From positions 82,422 to 146,421 of the forward strand of contig CANGYJ010000012.1 of assembly GCA_947458455.1 (NCBI GenBank): DNA of 64,000 nt, written 5' to 3'. The notes under the pieces were generated by a model. That model was not told the DNA's origin and did no database searches. It saw only the letters and a list, made by a program, of their open reading frames with translations. The stretch's first letter is position 1; every line of letters begins with the position of its first letter. Origin of the DNA: Verrucomicrobiaceae bacterium (GTDB taxonomy: Bacteria; Verrucomicrobiota; Verrucomicrobiia; Verrucomicrobiales; Verrucomicrobiaceae). Positions 1-64,000 of the stretch are shown here, piece after piece. A program made the position numbers and the translations under genes.

Positions 1-765
1 AATACCCATCACCTCCCCGGTGAATACGACAAGGCCTTCCCCGGCCATCGCTACCGGGACATGCCCATCGCCTTTCGCCAGGAAAGCCCCGTCCGCCTCG
101 AAACCGCTGGCGGCATCGCCAATGTGCGCGACCTCCTCCACGACGAACCCTTCCTCGTCTATAACGGCGACATCCTCACCGACCTCCCACTCGCGCCACT
201 GATTGAGGAGCACCAGCGCAGCGGCAACATCGTCACGCTCGCCCTGCGCAGCCACGGGCCTGCTTTGCACATCGCCTACGATGCCGCCGAGCAACGCATC
301 ACCGACATCCGCAACAAGCTCGAAACCGGCGATGAAGGCACCCACCTCTTCACCGGCATCTACGCCTGCTCCCCCGCCATTCACGAGTGGCTCACGCCGG
401 GCAAGGTCGAGTCCGTCATCCCCATCTTCCTCGAAATGATTCGTCGCGGGGTCAAAGTCGGAGCCGTCGTGCTCGATGAAGGCCAGTGGTGGGATCTCGG
501 CAGCCGCACGCAATACCTCGCTGCCCACGCCGCGCTCAATGGCATGCACGGCCCGGCGATTCATCCCGAGGCCCATGTCGCCTCCGATGCCATCCTGCGC
601 CGCACGAACGTCATCGGCCCTGGAGCCAACGTCGAGCCAGGCTGCTGGCTGGAGGACTGCATCCTCTGGCCTCACGCCAGAGTCGTCACCGGTGCCCGCC
701 TGACCCGCTGCATCGTCCGCTCCCACATCACAGCAGCGGGCACGTTTGAAGACGTCGATTTTTAA
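1..765 (+). CDS. Sugar-phosphate nucleotidyltransferase family protein (5' end truncated by window)
   Basis: Frame is open from base 1; contains ETAGGIANVRDLL, VYNGDIL and C-terminal WWDLGSRTQYLAAH, typical of NTP-transferase/MurU-like proteins. Confidence 0.75.
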   Translation, partial: NTHHLPGEYDKAFPGHRYRDMPIAFRQESPVRLETAGGIANVRDLLHDEPFLVYNGDILTDLPLAPLIEEHQRSGNIVTLALRSHGPALHIAYDAAEQRITDIRNKLETGDEGTHLFTGIYACSPAIHEWLTPGKVESVIPIFLEMIRRGVKVGAVVLDEGQWWDLGSRTQYLAAHAALNGMHGPAIHPEAHVASDAILRRTNVIGPGANVEPGCWLEDCILWPHARVVTGARLTRCIVRSHITAAGTFEDVDF

Positions 766-820
766 CCGCACTTCTAGACCTCCAGCACGGAAGCGGGGCG
801 GTGAGCAGATCGTTCGATGT

Positions 821-1040
821 CCCCTCACCTAACCTCTCCCCGCATCATGCGATGAAGTGATTGACTGCCGATCGCGGAGAGAGGGACCAGAAAGGACGCC
901 TCGGCTCATGATCCGCGCCAGCTTCTACTTGTGAAAGCAAAACAGCCTCAACTCATGCCGCACACTTTTTCAGTCCCTCTCCCCGCTGGGAACGTTCGCC
1001 CGCTTCTCGGCGAGTTTGCGGGGAGAGGTTAGGTGAGGGG
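821..1040. repeat. Intergenic element bounded by 23-bp perfect inverted repeats
   Basis: cccctcacctaacctctccccgc at 821-843 and its exact reverse complement gcggggagaggttaggtgagggg at 1018-1040. Confidence 0.85.
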
Positions 1041-1098
1041 AGTGACCATTCGCCAACTTACCGGATGAACCGGTTTGTTAATTCAAAGACGCTTCAAC

Positions 1099-3543
1099 TT
1101 ACTTCTTACCGCCAGCAGCTTCCTGGCGGAGCTGCTCGAGGCGGGAGAGGGGCTTCGGCGCGGCAGGAGCAGCGGGCTTAGGCGCTTCCTTCGGCTTCGC
1201 GGCAGCCACGACGGGGGCGGCAGGAGGCGGCGGAGCCTTCCGAGGCGCATCAATGCGCAGCGTGGAACCGAGCGCGATGCGATGGGTGGTGGTGCCACCC
1301 GTGACAGGCACATCGACACGTACGAAGAGATTGCCCTGCTTTCCCACGGGGGACTTGTCGGTGGTCTTCACCTTGAAGGAGACTTCCTTGGTGTCTTTCG
1401 TGATCTCGGCAGCCTCGATCTGAATGGTGTCCGGCACGCCGAGCACCTGGGCTTTGGCCTTGCCTTCAAAGGGCTTCAGATGCTCCAGCTTGGCCACCAT
1501 GATGGATTCCTTGCCCTGCTCCACGGCGACGAGCGGAATGGCGGGTGCGGTAAGATGCGCGGTGGTGGTGGCGACCTCGGTGAAGGGGCTGGCGTTGTAG
1601 ATGCGGCCATTGCCAGCATCCACCTCACCCATGACGGTGTAGTTCCATTTGCCATCGGTGACTGAGGCATTGGCATCGAGATTGAAGACGCACTCGTTTT
1701 GACCTTCGGCGATGGTTTGCTCGCCGAGGCAGCTCACGCCGGGGGATTTCCAGATCATGAACACGCGGATGGCATTTTTGAAGCCTTCCTTCCGCTTCGC
1801 CACGACCTTCAAATCGAGCACGCCATTGGCCACGAGCGGCACGGTGGGTTTTTCGATGCTCAGCGAGTAGGGAGCCTCGTCGATGACGGCCACAGGGAGC
1901 TTGTCCTCGATCTCGGTGTAATAGACGACGTTGCCATTGCGCACGATGTCGAACTCCTGGCGCAGCTTGCCGGTGATCTTCGTGTTGGGATCCACGGGAT
2001 TGAGCTTCACCGGCACGGTCTGATGGCCGAGCGGGGCATCGGCAGCGGCTTCGAAGAGCAGCGGCACATTGCCGAGATCCTTCGGAGCCATCTCGGTGAG
2101 GAGCTTCACACCTTGAGGAAGGCCTTTGGCATCGAATTTGAAGTCACCGCCGATATTCACGCGGGAAATGTTCACCAGCGTGGCGTAGCGGCCGCCCTTG
2201 GGCACGGCGATGAACTGGCGGTAGTGCGTGTCATTCACCGTGAACTGCGGCGAGGCAAAGTACAGCTCCGGCTCAGCGGCGATAAGCTCCAGGCGATACA
2301 CATAGTTCGGGCCGCCACGGTCGAGGTGATCGGCCACACGGATGAAGTAATTGCCATCGGCGGGGATGGCGACCTTGAACTTGCTGTCGAGGCGACGGCG
2401 GCCACCGCCGTCGTCATTGCCACTGAGGCTGCCGCCTTTTTCGTTGTACACATTCACCACGCTATCGAGCGGGGAGCCGAGGCTCTGGGCAAAGGCTTGC
2501 AACTCCAGCGTCATGCCTTTTTTCAGCGGCAGCTTGAAGAAATCCACATCACCGGGCTTCTCGATGACACCGTTGAGGGCGATGGGCTCGCCAGCAGCGG
2601 GCGAAGCTTTGGCCTGCTCGTCGTTGGGTTCCACTTCGAGGGCGTTGTCGAAGCTCACGAGGCGGAAAGGATTGCCAGAAGGAGCAGGCTCCTGGGACTT
2701 CGAGTAAATCATGTAGCCAGGATCGATTTCGGCAGGCAGTTGGGCCTCTTCTTCAAAGGAACCGTCACGCTCAATGAAGCGCACTTTGGTCTTCGAGCCG
2801 ATTTTGCCACCGGCGGGATACACAACGTCTGGACGGCGGTAGCTGCCCACATGCAGGCGGTAGAAGGAATTGCCGCTGCCACGGTAAGAAGACTCGCGAA
2901 TCATCACCGTGTAGTCGCCATCTTCCTCAGCCACATAGGAGCAGTAGCCATCTTGGCGGTGAAGAATGGTGTCATCACTGATGACCTTCTCGAAGCGATC
3001 TTTGTCAATCACCGCGAGGAAGGGATCGAAGACGGTGTAACCGAGGCGAAGGCCATCCACCTCGACGGAAAGGCGCTGGCCTTTTTTGAGCGGCACCTTG
3101 TAGTAATCCACATCCTCGTTCGTGACGAGACCCTCGACGGTCTGATTGAGCTGAAGCACCTGCGGCGTCTCGAATTCGCTGTTCGGCTCCTTTTCTTCCA
3201 CGTTCGGGAAGATGCCCACGAAGAACTGGCGGGCATGCGAGATGCCAGTCTTCGTGCGGATGCGCATGAGGTGATTTCCGGGCGGCACATCTGCCGCGAT
3301 GGCGATGGTGAGGTCCACCTTGTTCTTCTCCACTTTTTCCACGCTTTTCTGCGTAAAGCCGGGTGAGAAGAAGATCAGGCCCTCGAAATCATCGAGGCGG
3401 GATCCCGTGACGGTTAGTTTCACCTCGGTGCCGCGTTGGCCGCCGTTTGGCTTCGTCGTCGAGAATTCCGGGTAGGAGGCAAACAGGCTCGCCGAGGAGG
3501 CAAAAGCCGCCGTGCCGAGGAGGAAGGTGCGGAGGAGGGACAT
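1099..3543 (-). CDS. Secreted protein with pre-peptidase C-terminal-like (PPC) domains
   Basis: Signal peptide MSLLRTFLLGTAAFASSASLFA; repeated EPNxExxxAxxL...DVDYYKVPLKKGQRL / GDVDFFKLPLKKGMTL modules typical of PPC domains; Pro/Ala/Lys-rich C-terminus. Confidence 0.7.
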   Translation of the reverse strand: MSLLRTFLLGTAAFASSASLFASYPEFSTTKPNGGQRGTEVKLTVTGSRLDDFEGLIFFSPGFTQKSVEKVEKNKVDLTIAIAADVPPGNHLMRIRTKTGISHARQFFVGIFPNVEEKEPNSEFETPQVLQLNQTVEGLVTNEDVDYYKVPLKKGQRLSVEVDGLRLGYTVFDPFLAVIDKDRFEKVISDDTILHRQDGYCSYVAEEDGDYTVMIRESSYRGSGNSFYRLHVGSYRRPDVVYPAGGKIGSKTKVRFIERDGSFEEEAQLPAEIDPGYMIYSKSQEPAPSGNPFRLVSFDNALEVEPNDEQAKASPAAGEPIALNGVIEKPGDVDFFKLPLKKGMTLELQAFAQSLGSPLDSVVNVYNEKGGSLSGNDDGGGRRRLDSKFKVAIPADGNYFIRVADHLDRGGPNYVYRLELIAAEPELYFASPQFTVNDTHYRQFIAVPKGGRYATLVNISRVNIGGDFKFDAKGLPQGVKLLTEMAPKDLGNVPLLFEAAADAPLGHQTVPVKLNPVDPNTKITGKLRQEFDIVRNGNVVYYTEIEDKLPVAVIDEAPYSLSIEKPTVPLVANGVLDLKVVAKRKEGFKNAIRVFMIWKSPGVSCLGEQTIAEGQNECVFNLDANASVTDGKWNYTVMGEVDAGNGRIYNASPFTEVATTTAHLTAPAIPLVAVEQGKESIMVAKLEHLKPFEGKAKAQVLGVPDTIQIEAAEITKDTKEVSFKVKTTDKSPVGKQGNLFVRVDVPVTGGTTTHRIALGSTLRIDAPRKAPPPPAAPVVAAAKPKEAPKPAAPAAPKPLSRLEQLRQEAAGGKK

Positions 3544-3648
3544 GGGGGTGTTTTTGGGGTCGGGGAAAATACGGGCTTCCGCACGGAAAATTGCGTTTGA
3601 GGCCAAACTTTGCCCCAGGAACCCACGAAGGGCAAAAACGGAGAAAAC

Positions 3649-3927
3649 TCAGCTCTGACGCGGCAGTCGATCCGCCGCCTCCGCAGGCAGTTCGACCATC
3701 TTTTGCCGCCCACCCGCTCCGCGAAGAAGGTTGATGCTGCCTTTGGGCACCTCGAGTTCCTCCGCCAGGAAGCGCACGAGCTCTTCATTCGCCTTTCCAT
3801 CCACCGGCGGAGCCGCCAGCTTCACCAGCAACACCGGGCGGCCTTTCTCATCCGCCGTCCAGCCGACAAATTCAGACTTTCGGGCGTTCGGAGAGACTCG
3901 CAGGGCCAGTTGGGTAGGGGGACTCAT
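3649..3927 (-). CDS. DUF167/YggU family protein
   Basis: LRVSPNARKSEFVGW...VKLAAPPVDGKANEELVRFLAEELEVPKGSINLLRGAGGRQKMVEL. Confidence 0.85.
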   Translation of the reverse strand: MSPPTQLALRVSPNARKSEFVGWTADEKGRPVLLVKLAAPPVDGKANEELVRFLAEELEVPKGSINLLRGAGGRQKMVELPAEAADRLPRQS

Positions 3928-3937
3928 TGCTTCACCT

Positions 3938-4438
3938 TCATGCAAGCATCCGGCGGCGCAACTCCGGTGTCGGCATCAGGCAGGTCTCGTGCTTGCCGAA
4001 CCATTTGTAGCGATTCCGAGCCACGAAGAAGTAAGCCGCATCCCGCAGGCCTCGCGGGATCACCTTGCCCAAAACGGCCAATTTCCATGCTCCGCCGAGC
4101 CTGCGGCCGATCTCGATCACCGCATCGCTCTCGCGAAAAGCCCGCTCACGCGTCACCAGCAGCATCGTATCCGGTGCCTCGGCATCCAGACCATGCGCCG
4201 CATACAGCCGCCGGCCCAGTTCGCCCTGGATCGGGGCAAAGTGAACACGCTCCGCCCGGTCATGCGCCAGCACGAACTTCACCGCGCCATCACACAGGTG
4301 GCACACGCCATCGAAGAGCAGCACGCATTCGCAATCAGGGGGGAGAACAGTCACAGCGGGGAGATAGGGGCGAGGTGACGCCAAGGTCAAGCCTTGGCTC
4401 CTTGACGAGGCGGCCATCTTGCACGCTTCTTCACCCAT
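3938..4438 (-). CDS. DCC-family thiol-disulfide oxidoreductase (DUF393); start uncertain
   Basis: VLLFDGVCHLCDGAVKFVLAHD...FAPIQGELGRRL motif. Confidence 0.8.
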   Translation of the reverse strand: MGEEACKMAASSRSQGLTLASPRPYLPAVTVLPPDCECVLLFDGVCHLCDGAVKFVLAHDRAERVHFAPIQGELGRRLYAAHGLDAEAPDTMLLVTRERAFRESDAVIEIGRRLGGAWKLAVLGKVIPRGLRDAAYFFVARNRYKWFGKHETCLMPTPELRRRMLA

Positions 4439-4679
4439 GCCCGCCGATTTCTCTCACCTCCGCCAACTCCTCCAGCACCGTCTCGACCTCATCGCCGATC
4501 ACGCGTTTCGAGATCGCGATGCCGCCGCCCACCTCGTCGCCCTTCAAAAAGTCTCCGAAGACCTCACCGCCGAGCATGGAAAGCTGCGCGGCAGCCTGCC
4601 AGGAAGGCTGAACCATTTTTTAACGCAAGCCAGCTACTCGAAGGCGCTGGAGTATCTCTCGAATCCTCAAGGCGAGTGA
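4437..4679 (+). CDS. Small hypothetical protein
   Basis: ORF in a gap between oppositely oriented genes, no recognised motif. Confidence 0.45.
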   Translation: MPADFSHLRQLLQHRLDLIADHAFRDRDAAAHLVALQKVSEDLTAEHGKLRGSLPGRLNHFLTQASYSKALEYLSNPQGE

Positions 4680-4690
4680 ATCAGACACGC

Positions 4691-6262
4691 TTACTTCTCC
4701 TCGGCGATCTCCAGACGTGGGAAAAGCGGGGTCGGTGTGCCGAGCTGATGTCCGCTGCTGAGCAGGCCCCATTTTAAATCGCTCACGAGGAAGCCTTCGG
4801 GCAACGTCCAGCCGATCTGCGCACGAGCGGCGGCCATGGCGGTGGGCATGATGGGGTTCAAGAGGACGGTGACGTGGGTGAGCGCCTCGGCGAGGTGGTA
4901 GAGCACGCTGTCGAGTCGGGTGGCCTGAGCGGGATCTTTGGCGAGGGAGAAGGGCTTCGTGCTATCGACGAAGGCATTCGCATGCGTGACGATCCGCCAC
5001 GCAGCGGCGATACCTTCGTGAATATCCCAGCCGTTCATCTTTTCGAGGTAGGCGGGCAGCGCCTCGGCCACGGTCTGGCGCAGGGCTTGATTGATCTCGT
5101 CATCGAAATCACCCGGCGTGAGGACGCCGCTGCGATACTTTTGCGCCATGTTGATGCTGCGGTTGAGCAGATTGCCAAGGCCGCCAGCGAGCTCTTTGTT
5201 GTAGCTCATGATGATGCGCTCATCGCTGAAATCGGCATCGTAGCCGGTGGCGATGTCGCGCATGAGGTAATAGCGCAGGCCATCGGGCGTGAAGGTATCC
5301 GAGAGCACGTTCGGATCGATCACATTGCCGAGGCTCTTGCTCATCTTGGCTCCTTTGACGTTCCACCAGCCGTGGACGACGAGCTTGGGGATCTGATCAT
5401 CCGGGAAACCGAGCGCATGAAGCATGATGGGCCAGTAAACGGCATGCGCAGGCACGAGGATGTCCTTGCCGATGATCTCCGCATCGGCAGGCCAGATGGT
5501 CTCAAACTTCGGCAGGCCTTCGTTGCCGCATTCCTCGGCCATGTAACCGGCGAAGGTGATGTAGTTCGAGAGCGCATCGAACCAGACGTAGTTCACGAAC
5601 TTCTCATCAAAGGGCAGCGGGATGCCCCAGCTCAGGCGCTCGATGGGGCGGCTGATGCAGAGATCCTGCGGCGTGCCTTCGAGGGAGTTCAGCACATCGT
5701 TCGCCCGATGTGGCGGGTAGATGAAATCGGGATGGCTGCGGATGTGACCTTTGAGCCACTCGACGTGTTCGCTGAGGCGGAAGTACCAATTCTCTTCCTG
5801 AAGCTCGACGACCTCACCCCACTCCTCGCCGTATTGACCATCCGGGCCGCGTTCTTTGTCGGTGAGGAACTGCTCCTGGCGCACGGAGTAAAAGCCTGCG
5901 TAGCTCTTTTTGTAGAGCTGGCCGCAATCGTGGAGCTTTTGCAGCATCGCACGCACCACCCGCTTGTGGCGGTCGTCCGTGGTGGCGGCCCAGCCGTCGA
6001 AGCGCACGTTCAGTTTGTCCCACAGGGCGGTGAAATGTGTCGTGATCCCATCGACGAACGCCGCCGGGCTGAGCCCGGCCTTTTCAGCGCTCTTTTGCAC
6101 CTTCTGCCCGTGCTGATCCACGCCGGTGAGGAAATAGACTTCACGCCCTTGCAGCCGCTGAAAGCGAGCCATGACATCGGCGAGCACCTTTTCATACGCG
6201 TGGCCGATGTGCGGCGGCGCGTTGGTGTAATCAATGGCGGTCGTGATGTAGAAGGGCTTCAT
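4691..6262 (-). CDS. metG: Methionyl-tRNA synthetase
   Basis: YITTAIDYTNAPPHIGHAYEKVLADVMARF, GAKMSKSLGNVIDP (KMSKS) motifs. Confidence 0.97.
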   Translation of the reverse strand: MKPFYITTAIDYTNAPPHIGHAYEKVLADVMARFQRLQGREVYFLTGVDQHGQKVQKSAEKAGLSPAAFVDGITTHFTALWDKLNVRFDGWAATTDDRHKRVVRAMLQKLHDCGQLYKKSYAGFYSVRQEQFLTDKERGPDGQYGEEWGEVVELQEENWYFRLSEHVEWLKGHIRSHPDFIYPPHRANDVLNSLEGTPQDLCISRPIERLSWGIPLPFDEKFVNYVWFDALSNYITFAGYMAEECGNEGLPKFETIWPADAEIIGKDILVPAHAVYWPIMLHALGFPDDQIPKLVVHGWWNVKGAKMSKSLGNVIDPNVLSDTFTPDGLRYYLMRDIATGYDADFSDERIIMSYNKELAGGLGNLLNRSINMAQKYRSGVLTPGDFDDEINQALRQTVAEALPAYLEKMNGWDIHEGIAAAWRIVTHANAFVDSTKPFSLAKDPAQATRLDSVLYHLAEALTHVTVLLNPIMPTAMAAARAQIGWTLPEGFLVSDLKWGLLSSGHQLGTPTPLFPRLEIAEEK

Positions 6263-6334
6263 GGAGCGCCTTTCATGCCGTCCAGCAGGCGCTCACGCAA
6301 GTGTTCCGTGCGGCTGGGACTTCCCAAATGAAAA

Positions 6335-6425
6335 TGGCGGAGAGAGAGGGATTCGAACCCTCGGTAGCTGTTAAGGCTACGCATCTTTAGCAAAGATGTG
6401 CTTTCGACCACTCAGCCATCTCTCC
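6335..6425 (-). tRNA. tRNA-Ser (anticodon GCT), CCA encoded
   Basis: Reverse complement GGAGAGATGGCTGAGTGGTCGAAAGCACATCTTTGCTAAAGATG...GGTTCGAATCCCTCTCTCTCCGCCA; long variable arm, acceptor stem GGAGAGA/TCTCTCC. Confidence 0.95.
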
Positions 6426-6497
6426 AATGTTTGCTCCGGCGCTGCCGACTGCGAACGGCGCGTATTTAGCGTTTGCAGCCCCGAGGCGTCAAACGAA

Positions 6498-7463
6498 ATG
6501 TCGCTCGCTTCGCCCATGAATTCATCCTTACCCGCTCTCGCCTGCCTGCCGGATGGAAAAGCGCTGCTCGGCCTCTCCGGCGGCCGGGATTCCGTGGCGC
6601 TGCTGCACCTCCTGCTCGCCGCTGGGCATCGCGACCTCGTTTTGTGCCATCTGAACCATGGACTGCGAGGTCGTGAATCGGACGAAGACGCCGCCTTTGT
6701 TCGCTCGCTGGCCGAAAAGCATGGTTTGGAGGGCGAAATCGCCCAAACGAACGTGAAGGCGCAGGCGAAGAAAAAGAAACTCTCCCTCGAAACAGCCGCC
6801 CGTGAGGCGCGACATGCCTTTTTTAAGCGAATGAGCCGCAAACATGGCACCCACGAGGTGCTCCTGGCCCATCACGCCGAGGATCAGTCGGAGACGATCC
6901 TCGGAAACGTGCTTCGCGGCTGCGGTCTGGAAGGTCTCGCGGCAATGGGACTCGTCACCGATCTCGGCAATGGCCTGCGTTTTCTGCGTCCGCTGCTGCG
7001 AGTGAGAAGGGCAGAGATCGATGCCTATGTCGAAGCCCAAGGCATCGCCTATCGCGAAGACAGCTCCAATGCCTCCGCTGAGCATCGCCGAAACCGCCTC
7101 CGGCACGAAGCACTGCCCTTACTCAGCGAAATCGCCGGTCGCGATGTGGTGCCCCTGCTCAATCGCCTCGGCACCATCGCCGAACGCGACGAGTCTTTTC
7201 TGCACGAGGAGGCCACCGCATGGTTCGAGGCCTGTCGCGAAGGTCAAACACTGACACAACTCGATTCCCTGCGTGAACTCGATCCCGCGATTTTGAGCCG
7301 CGTGATCGCTTTCTGGCTTCGCGAGCATTTGAAACTGCCCGGCATCGGCTTTGATGAAATCCGCGTAGTCTCCTCCCTGCTCCTTCCCGAAAGCCCCGCG
7401 AAGCTCAACCTCCCCGGCGGTCGCTTCGTGCGGCGGAAAGCGGGATGTCTTTGGGTGGTGTAA
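6498..7463 (+). CDS. tilS: tRNA(Ile)-lysidine synthetase
   Basis: LLGLSGGRDSVALLHLL P-loop, HHAEDQSETILGNVLRGCGLEGLAAM, NRLRHEALPLL. Confidence 0.92.
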   Translation: MSLASPMNSSLPALACLPDGKALLGLSGGRDSVALLHLLLAAGHRDLVLCHLNHGLRGRESDEDAAFVRSLAEKHGLEGEIAQTNVKAQAKKKKLSLETAAREARHAFFKRMSRKHGTHEVLLAHHAEDQSETILGNVLRGCGLEGLAAMGLVTDLGNGLRFLRPLLRVRRAEIDAYVEAQGIAYREDSSNASAEHRRNRLRHEALPLLSEIAGRDVVPLLNRLGTIAERDESFLHEEATAWFEACREGQTLTQLDSLRELDPAILSRVIAFWLREHLKLPGIGFDEIRVVSSLLLPESPAKLNLPGGRFVRRKAGCLWVV

Positions 7464-7649
7464 CTCAGTGAGCCCCTCCCGCACCGGCTGCAGCGAGCGA
7501 TAGAGCATGATTTGATCGCGCAATGAATCGGCGAGCGCCTTGTTACCGAAACTCGCGGCGAGTTGGAAGGCGGCTTCGGTAAAGCCTGCGCATTCGGCGA
7601 GCGCGGCTGCTTGGGCGCGAGGCCTTGATTCGAGTGACTTCTGTCTTGA
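7464..7649 (-). pseudogene. Remnant of C-terminus of a tetratricopeptide-repeat protein
   Basis: Minus-strand translation ...RAQAAALAECAGFTEAAFQLAASFGNKALADSLRDQIMLYRSLQPVREG resembles the terminal TPR helix pair and tail of TPR proteins, but has no N-terminal part and its frame runs into the tilS 3' end. Confidence 0.45.
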
Positions 7650-7701
7650 GTTTCAAGGCGCTTCTCCGTAGTTTTCAGCCGTCAGTGGATTCTTCCCCAC
7701 C

Positions 7702-8682
7702 ATGATCGACGACCCTCTCTCCACCTCATCCGCCACGAGCCGCCCTCCCAGGCGGTTCAGTCTCCGGCGGCGTGTGCTGAGTGAGAGCGAAAACAAAATC
7801 GGCCTGCGCCCCGTGGAGGGCTGGCAGAAGCGGAACATGGATTTCCTCCATCAGGTGCTCATCCCGACGATTCTCGCCCCGCGGAAGCCGGGCTGCCATT
7901 ACGGTGACCTGCCAGTGGCCACGCCGGAGCAAATCGGGGTGACCTGGCTGGGCCACGCGGGCTTCTTTGCCCAAGTGGGCGGCCTCAATATCGCCATCGA
8001 TCCGGTGTGGGCGCTGTGGCTCGGCCCGGCGAAACGCCTGCGCCATCCCAGCGTGTGGGCGCACGATCTGCCACCCATCGACCTTGTGCTCATCACGCAT
8101 GCGCATCACGATCACCTGCACCTCGCCAGCCTGCGAAAACTAGCCGCCGCACAGCCGATCATCGTACCGGAAGGCGTGGGCACGCTGGTGAAGAACTGCG
8201 GTTTTGGCCGCATCGTGGAGCTGAAAACCTGGCAAAGCGCCACCTTTGGCGATCTGCGCATCACGCTGACTCCCGCTCGCCACTGGGGTGCTCGCATGAT
8301 CCACGACACGCATCGCGGCTTTGGCGGTTATCTCATTCAAAGCCCGTCGCAGACGCTTTATCACTGCGGAGACAGCTCGATGTTTGATGGCTTCACGGAG
8401 ATTGGAAAACGTTCCCGCATTGATGTGGCGCTGATGCCCATCGGAGCCTACCAGCCGCCGAGCGGTCGCCCCGTGCACATGAACCCGGAGGAGGCGCTGG
8501 ATGCCTTCGAGATGGTGGGTGCCCGCCACATGGTGCCGATGCATTTTGAAACCTACCCGCTCAGTGGCGAGCCCTTGCACGAACCCATCGAGCGCCTCGA
8601 ACTCGCCGCGAAGGAACGGGAGATCTACGACCGTGTGCGCCGACTGCGGGAGGGAGAGTCAGCCGTGTTTTGCCCGCCGTGA
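7702..8682 (+). CDS. MBL-fold metallohydrolase
   Basis: WLGHAGFFAQVGGLNIAIDPVW, LITHAHHDHLHLASL (HxHxDH), YHCGDSSMFDGF. Confidence 0.88.
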   Translation: MIDDPLSTSSATSRPPRRFSLRRRVLSESENKIGLRPVEGWQKRNMDFLHQVLIPTILAPRKPGCHYGDLPVATPEQIGVTWLGHAGFFAQVGGLNIAIDPVWALWLGPAKRLRHPSVWAHDLPPIDLVLITHAHHDHLHLASLRKLAAAQPIIVPEGVGTLVKNCGFGRIVELKTWQSATFGDLRITLTPARHWGARMIHDTHRGFGGYLIQSPSQTLYHCGDSSMFDGFTEIGKRSRIDVALMPIGAYQPPSGRPVHMNPEEALDAFEMVGARHMVPMHFETYPLSGEPLHEPIERLELAAKEREIYDRVRRLREGESAVFCPP

Positions 8683-9182
8683 GCACGCGACCGCGCCTGA
8701 CGCTGATCGCCGCCGTTTCGGAGGATGGCTACATCTCACGCGGCCAAGGCGTACCCTGGGATCTGCCACGGGATCGCGTTCACTTCCGAGCCACTACCGC
8801 TGGAAAGTGGCTGCTTCTCGGCCGCCGCACCTACGCGGAGATGCTCGGCTGGTTTCGCGATCACACGCCGCTCGTGCTCACTCGCGATGCGAGCTTCGTT
8901 CCACCGATTGGGAAGGCCGTTCGCAGCGTGCCGCAAGCTCTCGATCTCGCGACGAAAGCCGGTGTGGAGGAGATTTTCGTCTGCGGCGGCTCGGCGGCCT
9001 ATGAACTGGCCTTCCCCCACGCAGATCGACTGTTCATGACGCATGTGGGCACTCGCTTGGGAGCTGGTGTGGCATTTCCAAAGATCGGAACGCCTCCTTG
9101 GCGGCTCGTTTCGAGCGTTGACTACCCTGCCGATGCCGAAAATGCCTTCGCGATGCGCTTCGCGGATTACCGGCGGGGGTGA
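8670..9182 (+). CDS. folA: Dihydrofolate reductase
   Basis: LTLIAAVSEDGYISRGQGVPWDLPRDRVHFRATTAGKWLLLGRRTYAEM, FVCGGSAAYELAFPHADRLFMTHV. Confidence 0.82.
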   Translation: MPAVSTRPRLTLIAAVSEDGYISRGQGVPWDLPRDRVHFRATTAGKWLLLGRRTYAEMLGWFRDHTPLVLTRDASFVPPIGKAVRSVPQALDLATKAGVEEIFVCGGSAAYELAFPHADRLFMTHVGTRLGAGVAFPKIGTPPWRLVSSVDYPADAENAFAMRFADYRRG

Positions 9183-9301
9183 AACATTTCAGCCATCGTC
9201 GGCAAAATGTTCATGGGCAAAAGTAAGCCCTATCTGTCAGGCAACTTCTCGTGGTTCGTGGTTGGCCGCTGGCGTGACTCATGCTTCAGGCTGGCGGCGC
9301 C

Positions 9302-9337
9302 TGACGGCCATGACGGCCATGACGGCCATGACGGCAA
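9302..9337. repeat. 9-bp tandem repeat (tgacggcca) x4
   Basis: tgacggccatgacggccatgacggccatgacggcaa read directly. Confidence 0.9.
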
Positions 9338-9391
9338 TGACGCGGCAGAGTGAGGCGGGGGCCGAACGGAGCCGCCTGATACCGAGAAGGA

Positions 9392-9516
9392 GGTAACTAC
9401 ACACAATGCGCTGTAGTGTGGCGAGGCTTTGCGAGCGCACAGTAGGCCGCCGGGTCCCGCTGCTCGAAGCAGGTGGCGGCCTACTGCACACTACTCCGCA
9501 TTGTGTCGTGGTTACC
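9392..9516. repeat. Long imperfect hairpin (~42-bp arms) with one-arm insertion
   Basis: Left arm ggtaactacacacaatgcgctgtagtgtg[gcgaggctttgcgagcgca]cagtaggccgcc; reverse complement of right arm ggtaaccacgacacaatgcggagtagtgtgcagtaggccgcc. Confidence 0.85.
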
Positions 9517-9757
9517 GCTTTGGGTGCGGAGCTGGCGAGTTGTGCGAGCCACACGAAGAAGGTGGGTTCCAACGGGTGCGGAGCTGCGAGCTTCGCGAAG
9601 CACTGGAGATGGCGGGGCCAGCTGCGTGCTGCGTGACGAGGCAACGGCCTTGCTGGTGCCTGGCCAGCTCAGGCTCCGGGAAGGGGCGAGGAAGAAGCGT
9701 TTCAGACAGCAAATCATTGAGCCAATTTCTGCAACAGAATGATAAGCCACTACTTCA

Positions 9758-10237
9758 TCAAAAATTCCGTTTGAGACTAGGGGCACCAGGCCAACTGACA
9801 AACTCGCCTTTTTCATTTCGCGTGCCAATTAGCCCTTTAGCATCAAAAACAAAACACCGTTCCTTCACAGCTTTTTTCACAAATTCAGACTGCTTGACTA
9901 GCCATTCTTTAGGTACGGAAATGTGTCCCAAGCCGTTTATCGCAGGTATGGCAAGATCGTCCAGTGCTTGGTCTCCAATTGTCGAGGCCAAACTAGCTGG
10001 CGGCCTCCCGCTTTCCGGAACATTTGGCATTGGTTTTGTTACTGATAATGGTTCAATGATCGAGCGATTCTCGAATGATGTTTTTTGATACTCTTTGCTC
10101 AAGCTTTGAGTGTGGGCATCTTCAGAAATCGACACATTTTCAACGATATTTGTCCCACGTTTCAGAGCTAGCGCACAGGCCAACACGAGAGCGAATAAAA
10201 TGCTCAAAAAGATGAAAGTGGTTCTCTTCATATTCAA
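9758..10237 (-). CDS. Membrane-anchored/exported hypothetical protein
   Basis: N-terminal hydrophobic segment TTFIFLSILFALVLACALAL; start abuts the stop of the upstream 1341-aa gene. Confidence 0.6.
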   Translation of the reverse strand: MNMKRTTFIFLSILFALVLACALALKRGTNIVENVSISEDAHTQSLSKEYQKTSFENRSIIEPLSVTKPMPNVPESGRPPASLASTIGDQALDDLAIPAINGLGHISVPKEWLVKQSEFVKKAVKERCFVFDAKGLIGTRNEKGEFVSWPGAPSLKRNF

Positions 10238-13200
10238 TTACTCCGATCTGGTGAAAGTTCCAAGTTCTAGAGCCACTGGTGGCTTAAGCCGTTGCGGGGC
10301 TACATTCGATTTAATGGCGCTACCCGACTGTTTAATTTCAGTGCTCGCGTCAACATTAAGACTACGCTCACCTGGATCCTCCTGCTGATTTTGATTTTGA
10401 TCGTCAAAACTAGTCGTCACTCCACCAATCCAAGTCCACACCACTGATCCTAATGGTAATATCGAACCATCCGAATATCGGTACACCGAATACATCTGAA
10501 ACAAATCACTCACAGCTAATCCATCGAGCTTCAGGGTTCCGGCATCATTAATTGGTTTAGCCGGAAAACTGGGGGAATCGGTGACAGAGAAGACTTCTTT
10601 GGCAGCATCCACTTGAAAGTCATTTTGATAAAACAAAGTCAAAGAGGTTGCATTTCGATCTTGAGCATCAAGAAACGGAAAAGATTGGTTGCCAACTGTC
10701 CCATTTAAAGTGCGTGTAACCACGGGCGGGGTCTTTTTCAGCCCGGTATAGGTCTGCACTCGCACAGAACCCAGTACGTTTTGAATGAAGCGGACACCTT
10801 CGGAATACCGAACTCCTGCGTAAACACTGGCCTTAATGAGTGCGCCTGGATCGCCTGGAGCGAAGTGTGCGTTTCCATCCGGTCCAATACCCACTGCAAA
10901 GCCAGAGGAAGCAATGCGTCCGACACTCATACTGGTAAACACAGGGCCAACAGCAAATTTCACCTGCTTGACCTCAGTCCGCGTCGATCCTTGAGCCACT
11001 GCGAGGGAAATATTCATCTCACCACGGGCATCGTTGAGCTTGATTCCTTCGAGGTAGAACTTGGATGGATAAGTTCCTCCAGGGAATGCTAATTTGCCGT
11101 CGCCTCCGATGGTGATTTCTTGGGTCTTGTTCGCATTTGTCCATGCTTTCACATGGCCCGACTTTGAAATCTTAACCTCCGGCGTGATTCCTTGGACGCC
11201 GCTGGGCACTGTGAGAGTCACTTCCTGAAGTTCATCTTCGGCGCTCACATTCCCGGCATGCGCGTAGTCTCGTGTCTGAGGAATGGTGTTGTTGGTGTCG
11301 TTCTGCCATGACGAACCGTTGTCATTGTCTGCGTTGATAATGATGATGTTTTTGTCGCTACTATCGTCGGTGACGCCAGTCAGCTTTAACTCCACCGGGA
11401 GGAGGTGAATACTGAACGCCTTTCCTTTCTCAGCTTTCCCAGGTGTAAACTCTTTCGGAGCACCCTCCACATTGCCTTCTTTATCGACTTTAAATGTGAT
11501 CGTGCCTGTTACCTCAGCCGTAATTCCTGTTGGTGTGGGACCGCTACCGGACCATTGAGCGGCATTCGGACTCAACTCGGTGTCCGAATCATACCGGACG
11601 ATGATGAAAGTGCGTTGTTTGGCTTGGCTCTCATTGGATGATAACGGGGTGGATTTGGTGGGTTTCTGGTAGGTGATATAGCTGTGTTCAAGATAGTGCC
11701 ATCCACCCTCCTTTTCGCCCAAAGGAAACTGATCGAGCGCCACAATGCCACCATTGAATTGTTCCTTCTTTTTTTTCTTGTAGTCGTTGCTCAGAACATT
11801 GCCTTTTTGAATTCTGAGGCCGAAGTCATTCGCATTGCTGGCCGGGCTATGTTGAGATTCTGCCTCACCTAAATTGCGGGCTTGAGAAAACATGAAGCCA
11901 TCCTCTCCGCCGCCATGGTTGACGTAGTTGCCGCTGATGCTGCTAATGTAAGAGGGCATCGCCTCGATGGTAACATTGAAGAACTGGGTGGTCGGCGTAA
12001 TGCCTGTAGGCGCGGTGGCGCGAATTTGGACGCTGCCCGTCTTAGCTCCCGTGAAGGTAACGCTGGCGAGGCCATTGGAATCTGTTCTGACAATCATGGA
12101 GCCGGTGTTGGAGGAGCCGCCTGATGCCGATGCCATCAGGCCCCAAGATGAGGGCACACTACTGGTAACATTAAAAGTGACCGGCACGGCAGGCTGAGGG
12201 ATTCCGCCTTTGTGGACCTGCACGATCATGGCATCTGAAGGCATACCAATGAAGCGGCTGGGAAGGGTGGAAGTAATTTTCGCCATTTTCAGCGGCATCT
12301 GGCTCGGGGCCGTCGTGAGAGTCGGATTGGTTCCGGCATCTTTTTCACCTTTGTCGGTATAACCATCACCATCCGTGTCAACGAGGAAGGGATTGGAGCC
12401 TCCACTGTTGCCTATGGTGCCAGAATTGAATTCTTGGGAGTTGGTCAGGCCGTCATTATCCGGATCTAGGTTCTTGTCTTTCGCGGACCGCGGATCTAAT
12501 CCATAGCGATACTCCCAGCGGTCTGACATGCCGTCGCCATCGTGATCGGTAATGGTCCAGTTCGTAGGCAAGGTGAGTCGGGTGGCGAGCAGCACCGGGG
12601 CTTCCAATCGAAACGCATCCAGACCATCCGGGGTGCTACCTGCATCGGTCCCATCGGTGGTGACCAACCAGCCAGGTTGTCTAACAATGCCATTTTCCGC
12701 GAACCAAGATTCGCGACCGCTCGCCCCTAAGGCGATGAGCTTGTTCCAACAGTATGCGATGGCGTCCACGCTCGGAGAGAGACTGGCGCTGCCATGAAGA
12801 AGCCCCCAGGCGAGCACCTTCGTGTCATTGTGGACATCAGCGGTATCGGTACGGGTGCGTCCATCCGCCAGGATGAGCGTGGTGGAAATCAACGGACTCA
12901 GGCCGAGTTTGATCTCCTCGTAGTTCATGACCCCGTCGGAGGGATAGTCGAAGCGAAAGAAATCAGCTGCGGCGTCAGAAGGATTACGCTTGTTGAGCAC
13001 CGACACGGTGTCACTGGTAGGTGGAGCGGTGCCGTTCCAGTGGTCCTCAGTGTGTGCTAGTGGGAGGCCGTTGATGAGTTCAGAATCAAGGATGCGGTCC
13101 CCATCGATGTCATTGGCGTCAAAGTAGGAGGTCGGCCGACCTCCTGGCAATAAAGACATCCAGTATTCTTGATCGTTGGGAATGCCATCCCCATCCAAGT

Positions 13201-14263
13201 CGGTCGCGGAGGAGCCCTGAGGTCTGCTTTCAGTCAGGAAGGAGGCGTAGGCCGGAAGGGCATCCCACCGCTGTTTCGCTTCGTAGTAGGCCGGATTGGT
13301 GCTTTGACTGATTGGGAAAGTCAACGGCACGGGATCACCCAAGCTGGCCGCGTAAAAAGAGAAAACGTTCTTGAGCTGCCCGAGATTGACCATGGCGTGG
13401 TCATCCATGGGGTAGAAATAGCAGTAGGCCCCGGTCAGGGTGAGGGTAGATGGCTGGGAGAGCTGGATCTGCCCCATCGAGTTGATGGCAAGAATGCGGG
13501 TGGAGGCTGGAAGGCCAGGCCCTAGCACCATCATCCCCACGGCGAGTCCGGCGGTGCTGCTGGTGGTAAGTACATCGCTATCCACGGCGAGTGAAACATC
13601 CTCCCTGCGCTGGCCCACGCCGGGCCTAGCAAAGGCGACAACCATGCCAGTGCCGCTTTGCGTAGCAGGAGCCGAAAGGCGTATCTGGGTGGCGTTCACA
13701 AATTGAGCGATGGTGGTGCCAGTAGGGATGCCTGAACCATGGACGAGCATGCCCGTCTCCAGTCCGCTGGTCGAGGCGATATTCACCAGGTCTGAGCCGC
13801 TGACCGTGCTCCCGCCGCTTTTGCGCACCACGGACCATGGGTAGGCGTAAGGAAAGCGGGCTGGATCATTTCCCAAAACGCGGAGCCGGTCGTAAAAGGG
13901 AGCGGCCACGTTTTTGAGCATGCCCACGTTCACGGCCAGTTGGTCATCTCCGATGATGGTATCAGCCAAGGCGGCGTCCCAGCCAGAGATCATGGTCTGA
14001 ATCTCCACCCCCATGCTGCCCGCCCCATGCTGGGTCTCGATGGCCTGGGCGGCTTTTTTCGCCGTATGCTTTAACTGGCCGATGTTCACCACCGTGTAGT
14101 CGTCTTTTGCCCCATCGGGAGTCAGAAGGCCTTGCTGAGACCACCAAGCCGGTGCGGCAGCGGCGAGCACCGCAGTCAAGCACAGCAGCAGGGTCAACTG
14201 ACTGCGGCAATCCCCGCATGATCGGCGGATGCGGGATGTGAAAGACAAGGATGCAGCTTTCAT
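10238..14263 (-). CDS. Large secreted protein with repeated 'VN(I/V/L)GxLK' motifs, DxDGDG calcium-binding (thrombospondin type 3-like) repeats and a Big_1-like Ig domain
   Basis: VNIGQLKHTAKKAAQAI / VNVGMLKNVAAPFYDRL / VNLGQLKNVFSFYAASL; DLDGDGIPNDQEY, DHDGDGMSDRWEYRYGLDP, DPDNDGLTNSQEF, DTDGDGYTDKGEKDAGTNP; VPVTFNVTSS...VRTDSNGLASVTFTGAKTGSVQIRAT. Confidence 0.75.
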   Translation of the reverse strand: MKAASLSFTSRIRRSCGDCRSQLTLLLCLTAVLAAAAPAWWSQQGLLTPDGAKDDYTVVNIGQLKHTAKKAAQAIETQHGAGSMGVEIQTMISGWDAALADTIIGDDQLAVNVGMLKNVAAPFYDRLRVLGNDPARFPYAYPWSVVRKSGGSTVSGSDLVNIASTSGLETGMLVHGSGIPTGTTIAQFVNATQIRLSAPATQSGTGMVVAFARPGVGQRREDVSLAVDSDVLTTSSTAGLAVGMMVLGPGLPASTRILAINSMGQIQLSQPSTLTLTGAYCYFYPMDDHAMVNLGQLKNVFSFYAASLGDPVPLTFPISQSTNPAYYEAKQRWDALPAYASFLTESRPQGSSATDLDGDGIPNDQEYWMSLLPGGRPTSYFDANDIDGDRILDSELINGLPLAHTEDHWNGTAPPTSDTVSVLNKRNPSDAAADFFRFDYPSDGVMNYEEIKLGLSPLISTTLILADGRTRTDTADVHNDTKVLAWGLLHGSASLSPSVDAIAYCWNKLIALGASGRESWFAENGIVRQPGWLVTTDGTDAGSTPDGLDAFRLEAPVLLATRLTLPTNWTITDHDGDGMSDRWEYRYGLDPRSAKDKNLDPDNDGLTNSQEFNSGTIGNSGGSNPFLVDTDGDGYTDKGEKDAGTNPTLTTAPSQMPLKMAKITSTLPSRFIGMPSDAMIVQVHKGGIPQPAVPVTFNVTSSVPSSWGLMASASGGSSNTGSMIVRTDSNGLASVTFTGAKTGSVQIRATAPTGITPTTQFFNVTIEAMPSYISSISGNYVNHGGGEDGFMFSQARNLGEAESQHSPASNANDFGLRIQKGNVLSNDYKKKKKEQFNGGIVALDQFPLGEKEGGWHYLEHSYITYQKPTKSTPLSSNESQAKQRTFIIVRYDSDTELSPNAAQWSGSGPTPTGITAEVTGTITFKVDKEGNVEGAPKEFTPGKAEKGKAFSIHLLPVELKLTGVTDDSSDKNIIIINADNDNGSSWQNDTNNTIPQTRDYAHAGNVSAEDELQEVTLTVPSGVQGITPEVKISKSGHVKAWTNANKTQEITIGGDGKLAFPGGTYPSKFYLEGIKLNDARGEMNISLAVAQGSTRTEVKQVKFAVGPVFTSMSVGRIASSGFAVGIGPDGNAHFAPGDPGALIKASVYAGVRYSEGVRFIQNVLGSVRVQTYTGLKKTPPVVTRTLNGTVGNQSFPFLDAQDRNATSLTLFYQNDFQVDAAKEVFSVTDSPSFPAKPINDAGTLKLDGLAVSDLFQMYSVYRYSDGSILPLGSVVWTWIGGVTTSFDDQNQNQQEDPGERSLNVDASTEIKQSGSAIKSNVAPQRLKPPVALELGTFTRSE

Positions 14264-14318
14264 CTGGAAAATAGGAGGTAGTGACCAAGAACAAAAAATC
14301 CACGCAGACAGATGATGG

Positions 14319-17063
14319 TCACGGCGGCGGTCCCTCGGTATAAGCTCCCATGGAAATATCCCCTCCAGGCATCACACGGACGGGTCCTTTGAACATACTC
14401 ACCCCGCCGGATGGATCGAGAACGATGCCGGGGTAAGTATTGGGCTGCGGGGCTGGGGGATAGATTTGAAGTCGCTGATATTGATCCAGAACCATCACCG
14501 CACGAAAGGCGTCGGTGGAGGTGCCATCCTGCTTCCACCAATACCAGTCCGCGATAGAACGGCTCATGATGGAGTGAAGACTGGCTTTGGTCCCCCCATC
14601 CCGGAAGCCCCATGAGGCACCGGCACGGCTGGCATCGTCATCGAGCACTCCGAAAGAGAGATTGTTACCGATGATATCGACATCCGAGCGGATGGTGTGA
14701 AGGGAATAATCATCGGCGATGGTGATGGTTTCTTGGGTTCCGGTGTCCGTGCCAGAGAGAGCTAGCGTGCCATCCCGCAGGCGGACGCTTCCACGGGCGC
14801 TGCTGAGGGTGCCTTGAGTGTCCTGCGTGGTCCCAACTTTCAGGCTCCCATCGTTGTTGCGTTGGTAGTCCGTTAAATTCACCAATCTCTGCCCGCTGGT
14901 GTCCGCAGCACCCAGGCTCATCTGCTGCACGTTGTAAAAGCCACGGTAGGTAGGCTTGCCGCCGACCTCCCCGGCATACCACCAGGGCTGGCCGCGGATG
15001 ATGAAGCTGCGCGGTAAGCCGCCAGCGGGTCCGTCGATGAACCAGAAGGCGTAGTTGTTCGCCGGTTCCAGGCTCATCACGGGCATGGGCAGGGCCTTAA
15101 TGGAAGCAGTGCTGACTTTGAGTTCAGCCTGAAACAGGCGGGAACTCGTGTCGTAGAACCCGTCCGTGGCCTTGGCCGCCCTGTAATCTCGCAGGGTCAC
15201 GGCCTTCGACGTGCCGGTAGCGGGACGGATTTTAAGCAGGTGCAGGTTTTGCTTCCAATAGCTCGTTGGATCGCTCTCAGGCACTTTGGCATGGCCGTAG
15301 CAGGCCACCAGATCGCCGGCGGTGTCGTCATCCGTGGCGAGCCCGAGGAAGTCCAGCACAGCATGGGGCTGGGGGCCGCCAGAGATAGGAATGCGCACGG
15401 CGGCGGGTAGCCCGTCGAATTCGGGATGATCTCCATTCACGATGCCTTCCAGAGAAGGGCCTTGTTTTGTCGCTCCGCTGACATTTGCCGGGCAGGCCAG
15501 CCTGGAAACACCATCGAGCGTGACATTGAACACGCCACCCTGCTCCGCATTGTAGGTGCCTGCGAGCGTGCTTCCAGACAGCGTGCCAGAAAGACTCAAA
15601 TCATACATCTGCTCGCCACTCAGGATAAAACTCTGCGGTGGGGAGGCAGCGGACGTGTAGGTGGTGCCCGCAGCCTTGTTGTACAAAACTCCATCCACCC
15701 AAAAAGCAGCAGGTACATCTACCAAGGTGTCACGAATCACACAACCCGGCATCGTAAAGAAGCCGCTCGCGTAAGTGCCTTCCATGGTGCTATACCGCAC
15801 GGAGGCCGACGCCGGCAAGGAGGTGATGCCGACAAGCCGGAGCAGCACGCCGTCGTGATCATACTGGTCCACTCGATGGCCCGTGCTGTCCTCATAGCCA
15901 CCAGCGAAGACATACGGAATATCATCGACGTAGAGTGTACCCACGCTAAACAACGGCGTTGAGCGGGAAAGATCGGCCGCCTGCACATGGCAGACAGCGG
16001 AGTTAAATCCACTCACTTCCCCATTGTTCGAGATCGTGCCCGTATGGCTCTGCGAACCTATCGTCACGGTCACGGTGGCGGCGGCATCTTCGAGAGCGAA
16101 TGCCCGTGCATTCCCTGAGATAGTCAAGGCGATGCCTTCACCGTAAAAAGAGTCTATGATAGCTCCGGCACGACTGGTGAGGATCGACTCACTCCAATTC
16201 ACCAAGGAGCCATTGACCATGATCACTTGCGGAGCAAACTTCGGAGCCTGTAGCACCTCAAAGTTCGGGTTGAGAAGGTCAATGTTGGTAGCCGACCAGT
16301 TCCCCACATAAGGGTCATTTCCGCTCATGCTGCCACCGTCTCCGTTCCAGAAGTCTGACCAGAGATTTTGTGAAAAACTGCCGCTGCCGTCGCCGCTCAG
16401 ATAGGTGGTTTGCGATGAACTCGAACTGGCGCCGCCAGCATCATAGGACGTAGAGTAGGTCATAGACACTTTGTGGTAGGTCGTTCCAAAAAGGGAAATG
16501 GAAGGCCCCGTTCCTGGCTGCCAGGAATTGCCGCCACTCTCGTTGAGCAACAGCTGTCCGGCGACCACGCACCCCGACTCAGAGCCTCCCACATCGCCAT
16601 CCGCGCCACCGGCCGGGACGAAGAACTCCCCGGCATTGCCTGCGTAAACAGTGCGCTCGGACATGATTACCGTGTCAGAATCCAAGTCCACGGTCCAGAC
16701 GGTGCGGTCAAACTGCTCTGTATAGTGCCTCCCGTTGGGCGAGGTGAAATTGATCGCCGAGATAGGTGAAGTCACCACTGAAAGAGGATGAATACCACTA
16801 CCATCAAAAACGCCCTCGTAGGCACCGCTCACCTCTGCCACTGCCACCGAGGCCCCGATCCTGCCACGCATGGTGACCGCATTTCCATTCCCATCCAGAT
16901 AAGTATCCGTCTGGTAGGTCCCGTCGTCGGTGGACGTGTCGTAGGTGTAAGTGGTGCCGTCGATGCTGTGGCTGCCGCCGAACATCTGGGCTTGCGCCCT
17001 GATCCCGCTAAAACTCAAGACGACAAGGAGGAAGAACGAAGGTGAAAATCGAGATGAGTTCAT
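14319..17063 (-). CDS. Large secreted hypothetical protein
   Basis: Signal peptide MNSSRFSPSFFLLVVLSFSGIRAQAQ; Gly/Ser/Thr-rich composition; co-oriented with 10238-14263. Confidence 0.65.
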   Translation of the reverse strand: MNSSRFSPSFFLLVVLSFSGIRAQAQMFGGSHSIDGTTYTYDTSTDDGTYQTDTYLDGNGNAVTMRGRIGASVAVAEVSGAYEGVFDGSGIHPLSVVTSPISAINFTSPNGRHYTEQFDRTVWTVDLDSDTVIMSERTVYAGNAGEFFVPAGGADGDVGGSESGCVVAGQLLLNESGGNSWQPGTGPSISLFGTTYHKVSMTYSTSYDAGGASSSSSQTTYLSGDGSGSFSQNLWSDFWNGDGGSMSGNDPYVGNWSATNIDLLNPNFEVLQAPKFAPQVIMVNGSLVNWSESILTSRAGAIIDSFYGEGIALTISGNARAFALEDAAATVTVTIGSQSHTGTISNNGEVSGFNSAVCHVQAADLSRSTPLFSVGTLYVDDIPYVFAGGYEDSTGHRVDQYDHDGVLLRLVGITSLPASASVRYSTMEGTYASGFFTMPGCVIRDTLVDVPAAFWVDGVLYNKAAGTTYTSAASPPQSFILSGEQMYDLSLSGTLSGSTLAGTYNAEQGGVFNVTLDGVSRLACPANVSGATKQGPSLEGIVNGDHPEFDGLPAAVRIPISGGPQPHAVLDFLGLATDDDTAGDLVACYGHAKVPESDPTSYWKQNLHLLKIRPATGTSKAVTLRDYRAAKATDGFYDTSSRLFQAELKVSTASIKALPMPVMSLEPANNYAFWFIDGPAGGLPRSFIIRGQPWWYAGEVGGKPTYRGFYNVQQMSLGAADTSGQRLVNLTDYQRNNDGSLKVGTTQDTQGTLSSARGSVRLRDGTLALSGTDTGTQETITIADDYSLHTIRSDVDIIGNNLSFGVLDDDASRAGASWGFRDGGTKASLHSIMSRSIADWYWWKQDGTSTDAFRAVMVLDQYQRLQIYPPAPQPNTYPGIVLDPSGGVSMFKGPVRVMPGGDISMGAYTEGPPP

Positions 17064-17077
17064 GAGATCAGAGTATG

Positions 17078-17112
17078 CAGTATTAAGTGTTCAAAGTTGA
17101 GTGCTGAAGGAC
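17078..17112. repeat. Degenerate heptamer repeat tract
   Basis: cagtatt|aagtgtt|caaagtt|gagtgct|gaaggac. Confidence 0.5.
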
Positions 17113-17507
17113 TTCTAGCCGCTCACGAGACTCACCGCATCGCCCCACAGGCCGGATCGTTGATCGTCGGCACCGAAGATGGCTTTGTAGGCCCATTTGG
17201 CCGGGATGATGCCGGAGCAGGATGCGGGCAATTCACCCCCGTGCTCGTCAAGGTGAGTCACCTTGGTGGGCCTGCGCGAAAAGCACTGGTGGGTGGTGTT
17301 CATCGGGAATTTCCTCGAACAAGAAAATTCCAACAAATTTCCGGGCAGAAGTCGATGCCTATTTTCCTGTGAGGGGTCTTCGACGGTCCCGAAGCCTGAG
17401 CTTCTCCTTGAGAATGAGGGACTTTGGGGCGGCTGATTTTTTTGATCGGGCCTAGATAAGAGTGGGTGAGTGCGGCTCAGGGCTTCGATCTCGCGGTCAT
17501 GGTTGAT

Positions 17508-17551
17508 GCGATGCGTTTTGCGGATTACCAGCGGGAGTGAAACATTTCAGC
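17508..17551 (+). repeat. Direct repeat copy of folA 3' terminus (folA remnant)
   Basis: gcgatgcgttttgcggattaccagcgggagtgaaacatttcagc matches 9150-9193 gcgatgcgcttcgcggattaccggcgggggtgaaacatttcagc with 4 mismatches in 44 bp; encodes AMRFADYQRE* versus AMRFADYRRG*. Confidence 0.85.
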
Positions 17552-17609
17552 AAAGCCGAATTTCCGGGTGTCGGATGCCGGGAATGATGTACCCTGCCCA
17601 TCCCAGCCC

Positions 17610-18422
17610 ATGATCCTTCGGAGTCTTTTCATCGCTACTGCCAGCCTGCTCGCGCTTGTTTCGCTCAGCGGCTGCACGGCGCTTTCCAAGATGAAAGGCG
17701 ACTCCAAGACTGAAAAAACGGAGGAAAAGGGCAGTGGTGACAAAAAGGACGGCGAAGAGAAAAAAGGCGAAGACGCCTCCGCCGCCATCGATGTGAGCTT
17801 TTTGCTGAGCATGAGCTTCAACGAGGCGAAAACGCTTAGCGCCCAGACCATTGAGTTTCCGCCATTTTACAAGGTGGCGGCGGATAGCATCGAGGTCACC
17901 AAGACCAAGGCAGATGGCACGCCACGCCGGGTGCGAGCCAAAGGCCGTGTCTTCATTGAGATGAATTTCCTCGAACCTGCGAAGGGCCTTTGCCAGGAGC
18001 TGCTGCTCAGCGATGATGAGGTCATCCTGCGTGGCAAACCGGTGCTGCAGCGCGGCGGTAGCACGATCGAGGGCATGGATGACTACACGGTGTTTTACAT
18101 GTTCGGCGCGAAGCTTCGGGTGATCGGCACGCACCGCCTCACGAACCCCGGCCAGCTCGCCGTCGGCGGCATGGACGCCTCCGGCCTACCCACGCTGGGA
18201 GCCTGGACGGATTCGCCAAACCCTCTCCTCCCACCTCTGAGCGAAAGCGATGTGCCCGCGCAGGTCCGCGCCGAGCTGCAACGCGCCGCCGAGGCGGAGA
18301 TGCTCCACCAGCAGGCCCGCGCCGAATTCGGCCCTGCCGAGGTGCCGCCCACCAAGCCTGAGGAAAAGAAGGACGAGAAAAAAGAAGAGAAGCCTGCGGA
18401 CAAAAAGAAGGCGAAGAGCTGA
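17610..18422 (+). CDS. Lipoprotein, hypothetical (Lys-rich N- and C-terminal linkers)
   Basis: Lipobox LALVSLSGCTALS; EKTEEKGSGDKKDGEEKKGED linker. Confidence 0.7.
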   Translation: MILRSLFIATASLLALVSLSGCTALSKMKGDSKTEKTEEKGSGDKKDGEEKKGEDASAAIDVSFLLSMSFNEAKTLSAQTIEFPPFYKVAADSIEVTKTKADGTPRRVRAKGRVFIEMNFLEPAKGLCQELLLSDDEVILRGKPVLQRGGSTIEGMDDYTVFYMFGAKLRVIGTHRLTNPGQLAVGGMDASGLPTLGAWTDSPNPLLPPLSESDVPAQVRAELQRAAEAEMLHQQARAEFGPAEVPPTKPEEKKDEKKEEKPADKKKAKS

Positions 18423-18423
18423 T

Positions 18424-19452
18424 ATGCCCGCCCCTGCAACTGCCCAGCCATTCCTTTTCGCCTGCTGCCGCGAGGGTTCAGAAGCCTCTCTCAAGGCCGA
18501 TGTGCTCCGCCGCCATGCCACGCTGCTTACGCCCGCCTTCATGCGGCCGCAGCTCATCACCTGGAAGGCACGTGCGCCGGTCGATGAAACCTTTGACCTC
18601 GCCTCCCCCTTCGCCCGTGTCTCCGGCCTCTCGCTCGGCCCTTGCAAAACGGAAGCGGAGGTCGTGGCCAAGCTCACGGACCGCTCGCTCCATCGAATCA
18701 GCCTGCATGTCTTTCCTCGTTTGGCCCCCGAAGATGGTATGATCGACTGGAAATCGCTCGATGCCATTCGCGACCGCGTTTCCACCACTCTTCAAAACGC
18801 CGGCATCACGCTCGATGAGAGCGCCGAGCATGTTTTGAGCCTCGTCGTGGATGATAAGCCAGAAGCCGCTTGGTTCACCGGGCTGCGCAAACGCCGCGCC
18901 GGTGATCCCCTGCCCTGCGGCGGCTTGCCACGCATCACCCTGCCCTCTCACGCCCCATCCCGTGCGTGGCTCAAGCTCGAACAAGCCCTCGCCTTTCGTG
19001 GCTGGGACAAGGCCGATCTCCACAACCAGAACACCCTCGATCTCGGTTGCTCTCCTGGCGGTGCTTCCCTGGCCCTGCTGGACCGCGGCATGAAGGTCAT
19101 CGGCGTGGATACCGGGGACATGGATGAATCCGTCCTGCGCCACGATAGCGGCGGCTTCCGCCACCTCCGCGTGCCGCTCGCCCGCCTCGATACCAGCAAG
19201 CTGCCCTCCACCTTTGATCTGCTGCTCTGTGACATCAATCTCGCCCCGCCCGAGGTGCTGCCACACATCGCCTCCCTGTGCCAGACCTGCCGCGTGCCAC
19301 GCCTCATTCTCACCTTGAAGCTGAACCATCCCTCCTTTGAGCAACGCGTGGATGAATTCGTGGGATACATCCGCAGCTTTGCCCCCGGTCCCGTCTTTGT
19401 CACTCAACTCGCCGCGAACCGCCGCGAGGTCTGCGTGATCGCGGGAGCGTGA
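18424..19452 (+). CDS. RlmM-like SAM-dependent rRNA methyltransferase
   Basis: FACCREGSEASLKADV; LDLGCSPGGASLALLDRGMKVIGVDTGDMDESV; FDLLLCDINLAPPE; LILTLKLN. Confidence 0.75.
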   Translation: MPAPATAQPFLFACCREGSEASLKADVLRRHATLLTPAFMRPQLITWKARAPVDETFDLASPFARVSGLSLGPCKTEAEVVAKLTDRSLHRISLHVFPRLAPEDGMIDWKSLDAIRDRVSTTLQNAGITLDESAEHVLSLVVDDKPEAAWFTGLRKRRAGDPLPCGGLPRITLPSHAPSRAWLKLEQALAFRGWDKADLHNQNTLDLGCSPGGASLALLDRGMKVIGVDTGDMDESVLRHDSGGFRHLRVPLARLDTSKLPSTFDLLLCDINLAPPEVLPHIASLCQTCRVPRLILTLKLNHPSFEQRVDEFVGYIRSFAPGPVFVTQLAANRREVCVIAGA

Positions 19453-19455
19453 GGC

Positions 19456-20394
19456 TTACAAATCATCGTCGTTCACATCGTCAAAGGCCTTCCGCACCGG
19501 CAGATGACCGGTCTCACGCCAGAGCCGAGCATCCTCGGTGGCCTCGGAGACCATGCGATCGCGATGAATCAGCTCCGCAGGCAGCGGAGAAAGCAGCGCA
19601 TCAATGATGCACGGCAGCCCACTGGCATCCTTCATCACATTGCCAGGATGCAGATCACTCATCACCCACGCCCGCTCATCCCACCACACGATCCACACGG
19701 GTCGCTTAAAGCCAGCCCGACACACGACGGCCCGCATACGCTCCACCGCCTGCGGACGCATGCGATCAATCTGCGCGATGGTCATCTCGCGGAGGTTATC
19801 GAGATCCCCATATGGCGTGGCGAGCGGTTGCTTGGCGATCAGGTAATCGCCCTGGTCATCAATGCCCACCAGCTCCGTCGGGTGACCGCCCGCCTCGTGC
19901 ATGACGATGAGTTTTTCGATGGTTTCCGCCAGCACGGCATCCCTCACATTCATGACGATCCCGGAGCGCTCCGGGTCCGCCTCGATCTCGAAGGTCTTGC
20001 CGAGGCCGCCATTGATGTGCAGCGGGAAAAGTTTGTACACGACCCCGTTTTCGTAGTCGGCGAAGGGGCAGGCCTCCGCGCCGGTCTTCAGCGGCGTCAA
20101 AAAACGCGAGGCCAGCATGCCCTCCGCATCCCGGGAGATCCCCAGACCGCTTAGGTTGACGAGGGGGACGTCCCACTCACGGGCTCTTGCGGCAACAAGG
20201 GCTGCCCAAACATCAGCCGAAAGCGATTGCCGGGATGAAGTTGATCGAGCTGCTTCCTGGAGGCCGTGCGCTCGCCTTCGGTTAAGGGCAGTGCAAGCTG
20301 CGCATTCGCCTCCGCCGAAAGCCGCGCCGGTGAGAGCGGTTTCCCGCCCGGTGCGGAAGTCGATGTGTAGCTGGGCTGGCTCGGTTTCATTCAC
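19456..20394 (-). CDS. Hypothetical protein with kinase-like C-terminal motif (possible polyvalent-protein-type kinase)
   Basis: FPLHINGGLGKTFEIEADPE...AWVMSDLHPGNVMKDASGLPCIIDALLSPLP resembles the catalytic loop/metal site DLHPGN...IID of kinase/APH folds. Confidence 0.5.
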   Translation of the reverse strand: MNETEPAQLHIDFRTGRETALTGAAFGGGECAACTALNRRRAHGLQEAARSTSSRQSLSADVWAALVAARAREWDVPLVNLSGLGISRDAEGMLASRFLTPLKTGAEACPFADYENGVVYKLFPLHINGGLGKTFEIEADPERSGIVMNVRDAVLAETIEKLIVMHEAGGHPTELVGIDDQGDYLIAKQPLATPYGDLDNLREMTIAQIDRMRPQAVERMRAVVCRAGFKRPVWIVWWDERAWVMSDLHPGNVMKDASGLPCIIDALLSPLPAELIHRDRMVSEATEDARLWRETGHLPVRKAFDDVNDDDL

Positions 20395-20464
20395 GGGAGT
20401 TAGTCACGCTTGGCCGGGGATTCAACCGGTGCCACGGCTTTCTTGCGAACGGGGTGGGGAACGG

Positions 20465-20488
20465 GAGTGGTGGAGGGATGGGGTATTG
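20465..20488. repeat. Degenerate octamer repeat (GAGTNNTG family)
   Basis: gagtggtg|gagggatg|gggtattg. Confidence 0.5.
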
Positions 20489-20747
20489 GAAAAACCAGCA
20501 AGTCACGCCAAAAATTCACGGCTTGGTTGCCTGCGGGAAAAAGCGCCATTCGATGGCTTCACTGATGCTGCGGAGTGTGCCGAGGAGGTCGCCGTGATCC
20601 AATGTGATCTTCAGCAGGCAGGCGATGGAGTAGGGGGAGAATACGAGCGTGATGCAGCTCATGACATTCCACCAGAACTAGAGAGTGAGGGCATAGCAAA
20701 CCTTAGATCACCATGTTTTGTGAAGTCGGCCGACCGAAGAAAACTCA

Positions 20748-20810
20748 CGCCAAGGCGCAAAGCCGCAAAGTTTCCCAGAGTCCTTCTGGTCTTTGCGACT
20801 TTGCGTGAAA
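20748..20810. repeat. Imperfect inverted repeat with ~7-bp periodicity
   Basis: cgccaaggcgcaaagccgcaaag (20748-20770) and ctttgcgactttgcgtgaaa (20791-20810). Confidence 0.55.
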
Positions 20811-20986
20811 CCTTCTTGGGTTTCACCAAGAGGAACGACAGGAGGTGCCAATGTCTGCGTGAGCTTTTGCTCCTTTGCTTCGCCCGGCGGAGATGCAGTA
20901 AGGCTTGGCGAGATACAGGTGTCGCGAGCCGACAACGACCCGCCCGCATCGCTACACGAAGCGTTGCGGGCGGGGGACGATGTATC

Positions 20987-21026
20987 CACTCCTCCATGAC
21001 TCCAACATTCCATTACTCCATCCCCG
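20987..21026. repeat. Degenerate octamer repeat (reverse complement of GAGTNNTG family)
   Basis: cactcctc|catgactc|caacattc|cattactc|catccccg. Confidence 0.55.
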
Positions 21027-21030
21027 CGCC

Positions 21031-22155
<1,125 letters not shown>

Positions 22156-22243
22156 TTATGTATGGGGATGTTGGTAGCGGCAAATGCCGAATGACTTTTT
22201 TCCCTTGCGGGTCGTGGCGCGATTTCACTACCATGGCGCATAA

Positions 22244-23119
22244 ATGAGACGGCCCTTGCTACCTTTTCAACTGCTTGCGCTGATGCTCGCGGGGTGCCTC
22301 CCTGCTGCGCAACCAACTCGTATTCCGGCTTCATTTGGTGATTTGATGCACATAAATCCCGATGAGCTCGGCCGTTTGGACATTGGCCGTGTGAATCTTC
22401 TCTGCGCCCAAGGGTTGCCAGGAGAATACATGGATTTGGATGGCGAACTGGCGATCTTGGACAGATGGAGTGAGTCTGTTCGCAAGGAGACAAAGAAATT
22501 CATGTCGCGTTTCCGCGCACACCCTGAAAAGTTCAAGGGGTCTGAGGGATATTTTCGAATGCTTGTTTTGATCACCGTGCTGCAACAAGACTTCGGTGTT
22601 GATTACAACCCAGCAAGGGACACTTCCCCGGAAAACCCGGAATCGGGACAGGCTTTCTTTGCGAATTCGGCCGATCTCTTCGTTCATGGGCTGCTCGGCA
22701 AGCGGTTGGGAACCTGTAGTTCCATGCCCGTTCTATACGTCGCCGTGGGGCGTCGGCTTGGCTATCCGCTGAAGCTGGTGACGGCAAAATCACACCTATT
22801 TGCTCGCTGGAACGAAGGCGATGGCAGGCATTTCAACATTGAAGGCACCAATCGAGGCTTGGTTTGCCACGAGGACGACTACTACAAGACATGGCCGCGG
22901 CCCATTTCCGAAGCGGAGCTGGCAAACGGCCAGTTCCTCAAGTCGCTGACGCCCGCAGAGGAAATGGGCGTGTTCCTGCAAATTCGCGGAATCTGCCTTC
23001 AAGTGAACGGACGATATGCAGAGGCCAAAGCAACCTTTGACCGCGCTGTCGAGCTTGTGCCGTCATCAGAGCTTTACGCCAGATTTGCCAATCAGAAAAT
23101 GCTCACATCAAAGAACTAA
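22244..23119 (+). CDS. Transglutaminase-like (SirB1-type) lipoprotein with TPR-like C-terminus
   Basis: Lipobox LALMLAGCLPAA; LGTCSSMPVLYVAVGRRLGYPLKLVTAKSHLFARW with Cys...His arrangement; AEAKATFDRAVELVPSSELY. Confidence 0.7.
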   Translation: MRRPLLPFQLLALMLAGCLPAAQPTRIPASFGDLMHINPDELGRLDIGRVNLLCAQGLPGEYMDLDGELAILDRWSESVRKETKKFMSRFRAHPEKFKGSEGYFRMLVLITVLQQDFGVDYNPARDTSPENPESGQAFFANSADLFVHGLLGKRLGTCSSMPVLYVAVGRRLGYPLKLVTAKSHLFARWNEGDGRHFNIEGTNRGLVCHEDDYYKTWPRPISEAELANGQFLKSLTPAEEMGVFLQIRGICLQVNGRYAEAKATFDRAVELVPSSELYARFANQKMLTSKN

Positions 23120-23123
23120 GACC

Positions 23124-24107
23124 ATGAAACTATTCATCGCGCCTCTCGCGCACATTTGCGGGCTTCTTGCAGTGACAGAAGTCCTTGCTGAAAGAGACCT
23201 TGAAACGGGGGGGTTCCTTTCTCGTGATCCGGCAGGGTTCGTGGATGGTCCCAACGTCTACACATATGTGAATCAGAACCCGTGGACTGCTTTTGATCCC
23301 GATGGGTTGTTCAAAGTTGGTTCAAATGCAATTATGGGGTTGTACACGACGCCTGCTGTCCACGAGACGATAACTTCCTCTTCACTAATCCCTTACTTAT
23401 TGACTCCTCGCGGAGCTAATTTGGGAGGATTCGGCAATTCAACTTTCCAGCAATTCGATAAGGGATTGAACGAGGGTGTAAGAAAGCCTGACACTCAAGG
23501 GTGGTCCACTACATCACCCGGTATTCCAATGGGGTTTACTGCATCATATTTGACAGCAGAGGCTCATATAGTGAAAGGAGATATGTTCGCTAACCATTTT
23601 GGAGATGAACAAGACAACCATGCCATGAGTGGCAATCCGGCGTTCATGCACGCTTCAGATCTAAGCAGGTATATTCAATCTAAACTGAGTTCGAAATTCG
23701 ATGCGGCTTTAACTGCCAGCGCAAAAGGGGAGTGGGAAAAAGCGGGGGAGCTTCTCGGAGAAGTTTGTCATACGGTTCAAGACTCCTATTCACCATCTCA
23801 TACTGGAAGAGATGGGGAAGGTAGAATCACAAACTTCAACGACTACAACATGCAAGACGGTGGTGCGCACGGCAAAGCGGACACAATGGATATGGTGCGC
23901 CAATCTGATAAGCATAACCTTGAACTTATGAAAAAAAATATCTCAGGAGTGACAGAGGCGTGTAAAGCCACGGAGGGTGTTTTCGATGCGTTCTTCAAGG
24001 CAGATAATCCAAGTAATGCATTCAAGAATCACATGGCTAGAGTCTTCGAGACGACATCGAACGCAAAAATCAATGTGTCTGGCGGTAAGAAGTATGAAAA
24101 AAAATGA
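23124..24107 (+). CDS. Secreted RHS-core 'tip' protein with phospholipase C/P1-nuclease-like metal-binding C-terminal domain (candidate toxin)
   Basis: Signal peptide MKLFIAPLAHICGLLAVTEVLA directly followed by RHS-core signature ERDLETGGFLSRDPAGFVDGPNVYTYVNQNPWTAFDPDGL; LLGEVCHTVQDSYSPSHTGR (HxxxDxxxxxH) and GGAHGKAD (HxxxD). Confidence 0.8.
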   Translation: MKLFIAPLAHICGLLAVTEVLAERDLETGGFLSRDPAGFVDGPNVYTYVNQNPWTAFDPDGLFKVGSNAIMGLYTTPAVHETITSSSLIPYLLTPRGANLGGFGNSTFQQFDKGLNEGVRKPDTQGWSTTSPGIPMGFTASYLTAEAHIVKGDMFANHFGDEQDNHAMSGNPAFMHASDLSRYIQSKLSSKFDAALTASAKGEWEKAGELLGEVCHTVQDSYSPSHTGRDGEGRITNFNDYNMQDGGAHGKADTMDMVRQSDKHNLELMKKNISGVTEACKATEGVFDAFFKADNPSNAFKNHMARVFETTSNAKINVSGGKKYEKK

Positions 24108-24152
24108 CCAAGAGAGTTAGGCCGATCAAGAAAGCACAATGGGAAACACGGT

Positions 24153-24767
24153 ATGAGTAAGCATCTAAAGCTGATTCTGTTCATCCTCCTACCTGTAGGT
24201 TTCTTTTTGTTGATTGCCTTTCAGTGGAGAGTTTGGAATGAGGAATTCCGCACAGAAGATGGAGGTCTTGGAACAGCTAGATTCACAGACATTAGCTGGC
24301 GTTACTGGGGGTCTCCTCATGTCTTGTCGGTGGGGGGCGGAGCAATTTCTTGTTCTGTGACATTTTCCATTGATGGTCATCTTGCCAAGTGGAAATCGAC
24401 CCGCGACGAGCGAGTTTTTGCTGTGCAGTTTAACCAACATCAGTGGTATGCCATCACATTGGACCGAACTAATGTCCCTAAGTCGGTTATCAGGTTTTAC
24501 AGAGGAAAAGATGGGGACATGCTTATGGAGATCGAGCCTCGCGATTATCCAATAAGACTAGCAATTGAAAACCTTTGGTTAAAAGACACTGATGAGGAAA
24601 TCTATTCAGCGTTTACTTCTGGTGACGCATTTGCCCGCTCTAGTCTACTTGCAACAACTTGGTGGAAAATTGTCCATTCGGAAGATGTTGAAGAAGTGAA
24701 GCCTGGATTTATTGAAGAAATTGCTGCGCGAGAATTCCCCGGTAGGAAAAACTTTTTGCCTCGGTAG
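24153..24767 (+). CDS. Hypothetical membrane-anchored protein (candidate immunity protein)
   Basis: N-terminal TM helix LKLILFILLPVGFFLLIAF; 45 nt downstream of and co-oriented with the RHS-tip gene. Confidence 0.5.
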   Translation: MSKHLKLILFILLPVGFFLLIAFQWRVWNEEFRTEDGGLGTARFTDISWRYWGSPHVLSVGGGAISCSVTFSIDGHLAKWKSTRDERVFAVQFNQHQWYAITLDRTNVPKSVIRFYRGKDGDMLMEIEPRDYPIRLAIENLWLKDTDEEIYSAFTSGDAFARSSLLATTWWKIVHSEDVEEVKPGFIEEIAAREFPGRKNFLPR

Positions 24768-24778
24768 CCCAAATGAAC

Positions 24779-25786
24779 TCACAGATGGGCCTCATCACCT
24801 AGCCTGAGATTTGGGACGAGGTAGCCTTGGACGTAGTCGCGGACGGCTTCGGTAAGGGCGGTGATGTCTTGGGTGAAGCCGGAGGCGCGGAGCTTGGCGA
24901 TGTCGGCGCAGGTGTAGTATTGATACTTCGACTGCAAGTGCTCCGGCATGTCGATGAACTCGATGTTCGGTGCTTTGCCGAGGGCGGAGAAGATGGCGGT
25001 GGCGAGCTCGATCCAGGTGTGGGCTTTGCCGGAGCCGAGATTGAAGAGGCCGCCGGCGCTGGAGGTCTCGGCGAGGTGGAGGGTCATGCGGATGGCGTCC
25101 TTCACATAAAGGAAATCGCGCATCTGCTCGCCATGCTGATAATCGGGGCGGTGGGACTTGAAGAGCTGCACCTTGCCGGTGGCGAGGATCTGGCCGCAGG
25201 CCTTGTGAACGAGGCTGCGCATGTCGGCCTTGTGGTCCTCGTTGGGGCCATAGACGTTGAAGTATTTGAGGCCGACGATGCTCGGCAGCCAGCCCTCGCG
25301 TTTCGCGTGAAGGTCGAAGAGGTGCTTCGAGTAGCCGTACATGTTCAGCGGACGCAGTTTATGGATGTCCGGGTCCTGATCGTTCATGCCGTGGGCGCCA
25401 TCGCCATAGGTGGCGGCGGAGGAGGCATACACAAAGCGGGTCTGATTGGCGAGCGACCACTGGCAGAGCTGCTTGGTGAACTCGTAGTTGTTCCGCATGA
25501 GGTAGTCCGCATCCCGCTCGGTGGTGGCGGAGCAGGCTCCGAGGTGGAGGACGTGGTCAAAGCGGCCCAGTTTCGCGGGCGAATGCTGCACGGCCTGAAG
25601 GAGGTCATGGCCGTCGATGTAGTCGGCAAAGCGCAGCGGCACGAGGTTCTTCCATTTCTCATCCGTGCTGAGGCGGTCGCAAACGACGATGTTTTCGCAG
25701 CCACGACGATTCAGCTCCCAAACGAGGGCGCTGCCGATGAATCCGGCCCCGCCGGTGATGAGGATGCGACTATCGGTGTTCTTCAT
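24779..25786 (-). CDS. hldD: ADP-L-glycero-D-manno-heptose 6-epimerase
   Basis: RILITGGAGFIGSALVWELNRRG; YASSAATYGDG; YGYSKHLFD; GLKYFNVYGPNEDHKADMRS. Confidence 0.92.
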   Translation of the reverse strand: MKNTDSRILITGGAGFIGSALVWELNRRGCENIVVCDRLSTDEKWKNLVPLRFADYIDGHDLLQAVQHSPAKLGRFDHVLHLGACSATTERDADYLMRNNYEFTKQLCQWSLANQTRFVYASSAATYGDGAHGMNDQDPDIHKLRPLNMYGYSKHLFDLHAKREGWLPSIVGLKYFNVYGPNEDHKADMRSLVHKACGQILATGKVQLFKSHRPDYQHGEQMRDFLYVKDAIRMTLHLAETSSAGGLFNLGSGKAHTWIELATAIFSALGKAPNIEFIDMPEHLQSKYQYYTCADIAKLRASGFTQDITALTEAVRDYVQGYLVPNLRLGDEAHL

Positions 25787-25820
25787 GAGCCGCTGCCCCT
25801 AGCGGGGTTTGCGGCATGAT

Positions 25821-26321
25821 TCAAGCAGCGGCTACAGGCTCATCGGCGGACGCTTTGGGCTCTTTGGATTGCGGCACCGGCAGATGCTCGCGCCAGAGGG
25901 CGGGATGCATCACAAAGCCACGCGTGCCATTCTCCCACTCGCCTTCCCAGCCGACGACAGCCTCCATCGTGGTGGCATCGGGGCAGTGAATCGTGGGGTA
26001 GAGCCACTGCTGATCCGCTATCTGAAGCTTGGGGATCAAATTGTGCCCATGAAGCTCGATCTCCCAGCCAAGAAGCAGCGGCTCCTCATCGGTGTAACCT
26101 GCGAGACCCAGTGGATGCTCAACCCAACCCACGAGACCGGCTCCATTGAGCACGTCCCAAATTTCGCGGTTTTCGAGGTCGATGCGCACGGCAAAGCCGT
26201 ACGTCTTGGCCGACCCGCTATTCGCGGGGTCACGGGCAGCAAGGCCGAAAATAATCTGCGAGGGGCAATTCTCTGGCACCACATCGATTTGGAAACCAAA
26301 TCGGATGGGATAGTCCGGCAC
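25821..26321 (-). CDS. Hypothetical protein
   Basis: Intact ORF with balanced composition, no recognised motif. Confidence 0.5.
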   Translation of the reverse strand: MPDYPIRFGFQIDVVPENCPSQIIFGLAARDPANSGSAKTYGFAVRIDLENREIWDVLNGAGLVGWVEHPLGLAGYTDEEPLLLGWEIELHGHNLIPKLQIADQQWLYPTIHCPDATTMEAVVGWEGEWENGTRGFVMHPALWREHLPVPQSKEPKASADEPVAAA

Positions 26322-26437
26322 AATGAGATGACCGAGGCTATCGATGGAGAAAATCCTTGATAGCCAAGGGATTAGAGGAGGGGATAGCGGAGGTTTGCAT
26401 GATGACGCTCATGGTATTCGGGGTAAGTCTGCACAAA

Positions 26438-26473
26438 TGAAAATAAAATTATTGTAATTTTACAATATTTTCA
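26438..26473. promoter_or_regulatory. AT-rich palindromic element upstream of the pdh operon
   Basis: tgaaaataaaattATTGTAAttTTACAATattttca; perfect ATTGTAA-TT-TTACAAT core at 26451-26466 within an AT-rich ~100-bp island. Confidence 0.4.
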
Positions 26474-26670
26474 TAAAATATAGCACTTACTGACCATTCC
26501 ACCTCTTCAAATTATAAAAATTTAGAAGTAATGCCTTCTAGCCATTTCGAAGGCTGCCGCCTCGAGCGGAATCATGGGTCGTTTGAAGCTCATCCAAGCC
26601 AAACTTTGCCTCAACAGGCCAAAAACTGCCTGTTTTCTCACCCGAAGGCCCTTTCAGGCAACCCACGCTG

Positions 26671-27759
26671 TTGACGATTCCGCCGTATTTCGCTAAAAAG
26701 AAGCCCGTGTCTGCCTCTCCCGTCACGACATCCTCCAAACGCACGTCATCCGTCTACTCGACGGATTTTCAGGAGCAGTATCTGAATGCCCTCTATTACA
26801 TGAGGCTTTCCCGAATGCTGGAGGAAAAGCTCGGAGCGCTCTACCGCGCCGGTGGGCGCATCGTAGGCGGTGTTTATCTCGGGAAAGGTCAAGAGGCCTT
26901 TGCCGCCGCCATGGGCGTGCAGCTCCGCATGGGAAAAGACGTTTACGGTCCACTGATTCGCGATCAAGCCGGGCGTCTGGCCTTCGGCGAGCCAATTATT
27001 GAGACTCTTCGCACCTACCTTGGGGCCGCCACCGGCCCGATGCGTGGCCGTGATGGCAATATCCACCGTGGTCGCCCTCGGGAGGGCTACATGGCGATGA
27101 TCTCGCACCTCGGCAGCCTGCTCTCCGTCGTCGCCGGGGCGCTTTTTGCCCGTCGGCTCAAAGGCACGCTCGGAGATTCCATCGGAGCCACCAGCGTGGG
27201 TGATGGGGGCACCTCCACCGGCGCCTTTCATGAGGGCATGAACTTGGCCGCCGTCGAAAAACTGCCTCTCATCGTCAGCATCGCGAACAACCAATACGCC
27301 TACTCCACCCCGAACACCCGCCAGTATGCCTGCGAGAACCTTGTGGACCGTGCCAAAGGCTACGGCGTCCACGGTGAACACATCGATGCCACGGATCTCG
27401 CCGCGTGCTTGACCGCCTTCCGAGGTGCTGCAGCTCGTGCGAAGGCTGGAGAAGGCCCGCAAATCGTCGTCGGCACTCTTTTGCGCCTCGCCGGACATGG
27501 CGAGCATGATGACGCCAGCTACATCCCGGATAAAAAACGCCACACACACGAGGCTCGCGACTGCATCGAAGTGGCCGCGAAGTTTGCCATGGAGCAGGGC
27601 TGGGTGTCCGAAACGGCACTCACCACCCAGATGGAGGAGATTCGTCGCCTCATTGATCAAACCGTCGCCAAAGTCTCCAAAGAACCCGCACCCGATCCCT
27701 TCAAAGAGAACTGGCAGGCGCTTTCAACCGCCGGACTCGTGGAGGGGCAGAACCCATGA
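26671..27759 (+). CDS. pdhA: Pyruvate dehydrogenase E1 component, alpha subunit (start uncertain)
   Basis: YYMRLSRMLEEKLGALYRAGGRIVGGVYLGKGQEA; SVGDGGTSTGAFHEGMNLAAVEKLPLIVSIANNQYAYSTP (TPP motif GDGxx...N). Confidence 0.92.
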   Translation: MTIPPYFAKKKPVSASPVTTSSKRTSSVYSTDFQEQYLNALYYMRLSRMLEEKLGALYRAGGRIVGGVYLGKGQEAFAAAMGVQLRMGKDVYGPLIRDQAGRLAFGEPIIETLRTYLGAATGPMRGRDGNIHRGRPREGYMAMISHLGSLLSVVAGALFARRLKGTLGDSIGATSVGDGGTSTGAFHEGMNLAAVEKLPLIVSIANNQYAYSTPNTRQYACENLVDRAKGYGVHGEHIDATDLAACLTAFRGAAARAKAGEGPQIVVGTLLRLAGHGEHDDASYIPDKKRHTHEARDCIEVAAKFAMEQGWVSETALTTQMEEIRRLIDQTVAKVSKEPAPDPFKENWQALSTAGLVEGQNP

Positions 27760-28727
27760 GCGGCAGCATCACCTACCTGGAAGCCATCCGCGAGGCTCAA
27801 TACGACGCGCTGCGAAACGACCCCGCCGTCTTCCTCTACGGTCAGGACATCGACACCTTCGGTGGAGCCTTCAAAGCCACCAAAAACCTCGGCAAAGAGT
27901 TCCCCGGCCGCGTCTTTGACTCCCCCATCAGCGAGGACGCCATGGTCGGCCTCGCCATCGGTGCCGCCATCGAAGGCGCACGCCCCATCGTGGAGATGCA
28001 GTTCGCCGATTTCTCCAGCATCGGCTTCAATCAAATCATCAATCAAGCCGCCACGCTTTACTGGCGCACCGAGACCCCCTGCCCTCTCACCATCCGCCTG
28101 CCCAGCGGCGGCACCGCCGGCAGCGGCCCCTTTCACAGCCAGAGCATGGAGGCCATCTACGCCCACTATCCCGGCCTCGTCATCCTCACCCCCGCTACCG
28201 TCGAGGATGCCTACTGGATGCTGCTCGATAGCGTGGAGCTCAATGACCCCGTCATCTTCTGCGAGCACAAATTTCTCTATTACCATCTCAAAGCCGAATC
28301 CATCGGCGAGCGTAGCCTGCCCATCGGCAAAGCCCGCATCGCCCGCCCCGGCCGCCACGCCACCGTCGTCACCTACAGCGCCATGGTGCATGATGCCATC
28401 CGCGCCGCCGAGGAACTCCAGCTCGATGGCTATCAAATCGAAGTCGTCGATCTCCGCAGCGTGAAGCCCATGGATACCGATACCATCCTCGGCTCCGTCG
28501 CCCGCACCGGCCGCCTTTTGGCCGTCGGCGAGGCCTTCCCCTGGGGCGGCGTCACGGCCGAGGTCATCTCCCGCGTCGCCAGTGAAGGCTTCCACCTCCT
28601 CGACGCCCCGCCCATGCGCCTCAACGCCAAGGACACGCCCATTCCCTATCACCCCAACCTCTGGAAAGCCCATCGCCCCACCGTCGCCAGCATCGCCGGG
28701 GCGCTGCGCAACCTGCTGAGGTATTAA
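27756..28727 (+). CDS. pdhB: Pyruvate dehydrogenase E1 component, beta subunit
   Basis: YLEAIREAQYDALRNDPAVFLYGQDIDTFGG; FDSPISEDAMVGLAIGAAIEGARPIVEMQFADF; start overlaps pdhA stop. Confidence 0.95.
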   Translation: MSGSITYLEAIREAQYDALRNDPAVFLYGQDIDTFGGAFKATKNLGKEFPGRVFDSPISEDAMVGLAIGAAIEGARPIVEMQFADFSSIGFNQIINQAATLYWRTETPCPLTIRLPSGGTAGSGPFHSQSMEAIYAHYPGLVILTPATVEDAYWMLLDSVELNDPVIFCEHKFLYYHLKAESIGERSLPIGKARIARPGRHATVVTYSAMVHDAIRAAEELQLDGYQIEVVDLRSVKPMDTDTILGSVARTGRLLAVGEAFPWGGVTAEVISRVASEGFHLLDAPPMRLNAKDTPIPYHPNLWKAHRPTVASIAGALRNLLRY

Positions 28728-28763
28728 AATCGTCCTCGATATTCCCTCCCGCCGCGTCAGCGC

Positions 28764-28805
28764 CAATTTTCAATTTTCAGTCTCCAATTTTCAGTTTTCA
28801 ATCCC
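28764..28805. repeat. Degenerate heptamer repeat tract
   Basis: caatttt|caatttt|cagtctc|caatttt|cagtttt|caatccc. Confidence 0.8.
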
Positions 28806-28882
28806 GCCCGGCCTCACCACACGAGTTGAACGAGGACGAGTTCGAGTAGGAGAACGAGGACGAAGCCCCCAAAGCCCCAAAG

Positions 28883-30118
28883 ATGCCCACCATTCCCATC
28901 CTGATGCCCCAGCTAGGCGAATCCATCGCCGAGGCCACCATCGTCCGCATCTTGGTCGAGGCAGGACGCAGCGTGGAGGCCGCCAGTGATCTCTTTGATG
29001 TCGAGACCAACAAGGCCACGATGTCCGTCAGTGCGCCCTGCGCAGGCAAGATCACGCAAATCATCGCCGTCCCGCAGACCAGCTACGCCGTCGGCTCCAC
29101 CCTCGCCGCCTTTGAGATCAGTGAAGAGGACGCGCAGAACCTCGGCTTTGCCGATACCCCGCAGCCCAGCATCGCCCAGCAGCACAACACCAGCATGGCC
29201 GATGTCGTCGAGAATCTGCACTTCCAGATCAGCGATGACGACGTCATCTCCTCGCCGCAGCCGAAGGTCGAGCCCGTCGTCGGTGGCCTGCCCGTACCTG
29301 CTGGAGCCACCGGGGCCAGTTACATCTCACCGCGCATGCGTGCCCGCATGCTCGAGCTCGGCCTGAACGCCTCCGATCTCGCGGGCGTGCCCGGCACTGG
29401 CGCAGGCGGCCGCGTCACCGTCGAAGACTTCGAGGCCTTCCTCCGCGGCCTGGAGCAGCACCGCATGACCAAAGCCTCGCCGATGCGCATCGCCGTCGCC
29501 GATAGCATGCGCCGCGCCTGGTCACGACCGCTCGCCACCGTCGGCAGCCCCATCATGCTCGATGCCATGCTCGCGCATCGCAAAAAGGCCAATCCCAAGC
29601 CCGGGCCTGCCCTCTACGCCATCCGCGCCCTCGCCATCGCCCTCGCGGAAAACACCGCCGTCGCCGGCCGCCTCATCGGCAATCGCATCGTGCATCCCCG
29701 CGCCATTGACATCGGCTTCGCTGTCGAAGTCGAAGACGGCGTCTTCGTCCCCGTCATCCGCGAGGTCGATAAAATCCCGCTCGTCAAACTGGTGCCCACC
29801 TACAACAACCTCGTCGAACAGGCCCGCGCCCGCCGCCTGCCGCACGACATGAACCGCCCGGGCATCGCCACCGTCACGAATTTCGGCACCTTCGGCATCG
29901 TCTGGGCCACGCCCATTCCCCTGCCCGAGCAGAACCTCATCCTCGGCCTCGGCGCTGGCAGCAAGGTTCCTCATTGGAGCGATGAAGTGAACCAATTCAT
30001 CCCCGTCACCAAAGCCGAGATCACCCTCAGCTTCGATCACCGCGTCTGCGATGGCGGTGCCGCTGGGCGATTGCTCAAGCGTGTCGCCGAGTTGCTGCAG
30101 AGGCCCGAGGATCTGTAA
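28883..30118 (+). CDS. pdhC: Dihydrolipoamide acyltransferase (E2) of 2-oxoacid dehydrogenase complex
   Basis: Lipoyl domain PQLGESIAEATIVRILVEAG...DVETNKATMSVSAPCAGKI; E3-binding domain ISPRMRARMLELGLNASDLAGVPGTGAGGRVTVEDFEAF; SFDHRVCDGGAAGRLL. Confidence 0.93.
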   Translation: MPTIPILMPQLGESIAEATIVRILVEAGRSVEAASDLFDVETNKATMSVSAPCAGKITQIIAVPQTSYAVGSTLAAFEISEEDAQNLGFADTPQPSIAQQHNTSMADVVENLHFQISDDDVISSPQPKVEPVVGGLPVPAGATGASYISPRMRARMLELGLNASDLAGVPGTGAGGRVTVEDFEAFLRGLEQHRMTKASPMRIAVADSMRRAWSRPLATVGSPIMLDAMLAHRKKANPKPGPALYAIRALAIALAENTAVAGRLIGNRIVHPRAIDIGFAVEVEDGVFVPVIREVDKIPLVKLVPTYNNLVEQARARRLPHDMNRPGIATVTNFGTFGIVWATPIPLPEQNLILGLGAGSKVPHWSDEVNQFIPVTKAEITLSFDHRVCDGGAAGRLLKRVAELLQRPEDL

Positions 30119-30137
30119 ATTCGGGCCTATCTTCATC

Positions 30138-30677
30138 ATGGAAGACAAGCCCGCCATCCGCCAGCGCATGCGCCAGCTTCTCCGTGAAGTCACCGCAGAA
30201 GCCAACGACGCGCTCATCGCCGCTATAAAACAGCACACCACCGCCTGGCCCTCGCATCAAACCGTCGCCATCTACGGCGGCCTTCGCGGGGAGCCGGATC
30301 TCATCGGCGGCTTTCTTTCGTGGCTCCGCGAGCATGGTCACCAAGCCGCCCTCTTCGCCATTGAGGGTGAAAACCTCGTCCCGCGCCTCATTCAATCCGA
30401 AGCCGATCTCATCCGTAGCAGTCTCGGAGCCTGGGAACCCCGCGAAACCTGCCCGCCGCTCGACATCGCTGATCTCGACCTCATCCTCGTGCCCGGTCTC
30501 GCCTTCTCCGCAGAGCACCGCACCCGTCTCGGGCGCGGCGGAGGCTACTACGATCGGCTTTTGGCCCAGCCGCAGTGCAAAGCCCGCCGCATCGCTTTAG
30601 CCCACCGCTTTCAACTCCTCGATGCTTTGCCAGTCGAGGCGCATGATCAGCGGGTGCATGAGATCATTGCGGTCTAA
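30138..30677 (+). CDS. 5-formyltetrahydrofolate cyclo-ligase
   Basis: DLDLILVPGLAFSAEHRTRLGRGGGYYDRLLA. Confidence 0.92.
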   Translation: MEDKPAIRQRMRQLLREVTAEANDALIAAIKQHTTAWPSHQTVAIYGGLRGEPDLIGGFLSWLREHGHQAALFAIEGENLVPRLIQSEADLIRSSLGAWEPRETCPPLDIADLDLILVPGLAFSAEHRTRLGRGGGYYDRLLAQPQCKARRIALAHRFQLLDALPVEAHDQRVHEIIAV

Positions 30678-32065
30678 GCCGCATCAAACACCTTCCCCGG
30701 ATTCAGCAGGCCCTGCGGATCGAGTGCCTTCTTCACGGTGCGCATGAGTTCAAAGCTGCCTTCACCGAGCTGACGCCTCAAAAAGCCCTTCTTCGCCAAA
30801 CCCACGCCGTGCTCGCCGGTGACAGTGCCGCCGAGTTTCAGCGTCTCATCGACGATTTCCTCCAGCGCCGCTTCCACACGGTGCATTTCCTCGTGATCGC
30901 GTTCATTCGTCAAAAACGTCGGGTGTAGATTGCCATCGCCGAGATGGCCGAAAGTGCCGATGAGCAGGTTATGACGCTGGGCGACCTCGTTAATGAAACT
31001 CACCATGCGAGCCAGCTCGCTGCGTGGCACGGTCACATCTTCGAGGATCGTCGTCGGCCGCACGCGAGCGAGAGCGGAGAAGGCATTGCGGCGTGCAGCG
31101 GCCAGTTTCGCGCCTTCCTGCTCGTTTTCGGCGGCTCGCACCTCACTGGCACCATTCGCACGTGCCAGCGCCATCATCTGAGCGGCTTCTTCTTCGACGA
31201 CGACGGGATGCCCGTCCGTCTCCATCAGCACCACGGCCTCCACATCCGTCGGCAGGCCAATTTTGGAGTAATCTTCCACGCAGCGCACCGTCATTTTATC
31301 GAGGAACTCCAGCGTGCAGGGAATAATCTTCGCCGCGATGATGGCCGAGATCGTTTCGGCGGCCTTCTCCATCGAATCGTAGAGCGCCAGCATCGTTTTG
31401 CGGGCTTTCGGACGCGGCAAAACCTTCAAAAGCACCTCGGTGATGATGCCCAGCGTGCCCTCACTGCCGACGAAGAGGTCCTTCATCGAGTAACCAGCCA
31501 CGTCCTTCACGCATTTATTGCCGAGGAAGGTCACCGTGCCATCCGGCAGCACCACTTCGATGCCCATCACATAGTCACGCGTCACGCCGTATTTCAGGCC
31601 GCGAAGTCCGCCGGAGTTCTCCGCCACATTGCCGCCGATGGTGGAGATCTTCATCGAGCCGGGATCAGGCGGATAAAACAGGCCCACCTTCGCGCAGGCA
31701 TCGTCGATTTCCTTCGTGATCACGCCGCTTTGCGCACGCAGCGTGAGGTTTTTCTCATCCAGCTCGATCAGCTTGCCCATCCGCACAAGGCAAAGCACCA
31801 GGCAGCCTGCCAGCGGGACGCTGCCGCCACTCAGCCCCGTGCCGCTGCCGCGGGTGACCACCGGCACACTCTTGTCACGCGCCAGTTTCACGCACGCCGC
31901 CACCTCCGCCGTCGTCAGCGGGAAAACGACCGCGCCCGGCCGCTGCTTCAGCGCTGCCGTGCCATCAAACGAATACGGCACGAGATCCTCGTCCCGCGTG
32001 AGCACACGCTCCGCGCTGACGATCTGCTTCAACGACTCCACAAAGGCTGCATCGACCTGGTTCAT
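30674..32065 (-). CDS. glcD: FAD-linked oxidase, glycolate oxidase subunit GlcD-like
   Basis: VPVVTRGSGTGLSGGSVPLAGCLVLCL; NVAENSGGLRGLKYGVTRDYVMGIEVVLPDG; GEHGVGLAKKGFL. Confidence 0.92.
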   Translation of the reverse strand: MNQVDAAFVESLKQIVSAERVLTRDEDLVPYSFDGTAALKQRPGAVVFPLTTAEVAACVKLARDKSVPVVTRGSGTGLSGGSVPLAGCLVLCLVRMGKLIELDEKNLTLRAQSGVITKEIDDACAKVGLFYPPDPGSMKISTIGGNVAENSGGLRGLKYGVTRDYVMGIEVVLPDGTVTFLGNKCVKDVAGYSMKDLFVGSEGTLGIITEVLLKVLPRPKARKTMLALYDSMEKAAETISAIIAAKIIPCTLEFLDKMTVRCVEDYSKIGLPTDVEAVVLMETDGHPVVVEEEAAQMMALARANGASEVRAAENEQEGAKLAAARRNAFSALARVRPTTILEDVTVPRSELARMVSFINEVAQRHNLLIGTFGHLGDGNLHPTFLTNERDHEEMHRVEAALEEIVDETLKLGGTVTGEHGVGLAKKGFLRRQLGEGSFELMRTVKKALDPQGLLNPGKVFDAA

Positions 32066-32124
32066 GCCGTCATCATGGCAAGTCCCCCTTGCACCGTCAA
32101 CGCAGCCCGTGCTTTGGTGCACGG

Positions 32125-33060
32125 ATGAACTTTTCCCGCCCCATCCGCTTCTCGCCTTTTTACCAATCCCGCGTCTGGGGAGGTCGACGTTTGGAGTCCG
32201 TGCTTCATCGCACGCTTCCCGATGCCACCACACCTTTCGGCGAAGCTTGGGAAGTCAGCGACCGCCCCGAGGCGATGAGCACCACCGCCGATGGCGTGAC
32301 CTTGAATGACCTCTGGCAAAACCATCGCGCCGAGGTCTTCGGCCATTTGAAGAGCAGTTCGCCCTGGTTTCCGCTGCTGATGAAGATTCTCGATGCCTGC
32401 GATGATCTCTCCATCCAGGTGCATCCGCCCGCCCATCGTGCTGCCGAGCTCGGTGGCGACCCGAAGACCGAAATGTGGTTCATCGCCCATGCCGATCCGG
32501 GTGCCAAAATCTACGCCGGCCTCAAAACAGGCGTCACCCGCGCTCAATTCGATGCCGCGCTGCAAAACGGCACGCTCGCCGAGGTCGTCCACGTCATCCA
32601 TCCTCGCACTGGCGACTGCCTTTTCATCCCCAGCGGCCGCATCCACGCTATCGGCGCCGGTCTGCTGATCTATGAGATCCAGCAAAACAGCGACACCACC
32701 TACCGCGTCTTCGATTGGAACCGCGTCGGACTCGATGGAAAGCCCCGTCAGCTCCACATCGCCGAGTCCCTGGCATCCATCGACTTTACCGATTTCGAAC
32801 CCGCCATGCAGCCCGCCGTCACCAACGGCCCGCTCGTGACCTGCGAGTTCTTCGACGTGCGTCTCTGCTCCACCACCGAGCAACTCGGCCACGAAGGCGA
32901 AAACCTCACCCTCGCCGTCACCCAAGGTCAGCTCGATCTCGCAGGCGAAACCTTCCGCGCCGGTGATTTTGCCATCATCCCTTCTTCGATGCCTAAAAGC
33001 GGCCGACTCATCACTTCGCGCAGCAGTGATGCTCAGTGGCTGGAGATTCGCATTCCATGA
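32125..33060 (+). CDS. manA: Class I mannose-6-phosphate isomerase
   Basis: SRVWGGRRLESVL; LDACDDLSIQVHPP; IHPRTGDCLFIPSGRIHAIGAGLLIYEIQQNSDTTYRVFDW. Confidence 0.93.
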   Translation: MNFSRPIRFSPFYQSRVWGGRRLESVLHRTLPDATTPFGEAWEVSDRPEAMSTTADGVTLNDLWQNHRAEVFGHLKSSSPWFPLLMKILDACDDLSIQVHPPAHRAAELGGDPKTEMWFIAHADPGAKIYAGLKTGVTRAQFDAALQNGTLAEVVHVIHPRTGDCLFIPSGRIHAIGAGLLIYEIQQNSDTTYRVFDWNRVGLDGKPRQLHIAESLASIDFTDFEPAMQPAVTNGPLVTCEFFDVRLCSTTEQLGHEGENLTLAVTQGQLDLAGETFRAGDFAIIPSSMPKSGRLITSRSSDAQWLEIRIP

Positions 33061-33770
33061 GCACACTGGATGTCCGCCAACAGCCGCAGCGTTCTCCTGT
33101 GATGTATCAGCGCTGGGAGAAGCTGGCCTTCCTGCACTGGCGCTGGGCCCCGGAGATCATCCAGCGCACGCTGCCTGCCGGTTTGACCGTCGATACCTTC
33201 CAAGGAGATGCCTGGCTGGCCATCGTGCCCTTTTTCATGCGCGGCATCCGCCCGCGTTTTTGCCCACCGGTGCCGGGAATCAGTGATTTTCTTGAACTCA
33301 ACGTGCGCACCTACGTCCGCGATGCGCAGGGCCGTCACGGCGTGTGGTTTTACTCACTCGATTGCGATCAACCGCTCGCTGTTTGTACCGCGAGGACCTT
33401 CTTTCATCTGCCCTACCAGCACGCCCGCATGTCTGCGCCACAGTCGGAAGGCTGGATCGACTACCATTGCCAGCGCCGAGGCGAATCCCCTTCTCGTTTT
33501 CGCTACCGGCTGAATGCGCAGACACGCCTCGCTGAACCCGGCACCCTCGAATTCTTCCTCGCCGAACGCTACCTACTGCTCTCCCAAACGCCACGCGGCC
33601 TTCGCTGCGGTCAGGTGCATCACACGCCGTATCCTTTGGCGGATGTGGAACTCGACACCTGGGACGTCAATCCCCTCCTCCAAGCCGGTTTTGATAACCC
33701 CAACCGCCCGCCGGACCACCTCATCGGCTCCCCCGGCGTGGATGTGAAGGTGTATGCGCTGACGAGATAG
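33057..33770 (+). CDS. DUF2071 (YqjF-like) protein
   Basis: AFLHWRWAPEIIQRTLPAGLTVDTFQGDAWLAIVPFFMRGIRPR; start overlaps manA stop. Confidence 0.85.
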   Translation: MSTLDVRQQPQRSPVMYQRWEKLAFLHWRWAPEIIQRTLPAGLTVDTFQGDAWLAIVPFFMRGIRPRFCPPVPGISDFLELNVRTYVRDAQGRHGVWFYSLDCDQPLAVCTARTFFHLPYQHARMSAPQSEGWIDYHCQRRGESPSRFRYRLNAQTRLAEPGTLEFFLAERYLLLSQTPRGLRCGQVHHTPYPLADVELDTWDVNPLLQAGFDNPNRPPDHLIGSPGVDVKVYALTR

Positions 33771-33834
33771 CGAGGAGACATGCCTGGGTTTGTGGTGCTT
33801 GACTCTCCGAGTCTGGGAGGCAGCTTTGGACATC

Positions 33835-34107
33835 ATGAATTCTGTTTCCTTTCCTCTGCCTGAACTTGGCTCCGACTGGGCCAAGGTGATCGAAGCCGTG
33901 CAACGCTTCGGCAGCGCGGAATTACGGACGCAAGCAGGCGAGACCTTTGAGTTCAAAAAGAAGGCTGCGGACAAGCCGACGCTCGCGGAACTCCGCGCAC
34001 GACATGAGGCCCATTGCCAGAAACTCCGCGAACTGGGCAACCGTCCCGCGCCGATGACGGAACAGGAGGAAGAGAGGTTCAACAAAATCATCGCCGGCGA
34101 GCTATGA
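33835..34107 (+). CDS. Candidate antitoxin of a PIN-domain toxin-antitoxin pair
   Basis: Small ORF whose stop overlaps the start of the PIN gene (34104-34107); N-terminal Phd-like region SDWAKVIEAVQRFGSAELRTQAGETFEFK. Confidence 0.7.
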   Translation: MNSVSFPLPELGSDWAKVIEAVQRFGSAELRTQAGETFEFKKKAADKPTLAELRARHEAHCQKLRELGNRPAPMTEQEEERFNKIIAGEL

Positions 34108-34577
34108 CCACTTACCTCGACACCAATCTACTGGTGAGGCACTACTTGGATGTTGACGACGGCGTGGCGTCGAACCTCATCTTCATGGAACAAGACGAGG
34201 TTCCATTTCCGATTACCGACCTGTTATGCCTGGAAGTTCGAAACGCCATCCAACGCATGGTTTATGAGTCCCGAACCGGCAGCGCACGGCGAACCACGCA
34301 AGAAGCCGCCTGGGCCGCCATCGCCCGCTTCGAGGAAGATTTGGAGGAGGGCGTGCTTCTACAAAGAGCAGCGATCCCGTTTCCCATGCTTCAGCAGACC
34401 TTCAACACGCTTTCTGACCGCCACACATCCAGACACGGCTTTCGCACCTACGACATCATGCATGTGGCCTCGGCGCTGCATCTGGGCTGCACCCGGTTTC
34501 TGAGCTTTGACAAGAACGCGGTGTTGCTCGCCAAGTTGGAGAGTTTACTCACAAACTCACCGGCACCCCAGCTATGA
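34104..34577 (+). CDS. PIN-domain protein (VapC-like toxin)
   Basis: TYLDTNLLVRHYL, CLEVRNAIQR, YDIMHVASALHLGCTRFLSFDKN acidic PIN residues. Confidence 0.85.
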   Translation: MTTYLDTNLLVRHYLDVDDGVASNLIFMEQDEVPFPITDLLCLEVRNAIQRMVYESRTGSARRTTQEAAWAAIARFEEDLEEGVLLQRAAIPFPMLQQTFNTLSDRHTSRHGFRTYDIMHVASALHLGCTRFLSFDKNAVLLAKLESLLTNSPAPQL

Positions 34578-34591
34578 GCTAAGCCGATCTC

Positions 34592-34801
34592 ATGAGAGAA
34601 ACGGTTCTAATCTGGCTGATGCAGGTACCCTCGCTGTGTCTCGCTGATCTGCAAAAGGCTGGCGCTCCACCACCTCCAGCCACACCTCTGGATGGCCGTA
34701 ACGCCATCGTGAGCCTGACCATTCAGTGGGCCTGGATTGTGATATCGCTGGCCGCGCTTGCCTGGATCATCTGGTGGGGAGTTCGAACGCGCCGGAGATG
34801 A
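34592..34801 (+). CDS. Small membrane protein, hypothetical
   Basis: Hydrophobic C-terminal helix IQWAWIVISLAALAWIIWWGV; weak. Confidence 0.3.
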   Translation: MRETVLIWLMQVPSLCLADLQKAGAPPPPATPLDGRNAIVSLTIQWAWIVISLAALAWIIWWGVRTRRR

Positions 34802-34813
34802 CCAACAAGCCCA

Positions 34814-36049
34814 TCAAGCCTGCTCCTTCGGCTTGATCATCAGCACGAGGAAGACCGAGACGATGCAGAGGCTAGCGAAGACGCCAAAGCTCACATTGAG
34901 CGGCACTTTGAGGTCATTCATCTTGCCAAAGCCCCAATCGGCTAAGCCACCGCTGAACATGCTGACGAAGTTCATGATGCCGTAGCCGGTGGCGCGGAGG
35001 TGCGGGCGGGCGATCTGCGAGAGGATGGGCATGTTGTTGATGTCAAATAGGCCCCAGCCGATGCCAAAAAGGATGAGCGAGGCAATCGCCAGACCGAAGG
35101 AGTGCATCGCAGGCGCATTGCCCACACCGAAGAGCGCCGGGATGATGAGGATCATGCCGAGGGCGCTCACCTGGATGCGACCGCGTTGAGTCGATTTCAT
35201 ACGACGATCCGCCAGCCAGCCACCGAGCATCGCCGAACCAATGGCGGCGGCTTGCCAGTAAATCGACGCAGACATGCCTGCGATGCCCTGACTGATGTTG
35301 AACTCCTTTTGCAGAATCGCCGGCATCCAGTCCCGCACCACCCACGCGGCCACAGCGGGCAGCGTGAAATAGAGCACCAGCAGGATGAAGGACGCATTGG
35401 TGAGCAACTCACGCCCAGCGGTGAGCACCGAAGGCCTCGTATCAGCAGTGCTCGCCACACGCGGGGCATCCTTCAACAGGAACAACAACGGCACGGCATA
35501 CAGAATACCGGCGAGACCGGTATAATCAAAAGCCCCGCGCCAGCCAAAGTCCGGCCACTCGTTCACAAAGCCCGCAAAGCCGCCGATCATCACGCCGCAG
35601 TAGATGCCCGTCTGATGCACACCCACCGCCCGCGAGCGAGTGCCGCCGGTGTGATAATCCGCGATTATCGCCAGCGCCGCCGGGATGTAGAAAGCCTCGC
35701 TCACGCCCATCGCCGTGCGTGTCCAGAGCAGCTCATTATAGCTGCCCACCTGCCCGGTGTACCAGGTGATGGCCGACCACACCACGAGGCTGCCGGTGAT
35801 GGTGTATTTGCGACTGAAACGATCCGCAATGTAGCCGCCGATGGGACTGAAGAAGGCGTACACCCATTTGAACTGTCCGAGCATGTAACCCCAATTCGTT
35901 TCGCTGCCGATGCTGGTGATGTCCTGCATCACGCTGACCTTCATCGACGCGATCATCTGCCGGTCGAGGTAGTTCAGCAGCGCCACGGGAAAGAGCAGCG
36001 CGACGACGGTCCACGCGTAGCGGCCGGGGGAGGTTGGATTTTCAGTCAT
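34814..36049 (-). CDS. MFS transporter
   Basis: LLNYLDRQMIASMKVSVMQDI; GGYIADRFSRKYTITGSLVVWS; multiple hydrophobic segments. Confidence 0.9.
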   Translation of the reverse strand: MTENPTSPGRYAWTVVALLFPVALLNYLDRQMIASMKVSVMQDITSIGSETNWGYMLGQFKWVYAFFSPIGGYIADRFSRKYTITGSLVVWSAITWYTGQVGSYNELLWTRTAMGVSEAFYIPAALAIIADYHTGGTRSRAVGVHQTGIYCGVMIGGFAGFVNEWPDFGWRGAFDYTGLAGILYAVPLLFLLKDAPRVASTADTRPSVLTAGRELLTNASFILLVLYFTLPAVAAWVVRDWMPAILQKEFNISQGIAGMSASIYWQAAAIGSAMLGGWLADRRMKSTQRGRIQVSALGMILIIPALFGVGNAPAMHSFGLAIASLILFGIGWGLFDINNMPILSQIARPHLRATGYGIMNFVSMFSGGLADWGFGKMNDLKVPLNVSFGVFASLCIVSVFLVLMIKPKEQA

Positions 36050-36147
36050 GAAGCAGCCATCGAAGCGTAATGCGCCGTTTTGGGCAAGATCGAAGCGTGA
36101 TGAAGCCTTGTCGGCGCGATGACGATGCTTGATGCTCGAAGCGCAGA

Positions 36148-38457
36148 TCAAAGCGCCAGCGGCTGGTCTTCGCCGATGACTTTCACTTCGAGTTCGAGCT
36201 GCACGCCACGTTGTTCCTGGGCCTTTTCTTTGATCTTGGCGACGAGGTCGAGCACTTCGCGGGCAGTGGCTTTACCTTCGTTGACGATGAAATTACCATG
36301 CACGGGCGAAACGACGGCTGCTCCGACGCGGGTGCCTTTGAGGCCGAGGTCATCGACGAGTTTGCCGGCTCCGCAGAGTTCGGGATTTTTGAATATGCAG
36401 CCGGCGCTGGCTCCGATGGGCTGGCTGGTGCGGCGTTTGATACGGCTGGCTTCCAAACCGGCGTCGATTTGTTCCTTCGGCGCGGGTTTGCCCTCCAAAA
36501 CGGCTCCGACAATGTAGCGATCCTCAAACTCAGGCACGCTGCGGTAGTGATGCTGGATCTCGGCGAGCGGTTTTTCCTGAATGCTGCCATCGGCAGCGAT
36601 GAAGCGCACGCTGACGACATGGTCGAACATCTCCGCGCCCATGGCACCGGCATTCATGCGCAACGCGCCGCCGAGATTACCGGGAACGCCTTCCATCCAT
36701 TCGAAGCCGCCAATGCCCGCATTGCGGGCGGAGCTGGCGATCTTCTTCAAGCGAGCACCGACGCCGACGATGAGGCGCATGCCTTCGGCCTTCACCTCTT
36801 CAAACTCACCTTTGCTCGGATGCATGACCGCGCCGCGAATGCCGCCGTCTTTGACGAGCAGATTCGAGCCGCGACCAATAACACGAATGGGCACCGAGGT
36901 GGCGCGGAGGTGCTTCACCACTTCGGCGAAGGCCGCGACGGTGTGCGGCTCAATCCAATACTGCGCGGGGCCGCCGATGAGAAAGGTGGTGTGGCGGTTC
37001 ATCGGCTCGTAGAGCCTTGCCGCGCCACCGCCGTTGGCTTCGAGGATGCCGCACAGCTTTTCGAGCACGGGCAGATCGCGGGCGATGCAGCGGCCGACTT
37101 CGTGGACGTTGCCCGCACCGAGCGTTATGAGCAGATCGCCGGGCCGAAGGGCATTGCCGACCTTGTCGCGGGCAATGGGCATCGTCGGCGTGCTGCCGGT
37201 CTTGGTGTGATCGTTTTGCAGCTTCACCTCTTCCAAAATGGTTTCACCACTCACACCGGGCAACGGCTTCTCGCTGGCGGGATACACGTCGGTGACGAAA
37301 AGCTCGTCCACATCGCCGAAACTGGCTCCAAACTCCTTTTTGAGCAATTGCGTACGGCTGAAGCGATGCGGCTGGAAGAGGCAGACGATGCGTTTCGCCT
37401 TCAAACCCTTCGCGGTGGCCAGTGTGGCGGCGATTTCACTCGGGTGATGGCCGTAGTCATCGACAACGGTGAAACGCTCGCCGCTGTGGCGGATCTCAAA
37501 ACGGCGTTTGGCACCGCGAAACGAGCGCAAAGCATGCTGGATGGCCTCAAACGTGACGCCGCATTTCGTAGCGAGAGCGATGGCCGCGAGCGCATTGCTG
37601 ACGTTGTGCTTGCCGGGAATGCCGAGTGTGGCGGTGCCGAGGAGTTGGCCTTTTTGATACACTTCGAACTCCGAGTGATCGGGCCGCATGGTGAGGATGT
37701 TCGCGGAGAAATCATGATCGCGGCTCCAGCCGTAACTGACGCCGTTGGAGCCGGCGCAGACCTCGCTGGCGACGGGGTCTTCGGCACAATAAACCCAATG
37801 ACCGGGCGTCTGACTGAGCACTTGGCGGAAGACAGTCTTAATGGCCTCGATGCCGTCATAGAAGTCGAGATGCTCGGGCTCGATGTTGAGCACGATGGCG
37901 TGCTGCGGGTGGAAATTCACCAGCGTGCCATCGCTCTCATCGCCCTCGGCGACGAAGAGTTCGCCTTCGGGGTCCCAGTGGGCGTTCGAGCCGAGGATCG
38001 GGATTTCCGCGCCGACGTAGTGGCTGGGCTTGAGGCCGCCTTGGCGCAACACATGCGCCGTGAGGGCGGAAGTGGTCGTTTTGCCATGCGTGCCGCAGAC
38101 GACGACGCCTTTTTTGTTCGCCATCACCGCGGCGAGAGCCTCGGCTCGACGCACCAGCGGGATGCCCTGCTTGAAGGCGGCTTCATACGCGATGTTGCCG
38201 GGCTTGATGGCGCTGGAGTAGATGACCATGTCGCACTCCTCGACTTCCTTCTCCGTGTGGCCGTGGAAGAATTGCAGGCCGAGCTTTTGCAGTCGCTCGG
38301 TTTCGAGCGTGGTGGCTTTGTCGGAACCACTGACCTTATGCCCCAGGCCAAGCAGCAGCAGCGCCAGCCCGCTCATGCCGCTACCTGCAACGCCAATGAG
38401 GTCGATGCGCATGGGGTAACGGCTTTCTTTGAGGAGGCTGAGGACGGCGTGAGTCAT
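36148..38457 (-). CDS. murC-murB: MurC-MurB fusion: UDP-N-acetylmuramate--L-alanine ligase / UDP-N-acetylenolpyruvoylglucosamine reductase (start 38457 or 38412)
   Basis: MurC: IDLIGVAGSGMSGLALLL, VVVCGTHGKTTTSALTAHVL, FVAEGDESDGTL. MurB: FLIGGPAQYWIEPHTV, VIGRGSNLLVKDGGIRGAVM, MEGVPGNLGGALRMNAGAMG, SQPIGASAGCIFKNPE, VHGNFIVNEGKAT. Confidence 0.95.
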   Translation of the reverse strand: MTHAVLSLLKESRYPMRIDLIGVAGSGMSGLALLLLGLGHKVSGSDKATTLETERLQKLGLQFFHGHTEKEVEECDMVIYSSAIKPGNIAYEAAFKQGIPLVRRAEALAAVMANKKGVVVCGTHGKTTTSALTAHVLRQGGLKPSHYVGAEIPILGSNAHWDPEGELFVAEGDESDGTLVNFHPQHAIVLNIEPEHLDFYDGIEAIKTVFRQVLSQTPGHWVYCAEDPVASEVCAGSNGVSYGWSRDHDFSANILTMRPDHSEFEVYQKGQLLGTATLGIPGKHNVSNALAAIALATKCGVTFEAIQHALRSFRGAKRRFEIRHSGERFTVVDDYGHHPSEIAATLATAKGLKAKRIVCLFQPHRFSRTQLLKKEFGASFGDVDELFVTDVYPASEKPLPGVSGETILEEVKLQNDHTKTGSTPTMPIARDKVGNALRPGDLLITLGAGNVHEVGRCIARDLPVLEKLCGILEANGGGAARLYEPMNRHTTFLIGGPAQYWIEPHTVAAFAEVVKHLRATSVPIRVIGRGSNLLVKDGGIRGAVMHPSKGEFEEVKAEGMRLIVGVGARLKKIASSARNAGIGGFEWMEGVPGNLGGALRMNAGAMGAEMFDHVVSVRFIAADGSIQEKPLAEIQHHYRSVPEFEDRYIVGAVLEGKPAPKEQIDAGLEASRIKRRTSQPIGASAGCIFKNPELCGAGKLVDDLGLKGTRVGAAVVSPVHGNFIVNEGKATAREVLDLVAKIKEKAQEQRGVQLELEVKVIGEDQPLAL

Positions 38458-38531
38458 GAACGGAGGGGAAAGGATGAAGATGGTAAAACAAACCGGCGCG
38501 AGGGCAAGGACGCGGAGCACATGAACTCTTC

Positions 38532-38936
38532 TCAATCCCAATCGCCCATTTCCATGATCTCCTGCCGGATTTGCAACTGCTCCTGGTGGTTCATGGCAAG
38601 CACCCAGACGGTTGTGCGTCCGATGGGCGACCGTCCGGCGAAACGTGTGCCCTTGAACTCAAAATGCTGAGTCCAATCGTCTTCGCGTGGATGGAAAAGG
38701 CGTGTGAGCTTGTTGGTATCCGGGTCGATGCCGCCCACGTTCGTACCTTTATGCAAGTTACAGCGAGGGCAGATGAGGGCGAGGTTGGTGAACTCGTCAC
38801 TACCACGATGCTGCCTAGCGATGATGTGGTCGATCTGAAATACGAGCCAGGGGGCGTGAGTGTGCGGCAAGCGGCAGTACTCGCAACGGTCACCCGCACG
38901 TTCACGGACAAGAGCGCGGATATATTCGTCGATCAT
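38532..38936 (-). CDS. HNH endonuclease
   Basis: CEYCRLPHTHAPWLVFQIDHIIARQHRGSDEFTNLALICPRCNLHKGTNVGGIDP. Confidence 0.92.
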   Translation of the reverse strand: MIDEYIRALVRERAGDRCEYCRLPHTHAPWLVFQIDHIIARQHRGSDEFTNLALICPRCNLHKGTNVGGIDPDTNKLTRLFHPREDDWTQHFEFKGTRFAGRSPIGRTTVWVLAMNHQEQLQIRQEIMEMGDWD

Positions 38937-39196
38937 GCGAGGCCTTGCTGGCGGAGATAGCGGCGCGCCTTGGCCTGCAGGATAGAGATCATGCCTGCGG
39001 CGTTCACCATGGCCTCGTACTCAGATTTTTCTTCCTGGGTGATGGTTCCTTCGCGGTTTTTTTCCGCCAACTCGTCCAGCCGTGCCTGAGCAGCCGTGTC
39101 TGCGCGTGCGTCGGCGAGCGATCTGGCGGATTTTTCGTTCAGCGCTTCCTCGAACGGGAGAAGGAAGCGATCCAGAAGGGCGGCTGAGGCACGCAT
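38933..39196 (-). CDS. Small helical protein translationally coupled to HNH endonuclease
   Basis: Overlaps HNH start; Ala/Glu-rich LLDRFLLPFEEALNEKSARSLADARADTAAQARLDELAEKNREGTITQEEKSEYEAMVNAAGMISILQAKARRYL. Confidence 0.7.
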   Translation of the reverse strand: MRASAALLDRFLLPFEEALNEKSARSLADARADTAAQARLDELAEKNREGTITQEEKSEYEAMVNAAGMISILQAKARRYLRQQGLA

Positions 39197-39362
39197 ACGC
39201 CTAGAGTAAATAGAGGCAGATGGATTGGCAAGAGCCCCTTTCGGAAGCAGCATGCAGATCAAGTATCATCCGTACGAATCCTCCTTGGGCGGTCCCAGGA
39301 AGAGATCAAAGCCAGAGATCATCTTCGCCATCATGAGTCGAGTGTGCTTTTGTGCTTGCTGC

Positions 39363-39917
39363 CTACTGTCCAGCCAGCCGCACCGGCGTGAGTTCGGCGG
39401 ATTTGCCGCCGCCATCGACAGTGAGAATGCCTTCTTGAAGGGTGATTTGGAGGTCCATCGCTTTGTCGGCGAGTAGAGCGAGGGTTTTGACCTGCGCGGG
39501 ATCGAGCTGCCAGACGGTGAGGTTGCGCACTTTGGCGATTTTTTCTGCCACAGAGGCCCACCACGCGGCGCTGGTGTTGCTGAAGGTGTAGATGGTGACT
39601 CGCTTCGAGCGGCCGCAGGCTCGCACAAGGCGTTTTTCCTCCGGCTGGCCAAGGTCGATCTCATGCATGCGAAGGCCGGTGAGGTCGTTTTGCACCAGAG
39701 CGGGCTCATCCGGCTCGAACATGTCCTTGCCGAATTCGAGGGAGCCGAGGTCGTTGGTCTCGGGCGTGTTGAGCACCCAGGCGAGGAGGCGGATCATCAT
39801 GCGCTCCTCGGTCTCCGAGGGGTGGCGGGCGATGGTGAGGCTGTGGTCCTGATAGACGTTGCGGTCGAGATCGGAGAAGGAGACGGCGGCTTTGTGGATG
39901 ATCGCTTTGAGGGCCAT
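39363..39917 (-). CDS. YaeQ family protein
   Basis: IHKAAVSFSDLDRNVYQDHSLTIARHPSETEERMMIRLLAWVLN. Confidence 0.92.
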   Translation of the reverse strand: MALKAIIHKAAVSFSDLDRNVYQDHSLTIARHPSETEERMMIRLLAWVLNTPETNDLGSLEFGKDMFEPDEPALVQNDLTGLRMHEIDLGQPEEKRLVRACGRSKRVTIYTFSNTSAAWWASVAEKIAKVRNLTVWQLDPAQVKTLALLADKAMDLQITLQEGILTVDGGGKSAELTPVRLAGQ

Positions 39918-40153
39918 GCGGGTAGTTAGCGGCGTGCGGGATGAGGGTCAAGACAAGCGACGATCTCGGTCTCGGCGCATGACCAAGCTTGTCAGCAGTT
40001 AATAATTATCATAAATCAAGCAATGCCTGCCTTTTTGGTCGCTGCAACCGGTCACCCAATGCCCCTCGCCGCCACGAAGACTGAGGCTTTTCGCCACAAC
40101 CTCCTGACGAAAAAAGCCTCGCGCCTGCTGCCCGGCCATCCCAGATTCCCGCC

Positions 40154-41131
40154 ATGTCCCTCGACTACCGTGACTACATGCGTGAGCAGCCTCCCCGGCG
40201 CTCTCCGTCCCCCATCAGCAGGGTGCGGAACCTTTCCGCCTTTGCGTGGATCATGATCGCCCTCGGGATGATGTTTGCGGCGCAGTTTGGCTTCGACACG
40301 CAAGAGATCATTAAGTTGGAAGGCTCGGTGAGCGTGGCAAAACTCGCCGCAGGGAAGTTTTGGACGCTGGTGAGCTACATGTTCGTTCACGGCACCGTGG
40401 GCCACTTCCTGCTGAACGTGCTGATGCTGTGGTTTGTGGGCCGGCAGGTGCAGAATCTTTTCGGAGGACGGCACTTCCTTCAGATTTTCTTCCTCAGCGG
40501 CATCGCCGGAGCAGTGCTGGAGATGGCTGTGAATGGTTTTGTGCATGGCGATACCGTCACGCCTCTCGTGGGAGCTTCCGCCTGCGCCTTCGGCCTGCTC
40601 ATGGCGCTGGCGGTGCTGCTGCCGGACGAGCAAATCACCGTCTTCATCTACTTCATCATTCCCGTGCCCATGCGCTTGTCGACGCTCGCCAAGGTGCTGG
40701 TGGTCATGCAAACCGTTTTTGCCGTCGCCGGGCTGCTTTTGCCCAACTGGCTGCCGGAGGGCCTCAAAATCGCCTACTTCGCCCACCTAGGCGGGGCCTT
40801 TGCAGGCTGGTTTTATGCCAGGGCACTCGGTTATGGCGGACGCCCCATGACCTACCGCAGCCAATGGCAGCCTGAGGCGCAGCTCCACCGCACACCTGCC
40901 ACCGCCCGCGTCGTCGCACGCGGCCGGGTGCAGATGGATTTTGAGGCCCCAGCGGCCTCCAAAAGTGCCCCAACTGCCCCGGCACCCAATGATCTCGAAG
41001 CCGAGGTCAATGACATCCTCGATAAAATCCTCGTCGATGGCATCGGCAGTCTCACAGAAGCTGAAAAGCGCCTCCTGGAGCGTGCCAGCGCCGAAATCCA
41101 ACAGCGTGAGCAAACCGGCTCGCTGCGTTGA
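40154..41131 (+). CDS. Rhomboid family intramembrane serine protease
   Basis: FVHGTVGHFLLNVLMLWFVGRQVQNLFGGRHFLQIFFLSGIAGA; GASACAFGL; AHLGGAFAGW. Confidence 0.88.
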   Translation: MSLDYRDYMREQPPRRSPSPISRVRNLSAFAWIMIALGMMFAAQFGFDTQEIIKLEGSVSVAKLAAGKFWTLVSYMFVHGTVGHFLLNVLMLWFVGRQVQNLFGGRHFLQIFFLSGIAGAVLEMAVNGFVHGDTVTPLVGASACAFGLLMALAVLLPDEQITVFIYFIIPVPMRLSTLAKVLVVMQTVFAVAGLLLPNWLPEGLKIAYFAHLGGAFAGWFYARALGYGGRPMTYRSQWQPEAQLHRTPATARVVARGRVQMDFEAPAASKSAPTAPAPNDLEAEVNDILDKILVDGIGSLTEAEKRLLERASAEIQQREQTGSLR

Positions 41132-41290
41132 AACAGCCGAAAAGCATCCACCACGATGTTTTCCACCCGAGCCCTTGCTCTCGCCCTTTTGATCCTTGTC
41201 GTCGTCGGTAGCGGCCTGATCATCCGCCAGTGCCGCCACGCTCCAGTGCCGACTCCGAAACCTCTTTTGCATCAGGAACTGCCAGACGAG

Positions 41291-41476
41291 TAGGCCGGAT
41301 GTGTTCGGCGCATGACGCATCGCAAACTTCACGACTTTCTTCGCCGAACTATCCGGCTCATTTGGGGGGGGGGGCGATCAAATGCCGGTGAGCAAGTGAG
41401 CGCACCCACAGCCGGATAGTTGGGCATCGAGCTCGATGAGAACCACGAGATGGTTCCGCCCAACACATCCGGCCTA
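41291..41476. repeat. REP-like doublet: two hairpins in opposite orientation with a G11 tract between
   Basis: taggccggatgtgttcggcg (41291-41310)...cgccgaactatccggct (41342-41358); G11 at 41364-41374; agccggatagttgggc (41410-41425)...cgcccaacacatccggccta (41457-41476). Confidence 0.88.
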
Positions 41477-41490
41477 AAAGCTAGCCCCGC

Positions 41491-42495
41491 TCAAAACAGC
41501 TCCGCCTGCGCTCGCGGTGGAGGTGGCAGGCCGATCTTCTTGTAGGCCGCTGGCATCGCCACACGACCTCGCGGCGTGCGTTTGAGATAGCCTTGCATCA
41601 CGAGATAAGGCTCATGCACATCCTCCAACGTACTCGCATCCTCGCCCACGGCCACCGCCACGCTGCCCATGCCCACCGGACCGCCATCAAACTTCCCGAT
41701 GATGGCTTCGAGGATGCGGGTGTCCATATCATCGAGGCCGCTCTCATCAATATCACGCATGCTCAGCGCCGCCTGCGCCACCTCACCCGTGATCACGTTC
41801 TGCGCTTTGACCAGAGCGTAGTCTCGCACCCAGCGGAGAAGGTGATTGGCCACACGCGGTGTGCCGCGTGAACGGCGAGCGATCTCATGAGCGCCGTCTT
41901 TTTCAATCGAGACATCCAGCAGCTTCGAGGAACGCATCAGAATGTGCTCCAACTCTTCTGTCGTGTAGTAATCGAGCCGGTTCGGAATGCCGAAACGGCT
42001 GCGCATCGGCGCAGTGAGCTTGCCGGCCCGCGTCGTCGCTCCCACCAAAGTGAAAGGCGGCAAATCGAGGCGGATCGTGCGGGCCTTGGGTCCTTGGTCG
42101 ATGATGATGTCTAGCCGAAAATCCTCAATCGCGGGATACAAATACTCCTCCACGCTAGGATGTAGCCGGTGGATCTCGTCAATGAAAAGCACGTCCCGAT
42201 CCTGCAGATTGGTAAGGAGGCCCGCGAGATCGCCGGCGCGTTCGATCTGTGGTCCGCTCGTCGTGTGGAGCTTGGAACCAACGGCGCTGGCAATCAAATT
42301 CGCCAGCGTCGTCTTGCCTAGGCCGGGTGGACCACAAAGCAGCACATGATCCAGCGCCTCACCACGAATTTTCGCTGCCTCCACCATCACCAGGATCTGC
42401 TCTTTGACCTTCGTCTGACCATGAAACTCCGAAAAATCCGCCGGGCGGAGGGCCAGATCAAAGGGCGAGTCAGGTTCGTTGAGCGCGGGATTCAC
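41491..42495 (-). CDS. ruvB: Holliday junction branch migration DNA helicase RuvB
   Basis: [72 protein letters not shown]. Confidence 0.97.
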
Positions 42496-42736
42496 AGTTC
42501 GTCATGTAGAGCACGCCCCAGGCCCCGTGCAAGACATCCTCAGCGCCCACGCCAAAACCTCGCTGCCTTCCGGCAGCTTAATCATTGGAGGAGGACCACA
42601 ACTGGATGATTCCATGCCCGGCGGCACAGAACAGGACGAACTGCTTATTTTACCTCTATCCAAAAATTTGGTATTTAGGTGAACCTCAAGATCCGTCTTG
42701 TTATTTTGAGCAAAGCAGAAAAAAATGTAGCTGCTT

Positions 42737-43186
42737 ATGAAAGCTAAACTACTCCTCGTCGTCGCGGCACTAGCCGTTTTCTCTACTCCGTTACTTATCA
42801 GTGCAGACGCTCCTAAGAAGGCGCCAGCAAAGAAAACCGAAGCTAAATCGGATCAAGACACCTATCCCTTCTATGGAAAGGTCACCGCCATCACCTCCCG
42901 CACACTCACCATCGTCCGCGGCGAAAACGCGGAGGCTGCTGAAGCTAAGTTCAACCTCAACGCCAGCACCGAGTATGTGAACGGAGACAAACCCGCTACG
43001 TTTGAGGCCGTCAAAGTCGGCTCCTGGGTGGGCGGCAGTGTGAAGAAAGCCACGGGTGAAGGCCATGACAGCGTCTTGAAACTCAACATCGGCGTCAAAC
43101 AGAAGGGCTCCGGCAAGTCGGAGACTCCGGCGAAGAAGAAGGAAGAGACCAAAAAGAAGGAGAGTTCGAAAAAGAAGAGCGAGTAA
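42737..43186 (+). CDS. Exported hypothetical protein, Lys/Glu-rich C-terminus
   Basis: Signal peptide MKAKLLLVVAALAVFSTPLLISADA; YPFYGKVTAITSRTLTIVRG resembles an OB/DUF5666-like strand pattern. Confidence 0.6.
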   Translation: MKAKLLLVVAALAVFSTPLLISADAPKKAPAKKTEAKSDQDTYPFYGKVTAITSRTLTIVRGENAEAAEAKFNLNASTEYVNGDKPATFEAVKVGSWVGGSVKKATGEGHDSVLKLNIGVKQKGSGKSETPAKKKEETKKKESSKKKSE

Positions 43187-43203
43187 CGCTTCCGATTCCT
43201 CCA

Positions 43204-43252
43204 GATGGCATGGCGCGGCATGACCAACGGCCCGCCATGCCATCGTTTTTTT
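43204..43252 (+). terminator. Rho-independent terminator
   Basis: 12-bp perfect stem gatggcatggcg/cgccatgccatc followed by a T-run, 18 nt after the stop of 42737-43186. Confidence 0.85.
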
Positions 43253-43264
43253 CATTCGACAGTC

Positions 43265-43648
43265 ATGGAATCACGCTACCGCCGCAAACGGAAGGCCTCG
43301 GGTGTGATGGCGGTGGAACCGCAGCATGTTCCGTGGTGGTGGCAGGCCCTCGCCTTGCTCGCCCTCATTGCCGCAGGAGCAGGGGTGCTCCAGGAAGCCC
43401 CTGTCCACCACCGTCCCAGCCTTGTCGCAGACTCTCCTACCTGCGTGGACATCAATTTCGGCTCGGCGGCTGAACTCGATTCGTTGCCCCGCATTGGCCC
43501 CGCGCTCGCCAAGGCCATCATGGCGGCACGCCCGTTCTCCAAGCCTGAGGACATCGAACGAGTCAAAGGCATCAGCCCTGCCATGGCAGGCAGATTACGC
43601 CCCTTGATCCAAGCAGCTCACGGGCGACGTGCTGCGGACAGGCGGTGA
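43265..43648 (+). CDS. ComEA-like helix-hairpin-helix protein with N-terminal TM segment
   Basis: VDINFGSAAELDSLPRIGPALAKAIMAARPFSKPEDIERVKGISPAMAGRLRP. Confidence 0.8.
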   Translation: MESRYRRKRKASGVMAVEPQHVPWWWQALALLALIAAGAGVLQEAPVHHRPSLVADSPTCVDINFGSAAELDSLPRIGPALAKAIMAARPFSKPEDIERVKGISPAMAGRLRPLIQAAHGRRAADRR

Positions 43649-44000
43649 TGTATCCTAGCCTTTCCCGCAAGGCTCGTGAAAACGCGGTGCTGAGGTTTCA
43701 AAAACATCCCCACCCCCCCAAGAGAATCACTCCACCGCCCGCTGCCGCAGCCTTCGCAGGCAAACAACCCGCCAGCGCTTTCTGTTATGCGTCGCGCTCC
43801 ATCTTTCCGCTTCGGGCCAAACTTCTCCCGATGCTGACCGAAGATGCTCTCCACGAACTCTTTGCCACCAATCACCAAGCCGTCGCTGAAGTAGCGCACT
43901 ATCAACCAAACCAGTTCAAAGGCCGAAAACTTCCCAGTTCGCCTCCAACACCGTTTTGGACTCGGCAGCACTCACACCGATTGATGCCTAAAAATAGTCC

Positions 44001-44028
44001 AAAAAAATGGCTCACAAATGTGAGCCAT
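44001..44028 (-). terminator. Rho-independent terminator downstream of the PEP-CTERM gene
   Basis: Minus strand ATGGCTCACATTTGTGAGCCATTTTTTT; 10-bp perfect stem plus T7. Confidence 0.85.
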
Positions 44029-44057
44029 CTCCATGCGAAAAAAATTCGAGGTTTTCT

Positions 44058-44711
44058 TTAGCGGCGGCGGCGAATCAATACTCCAAAAAAGCCAAAGACA
44101 GTGAGCATCACTCGAGAAGGTTCAGGAACCGCAGCGAGGTTAACGTTGACCCCATTATCTGTTCCAACCACAATCTCACTTCCAGAAGCAGCATTTAACA
44201 GAAGACTGCGAGTGTTGCTGTCAGCAGGACCTGTGTAGCCAGCATCCTTGACAACTGCCCACTCAGTTGCGCCAGCAAATGATGTAGAAGTTGTCGCTGG
44301 GGACCCAGATGTTCCTGCAACGTAGTTACCAGCGTCGAATGCAATCACATATAGCTGAGTTCCCTGAGGAAGTGACCCAATGGGGATATTTTGAACTGTG
44401 CCACTGATGGTTGGAAAAGCCCAATCATGTCCAACTGCCAAAGTCGCTCCGGATGCATTACGAACATCGCGGTAACCTAAAGCAATTAAGTCAGCAAATG
44501 CAGTTGAGGCGCTAAGAGCTTGAATCTGGCTATCAAACACGGGTGTTGCAAAGTAACCGATCGAAACTCCACCGGCTGAAAGGGCAGCTCCCGTAGATTT
44601 CAAAAATCCACCAACGGTAACGTTTTCGACGTGAGCGATCGTGACCGCAGCGTTGGCGGAGATTGCAAAACTTGCCAAAGCGATAAGTCCAAGCTTAAAA
44701 ATTGATTTCAT
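44058..44711 (-). CDS. PEP-CTERM sorting-domain protein
   Basis: Signal peptide MKSIFKLGLIALASFAISANA; C-terminus VPEPSRVMLTVFGFFGVLIRRRR. Confidence 0.88.
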   Translation of the reverse strand: MKSIFKLGLIALASFAISANAAVTIAHVENVTVGGFLKSTGAALSAGGVSIGYFATPVFDSQIQALSASTAFADLIALGYRDVRNASGATLAVGHDWAFPTISGTVQNIPIGSLPQGTQLYVIAFDAGNYVAGTSGSPATTSTSFAGATEWAVVKDAGYTGPADSNTRSLLLNAASGSEIVVGTDNGVNVNLAAVPEPSRVMLTVFGFFGVLIRRRR

Positions 44712-44762
44712 GTGTCAGTGATTTAATTGTCAGGTTAAAAGAGCAAATACTTCAAATAAGAA

Positions 44763-45716
44763 TTAAGGAGCCAGAGGAGAATTCACGGTCCATACGGTAT
44801 CCGTGCCGACGGAAACTACCACACCACGATTGAGAGGAAGTGCGTCCGTTGCAGCTGGAACAAGAGGGGTAAAGCCTGCATCAAGCATTGCCGAACCGTC
44901 CGAGAAGTATGTTCCGACAGTGGTCAACTGACCGTCAGTGCTAAAGGTGTTGATGCCATCGGCATAGGGAGTCAGTGCGCTTGAGATGGAATTTCCATAA
45001 AACGGAGTTGCGGCTGCGGGATTCAATACACCAACAATGTTTGTCGTCGCAGCATACAGAGTTACTTTTGTTTTTGTGGGTTTCACTTCTCCCATGAAGT
45101 TGAATGCGACGGGTGTCGTCGCAGTGAAGGCAAAACCAGTGCCAGGATAAACTACTGTATGTCCAGCTGGTGAGGCAAAATCTTCCGCAACCCAGGAACC
45201 AGCGCCATCATAGAAGCGAGTAGACGTGCTGCCATTGGCATTGAAAACGTTGGCAGAATCGGCAAACGCCGAAAGCCCTGTCGCCCCCTGCACAATTTTA
45301 TCGAGCGTGACATGCTCACGAATCGCAACTTGATAAGTGCCTGACGGGCCAGCACTGAAAAGGGTGAGCGCCGTGGCGGAATTACCGGAGATGTCTAAAA
45401 TGGTTCCTTCGGAAGGCCCTGAAACGATCTCTGCATAAAACTTTGGGTAATTAGGTATCGGAGCTGTAAAGCTCGTAGTGTTGTAAGCACCAACAGTCCA
45501 TCCAGGCGCGGTCGATGGGGTGATGGTCGTTCCACTAATCACTACCTGCCCTTGATAAACGCTCGAGTTCACTAGGGTTGGCACAACAAAGGCAAATCCT
45601 GCTGGAACTGAGAGCGACGAAAACCCAACAATCCCCGAGGTAGCTCCCTGGCCGAAAGCAGCCGGGACGGAGAAGAGGGCAGTGCCGAGAAGGGTGAGCG
45701 CGAGACAAGTTTTCAT
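44763..45716 (-). CDS. Secreted hypothetical protein (possibly TIGR02597-like)
   Basis: Signal peptide MKTCLALTLLGTALFSVPAAFGQ; family suggestion from memory only. Confidence 0.6.
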   Translation of the reverse strand: MKTCLALTLLGTALFSVPAAFGQGATSGIVGFSSLSVPAGFAFVVPTLVNSSVYQGQVVISGTTITPSTAPGWTVGAYNTTSFTAPIPNYPKFYAEIVSGPSEGTILDISGNSATALTLFSAGPSGTYQVAIREHVTLDKIVQGATGLSAFADSANVFNANGSTSTRFYDGAGSWVAEDFASPAGHTVVYPGTGFAFTATTPVAFNFMGEVKPTKTKVTLYAATTNIVGVLNPAAATPFYGNSISSALTPYADGINTFSTDGQLTTVGTYFSDGSAMLDAGFTPLVPAATDALPLNRGVVVSVGTDTVWTVNSPLAP

Positions 45717-45853
45717 GGAGGAGAAGAATGGGTTTCAATGAATAAATCCCCGAATTGAGGGATTTGTTACAGGGTTTCGGCAATTCTGTCGATATTTTTT
45801 TGGCTGAGGTTTGAAACGTTCGTGTGACGGCTTGGAGACAAGGGAGAGGTGGC

Positions 45854-45888
45854 GAACGTTGAACATTCAACTTTGAACATTAAACCTA
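45854..45888. repeat. Degenerate heptamer repeat tract
   Basis: gaacgtt|gaacatt|caacttt|gaacatt|aaaccta. Confidence 0.75.
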
Positions 45889-46017
45889 GAATCCTATGGA
45901 GGGGATGTGAATGACCGGAGTGACCTGGATGACGGGGGTAGGGATGCGAGGATTTGGGGACGCGGATGGGGGAATTTAGATTTCAGATTTTTGGATTTGG
46001 GGTTAAGGGCCGGGGAC

Positions 46018-47772
46018 ATGATCGGGGATGACTACTTTGAACTGCGCTCGCGCATCGGCACGGAGCTGATGGCGCTGGGGGCAGCGGTGCGGGAAGCCGG
46101 GGAGGCCTCGCCTGGCCCGGAGGCGGGCACGATTCTGAACAATCTGCTGGCGAGCCTGAAGGAGCCTTTTGTTTTTGTGGTGGCGGGGGAGGTGAATGTG
46201 GGGAAATCGACCTTCCTGAATGCGCTTTTCGGCCAGGATTTCTCCCGGACGGGGGTGATGCCGACGACGGACAAGATCCTCTTCTTTAAGCACGGCCCGG
46301 AGGTGAAGGTGACGCCGATCACGCCCACTTTGGACGAGGTGCAGGCCCCAGCGGACTTTCTGCAGGACTTCCACATCGTGGACACGCCGGGGACGAACTC
46401 GATCGAGAACGAGCACCAGGAGATCACGGAGCGCTTTGTGCCTATCGCGGACCTGGTGATCTTCGTTTTCTCGGCGATGAACCCCTGGGGGGCCTCGGCG
46501 TGGCAGTTCCTGGAGAAGGTGCACCGGGACTGGATGCGAAATGTGGTCTTTGTGCTCCAGCAGAGCGATCTGCGTAGCCCGGAGGAGGTGCAGGTGATCA
46601 CAGATTACATGCGGGAGCTGTGCCGGGGCCGCTTTGGCCGGGAGTTCCCGATCTTCCCGATTTCGGCCAAAAAGGCCTTTCTGGCCCGCAGCGGGGGGCT
46701 GGACCGGGACAAGCTGCTGGAGGAAAGCGGATTTCTCCCGCTGGAGGCGCATCTCTCCGCCGTGGTGCGGGGCCAGCCGTCGCGGCAAAAAAAGCTCTCC
46801 GGCACGATCCATCTCGCCCGGCAGATCCTCGATCAGCTCCACGAACGCACCGTGGCGGTCACGCGTCTCCTGAATCGCCGTGCCTCCCTGCTGACCGAGC
46901 TTCTGACCGAGCGAGAGATACAGGTGGACCGCACTTTAAAGAAGGTGCTGCCGGCTCTGGATGCCACGGAAAGGGACTACCACGAGGGCGTGCTGCGTGT
47001 GGCTGGCCTCACCAATGACCTCCTCGCCACGCGACGGGCCTTTCAGAAGCCGCCTTCGCCTGAGGATGAGCCGGAGCGCACGCAAAGCCTTGACCACCGC
47101 CTCCTCCAAGAACTGCACCAACGCACCGGCGACCGCTGGCGGCAGCTCAGCCTCATGCTGGAGGAGGATGTGCGGCAATACGACCGCTTCATGCGCTCCC
47201 AAAGCCGCCAGATCATCACGCTACCCGATCCCCCTGCCCCGGAAACCGAGGGCGAAAGCGAGCTGCGCCGCCGTTTTTCCACGAGAGTGGACTCAGCGCT
47301 GCGTCGCTTCGTGCTGGCGCTGGAGCTGGACGAGGATGTGGAGCCGGGCCTGCTCCGTGCCCGGCAGACCGCCCGCTGGCTGCCACGGCTGGCTCCGGGG
47401 GTGCTGATCATGACGATCGTCACGGCTTGGCTGGGCGGATGGAAAAACTGGGACGATCTGCTGCCAGCCCTGATCGTGCTCGGCTCCGGGCTGATTCTGA
47501 TCGGCGTGGTCTATCTGATCACGCAGATGCGCCTGGCGGCCGCCCGCAACGCGATCCTCGATAAGCTGGAGGAATCTACCGCCACCCTCCGCGAGATGCT
47601 TTCGGAGCAGCTCAAGGAAGAAGTCACGCACGCTTTTACGAAGTCCCGCGAGACGCTAGAGCCGCTCCAAACTGCCGCGCTACAGACCGAGCAGGACGGT
47701 GCCCTTCGTCTGGAACGCCTGCGCCGGCTGGGTGAGTCGCTTGAAGGACTGGAGAAGCAGGTGGCAGGGTGA
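46018..47772 (+). CDS. Bacterial dynamin-like GTPase
   Basis: VVAGEVNVGKSTFLNALFG (G1), PTTDKI, HIVDTPGTNS (G3), VVFVLQQSDL (atypical G4); two TM segments near residue 480; coiled-coil flanks. Confidence 0.85.
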   Translation: MIGDDYFELRSRIGTELMALGAAVREAGEASPGPEAGTILNNLLASLKEPFVFVVAGEVNVGKSTFLNALFGQDFSRTGVMPTTDKILFFKHGPEVKVTPITPTLDEVQAPADFLQDFHIVDTPGTNSIENEHQEITERFVPIADLVIFVFSAMNPWGASAWQFLEKVHRDWMRNVVFVLQQSDLRSPEEVQVITDYMRELCRGRFGREFPIFPISAKKAFLARSGGLDRDKLLEESGFLPLEAHLSAVVRGQPSRQKKLSGTIHLARQILDQLHERTVAVTRLLNRRASLLTELLTEREIQVDRTLKKVLPALDATERDYHEGVLRVAGLTNDLLATRRAFQKPPSPEDEPERTQSLDHRLLQELHQRTGDRWRQLSLMLEEDVRQYDRFMRSQSRQIITLPDPPAPETEGESELRRRFSTRVDSALRRFVLALELDEDVEPGLLRARQTARWLPRLAPGVLIMTIVTAWLGGWKNWDDLLPALIVLGSGLILIGVVYLITQMRLAAARNAILDKLEESTATLREMLSEQLKEEVTHAFTKSRETLEPLQTAALQTEQDGALRLERLRRLGESLEGLEKQVAG

Positions 47773-47888
47773 GGAAGGGGCGGTCAAGGCGGTCAAAACT
47801 CGTCAAGGAGAGTCCAGGTGGTGCAAGACTACCTTTTGACCTTCTTGACGCTTTTGACTTCCCTGCCCCGTTCCGAGGCTCAGCCTCC

Positions 47889-50669
47889 TCACCTCACATA
47901 AATGAACTCGCTGCTCATCAGGAGCGTCTGGGCGAGGAGCGCCCAGGCTTGTTGCTCGCGTTTGTCGGGATCGGCTTCGGTGGAAGCGAGCATGCCATCG
48001 GCAGCGGTGAGGAAATCACGGCAGCGGCGGAGGTCGGCCTCGGTGGCTTCGCGGGCGTAGGCGAGGCCACAGGCAGCACGGATTCGAGCTTCGAGATCTT
48101 CGTGGGTGAACAGGCGCTTCGCCAAAGCCTCGGCGGCTTTTTGTGAGAGATCGCTGTTCATGAGCAGGAGGGCCTGCGGGGAGACGACGCTGCTTTCACG
48201 GCGGCCAGTGGACGTGGCGGGATCGGGATAATCGAACTGCTGGAAGAGTTCGTAAAGGTTGTTGCGAATGACAGGCAGATAAAGGGCTCGGCGGGTGCTG
48301 CCGTAGGTGGTGAGGTCCTTCGAGGTGTGGTTGAAGACAAACTCGCGGTTGCGGCGCGGGATCGTTTTGCCACCAGTGGCAGCATCAAGTGTGCCGGCGA
48401 CGTGCAGCAAGGCATCGCGGATCTCCTCGGCCTCCAGCCGACGCACCGGGAAGTGCCACAGGAGTTGGTTTTCGGGATCGGCATCCGGCCTGTGACGCAC
48501 CTCGCTGCTCTGAAGATAGGTTTTTGAGGTCAAAATGAAGCGATGCATCGCTTTGACACTCCAGCCCTTGTCCGTGAACCAGCGGGCCAGGTAATCGAGA
48601 AGCTCGGGATGAGCGGGTTTTTTCCCGAGGAGGCCAAAGTTATCCAAGGAGGAAACGATGCCTTGATTGAAGTGCCAAGTCCAGAGGCGGTTCACCGTCA
48701 CGCGAGAGGTGAGCGGATGCTCGGGACTGGCCAGCCAGCGGGCGAGTTCGAGGCGACCGCTTTGATCCGGCTTAAAAGCGGGCGGTTTGGTCTTCAGCGA
48801 GGCCTGAACGACCTGGATGAAGCCACGCGGCACCGGCTTCCCGAGCGCGAGATGACTGCCGCGGATGTGGAGCGGCAGTTCCTTGAGAATCCTCGGCGAG
48901 TCCGTGACGGCGAGAGCGGTTGGCAGATCGGGCAGGTTGCTCTGCACGCTCATCATTTTGTCCTTCATCGCGTTGAGCTTATCAGCGATGGCTTTGGGAT
49001 AGAGGATGATGGGCTCCGGCGGAAGGGCGAGGAAGCCTTTCGGGTCATCCAGCACTGCCCTGGCCTGATGCAGCAGCGACTCGCTGCCCTTGTCCGCTTT
49101 CACATCCTTCAGCGTCGAGGCCTGCTTGAACATCAGCGTGTAGTATTCCCGCAGATGCGAGACGCCGCCGCGAGTGCGCCACGCATCCTGCCAGGGTTTG
49201 AAGAAGGGATGCGCTTCATTCGCCGCCAACCACACGCGGCAGTTGAGGAGGATGTGCGGCCTCAGTCCTGCTTTGTCCGCCACCGGACGCACTTGGCTCA
49301 AGGTGGGAGCCACGGGCAAGGCGGCCGCGTTCATGAGATAAGCCACCGCTTGAGAGTGGATCTCGTCTTTGAGCTTCTTGTTCGCTTCCGCTTCGAGCTT
49401 GGCGATGGCCGCTTTTTGCTCATCGAGCACGCACTCGGCGGCTTTGACATTGGCGAAGGCATCGAAGTCGCCCATCGGTGCCTCAAAGGCCGTGCTCAGA
49501 GCGCCGATGCGATCGCTGCTGAAGCTCTCGGTGCTCTTGAAGATGGCGGCGAGGGCGTAGTAGTCCTCATGCGGGATGGGATCGAATTTGTGCTCGTGGC
49601 AGCGGGCGCAGCCGAGCGTGAGGCCCATGAAGGCGCGGCCCATGACGTCGATCTGCTCATCGATCACATCCATGCGCAGCTTGTCCTTGTCCGGCTCGGC
49701 GAGGACCTTGGCACCGAGATTGAGGAAACCGGTGGCCGTGATGCGACGCTGGCGTATTTCGACATTCTCGGACTTCATGAGATCGCCAGCAAGCTGCTCG
49801 ATCACGAACTGATCAAAGGGCAGATCATCATTGAAGGCCTTCACGACGTAGTCGCGGTAACGCCACGCGGTGCCCAGCGCGATGTTTTCATCGAGCCCAT
49901 TCGAGTCGGAGTAACGCGCCACATCCAGCCAGTGGCGGCCCCACTTCTCGCCGTAGGCATGGGACGCGAGGAGGCGGTCGATGAGATTCCTGAGGGCTGA
50001 TTCTGGATTCCTATTTCTTTCGGCCACAAAGCCCTCAACCTCCACCGGCGTGGGCGGCAGGCCGGTGAGATCAAAGGTGATGCGGCGAATCAACGTGCGT
50101 GCATCCGCCTCCGGCGAGAGCTTCAGGCCCTTCTCGGCCAGTTTCGCCGTGATGAAGGCATCAATCGGATTTCCGCCCTCGGCCTGCTTCGGCACCTTTG
50201 GTCGCGAAATGGGCGCAAAAGCCCAATGCTTCGCGCCTTCGGCGAGATCGATGGTTCTCGGGCCTCCATGCATCTTCGAGGCCACGACGGCACGCGGATC
50301 GGGTGCCCCCATTTTGATCCAGTCTTCGAGCAGTTTGATCTCCTGCGAAGGCAGAGCGCCCTTCGGCGGCATTTGCAGATCCTGATTCTTGTAGTGAACC
50401 GATTCAATGAGCAGGCTTTTTTCCGGCTGGCCCGCGATGAGAGCCGGACCGCTATCACCGCCCTTCAAAATGGCCTCGCGGGAATCGAGCGTGAGGCTTC
50501 CCTTCGCCTTCCCCTTCTCCGCCGAATGGCATTCGTAGCAGCGGTTGATCAGGATCGGCCGGATGTTTTTCTCAAAGAAGGCCGTCTGATCTGCCGACAC
50601 CTCTCCCGCGCCCTGGCTGATGCCCGTGGCGAGACTGAAGGCGAGGAAGCTGAAGGCTCCGAGTTTCAC
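47889..50669 (-). CDS. PSCyt1/PSCyt2/PSD1 (DUF1549/DUF1553) domain protein
   Basis: FFEKNIRPILINRCYECHSAEKGKAKGSLTLDSREAILKGGDSGPAL; FDLTGLPPTPVEVEGFV; WGRHWLDVARYSDSNGLDEN; RLWTWHFNQGIVSSLDNFG. Confidence 0.93.
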   Translation of the reverse strand: MKLGAFSFLAFSLATGISQGAGEVSADQTAFFEKNIRPILINRCYECHSAEKGKAKGSLTLDSREAILKGGDSGPALIAGQPEKSLLIESVHYKNQDLQMPPKGALPSQEIKLLEDWIKMGAPDPRAVVASKMHGGPRTIDLAEGAKHWAFAPISRPKVPKQAEGGNPIDAFITAKLAEKGLKLSPEADARTLIRRITFDLTGLPPTPVEVEGFVAERNRNPESALRNLIDRLLASHAYGEKWGRHWLDVARYSDSNGLDENIALGTAWRYRDYVVKAFNDDLPFDQFVIEQLAGDLMKSENVEIRQRRITATGFLNLGAKVLAEPDKDKLRMDVIDEQIDVMGRAFMGLTLGCARCHEHKFDPIPHEDYYALAAIFKSTESFSSDRIGALSTAFEAPMGDFDAFANVKAAECVLDEQKAAIAKLEAEANKKLKDEIHSQAVAYLMNAAALPVAPTLSQVRPVADKAGLRPHILLNCRVWLAANEAHPFFKPWQDAWRTRGGVSHLREYYTLMFKQASTLKDVKADKGSESLLHQARAVLDDPKGFLALPPEPIILYPKAIADKLNAMKDKMMSVQSNLPDLPTALAVTDSPRILKELPLHIRGSHLALGKPVPRGFIQVVQASLKTKPPAFKPDQSGRLELARWLASPEHPLTSRVTVNRLWTWHFNQGIVSSLDNFGLLGKKPAHPELLDYLARWFTDKGWSVKAMHRFILTSKTYLQSSEVRHRPDADPENQLLWHFPVRRLEAEEIRDALLHVAGTLDAATGGKTIPRRNREFVFNHTSKDLTTYGSTRRALYLPVIRNNLYELFQQFDYPDPATSTGRRESSVVSPQALLLMNSDLSQKAAEALAKRLFTHEDLEARIRAACGLAYAREATEADLRRCRDFLTAADGMLASTEADPDKREQQAWALLAQTLLMSSEFIYVR

Positions 50670-50726
50670 AGGAAGGGTTTACGGCCTGCGAGCGGCTTTC
50701 TTGCCAAAGGGCGGGCGCAGGCAGGC

Positions 50727-50774
50727 TGGAGTGGTGGAGTGGTGGAGTGGTGGAGTGATGGAGTGATGGAGTGC
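50727..50774. repeat. 8-bp tandem repeat x6
   Basis: tggagtgg|tggagtgg|tggagtgg|tggagtga|tggagtga|tggagtgc. Confidence 0.92.
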
Positions 50775-50915
50775 GGTACACCGCCTCTCCGAGGCGGATC
50801 AGTTCAGTGGAGTATCCTTCCTCCATGCAGGCTAAAGCCCGCATCACTCCAGTCCTCCCGCCCCCTACTTTCACCTTGGCATCCGCCTCGGCTCACGCTT
50901 CGATGGCGACCCACC

Positions 50916-51995
50916 ATGAGCACTTCCAAGACCTGGCGAATCGCCGGCATCAATTTCGACCACTTTCACATGGGCGACCTCCTGCGCCAGACCTTCGAGC
51001 ATCCGAACGCCGAGATCGTGGCCATCTGCGATGAGCAACCGACACGCATGCAAAGCGCCGCGAGAAATTTCGGCCTCTCCGCCGCCCAAGTCTTTACCGA
51101 TCACCGCGCCTGCCTGGAGCAGACGAAGCCCGACATCGTCATCCTCTGTCCCGCCGCCTCGAAGCATGGCGAGTGGGTGGAAAAGGTCGCCCCCTATGGC
51201 ACACACATCATCATGGAGAAACCTTTCGCCGGTTCGCTGGCCGAGGCAGATGCCATGATCGCCGCCATGAAGCCCTATGGCAAACTCCTCACCGTGAACT
51301 GGCCGCTCGTGTGGGATGCCGGACAGCAGACGGCGCACCGCCTCATCCTCGAAGGCCTCATCGGCGAAGTATGTGAATTTCATCACCATGGTGGCAATCG
51401 CGGCCCGCTTTACCACGGAGCCGACAAGATCGAAGTCGAGCCCACCGCCGCCGAAAAAGCCGCGAGCTGGTTTTACAGCGCCGCACAAGGCGGTGGTTCA
51501 CTGCTCGATTACATGGGCTACGGCACCACGCTCGGCACCTGGCACCTCGGTGGCAAGGTGCCGCTGGAGGTCACCTGCACCTGGAGCACCACACCGGGCA
51601 TCGAAGTCGATGAACACAGCATCACCGCCATCCGTTACGCCTGCGGCCTGAGCAAAACCGAAACCCGCTGGGGTACCTTCACCGATCCGTGGACGCATCA
51701 ACCGCAGCCGAAATGTGGCTTTGTGCTCAAAGGCACCGCTGGCACGATCTCCTGCTACGACTACGAGAAAACCCTCCGTGTGCAGACCCGCAGCCGCCCC
51801 GAAGTCTATGACGTGCCCGTCGATGTCATCGCCGCGCCGAACCGCAATCCCATCGAGCACGTCATCCACCACCTCGAAACCGGTGCCCCGCTCATCGGCC
51901 CCCTCCGCCTCGACATCTCCCGCATCGGCCAGCAGATCGTCGACACCGCGTTTCGGAGTGCCACGGAGAAGAGAACGCTAGAGTTGGTGGGGTAA
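50916..51995 (+). CDS. Gfo/Idh/MocA family oxidoreductase
   Basis: WRIAGINFDHFHMGDLLRQTFEHPNAEIVAICDEQ; GTHIIMEKPFAGSLAEADAMI. Confidence 0.88.
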   Translation: MSTSKTWRIAGINFDHFHMGDLLRQTFEHPNAEIVAICDEQPTRMQSAARNFGLSAAQVFTDHRACLEQTKPDIVILCPAASKHGEWVEKVAPYGTHIIMEKPFAGSLAEADAMIAAMKPYGKLLTVNWPLVWDAGQQTAHRLILEGLIGEVCEFHHHGGNRGPLYHGADKIEVEPTAAEKAASWFYSAAQGGGSLLDYMGYGTTLGTWHLGGKVPLEVTCTWSTTPGIEVDEHSITAIRYACGLSKTETRWGTFTDPWTHQPQPKCGFVLKGTAGTISCYDYEKTLRVQTRSRPEVYDVPVDVIAAPNRNPIEHVIHHLETGAPLIGPLRLDISRIGQQIVDTAFRSATEKRTLELVG

Positions 51996-52000
51996 AACTT

Positions 52001-52098
52001 CAGCAATCAGAAATCGACATTCAGCAATCGACCTTCCGAGCTTGGCGGAAGACTTGAACCGTAGATTGATGAACTCCGATTGCTGATTGCTGAAGTGA
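52001..52098. repeat. Inverted pair of heptamer repeat tracts
   Basis: cagcaat|cagaaat|cgacatt|cagcaat|cgacctt (52001-52035) and gaactcc|gattgct|gattgct|gaagtga (52071-52098). Confidence 0.75.
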
Positions 52099-52120
52099 AG
52101 AGGACCTTGGGTCAGCCACA

Positions 52121-53686
52121 CTACTTCGCCGGCCTCAAATCAAAGCACACCAGTTTGTCCTTCTGCCGCACGATGAATTTCCCATTCGCGATCGCCGGTG
52201 AGGAGCAGCCCAGCGCATCCGTTTTCGCACGGCCGAGCTGCTCGTAGGCGGTGTTCGTGGCCTTCACCATGCGGACGTGCGTGCCGTTGTTCTCATAGAC
52301 GAGCAGCTTGCCATCGGCGAGCAACGGGGAGGTGATCGTGCTGCTCACCTCGTTCACCACCCACTTCTCCGTGCCGGTGACCAAGTCGATGCACTGATGT
52401 TTTTCACCACAGCAGAGGTACACATTGCCCTCGTGAATGATGGGGCTGCCGGTGTAGCGACGCGTCATCCAGAATTTCGACCACGCCGCCTTCGGCTTGC
52501 CATCGGCCTGCATTTGGTAGCCCCGCAGGCCCACGCCTTCCGTGCCGCTGTAGAGCACCAGCCAGTCACCGCTCGCCACCGGCGTGCTCTGGCTGCCGCC
52601 TTCAGCCGTCCAAAGCAGTTCGCCGTTCTCCGGATTCAGGCCATAGAGCGCGTTGTTGCCGTTGATCACCACCTGCGGCTTGCCGCTCGTCGGCTGCCAC
52701 CAGGTCGGGCTCGCTGTGTTGCCCTTCGCCAGCTTCTGCTCCCACACGAGCTTGCCGTCGGCCTTGGAGAAGGCCTTCGCCAGGCCCGCGGCCATGTAAA
52801 CGTGGTCGCCCATGATCAGCGGCGACGCCGCCGGGCCGCTCATGCCGAGCGGTGCGGACCACACGGGCTTCCCATCCTTCTCCTCCACACACACCAGCTC
52901 CGTGCTCAGTGCCGCATACACCTTCCCATCCACGATGGCACAGGTGCTCGATGAATTGCGACCGCTCGGCTTGCCCGGCTTCGCGTATTTCCACACCTGC
53001 TTGCCCGTCGCCAGATCGAGGCAGAGGATCACATCCTGCGCCACCTTGATCGTGTTCGGCACGGCGGCGATCATCTTCTCCTTCACCTCTGGCGGAAAGG
53101 CCTCGGCATCCAGCCACTTGGTGAACTCCGCTGCATTCGCAAACGGCTTCCCCTGCCTGTCGCTCATCTTTTTGAGCCATTCGAGTGCGATGGCATTCTT
53201 CCCTGCCTTGAAGCGACTGACGACCCACGAGCCGATGTTGATCTGCTCTTTCTCGTTGAGGTTGTCCTTCACCCACTGGTTCGCCCACTCGTCGAATTTC
53301 TCGCCTCGGAGCTTCGGCGCATTCATCCGCGTCTCTTCCAGCTTCTTCTCCAGCTCTGGCGTCGTGCCGCGGAAGTTCAGCGTCTGCATCACCTCCGAAT
53401 CAATCTCACGCGTCTCCGAGGCCACGCGTTCATGCCACACCACGCTCAGGAAGACTCGCTCGCCACTCACCACCGGGCTGGCATGGCCGCCGTATTCATT
53501 GCTCGGGATCATCTCACTCTCCCACACCTTCTTCAAACCTTCCGCCGGAAACGTCTCCGAGATCGGCGTCGTGTCCTGCGATACCCCATTCCTCTCCGGC
53601 CCCCGCCATTGATTCCAATCCCCCGCAACGAGCGAGGCAGCGGTGATGACAAACGACAAAGCGGAAAGCAGCGGGGAGAATTTCAT
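52121..53686 (-). CDS. PQQ-like beta-propeller (BamB-like) secreted protein
   Basis: WNQWRGPERNGVSQDT; ILCLDLATGKQVWKY; ALYGLNPENGELLWTAEGG repeats. Confidence 0.88.
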   Translation of the reverse strand: MKFSPLLSALSFVITAASLVAGDWNQWRGPERNGVSQDTTPISETFPAEGLKKVWESEMIPSNEYGGHASPVVSGERVFLSVVWHERVASETREIDSEVMQTLNFRGTTPELEKKLEETRMNAPKLRGEKFDEWANQWVKDNLNEKEQINIGSWVVSRFKAGKNAIALEWLKKMSDRQGKPFANAAEFTKWLDAEAFPPEVKEKMIAAVPNTIKVAQDVILCLDLATGKQVWKYAKPGKPSGRNSSSTCAIVDGKVYAALSTELVCVEEKDGKPVWSAPLGMSGPAASPLIMGDHVYMAAGLAKAFSKADGKLVWEQKLAKGNTASPTWWQPTSGKPQVVINGNNALYGLNPENGELLWTAEGGSQSTPVASGDWLVLYSGTEGVGLRGYQMQADGKPKAAWSKFWMTRRYTGSPIIHEGNVYLCCGEKHQCIDLVTGTEKWVVNEVSSTITSPLLADGKLLVYENNGTHVRMVKATNTAYEQLGRAKTDALGCSSPAIANGKFIVRQKDKLVCFDLRPAK

Positions 53687-53793
53687 GTGACGGGTGAACG
53701 CTGAGACTTCAGCGCAAGTTTCAGCGGGCGTTCTTTCGCGGACGATGAAGCCGCTCACCACATTTCAGCGGACGAGGGCGTCAGCGCTCCTTT

Positions 53794-54831
53794 TTAGATT
53801 TCCAGCATGGCACGCGCTTCCGCCTGCACGGCGTCGCGAAGTTTTTTGGGGGAGAGGACCTTCGCGTGGCGGCCGAAGCCGAGCACCCAGCGGGTGATCT
53901 CCTCCAGACCGGCCAGCTCGGCGCGGAATTCGATCTCGCTGCCGTCATCCTTGAGCAGGGTGATCTTCTGGCTGCGGTGCCAGCGGCCTTCGGCCACGTA
54001 GCGGGCCGCCCAGCCCGTGAGGCGGATGCAGGCCTCAAAGCTCTCCGCCTCCGCGCCATAGCTCCACACGCCAAAGCCGCTGCTGAGGTGATCGCGGATG
54101 TTGAAGGAGGCATCCGGCACGAAACGGTTTTTGAGCACCTCCAGGCCGCTGATGCGTTGGAGCGCAAAGGTGCGCCAGTCCCCGCGTGCGAGGTCATGGC
54201 CGATGAGATACCAGCCGTTCATCACCTGGCCCACATGGTAAGGCTGCACGCGGCGCTGCTCGCCACGCCCACCGCCGCTCAGCTTGCGGTAGGAGAAGGC
54301 CACCTCCTCGCGGTTCAGCGTCGCGTCCAGCAGGGTGGAGAAAAGAGCGGCATCCACCCGCATCACCCCGGCATCCTTCACGGAGCAGGCCGCATGCAGG
54401 TCCTGCCATTGGATGGACACGGCCTCCGGGCAGGCCCCGGCGATCTTATTGAGGCTTTCAGCCACTTGCTTGTAAAGCGGTGTGCCGCGCAGCGGCTCCA
54501 GCGCCTTCAGCGCCACAAACAGGGCCACCAGTTCGCCACGGGAGAGCTGCATCGGCGCGAACTCGCTCACTGGCCGGGTGAAGTAATAGCCATGCTGCTT
54601 GTCGTCATACTCCAGCGGCAGGTTCTTCATCACCTGCAGGTGCGTGATGTCACGCTGGATGCTCTTCGCGGAGACTTCCAGCTCCGCCGCCAGCGTCTGG
54701 CAGTTTGGATACTTGCCAGAGGCGATGATGCTGATGATGCGTCCCACCCGCCAGTCCACCGTCCGGCGGACACCGAGGTGCGAAGAACTCTGGAGACGGC
54801 TTGAACGAGACAGGGAACGCGGGCGTGACAT
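53794..54831 (-). CDS. WYL-domain transcriptional regulator (HTH + WYL)
   Basis: IISIIASGKYPNCQTLAAELEVSAKSIQRDITHLQVMKNLPLEYDDKQHGYYFT; RRVQPYHVGQVMNGWYLIGHDLARGDWRTFALQRISGLEVL. Confidence 0.9.
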   Translation of the reverse strand: MSRPRSLSRSSRLQSSSHLGVRRTVDWRVGRIISIIASGKYPNCQTLAAELEVSAKSIQRDITHLQVMKNLPLEYDDKQHGYYFTRPVSEFAPMQLSRGELVALFVALKALEPLRGTPLYKQVAESLNKIAGACPEAVSIQWQDLHAACSVKDAGVMRVDAALFSTLLDATLNREEVAFSYRKLSGGGRGEQRRVQPYHVGQVMNGWYLIGHDLARGDWRTFALQRISGLEVLKNRFVPDASFNIRDHLSSGFGVWSYGAEAESFEACIRLTGWAARYVAEGRWHRSQKITLLKDDGSEIEFRAELAGLEEITRWVLGFGRHAKVLSPKKLRDAVQAEARAMLEI

Positions 54832-54926
54832 GGCGGAGAGCTTAAGGATTCTGAAATAAAAAAGCACAAAAAATTCCCGGTGTCAGCCAGCAAGTGTCCC
54901 ACCCCCTGTGGCAAAATGCAGGCGTC

Positions 54927-55628
54927 ATGAGTCCCAAACCCACCTCCCCTCCGCCTCCCCCACCCGCCGCCCACGTCGAAATCGCCTACATCCTCGACCG
55001 CAGCGGCTCCATGAAGCCCATGCAGGAGCCTGCCGTCACCGCCTTCAATGACTTCCTCAAGGCCCAGCTCGAAGTGCCCGGAGAGGCCCGGCTCACCCTC
55101 GTGCAGTTTGATGATTGCTACGAAGTGCCCGTGGCCGCCCTGCGGCTGCAGGACGTGCCGCAGCTCACCGCCGCCACCTACAACCCGCGCGGCAGCACCG
55201 CCCTGCTGGATGCCATCGGCCGCACCATCCGGGACCTCGACATCCGCCTGCAAAAGCTCCCACCCGCGCAGCAGCCCGCCAAGGTCATCCTCGCCATCTT
55301 CACCGACGGGGAAGAAAACGCCTCCCGCGAATACACCGCCAAGCACATCAGCGACCTCATCGCCCTCTACCGCGACACCAAAGGCTGGGAGTTCCTCTTC
55401 CTCGCCGCGAACCAGGACGCCATCGCCACCGCTGCGAAGATGAGCATGGCCCACGGCACCGGCGGAAACGTCACCTACACACCCGATGGCATCCGCTCCA
55501 CCGGCAAGGCACTGGCCCGCAAGGTGCGCGCCTCCCGCCTCAAAGCCACCGGCCAGATGGACGCCGCCTCCGTCGCCGATGAAGCCATGAGCCTCGATGA
55601 AGTCCTGCGGCAGGAGGAAGAGAAGTAG
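54927..55628 (+). CDS. von Willebrand factor type A domain protein
   Basis: IAYILDRSGSMKPMQEPAVTAFNDFL (MIDAS DxSGSM); NPRGSTALLDAIGR; VILAIFTDGEENAS. Confidence 0.9.
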   Translation: MSPKPTSPPPPPPAAHVEIAYILDRSGSMKPMQEPAVTAFNDFLKAQLEVPGEARLTLVQFDDCYEVPVAALRLQDVPQLTAATYNPRGSTALLDAIGRTIRDLDIRLQKLPPAQQPAKVILAIFTDGEENASREYTAKHISDLIALYRDTKGWEFLFLAANQDAIATAAKMSMAHGTGGNVTYTPDGIRSTGKALARKVRASRLKATGQMDAASVADEAMSLDEVLRQEEEK

Positions 55629-55719
55629 TCCGCGATTCCGCTCGCGGTCAGTCGTCAGGCCTGCCCGCCATGCTGCGCGAAGCGCTGCAGGCGGGGGGCA
55701 GTTTTAAAAATCACGCATC

Positions 55720-56061
55720 ATGAAACAAACACACCCACTTGAAGCACTGTTCGGCCTCTGCCTGCTCGCGGCGGTGGTCGCGATTCTTGCCGGACTGATG
55801 GCGCTGGCCGTGCTGCTGGCCCTGGCCGCCCTCGGCAGCGTTTGGCGACGGAGCGTAAGCCAGCATGCGGCCTCCATTCCGCCACGTCCCACCGTTACCT
55901 ACCTGCCCGCCCCCATGCCGGAGGAGCCGCTCATCCGCCTGGAGCGCGGCCAAACCGCCACCCTCCCCTGGCCGCATCCGCTTCAGATCCTTCTGCCTCA
56001 AGGAACTCACCTGCAAATCCTCGAAGCCACCCCGGAGCGTGTCCGCGTGATGGCCATTTGA
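55720..56061 (+). CDS. Small membrane protein, hypothetical
   Basis: TM segment ALFGLCLLAAVVAILAGLMALAVLLALAALGSVW. Confidence 0.5.
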   Translation: MKQTHPLEALFGLCLLAAVVAILAGLMALAVLLALAALGSVWRRSVSQHAASIPPRPTVTYLPAPMPEEPLIRLERGQTATLPWPHPLQILLPQGTHLQILEATPERVRVMAI

Positions 56062-56155
56062 AGTCATGCACCACATATCAGCCACATTCTGATTGTATAA
56101 AAAAGCCACTTCTGCCAGCATGGAAAAATCCGGCAACCCATTAGTGAATCGCACC

Positions 56156-56359
56156 ATGCCCGCCTATGCCCACACCAAGACCCGGCCCGATGGCAGCCCG
56201 GCTCCCGAAAGCGAATGGGAGCCGCTGGAGAGGCATCTGCAGGAGGTGGCGAAGCTGGCCGGTGAGTTTGCCGATGCCTTCGGAGCCAAGGAATGGGGCT
56301 ACCTCGCCGGGCTGTGGCATGATCTGGGGAAGTATTGGCGGGAGGAGGGGCAGCCATGA
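56156..56359 (+). CDS. Truncated Cas3 N-terminal HD-domain fragment (type I-C-like)
   Basis: MPAYAHTKTRPDGSPAPESEWEPLERHLQEVAKLAGEFADAFGAKEWGYLAGLWHDLGKYWREEGQP*; stop overlaps the start of full-length cas3 (ATGA). Confidence 0.8.
   Translation: MPAYAHTKTRPDGSPAPESEWEPLERHLQEVAKLAGEFADAFGAKEWGYLAGLWHDLGKYWREEGQP

Positions 56360-64000: not shown

What the first reader, a model, noticed from the sequence alone, without database searches (positions are those of the whole stretch)
23124..24107. Stand-alone secreted RHS 'tip' toxin candidate with phospholipase C/P1 nuclease-like metal site
Seen: a signal peptide is joined directly to the RHS-core terminal signature (RDLETGGFLSRDPAGFVDGPNVYTYVNQNPWTAFDPDGL) with no RHS/YD repeats, followed by a ~280-aa domain with HTVQDSYSPSH (HxxxDxxxxxH) and AHGKAD (HxxxD). 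Known: B. cereus PLC/S1-P1 nuclease zinc sites use HxxxDxxxxxH...HxxxE; RHS cores normally encapsulate C-terminal toxins. Inference: a toxin delivered without the RHS shell, possibly exported by Sec, with a metal-dependent lipase or nuclease activity.
Basis: partly seen in the sequence, partly recalled or inferred. Interest (0 to 1): 0.78.

Follow-up and report, generated by a model that had tools for sequence, protein, structure and literature searches.

The report
Shell-less secreted Rhs toxin cassette
This is a three-gene mobile cassette in which the last 40 residues of a giant Rhs toxin are joined directly to an export signal and a swappable toxin domain, beside a transglutaminase-like enzyme gene; I found the same layout in over twenty related bacterial genomes and in no paper I could search.

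Summary
The ORF at 23124-24107 is a signal peptide, the last 40 aa of an RHS core, and a toxin domain with an H-x3-D-x5-H...H-x3-D site. It is the middle gene of a 2.6-kb low-GC cassette inserted between leuB and hldD: a transglutaminase-like lipoprotein (22244-23119), the toxin, and a membrane-anchored small protein (24153-24767). Two same-genus genomes show the empty site.

Searching with the transglutaminase-like protein alone gave 26 loci in 22 genomes of the phylum with a signal-peptide + RHS-tip ORF directly downstream. C-termini vary (Tle1-like phospholipase, Tlde1, zinc-PLC-like, many unknown). In five tandem pairs, similarity runs from residue 1 to the end of the tip and stops. None of 29 ordinary RHS-tip loci has the enzyme.

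The tip keeps both autoprotease aspartates but usually loses the arginine (57/57 in full-length RHS, 5/32 here). I propose an exported polymorphic toxin without shell, processed or attached by the neighbouring enzyme. Export, toxicity, immunity, zinc chemistry and the enzyme's role are inferred; the toxin fold could not be modelled. New variant of a known kind.

The parts
22155..24775 (.). Inserted cassette (approximate limits) between leuB (21031-22137, -) and the hldD-like gene (24779-25786, -)
   Evidence: In L203 and L205 (same genus) leuB and hldD lie about 40-50 bp apart; cassette genes have GC 0.535/0.465/0.449 against 0.628/0.610 for the neighbours
22244..23119 (+). Transglutaminase-like (Transglut_core2) + TPR exported protein, 291 aa, lipobox LMLAGC; conserved C158, H184, N198
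   Evidence: PF13369 31.1 bits, cutoff 23.5; C158 and H184 invariant in 9 homologues; homologues in 27 loci adjacent to SP-tip genes
23124..23189 (+). Signal peptide (residues 1-22)
   Evidence: Hydrophobic leader read from sequence; in 30 of 32 SP-tip proteins a cleavage motif falls at the junction with the RHS tip
23190..23309 (+). RHS-core C-terminal tip (residues 23-62), with D35 and D58 aligned to YenC2 663 and 686; Arg -13 absent
   Evidence: TIGR03696 positions 41-76; PDB alignment to YenC2/TcC; Arg comparison
23310..24107 (+). C-terminal predicted toxin domain of Zn-PLC / S1-P1 / HET-C type
   Evidence: PF25107 VWA7_N 8.7e-6, 25.7 bits against 27.5; homologous domain at the C-terminus of an RHS-core protein (L043); motif conservation
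23769..23801 (+). H216-x3-D220-x5-H226 predicted metal site
23868..23882 (+). H249-x3-D253 predicted metal site
24153..24767 (+). 204-aa protein with N-terminal membrane segment, candidate immunity protein
   Evidence: Inside the inserted cassette; 24 of 30 SP-tip genes are followed by an ORF with a strongly hydrophobic or lipoprotein segment (counted); no demonstrable homology to the L041 third gene

Best explanation
A mobile polymorphic-toxin cassette that dispenses with the Rhs shell. Gene 1 is an exported transglutaminase-fold cysteine enzyme. Gene 2 is a toxin exported by Sec: signal peptide, the last 40 residues of an RHS core (the segment that carries the autoprotease aspartates and ends in DPxGL) and an exchangeable toxin domain, here a predicted zinc hydrolase of phospholipids or nucleic acid. 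Gene 3 is a membrane-anchored immunity protein. The conserved tip is the joint after which C-terminal domains are exchanged, plausibly with genuine RHS genes. Because the shell and the conserved Arg of the RHS autoprotease are gone, the neighbouring enzyme probably acts on the tip in trans, cutting the toxin free or linking it to a surface. Shown: architecture, conservation of the gene pair, C-terminal polymorphism, insertion as a unit. Inferred: export, toxicity, immunity, zinc chemistry, the enzyme's action on the tip, the route out of the cell. My confidence in the exported shell-less polymorphic toxin is about 0.7; in the enzyme acting on the tip about 0.4.
For: Enzyme gene directly upstream of an SP-tip ORF in 26 loci of 22 genomes, found by searching with the enzyme only; 0 of 29 ordinary RHS-tip loci and 0 of 3 distant Transglut_core2 loci show the pair. 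Five tandem pairs are alike from residue 1 to the end of the tip and then unrelated (for four of them). Known effector domains occur on the tip: Tle1-like 7.7e-16, Tlde1 2.5e-6. The window's domain type is also the C-terminal domain of an RHS-core protein. Empty site and low GC. Tip aspartates kept in 30-32 of 32, Arg kept in 5 of 32 against 57 of 57. Cys and His of the enzyme invariant.
Against: No experiment. Tle1-like and Tlde1 are the only C-termini with a recognised effector family; most are unknown. Six of 30 scored third genes show no hydrophobic segment, and the window's third gene has no detectable homologue in L041. The toxin fold could not be modelled. Nothing shows that the enzyme touches the tip.
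Confidence: 0.68

Rival explanations
1. Orphan RHS-CT store: a silent reservoir of toxin sequence for recombination into full-length RHS genes; the signal peptide is accidental.
For: Orphan RHS tips without signal peptide are common in related genomes; toxin domains are exchanged at the tip.
Against: A signal peptide at the same residue in 33 proteins, cleavage motif at the junction in 30 of 32, close coupling to the enzyme gene.
Confidence: 0.1
2. A secreted non-toxic enzyme system: the C-terminal domains are digestive or cell-envelope enzymes, and the cassette is not a weapon.
For: Zn-PLC/S1-P1 proteins include ordinary secreted enzymes; the genome has a separate secreted protein with a similar motif (L040).
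Against: C-terminal hypervariability with a constant N-terminus, a variable small membrane gene after each copy, tandem arrays, Tle1-like and Tlde1 domains, RHS ancestry.
Confidence: 0.15
3. The transglutaminase-like protein is an anchor or chaperone that binds the tip without catalysis, like the inactive transglutaminase domains proposed as surface anchors in some RHS toxins.
For: Zhang et al. 2012 (PMC3482391) propose this for N-terminal inactive domains; the window's protein has a lipobox.
Against: Cys158 and His184 are invariant in the aligned set, which suggests catalysis.
Confidence: 0.25
4. Assembly fragment or decayed remnant of a full-length RHS gene.
For: Only the last 40 residues of the core are present.
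Against: Intact ORF within a large contig, same three-gene order in L041, same pair in 25 further loci, clean empty site.
Confidence: 0.01

Closest known systems
Rhs/YD polymorphic toxins (T6SS Rhs1, TcC/YenC2, WapA)
   Same: RHS-core terminal signature with both autoprotease aspartates; variable C-terminal toxin starting after DPxGL; candidate immunity gene downstream.
   Different: No YD repeats or shell; signal peptide joined at the tip; the conserved Arg lost in 27 of 32; a separate transglutaminase-like gene.
RHS toxins with N-terminal inactive transglutaminase domain (Zhang et al. 2012, PMC3482391)
   Same: Signal peptide, transglutaminase fold and RHS sequence in one system.
   Different: There the domain is inactive, in the same polypeptide, before many RHS repeats; here it is a separate gene with Cys and His kept, and only the RHS tip remains.
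Small exported polymorphic toxins: MafB (PMC4287609), SitA (PMC5562445)
   Same: Short exported protein with conserved N-terminus and variable C-terminus.
   Different: Their N-terminal parts are unrelated to RHS as far as known to me; no transglutaminase partner known to me. Not tested here.
Tox-HET-C / zinc-dependent phospholipase C / S1-P1 nuclease
   Same: H-x3-D-x5-H and H-x3-[DE] pattern in four homologues; already predicted as a polymorphic-toxin domain (PMC3482391).
   Different: Sequence scores below Pfam cutoffs; carried on an exported RHS tip.

Membership tests
Rhs/YD-repeat toxins | YD repeats forming a shell | tested here: not met
   Only TIGR03696 positions 41-76 match; no RHS repeat found
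Rhs/YD-repeat toxins | RHS-core C-terminal signature | tested here: met
   33.9 bits against 32.5
Rhs/YD-repeat toxins | Autoprotease residues R650, D663, D686 (YenC2 numbers, PMC8455502) | tested here: not met
   D35 and D58 present by alignment; Arg at -13 absent here, present in 57/57 full-length and 5/32 SP-tips
Rhs/YD-repeat toxins | T6SS in the genome (for T6SS Rhs effectors only) | tested here: not met
   No T6SS_VipA match in the 96% complete genome
Polymorphic toxin systems | Constant N-terminus with exchangeable C-terminal toxin | tested here: met
   Five tandem pairs; C-terminal all-against-all
Polymorphic toxin systems | Cognate immunity gene downstream | tested here: inconclusive
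   Small ORF downstream, mostly with membrane or lipoprotein segment; function not testable here
Zn-PLC / S1-P1 / HET-C superfamily | His/Asp ligand pattern H-x3-D-x5-H ... H-x3-[DE] | tested here: met
   Window, L041, L043, L035
Zn-PLC / S1-P1 / HET-C superfamily | Curated profile score | tested here: not met
   VWA7_N 25.7 < 27.5; homologue L043 Zn_dep_PLPC 20.8 < 26.8
Zn-PLC / S1-P1 / HET-C superfamily | All-helical fold with clustered ligands | tested here: inconclusive
   AlphaFold2 model pLDDT 31.5
Transglut_core2 (upstream gene) | Curated profile score | tested here: met
   31.1 bits against 23.5
Transglut_core2 (upstream gene) | Catalytic Cys, His and Asp/Asn | tested here: met
   C158, H184 invariant; Asn in most, Asp in L139 and L187
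MafB / SitA exported toxins | Their N-terminal domains | not tested
   Named as functional parallels only

The most novel reading that the evidence does not exclude
A distinct delivery class of polymorphic toxins: the Rhs cocoon and its self-cleavage are replaced by a secreted transglutaminase-fold enzyme encoded next door, which recognises the exported RHS tip in trans and either releases or covalently attaches the toxin.
Probability: 0.4. Interest if true: 0.85.

Novelty: new variant of a known kind. Interest (0 to 1): 0.72.

Why it matters
Rhs toxins are understood as toxins caged in a shell that cuts itself open. Here the shell is gone but its last 40 residues are kept, with an export signal joined at a fixed point and one enzyme family next door. 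That makes a direct question testable: what is the tip for, if not to plug and cut a shell? The enzyme gene is also a bait that pulls out many short, exported, mostly uncharacterised C-terminal domains from a poorly studied phylum.

Tried and rejected
Similarity searches with the toxin in genome contigs, plasmids and viral contigs gave nothing. The toxin structure prediction failed, with only two sequences. Fold search of the transglutaminase model: best PDB matches were menin at E 0.016 and worse; the model is only pLDDT 68, so not relied on. PDB profile search with the toxin-domain alignment: no relevant hit. Homology between the third genes of window and L041: E 0.10, not claimed. Plasmid search with the enzyme: only weak general transglutaminase-family matches covering 32-43% of the query. 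Assembly fragment: rejected. T6SS Rhs remnant: no T6SS sheath gene in this genome. A caspase-like reading of one C-terminal group (HG and Cys motifs in L138, L182, L184, L185, L099) is a guess and not used. One search, an E. coli record, was a needless look-up and is not used. A first regex missed the tip in L182 and L152; both were found by reading the ORFs.

Full report
WHAT IS THERE. The reported ORF is real and was read correctly. It encodes 327 aa: a hydrophobic leader of 22 aa, the end of an RHS core (TIGR03696 positions 41-76 of 76) and a 265-aa domain. The best PDB matches to the tip are the ends of TcC/YenC-type RHS proteins. The gene begins 5 nt after an ORF with a transglutaminase-like domain and a TPR-like end (22244-23119; the lipobox LMLAGC is read from the sequence). 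It is followed 45 nt later by a 204-aa ORF with an N-terminal membrane segment.

THE CASSETTE. The three genes have GC 0.535, 0.465 and 0.449, against 0.628 and 0.610 for the flanking leuB and hldD-like genes. In two same-genus genomes (L203, L205) leuB and hldD lie about 40-50 bp apart, so the three genes are one insertion of about 2.6 kb. The other 27 leuB loci examined did not show hldD within the stretch held, so they say nothing either way. The genome has only one other recognisable RHS core, on another contig.

THE RECURRENCE. A search with the toxin domain in 388 genomes of the phylum found a distant homologue in G082 with the same architecture: signal peptide, RHS tip, HxxxDxxxxxH domain. 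Its upstream gene is a homologue of the window's transglutaminase-like gene (37% identity over 289 aa) and its downstream gene has a lipoprotein-like start. I then searched with the transglutaminase-like protein alone. Twenty-six loci in 22 genomes, including records titled Lentisphaerae and Kiritimatiellaeota, have an SP+RHS-tip ORF directly downstream, at -61 to +90 nt from the end of the enzyme ORF (L189: +394). In L136 the SP-tip gene is upstream and the contig ends soon after the enzyme. Three loci are cut by contig ends (L140, L141, L191) and two are decayed fragments without a tip (L190, L197). L135 carries a broken enzyme frame. As controls, none of 29 loci with ordinary RHS tips, and none of three loci with distant Transglut_core2+TPR proteins, shows the pair. 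Between 3 and 5% of sampled genomes had an enzyme match.

POLYMORPHISM. I collected 33 SP-tip proteins. In five tandem pairs (L181, L183, L185, L193, L195) BLASTP similarity starts in the signal peptide and ends at or before the end of the tip, at 49-93% identity; beyond it there is no significant match. Most C-termini have no Pfam match. Exceptions are a Tle1-like phospholipase (L152, 7.7e-16), a Tlde1 domain (L151, 2.5e-6, just under its cutoff) and the zinc-type domain of the window and L041. L043 carries the window's domain type at the C-terminus of an RHS-core protein. L180 has, next to its SP-tip gene, a longer RHS-derived ORF with nearly the same tip, as expected if tips are exchanged between them (inference).

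THE TIP. The residues named for RHS autoproteolysis are R650, D663 and D686 of YenC2 (cited in PMC8455502). The window's D35 and D58 align with 663 and 686. Among 32 SP-tips with the first motif, the first Asp is present in all (it is part of the search pattern) and a second D..G in 30, some after an insertion. The Arg 13 residues before the first Asp is present in 57 of 57 full-length RHS cores from these loci but in only 5 of 32 SP-tips, because the signal peptide joins just there. That this Arg equals YenC2 R650 follows from the spacing (663-650 = 13) and is an inference. In 30 of 32 a cleavage motif falls at the junction. Self-cleavage therefore looks unlikely, which leaves the neighbouring cysteine enzyme as a natural candidate to act on the tip (both inference).

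THE TOXIN DOMAIN. H216-x3-D220-x5-H226 and H249-x3-D253 (or E) are kept in four homologues. The pattern agrees with Tox-HET-C / Zn-PLC / S1-P1, already predicted as a toxin domain (PMC3482391). Profile scores lie below curated cutoffs and the structure prediction failed. Membership is likely, not proven; lipase versus nuclease is open.

IMMUNITY AND EXPORT. Of 30 SP-tip genes with a scored downstream ORF, 24 have a strongly hydrophobic or lipoprotein segment in it (my count), as expected for toxins acting in the envelope. Function is untested and some are soluble. The window's genome has no T6SS sheath protein and several secretins. The route beyond Sec is unknown.

WHAT IS KNOWN. Rhs toxins are caged in a shell and released by autocleavage (PMC8636562). 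Zhang et al. 2012 (PMC3482391) describe RHS toxins with an N-terminal, inactive transglutaminase domain after a signal peptide. Here the enzyme is a separate gene with its catalytic Cys and His, and the RHS part is reduced to the tip. Eight literature searches showed no description of this architecture, but I read only a few papers, and the library is open-access only. Verdict: new variant of a known kind, with the enzyme's role as the main open question.

Noticed in passing
L002 (G000:C13:38273-38452) and L045: The only other RHS core found in this genome departs from the usual tip after GRWACCDPI and continues into unrelated sequence.
   Followed up: no
L137:5147-5677: The gene after this SP-tip gene is a signal-peptidase-like S26 protein (PF10502, 3.7e-19) instead of a typical immunity candidate.
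   Followed up: no
L117:4302-4559 (Lentisphaerae MAG contig end): SP-tip ORF in which the tip runs into a second, more upstream piece of RHS core (YEAYETRPVEW...), suggesting recombination within the tip.
   Followed up: no
L046:2281-4035 region (G050) and L180:2798-4222: Signal peptide followed by a short RHS-core piece longer than the tip: possible intermediates between full RHS and SP-tip proteins.
   Followed up: partly
L134, L137, L138, L186, L193, L194: An insertion of variable length sits inside the tip between RDPxxE and the second D..G in several SP-tip proteins.
   Followed up: no
L138, L182, L184, L185, L099: A family of related C-terminal domains on SP-tips with HG and Cys motifs and no Pfam match.
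   Followed up: partly
L040 (G000:C16:46327-46482): A separate exported protein in the same genome with an HQIEDYGSPSH motif, probably an ordinary secreted PLC/S1-P1-type enzyme.
   Followed up: no
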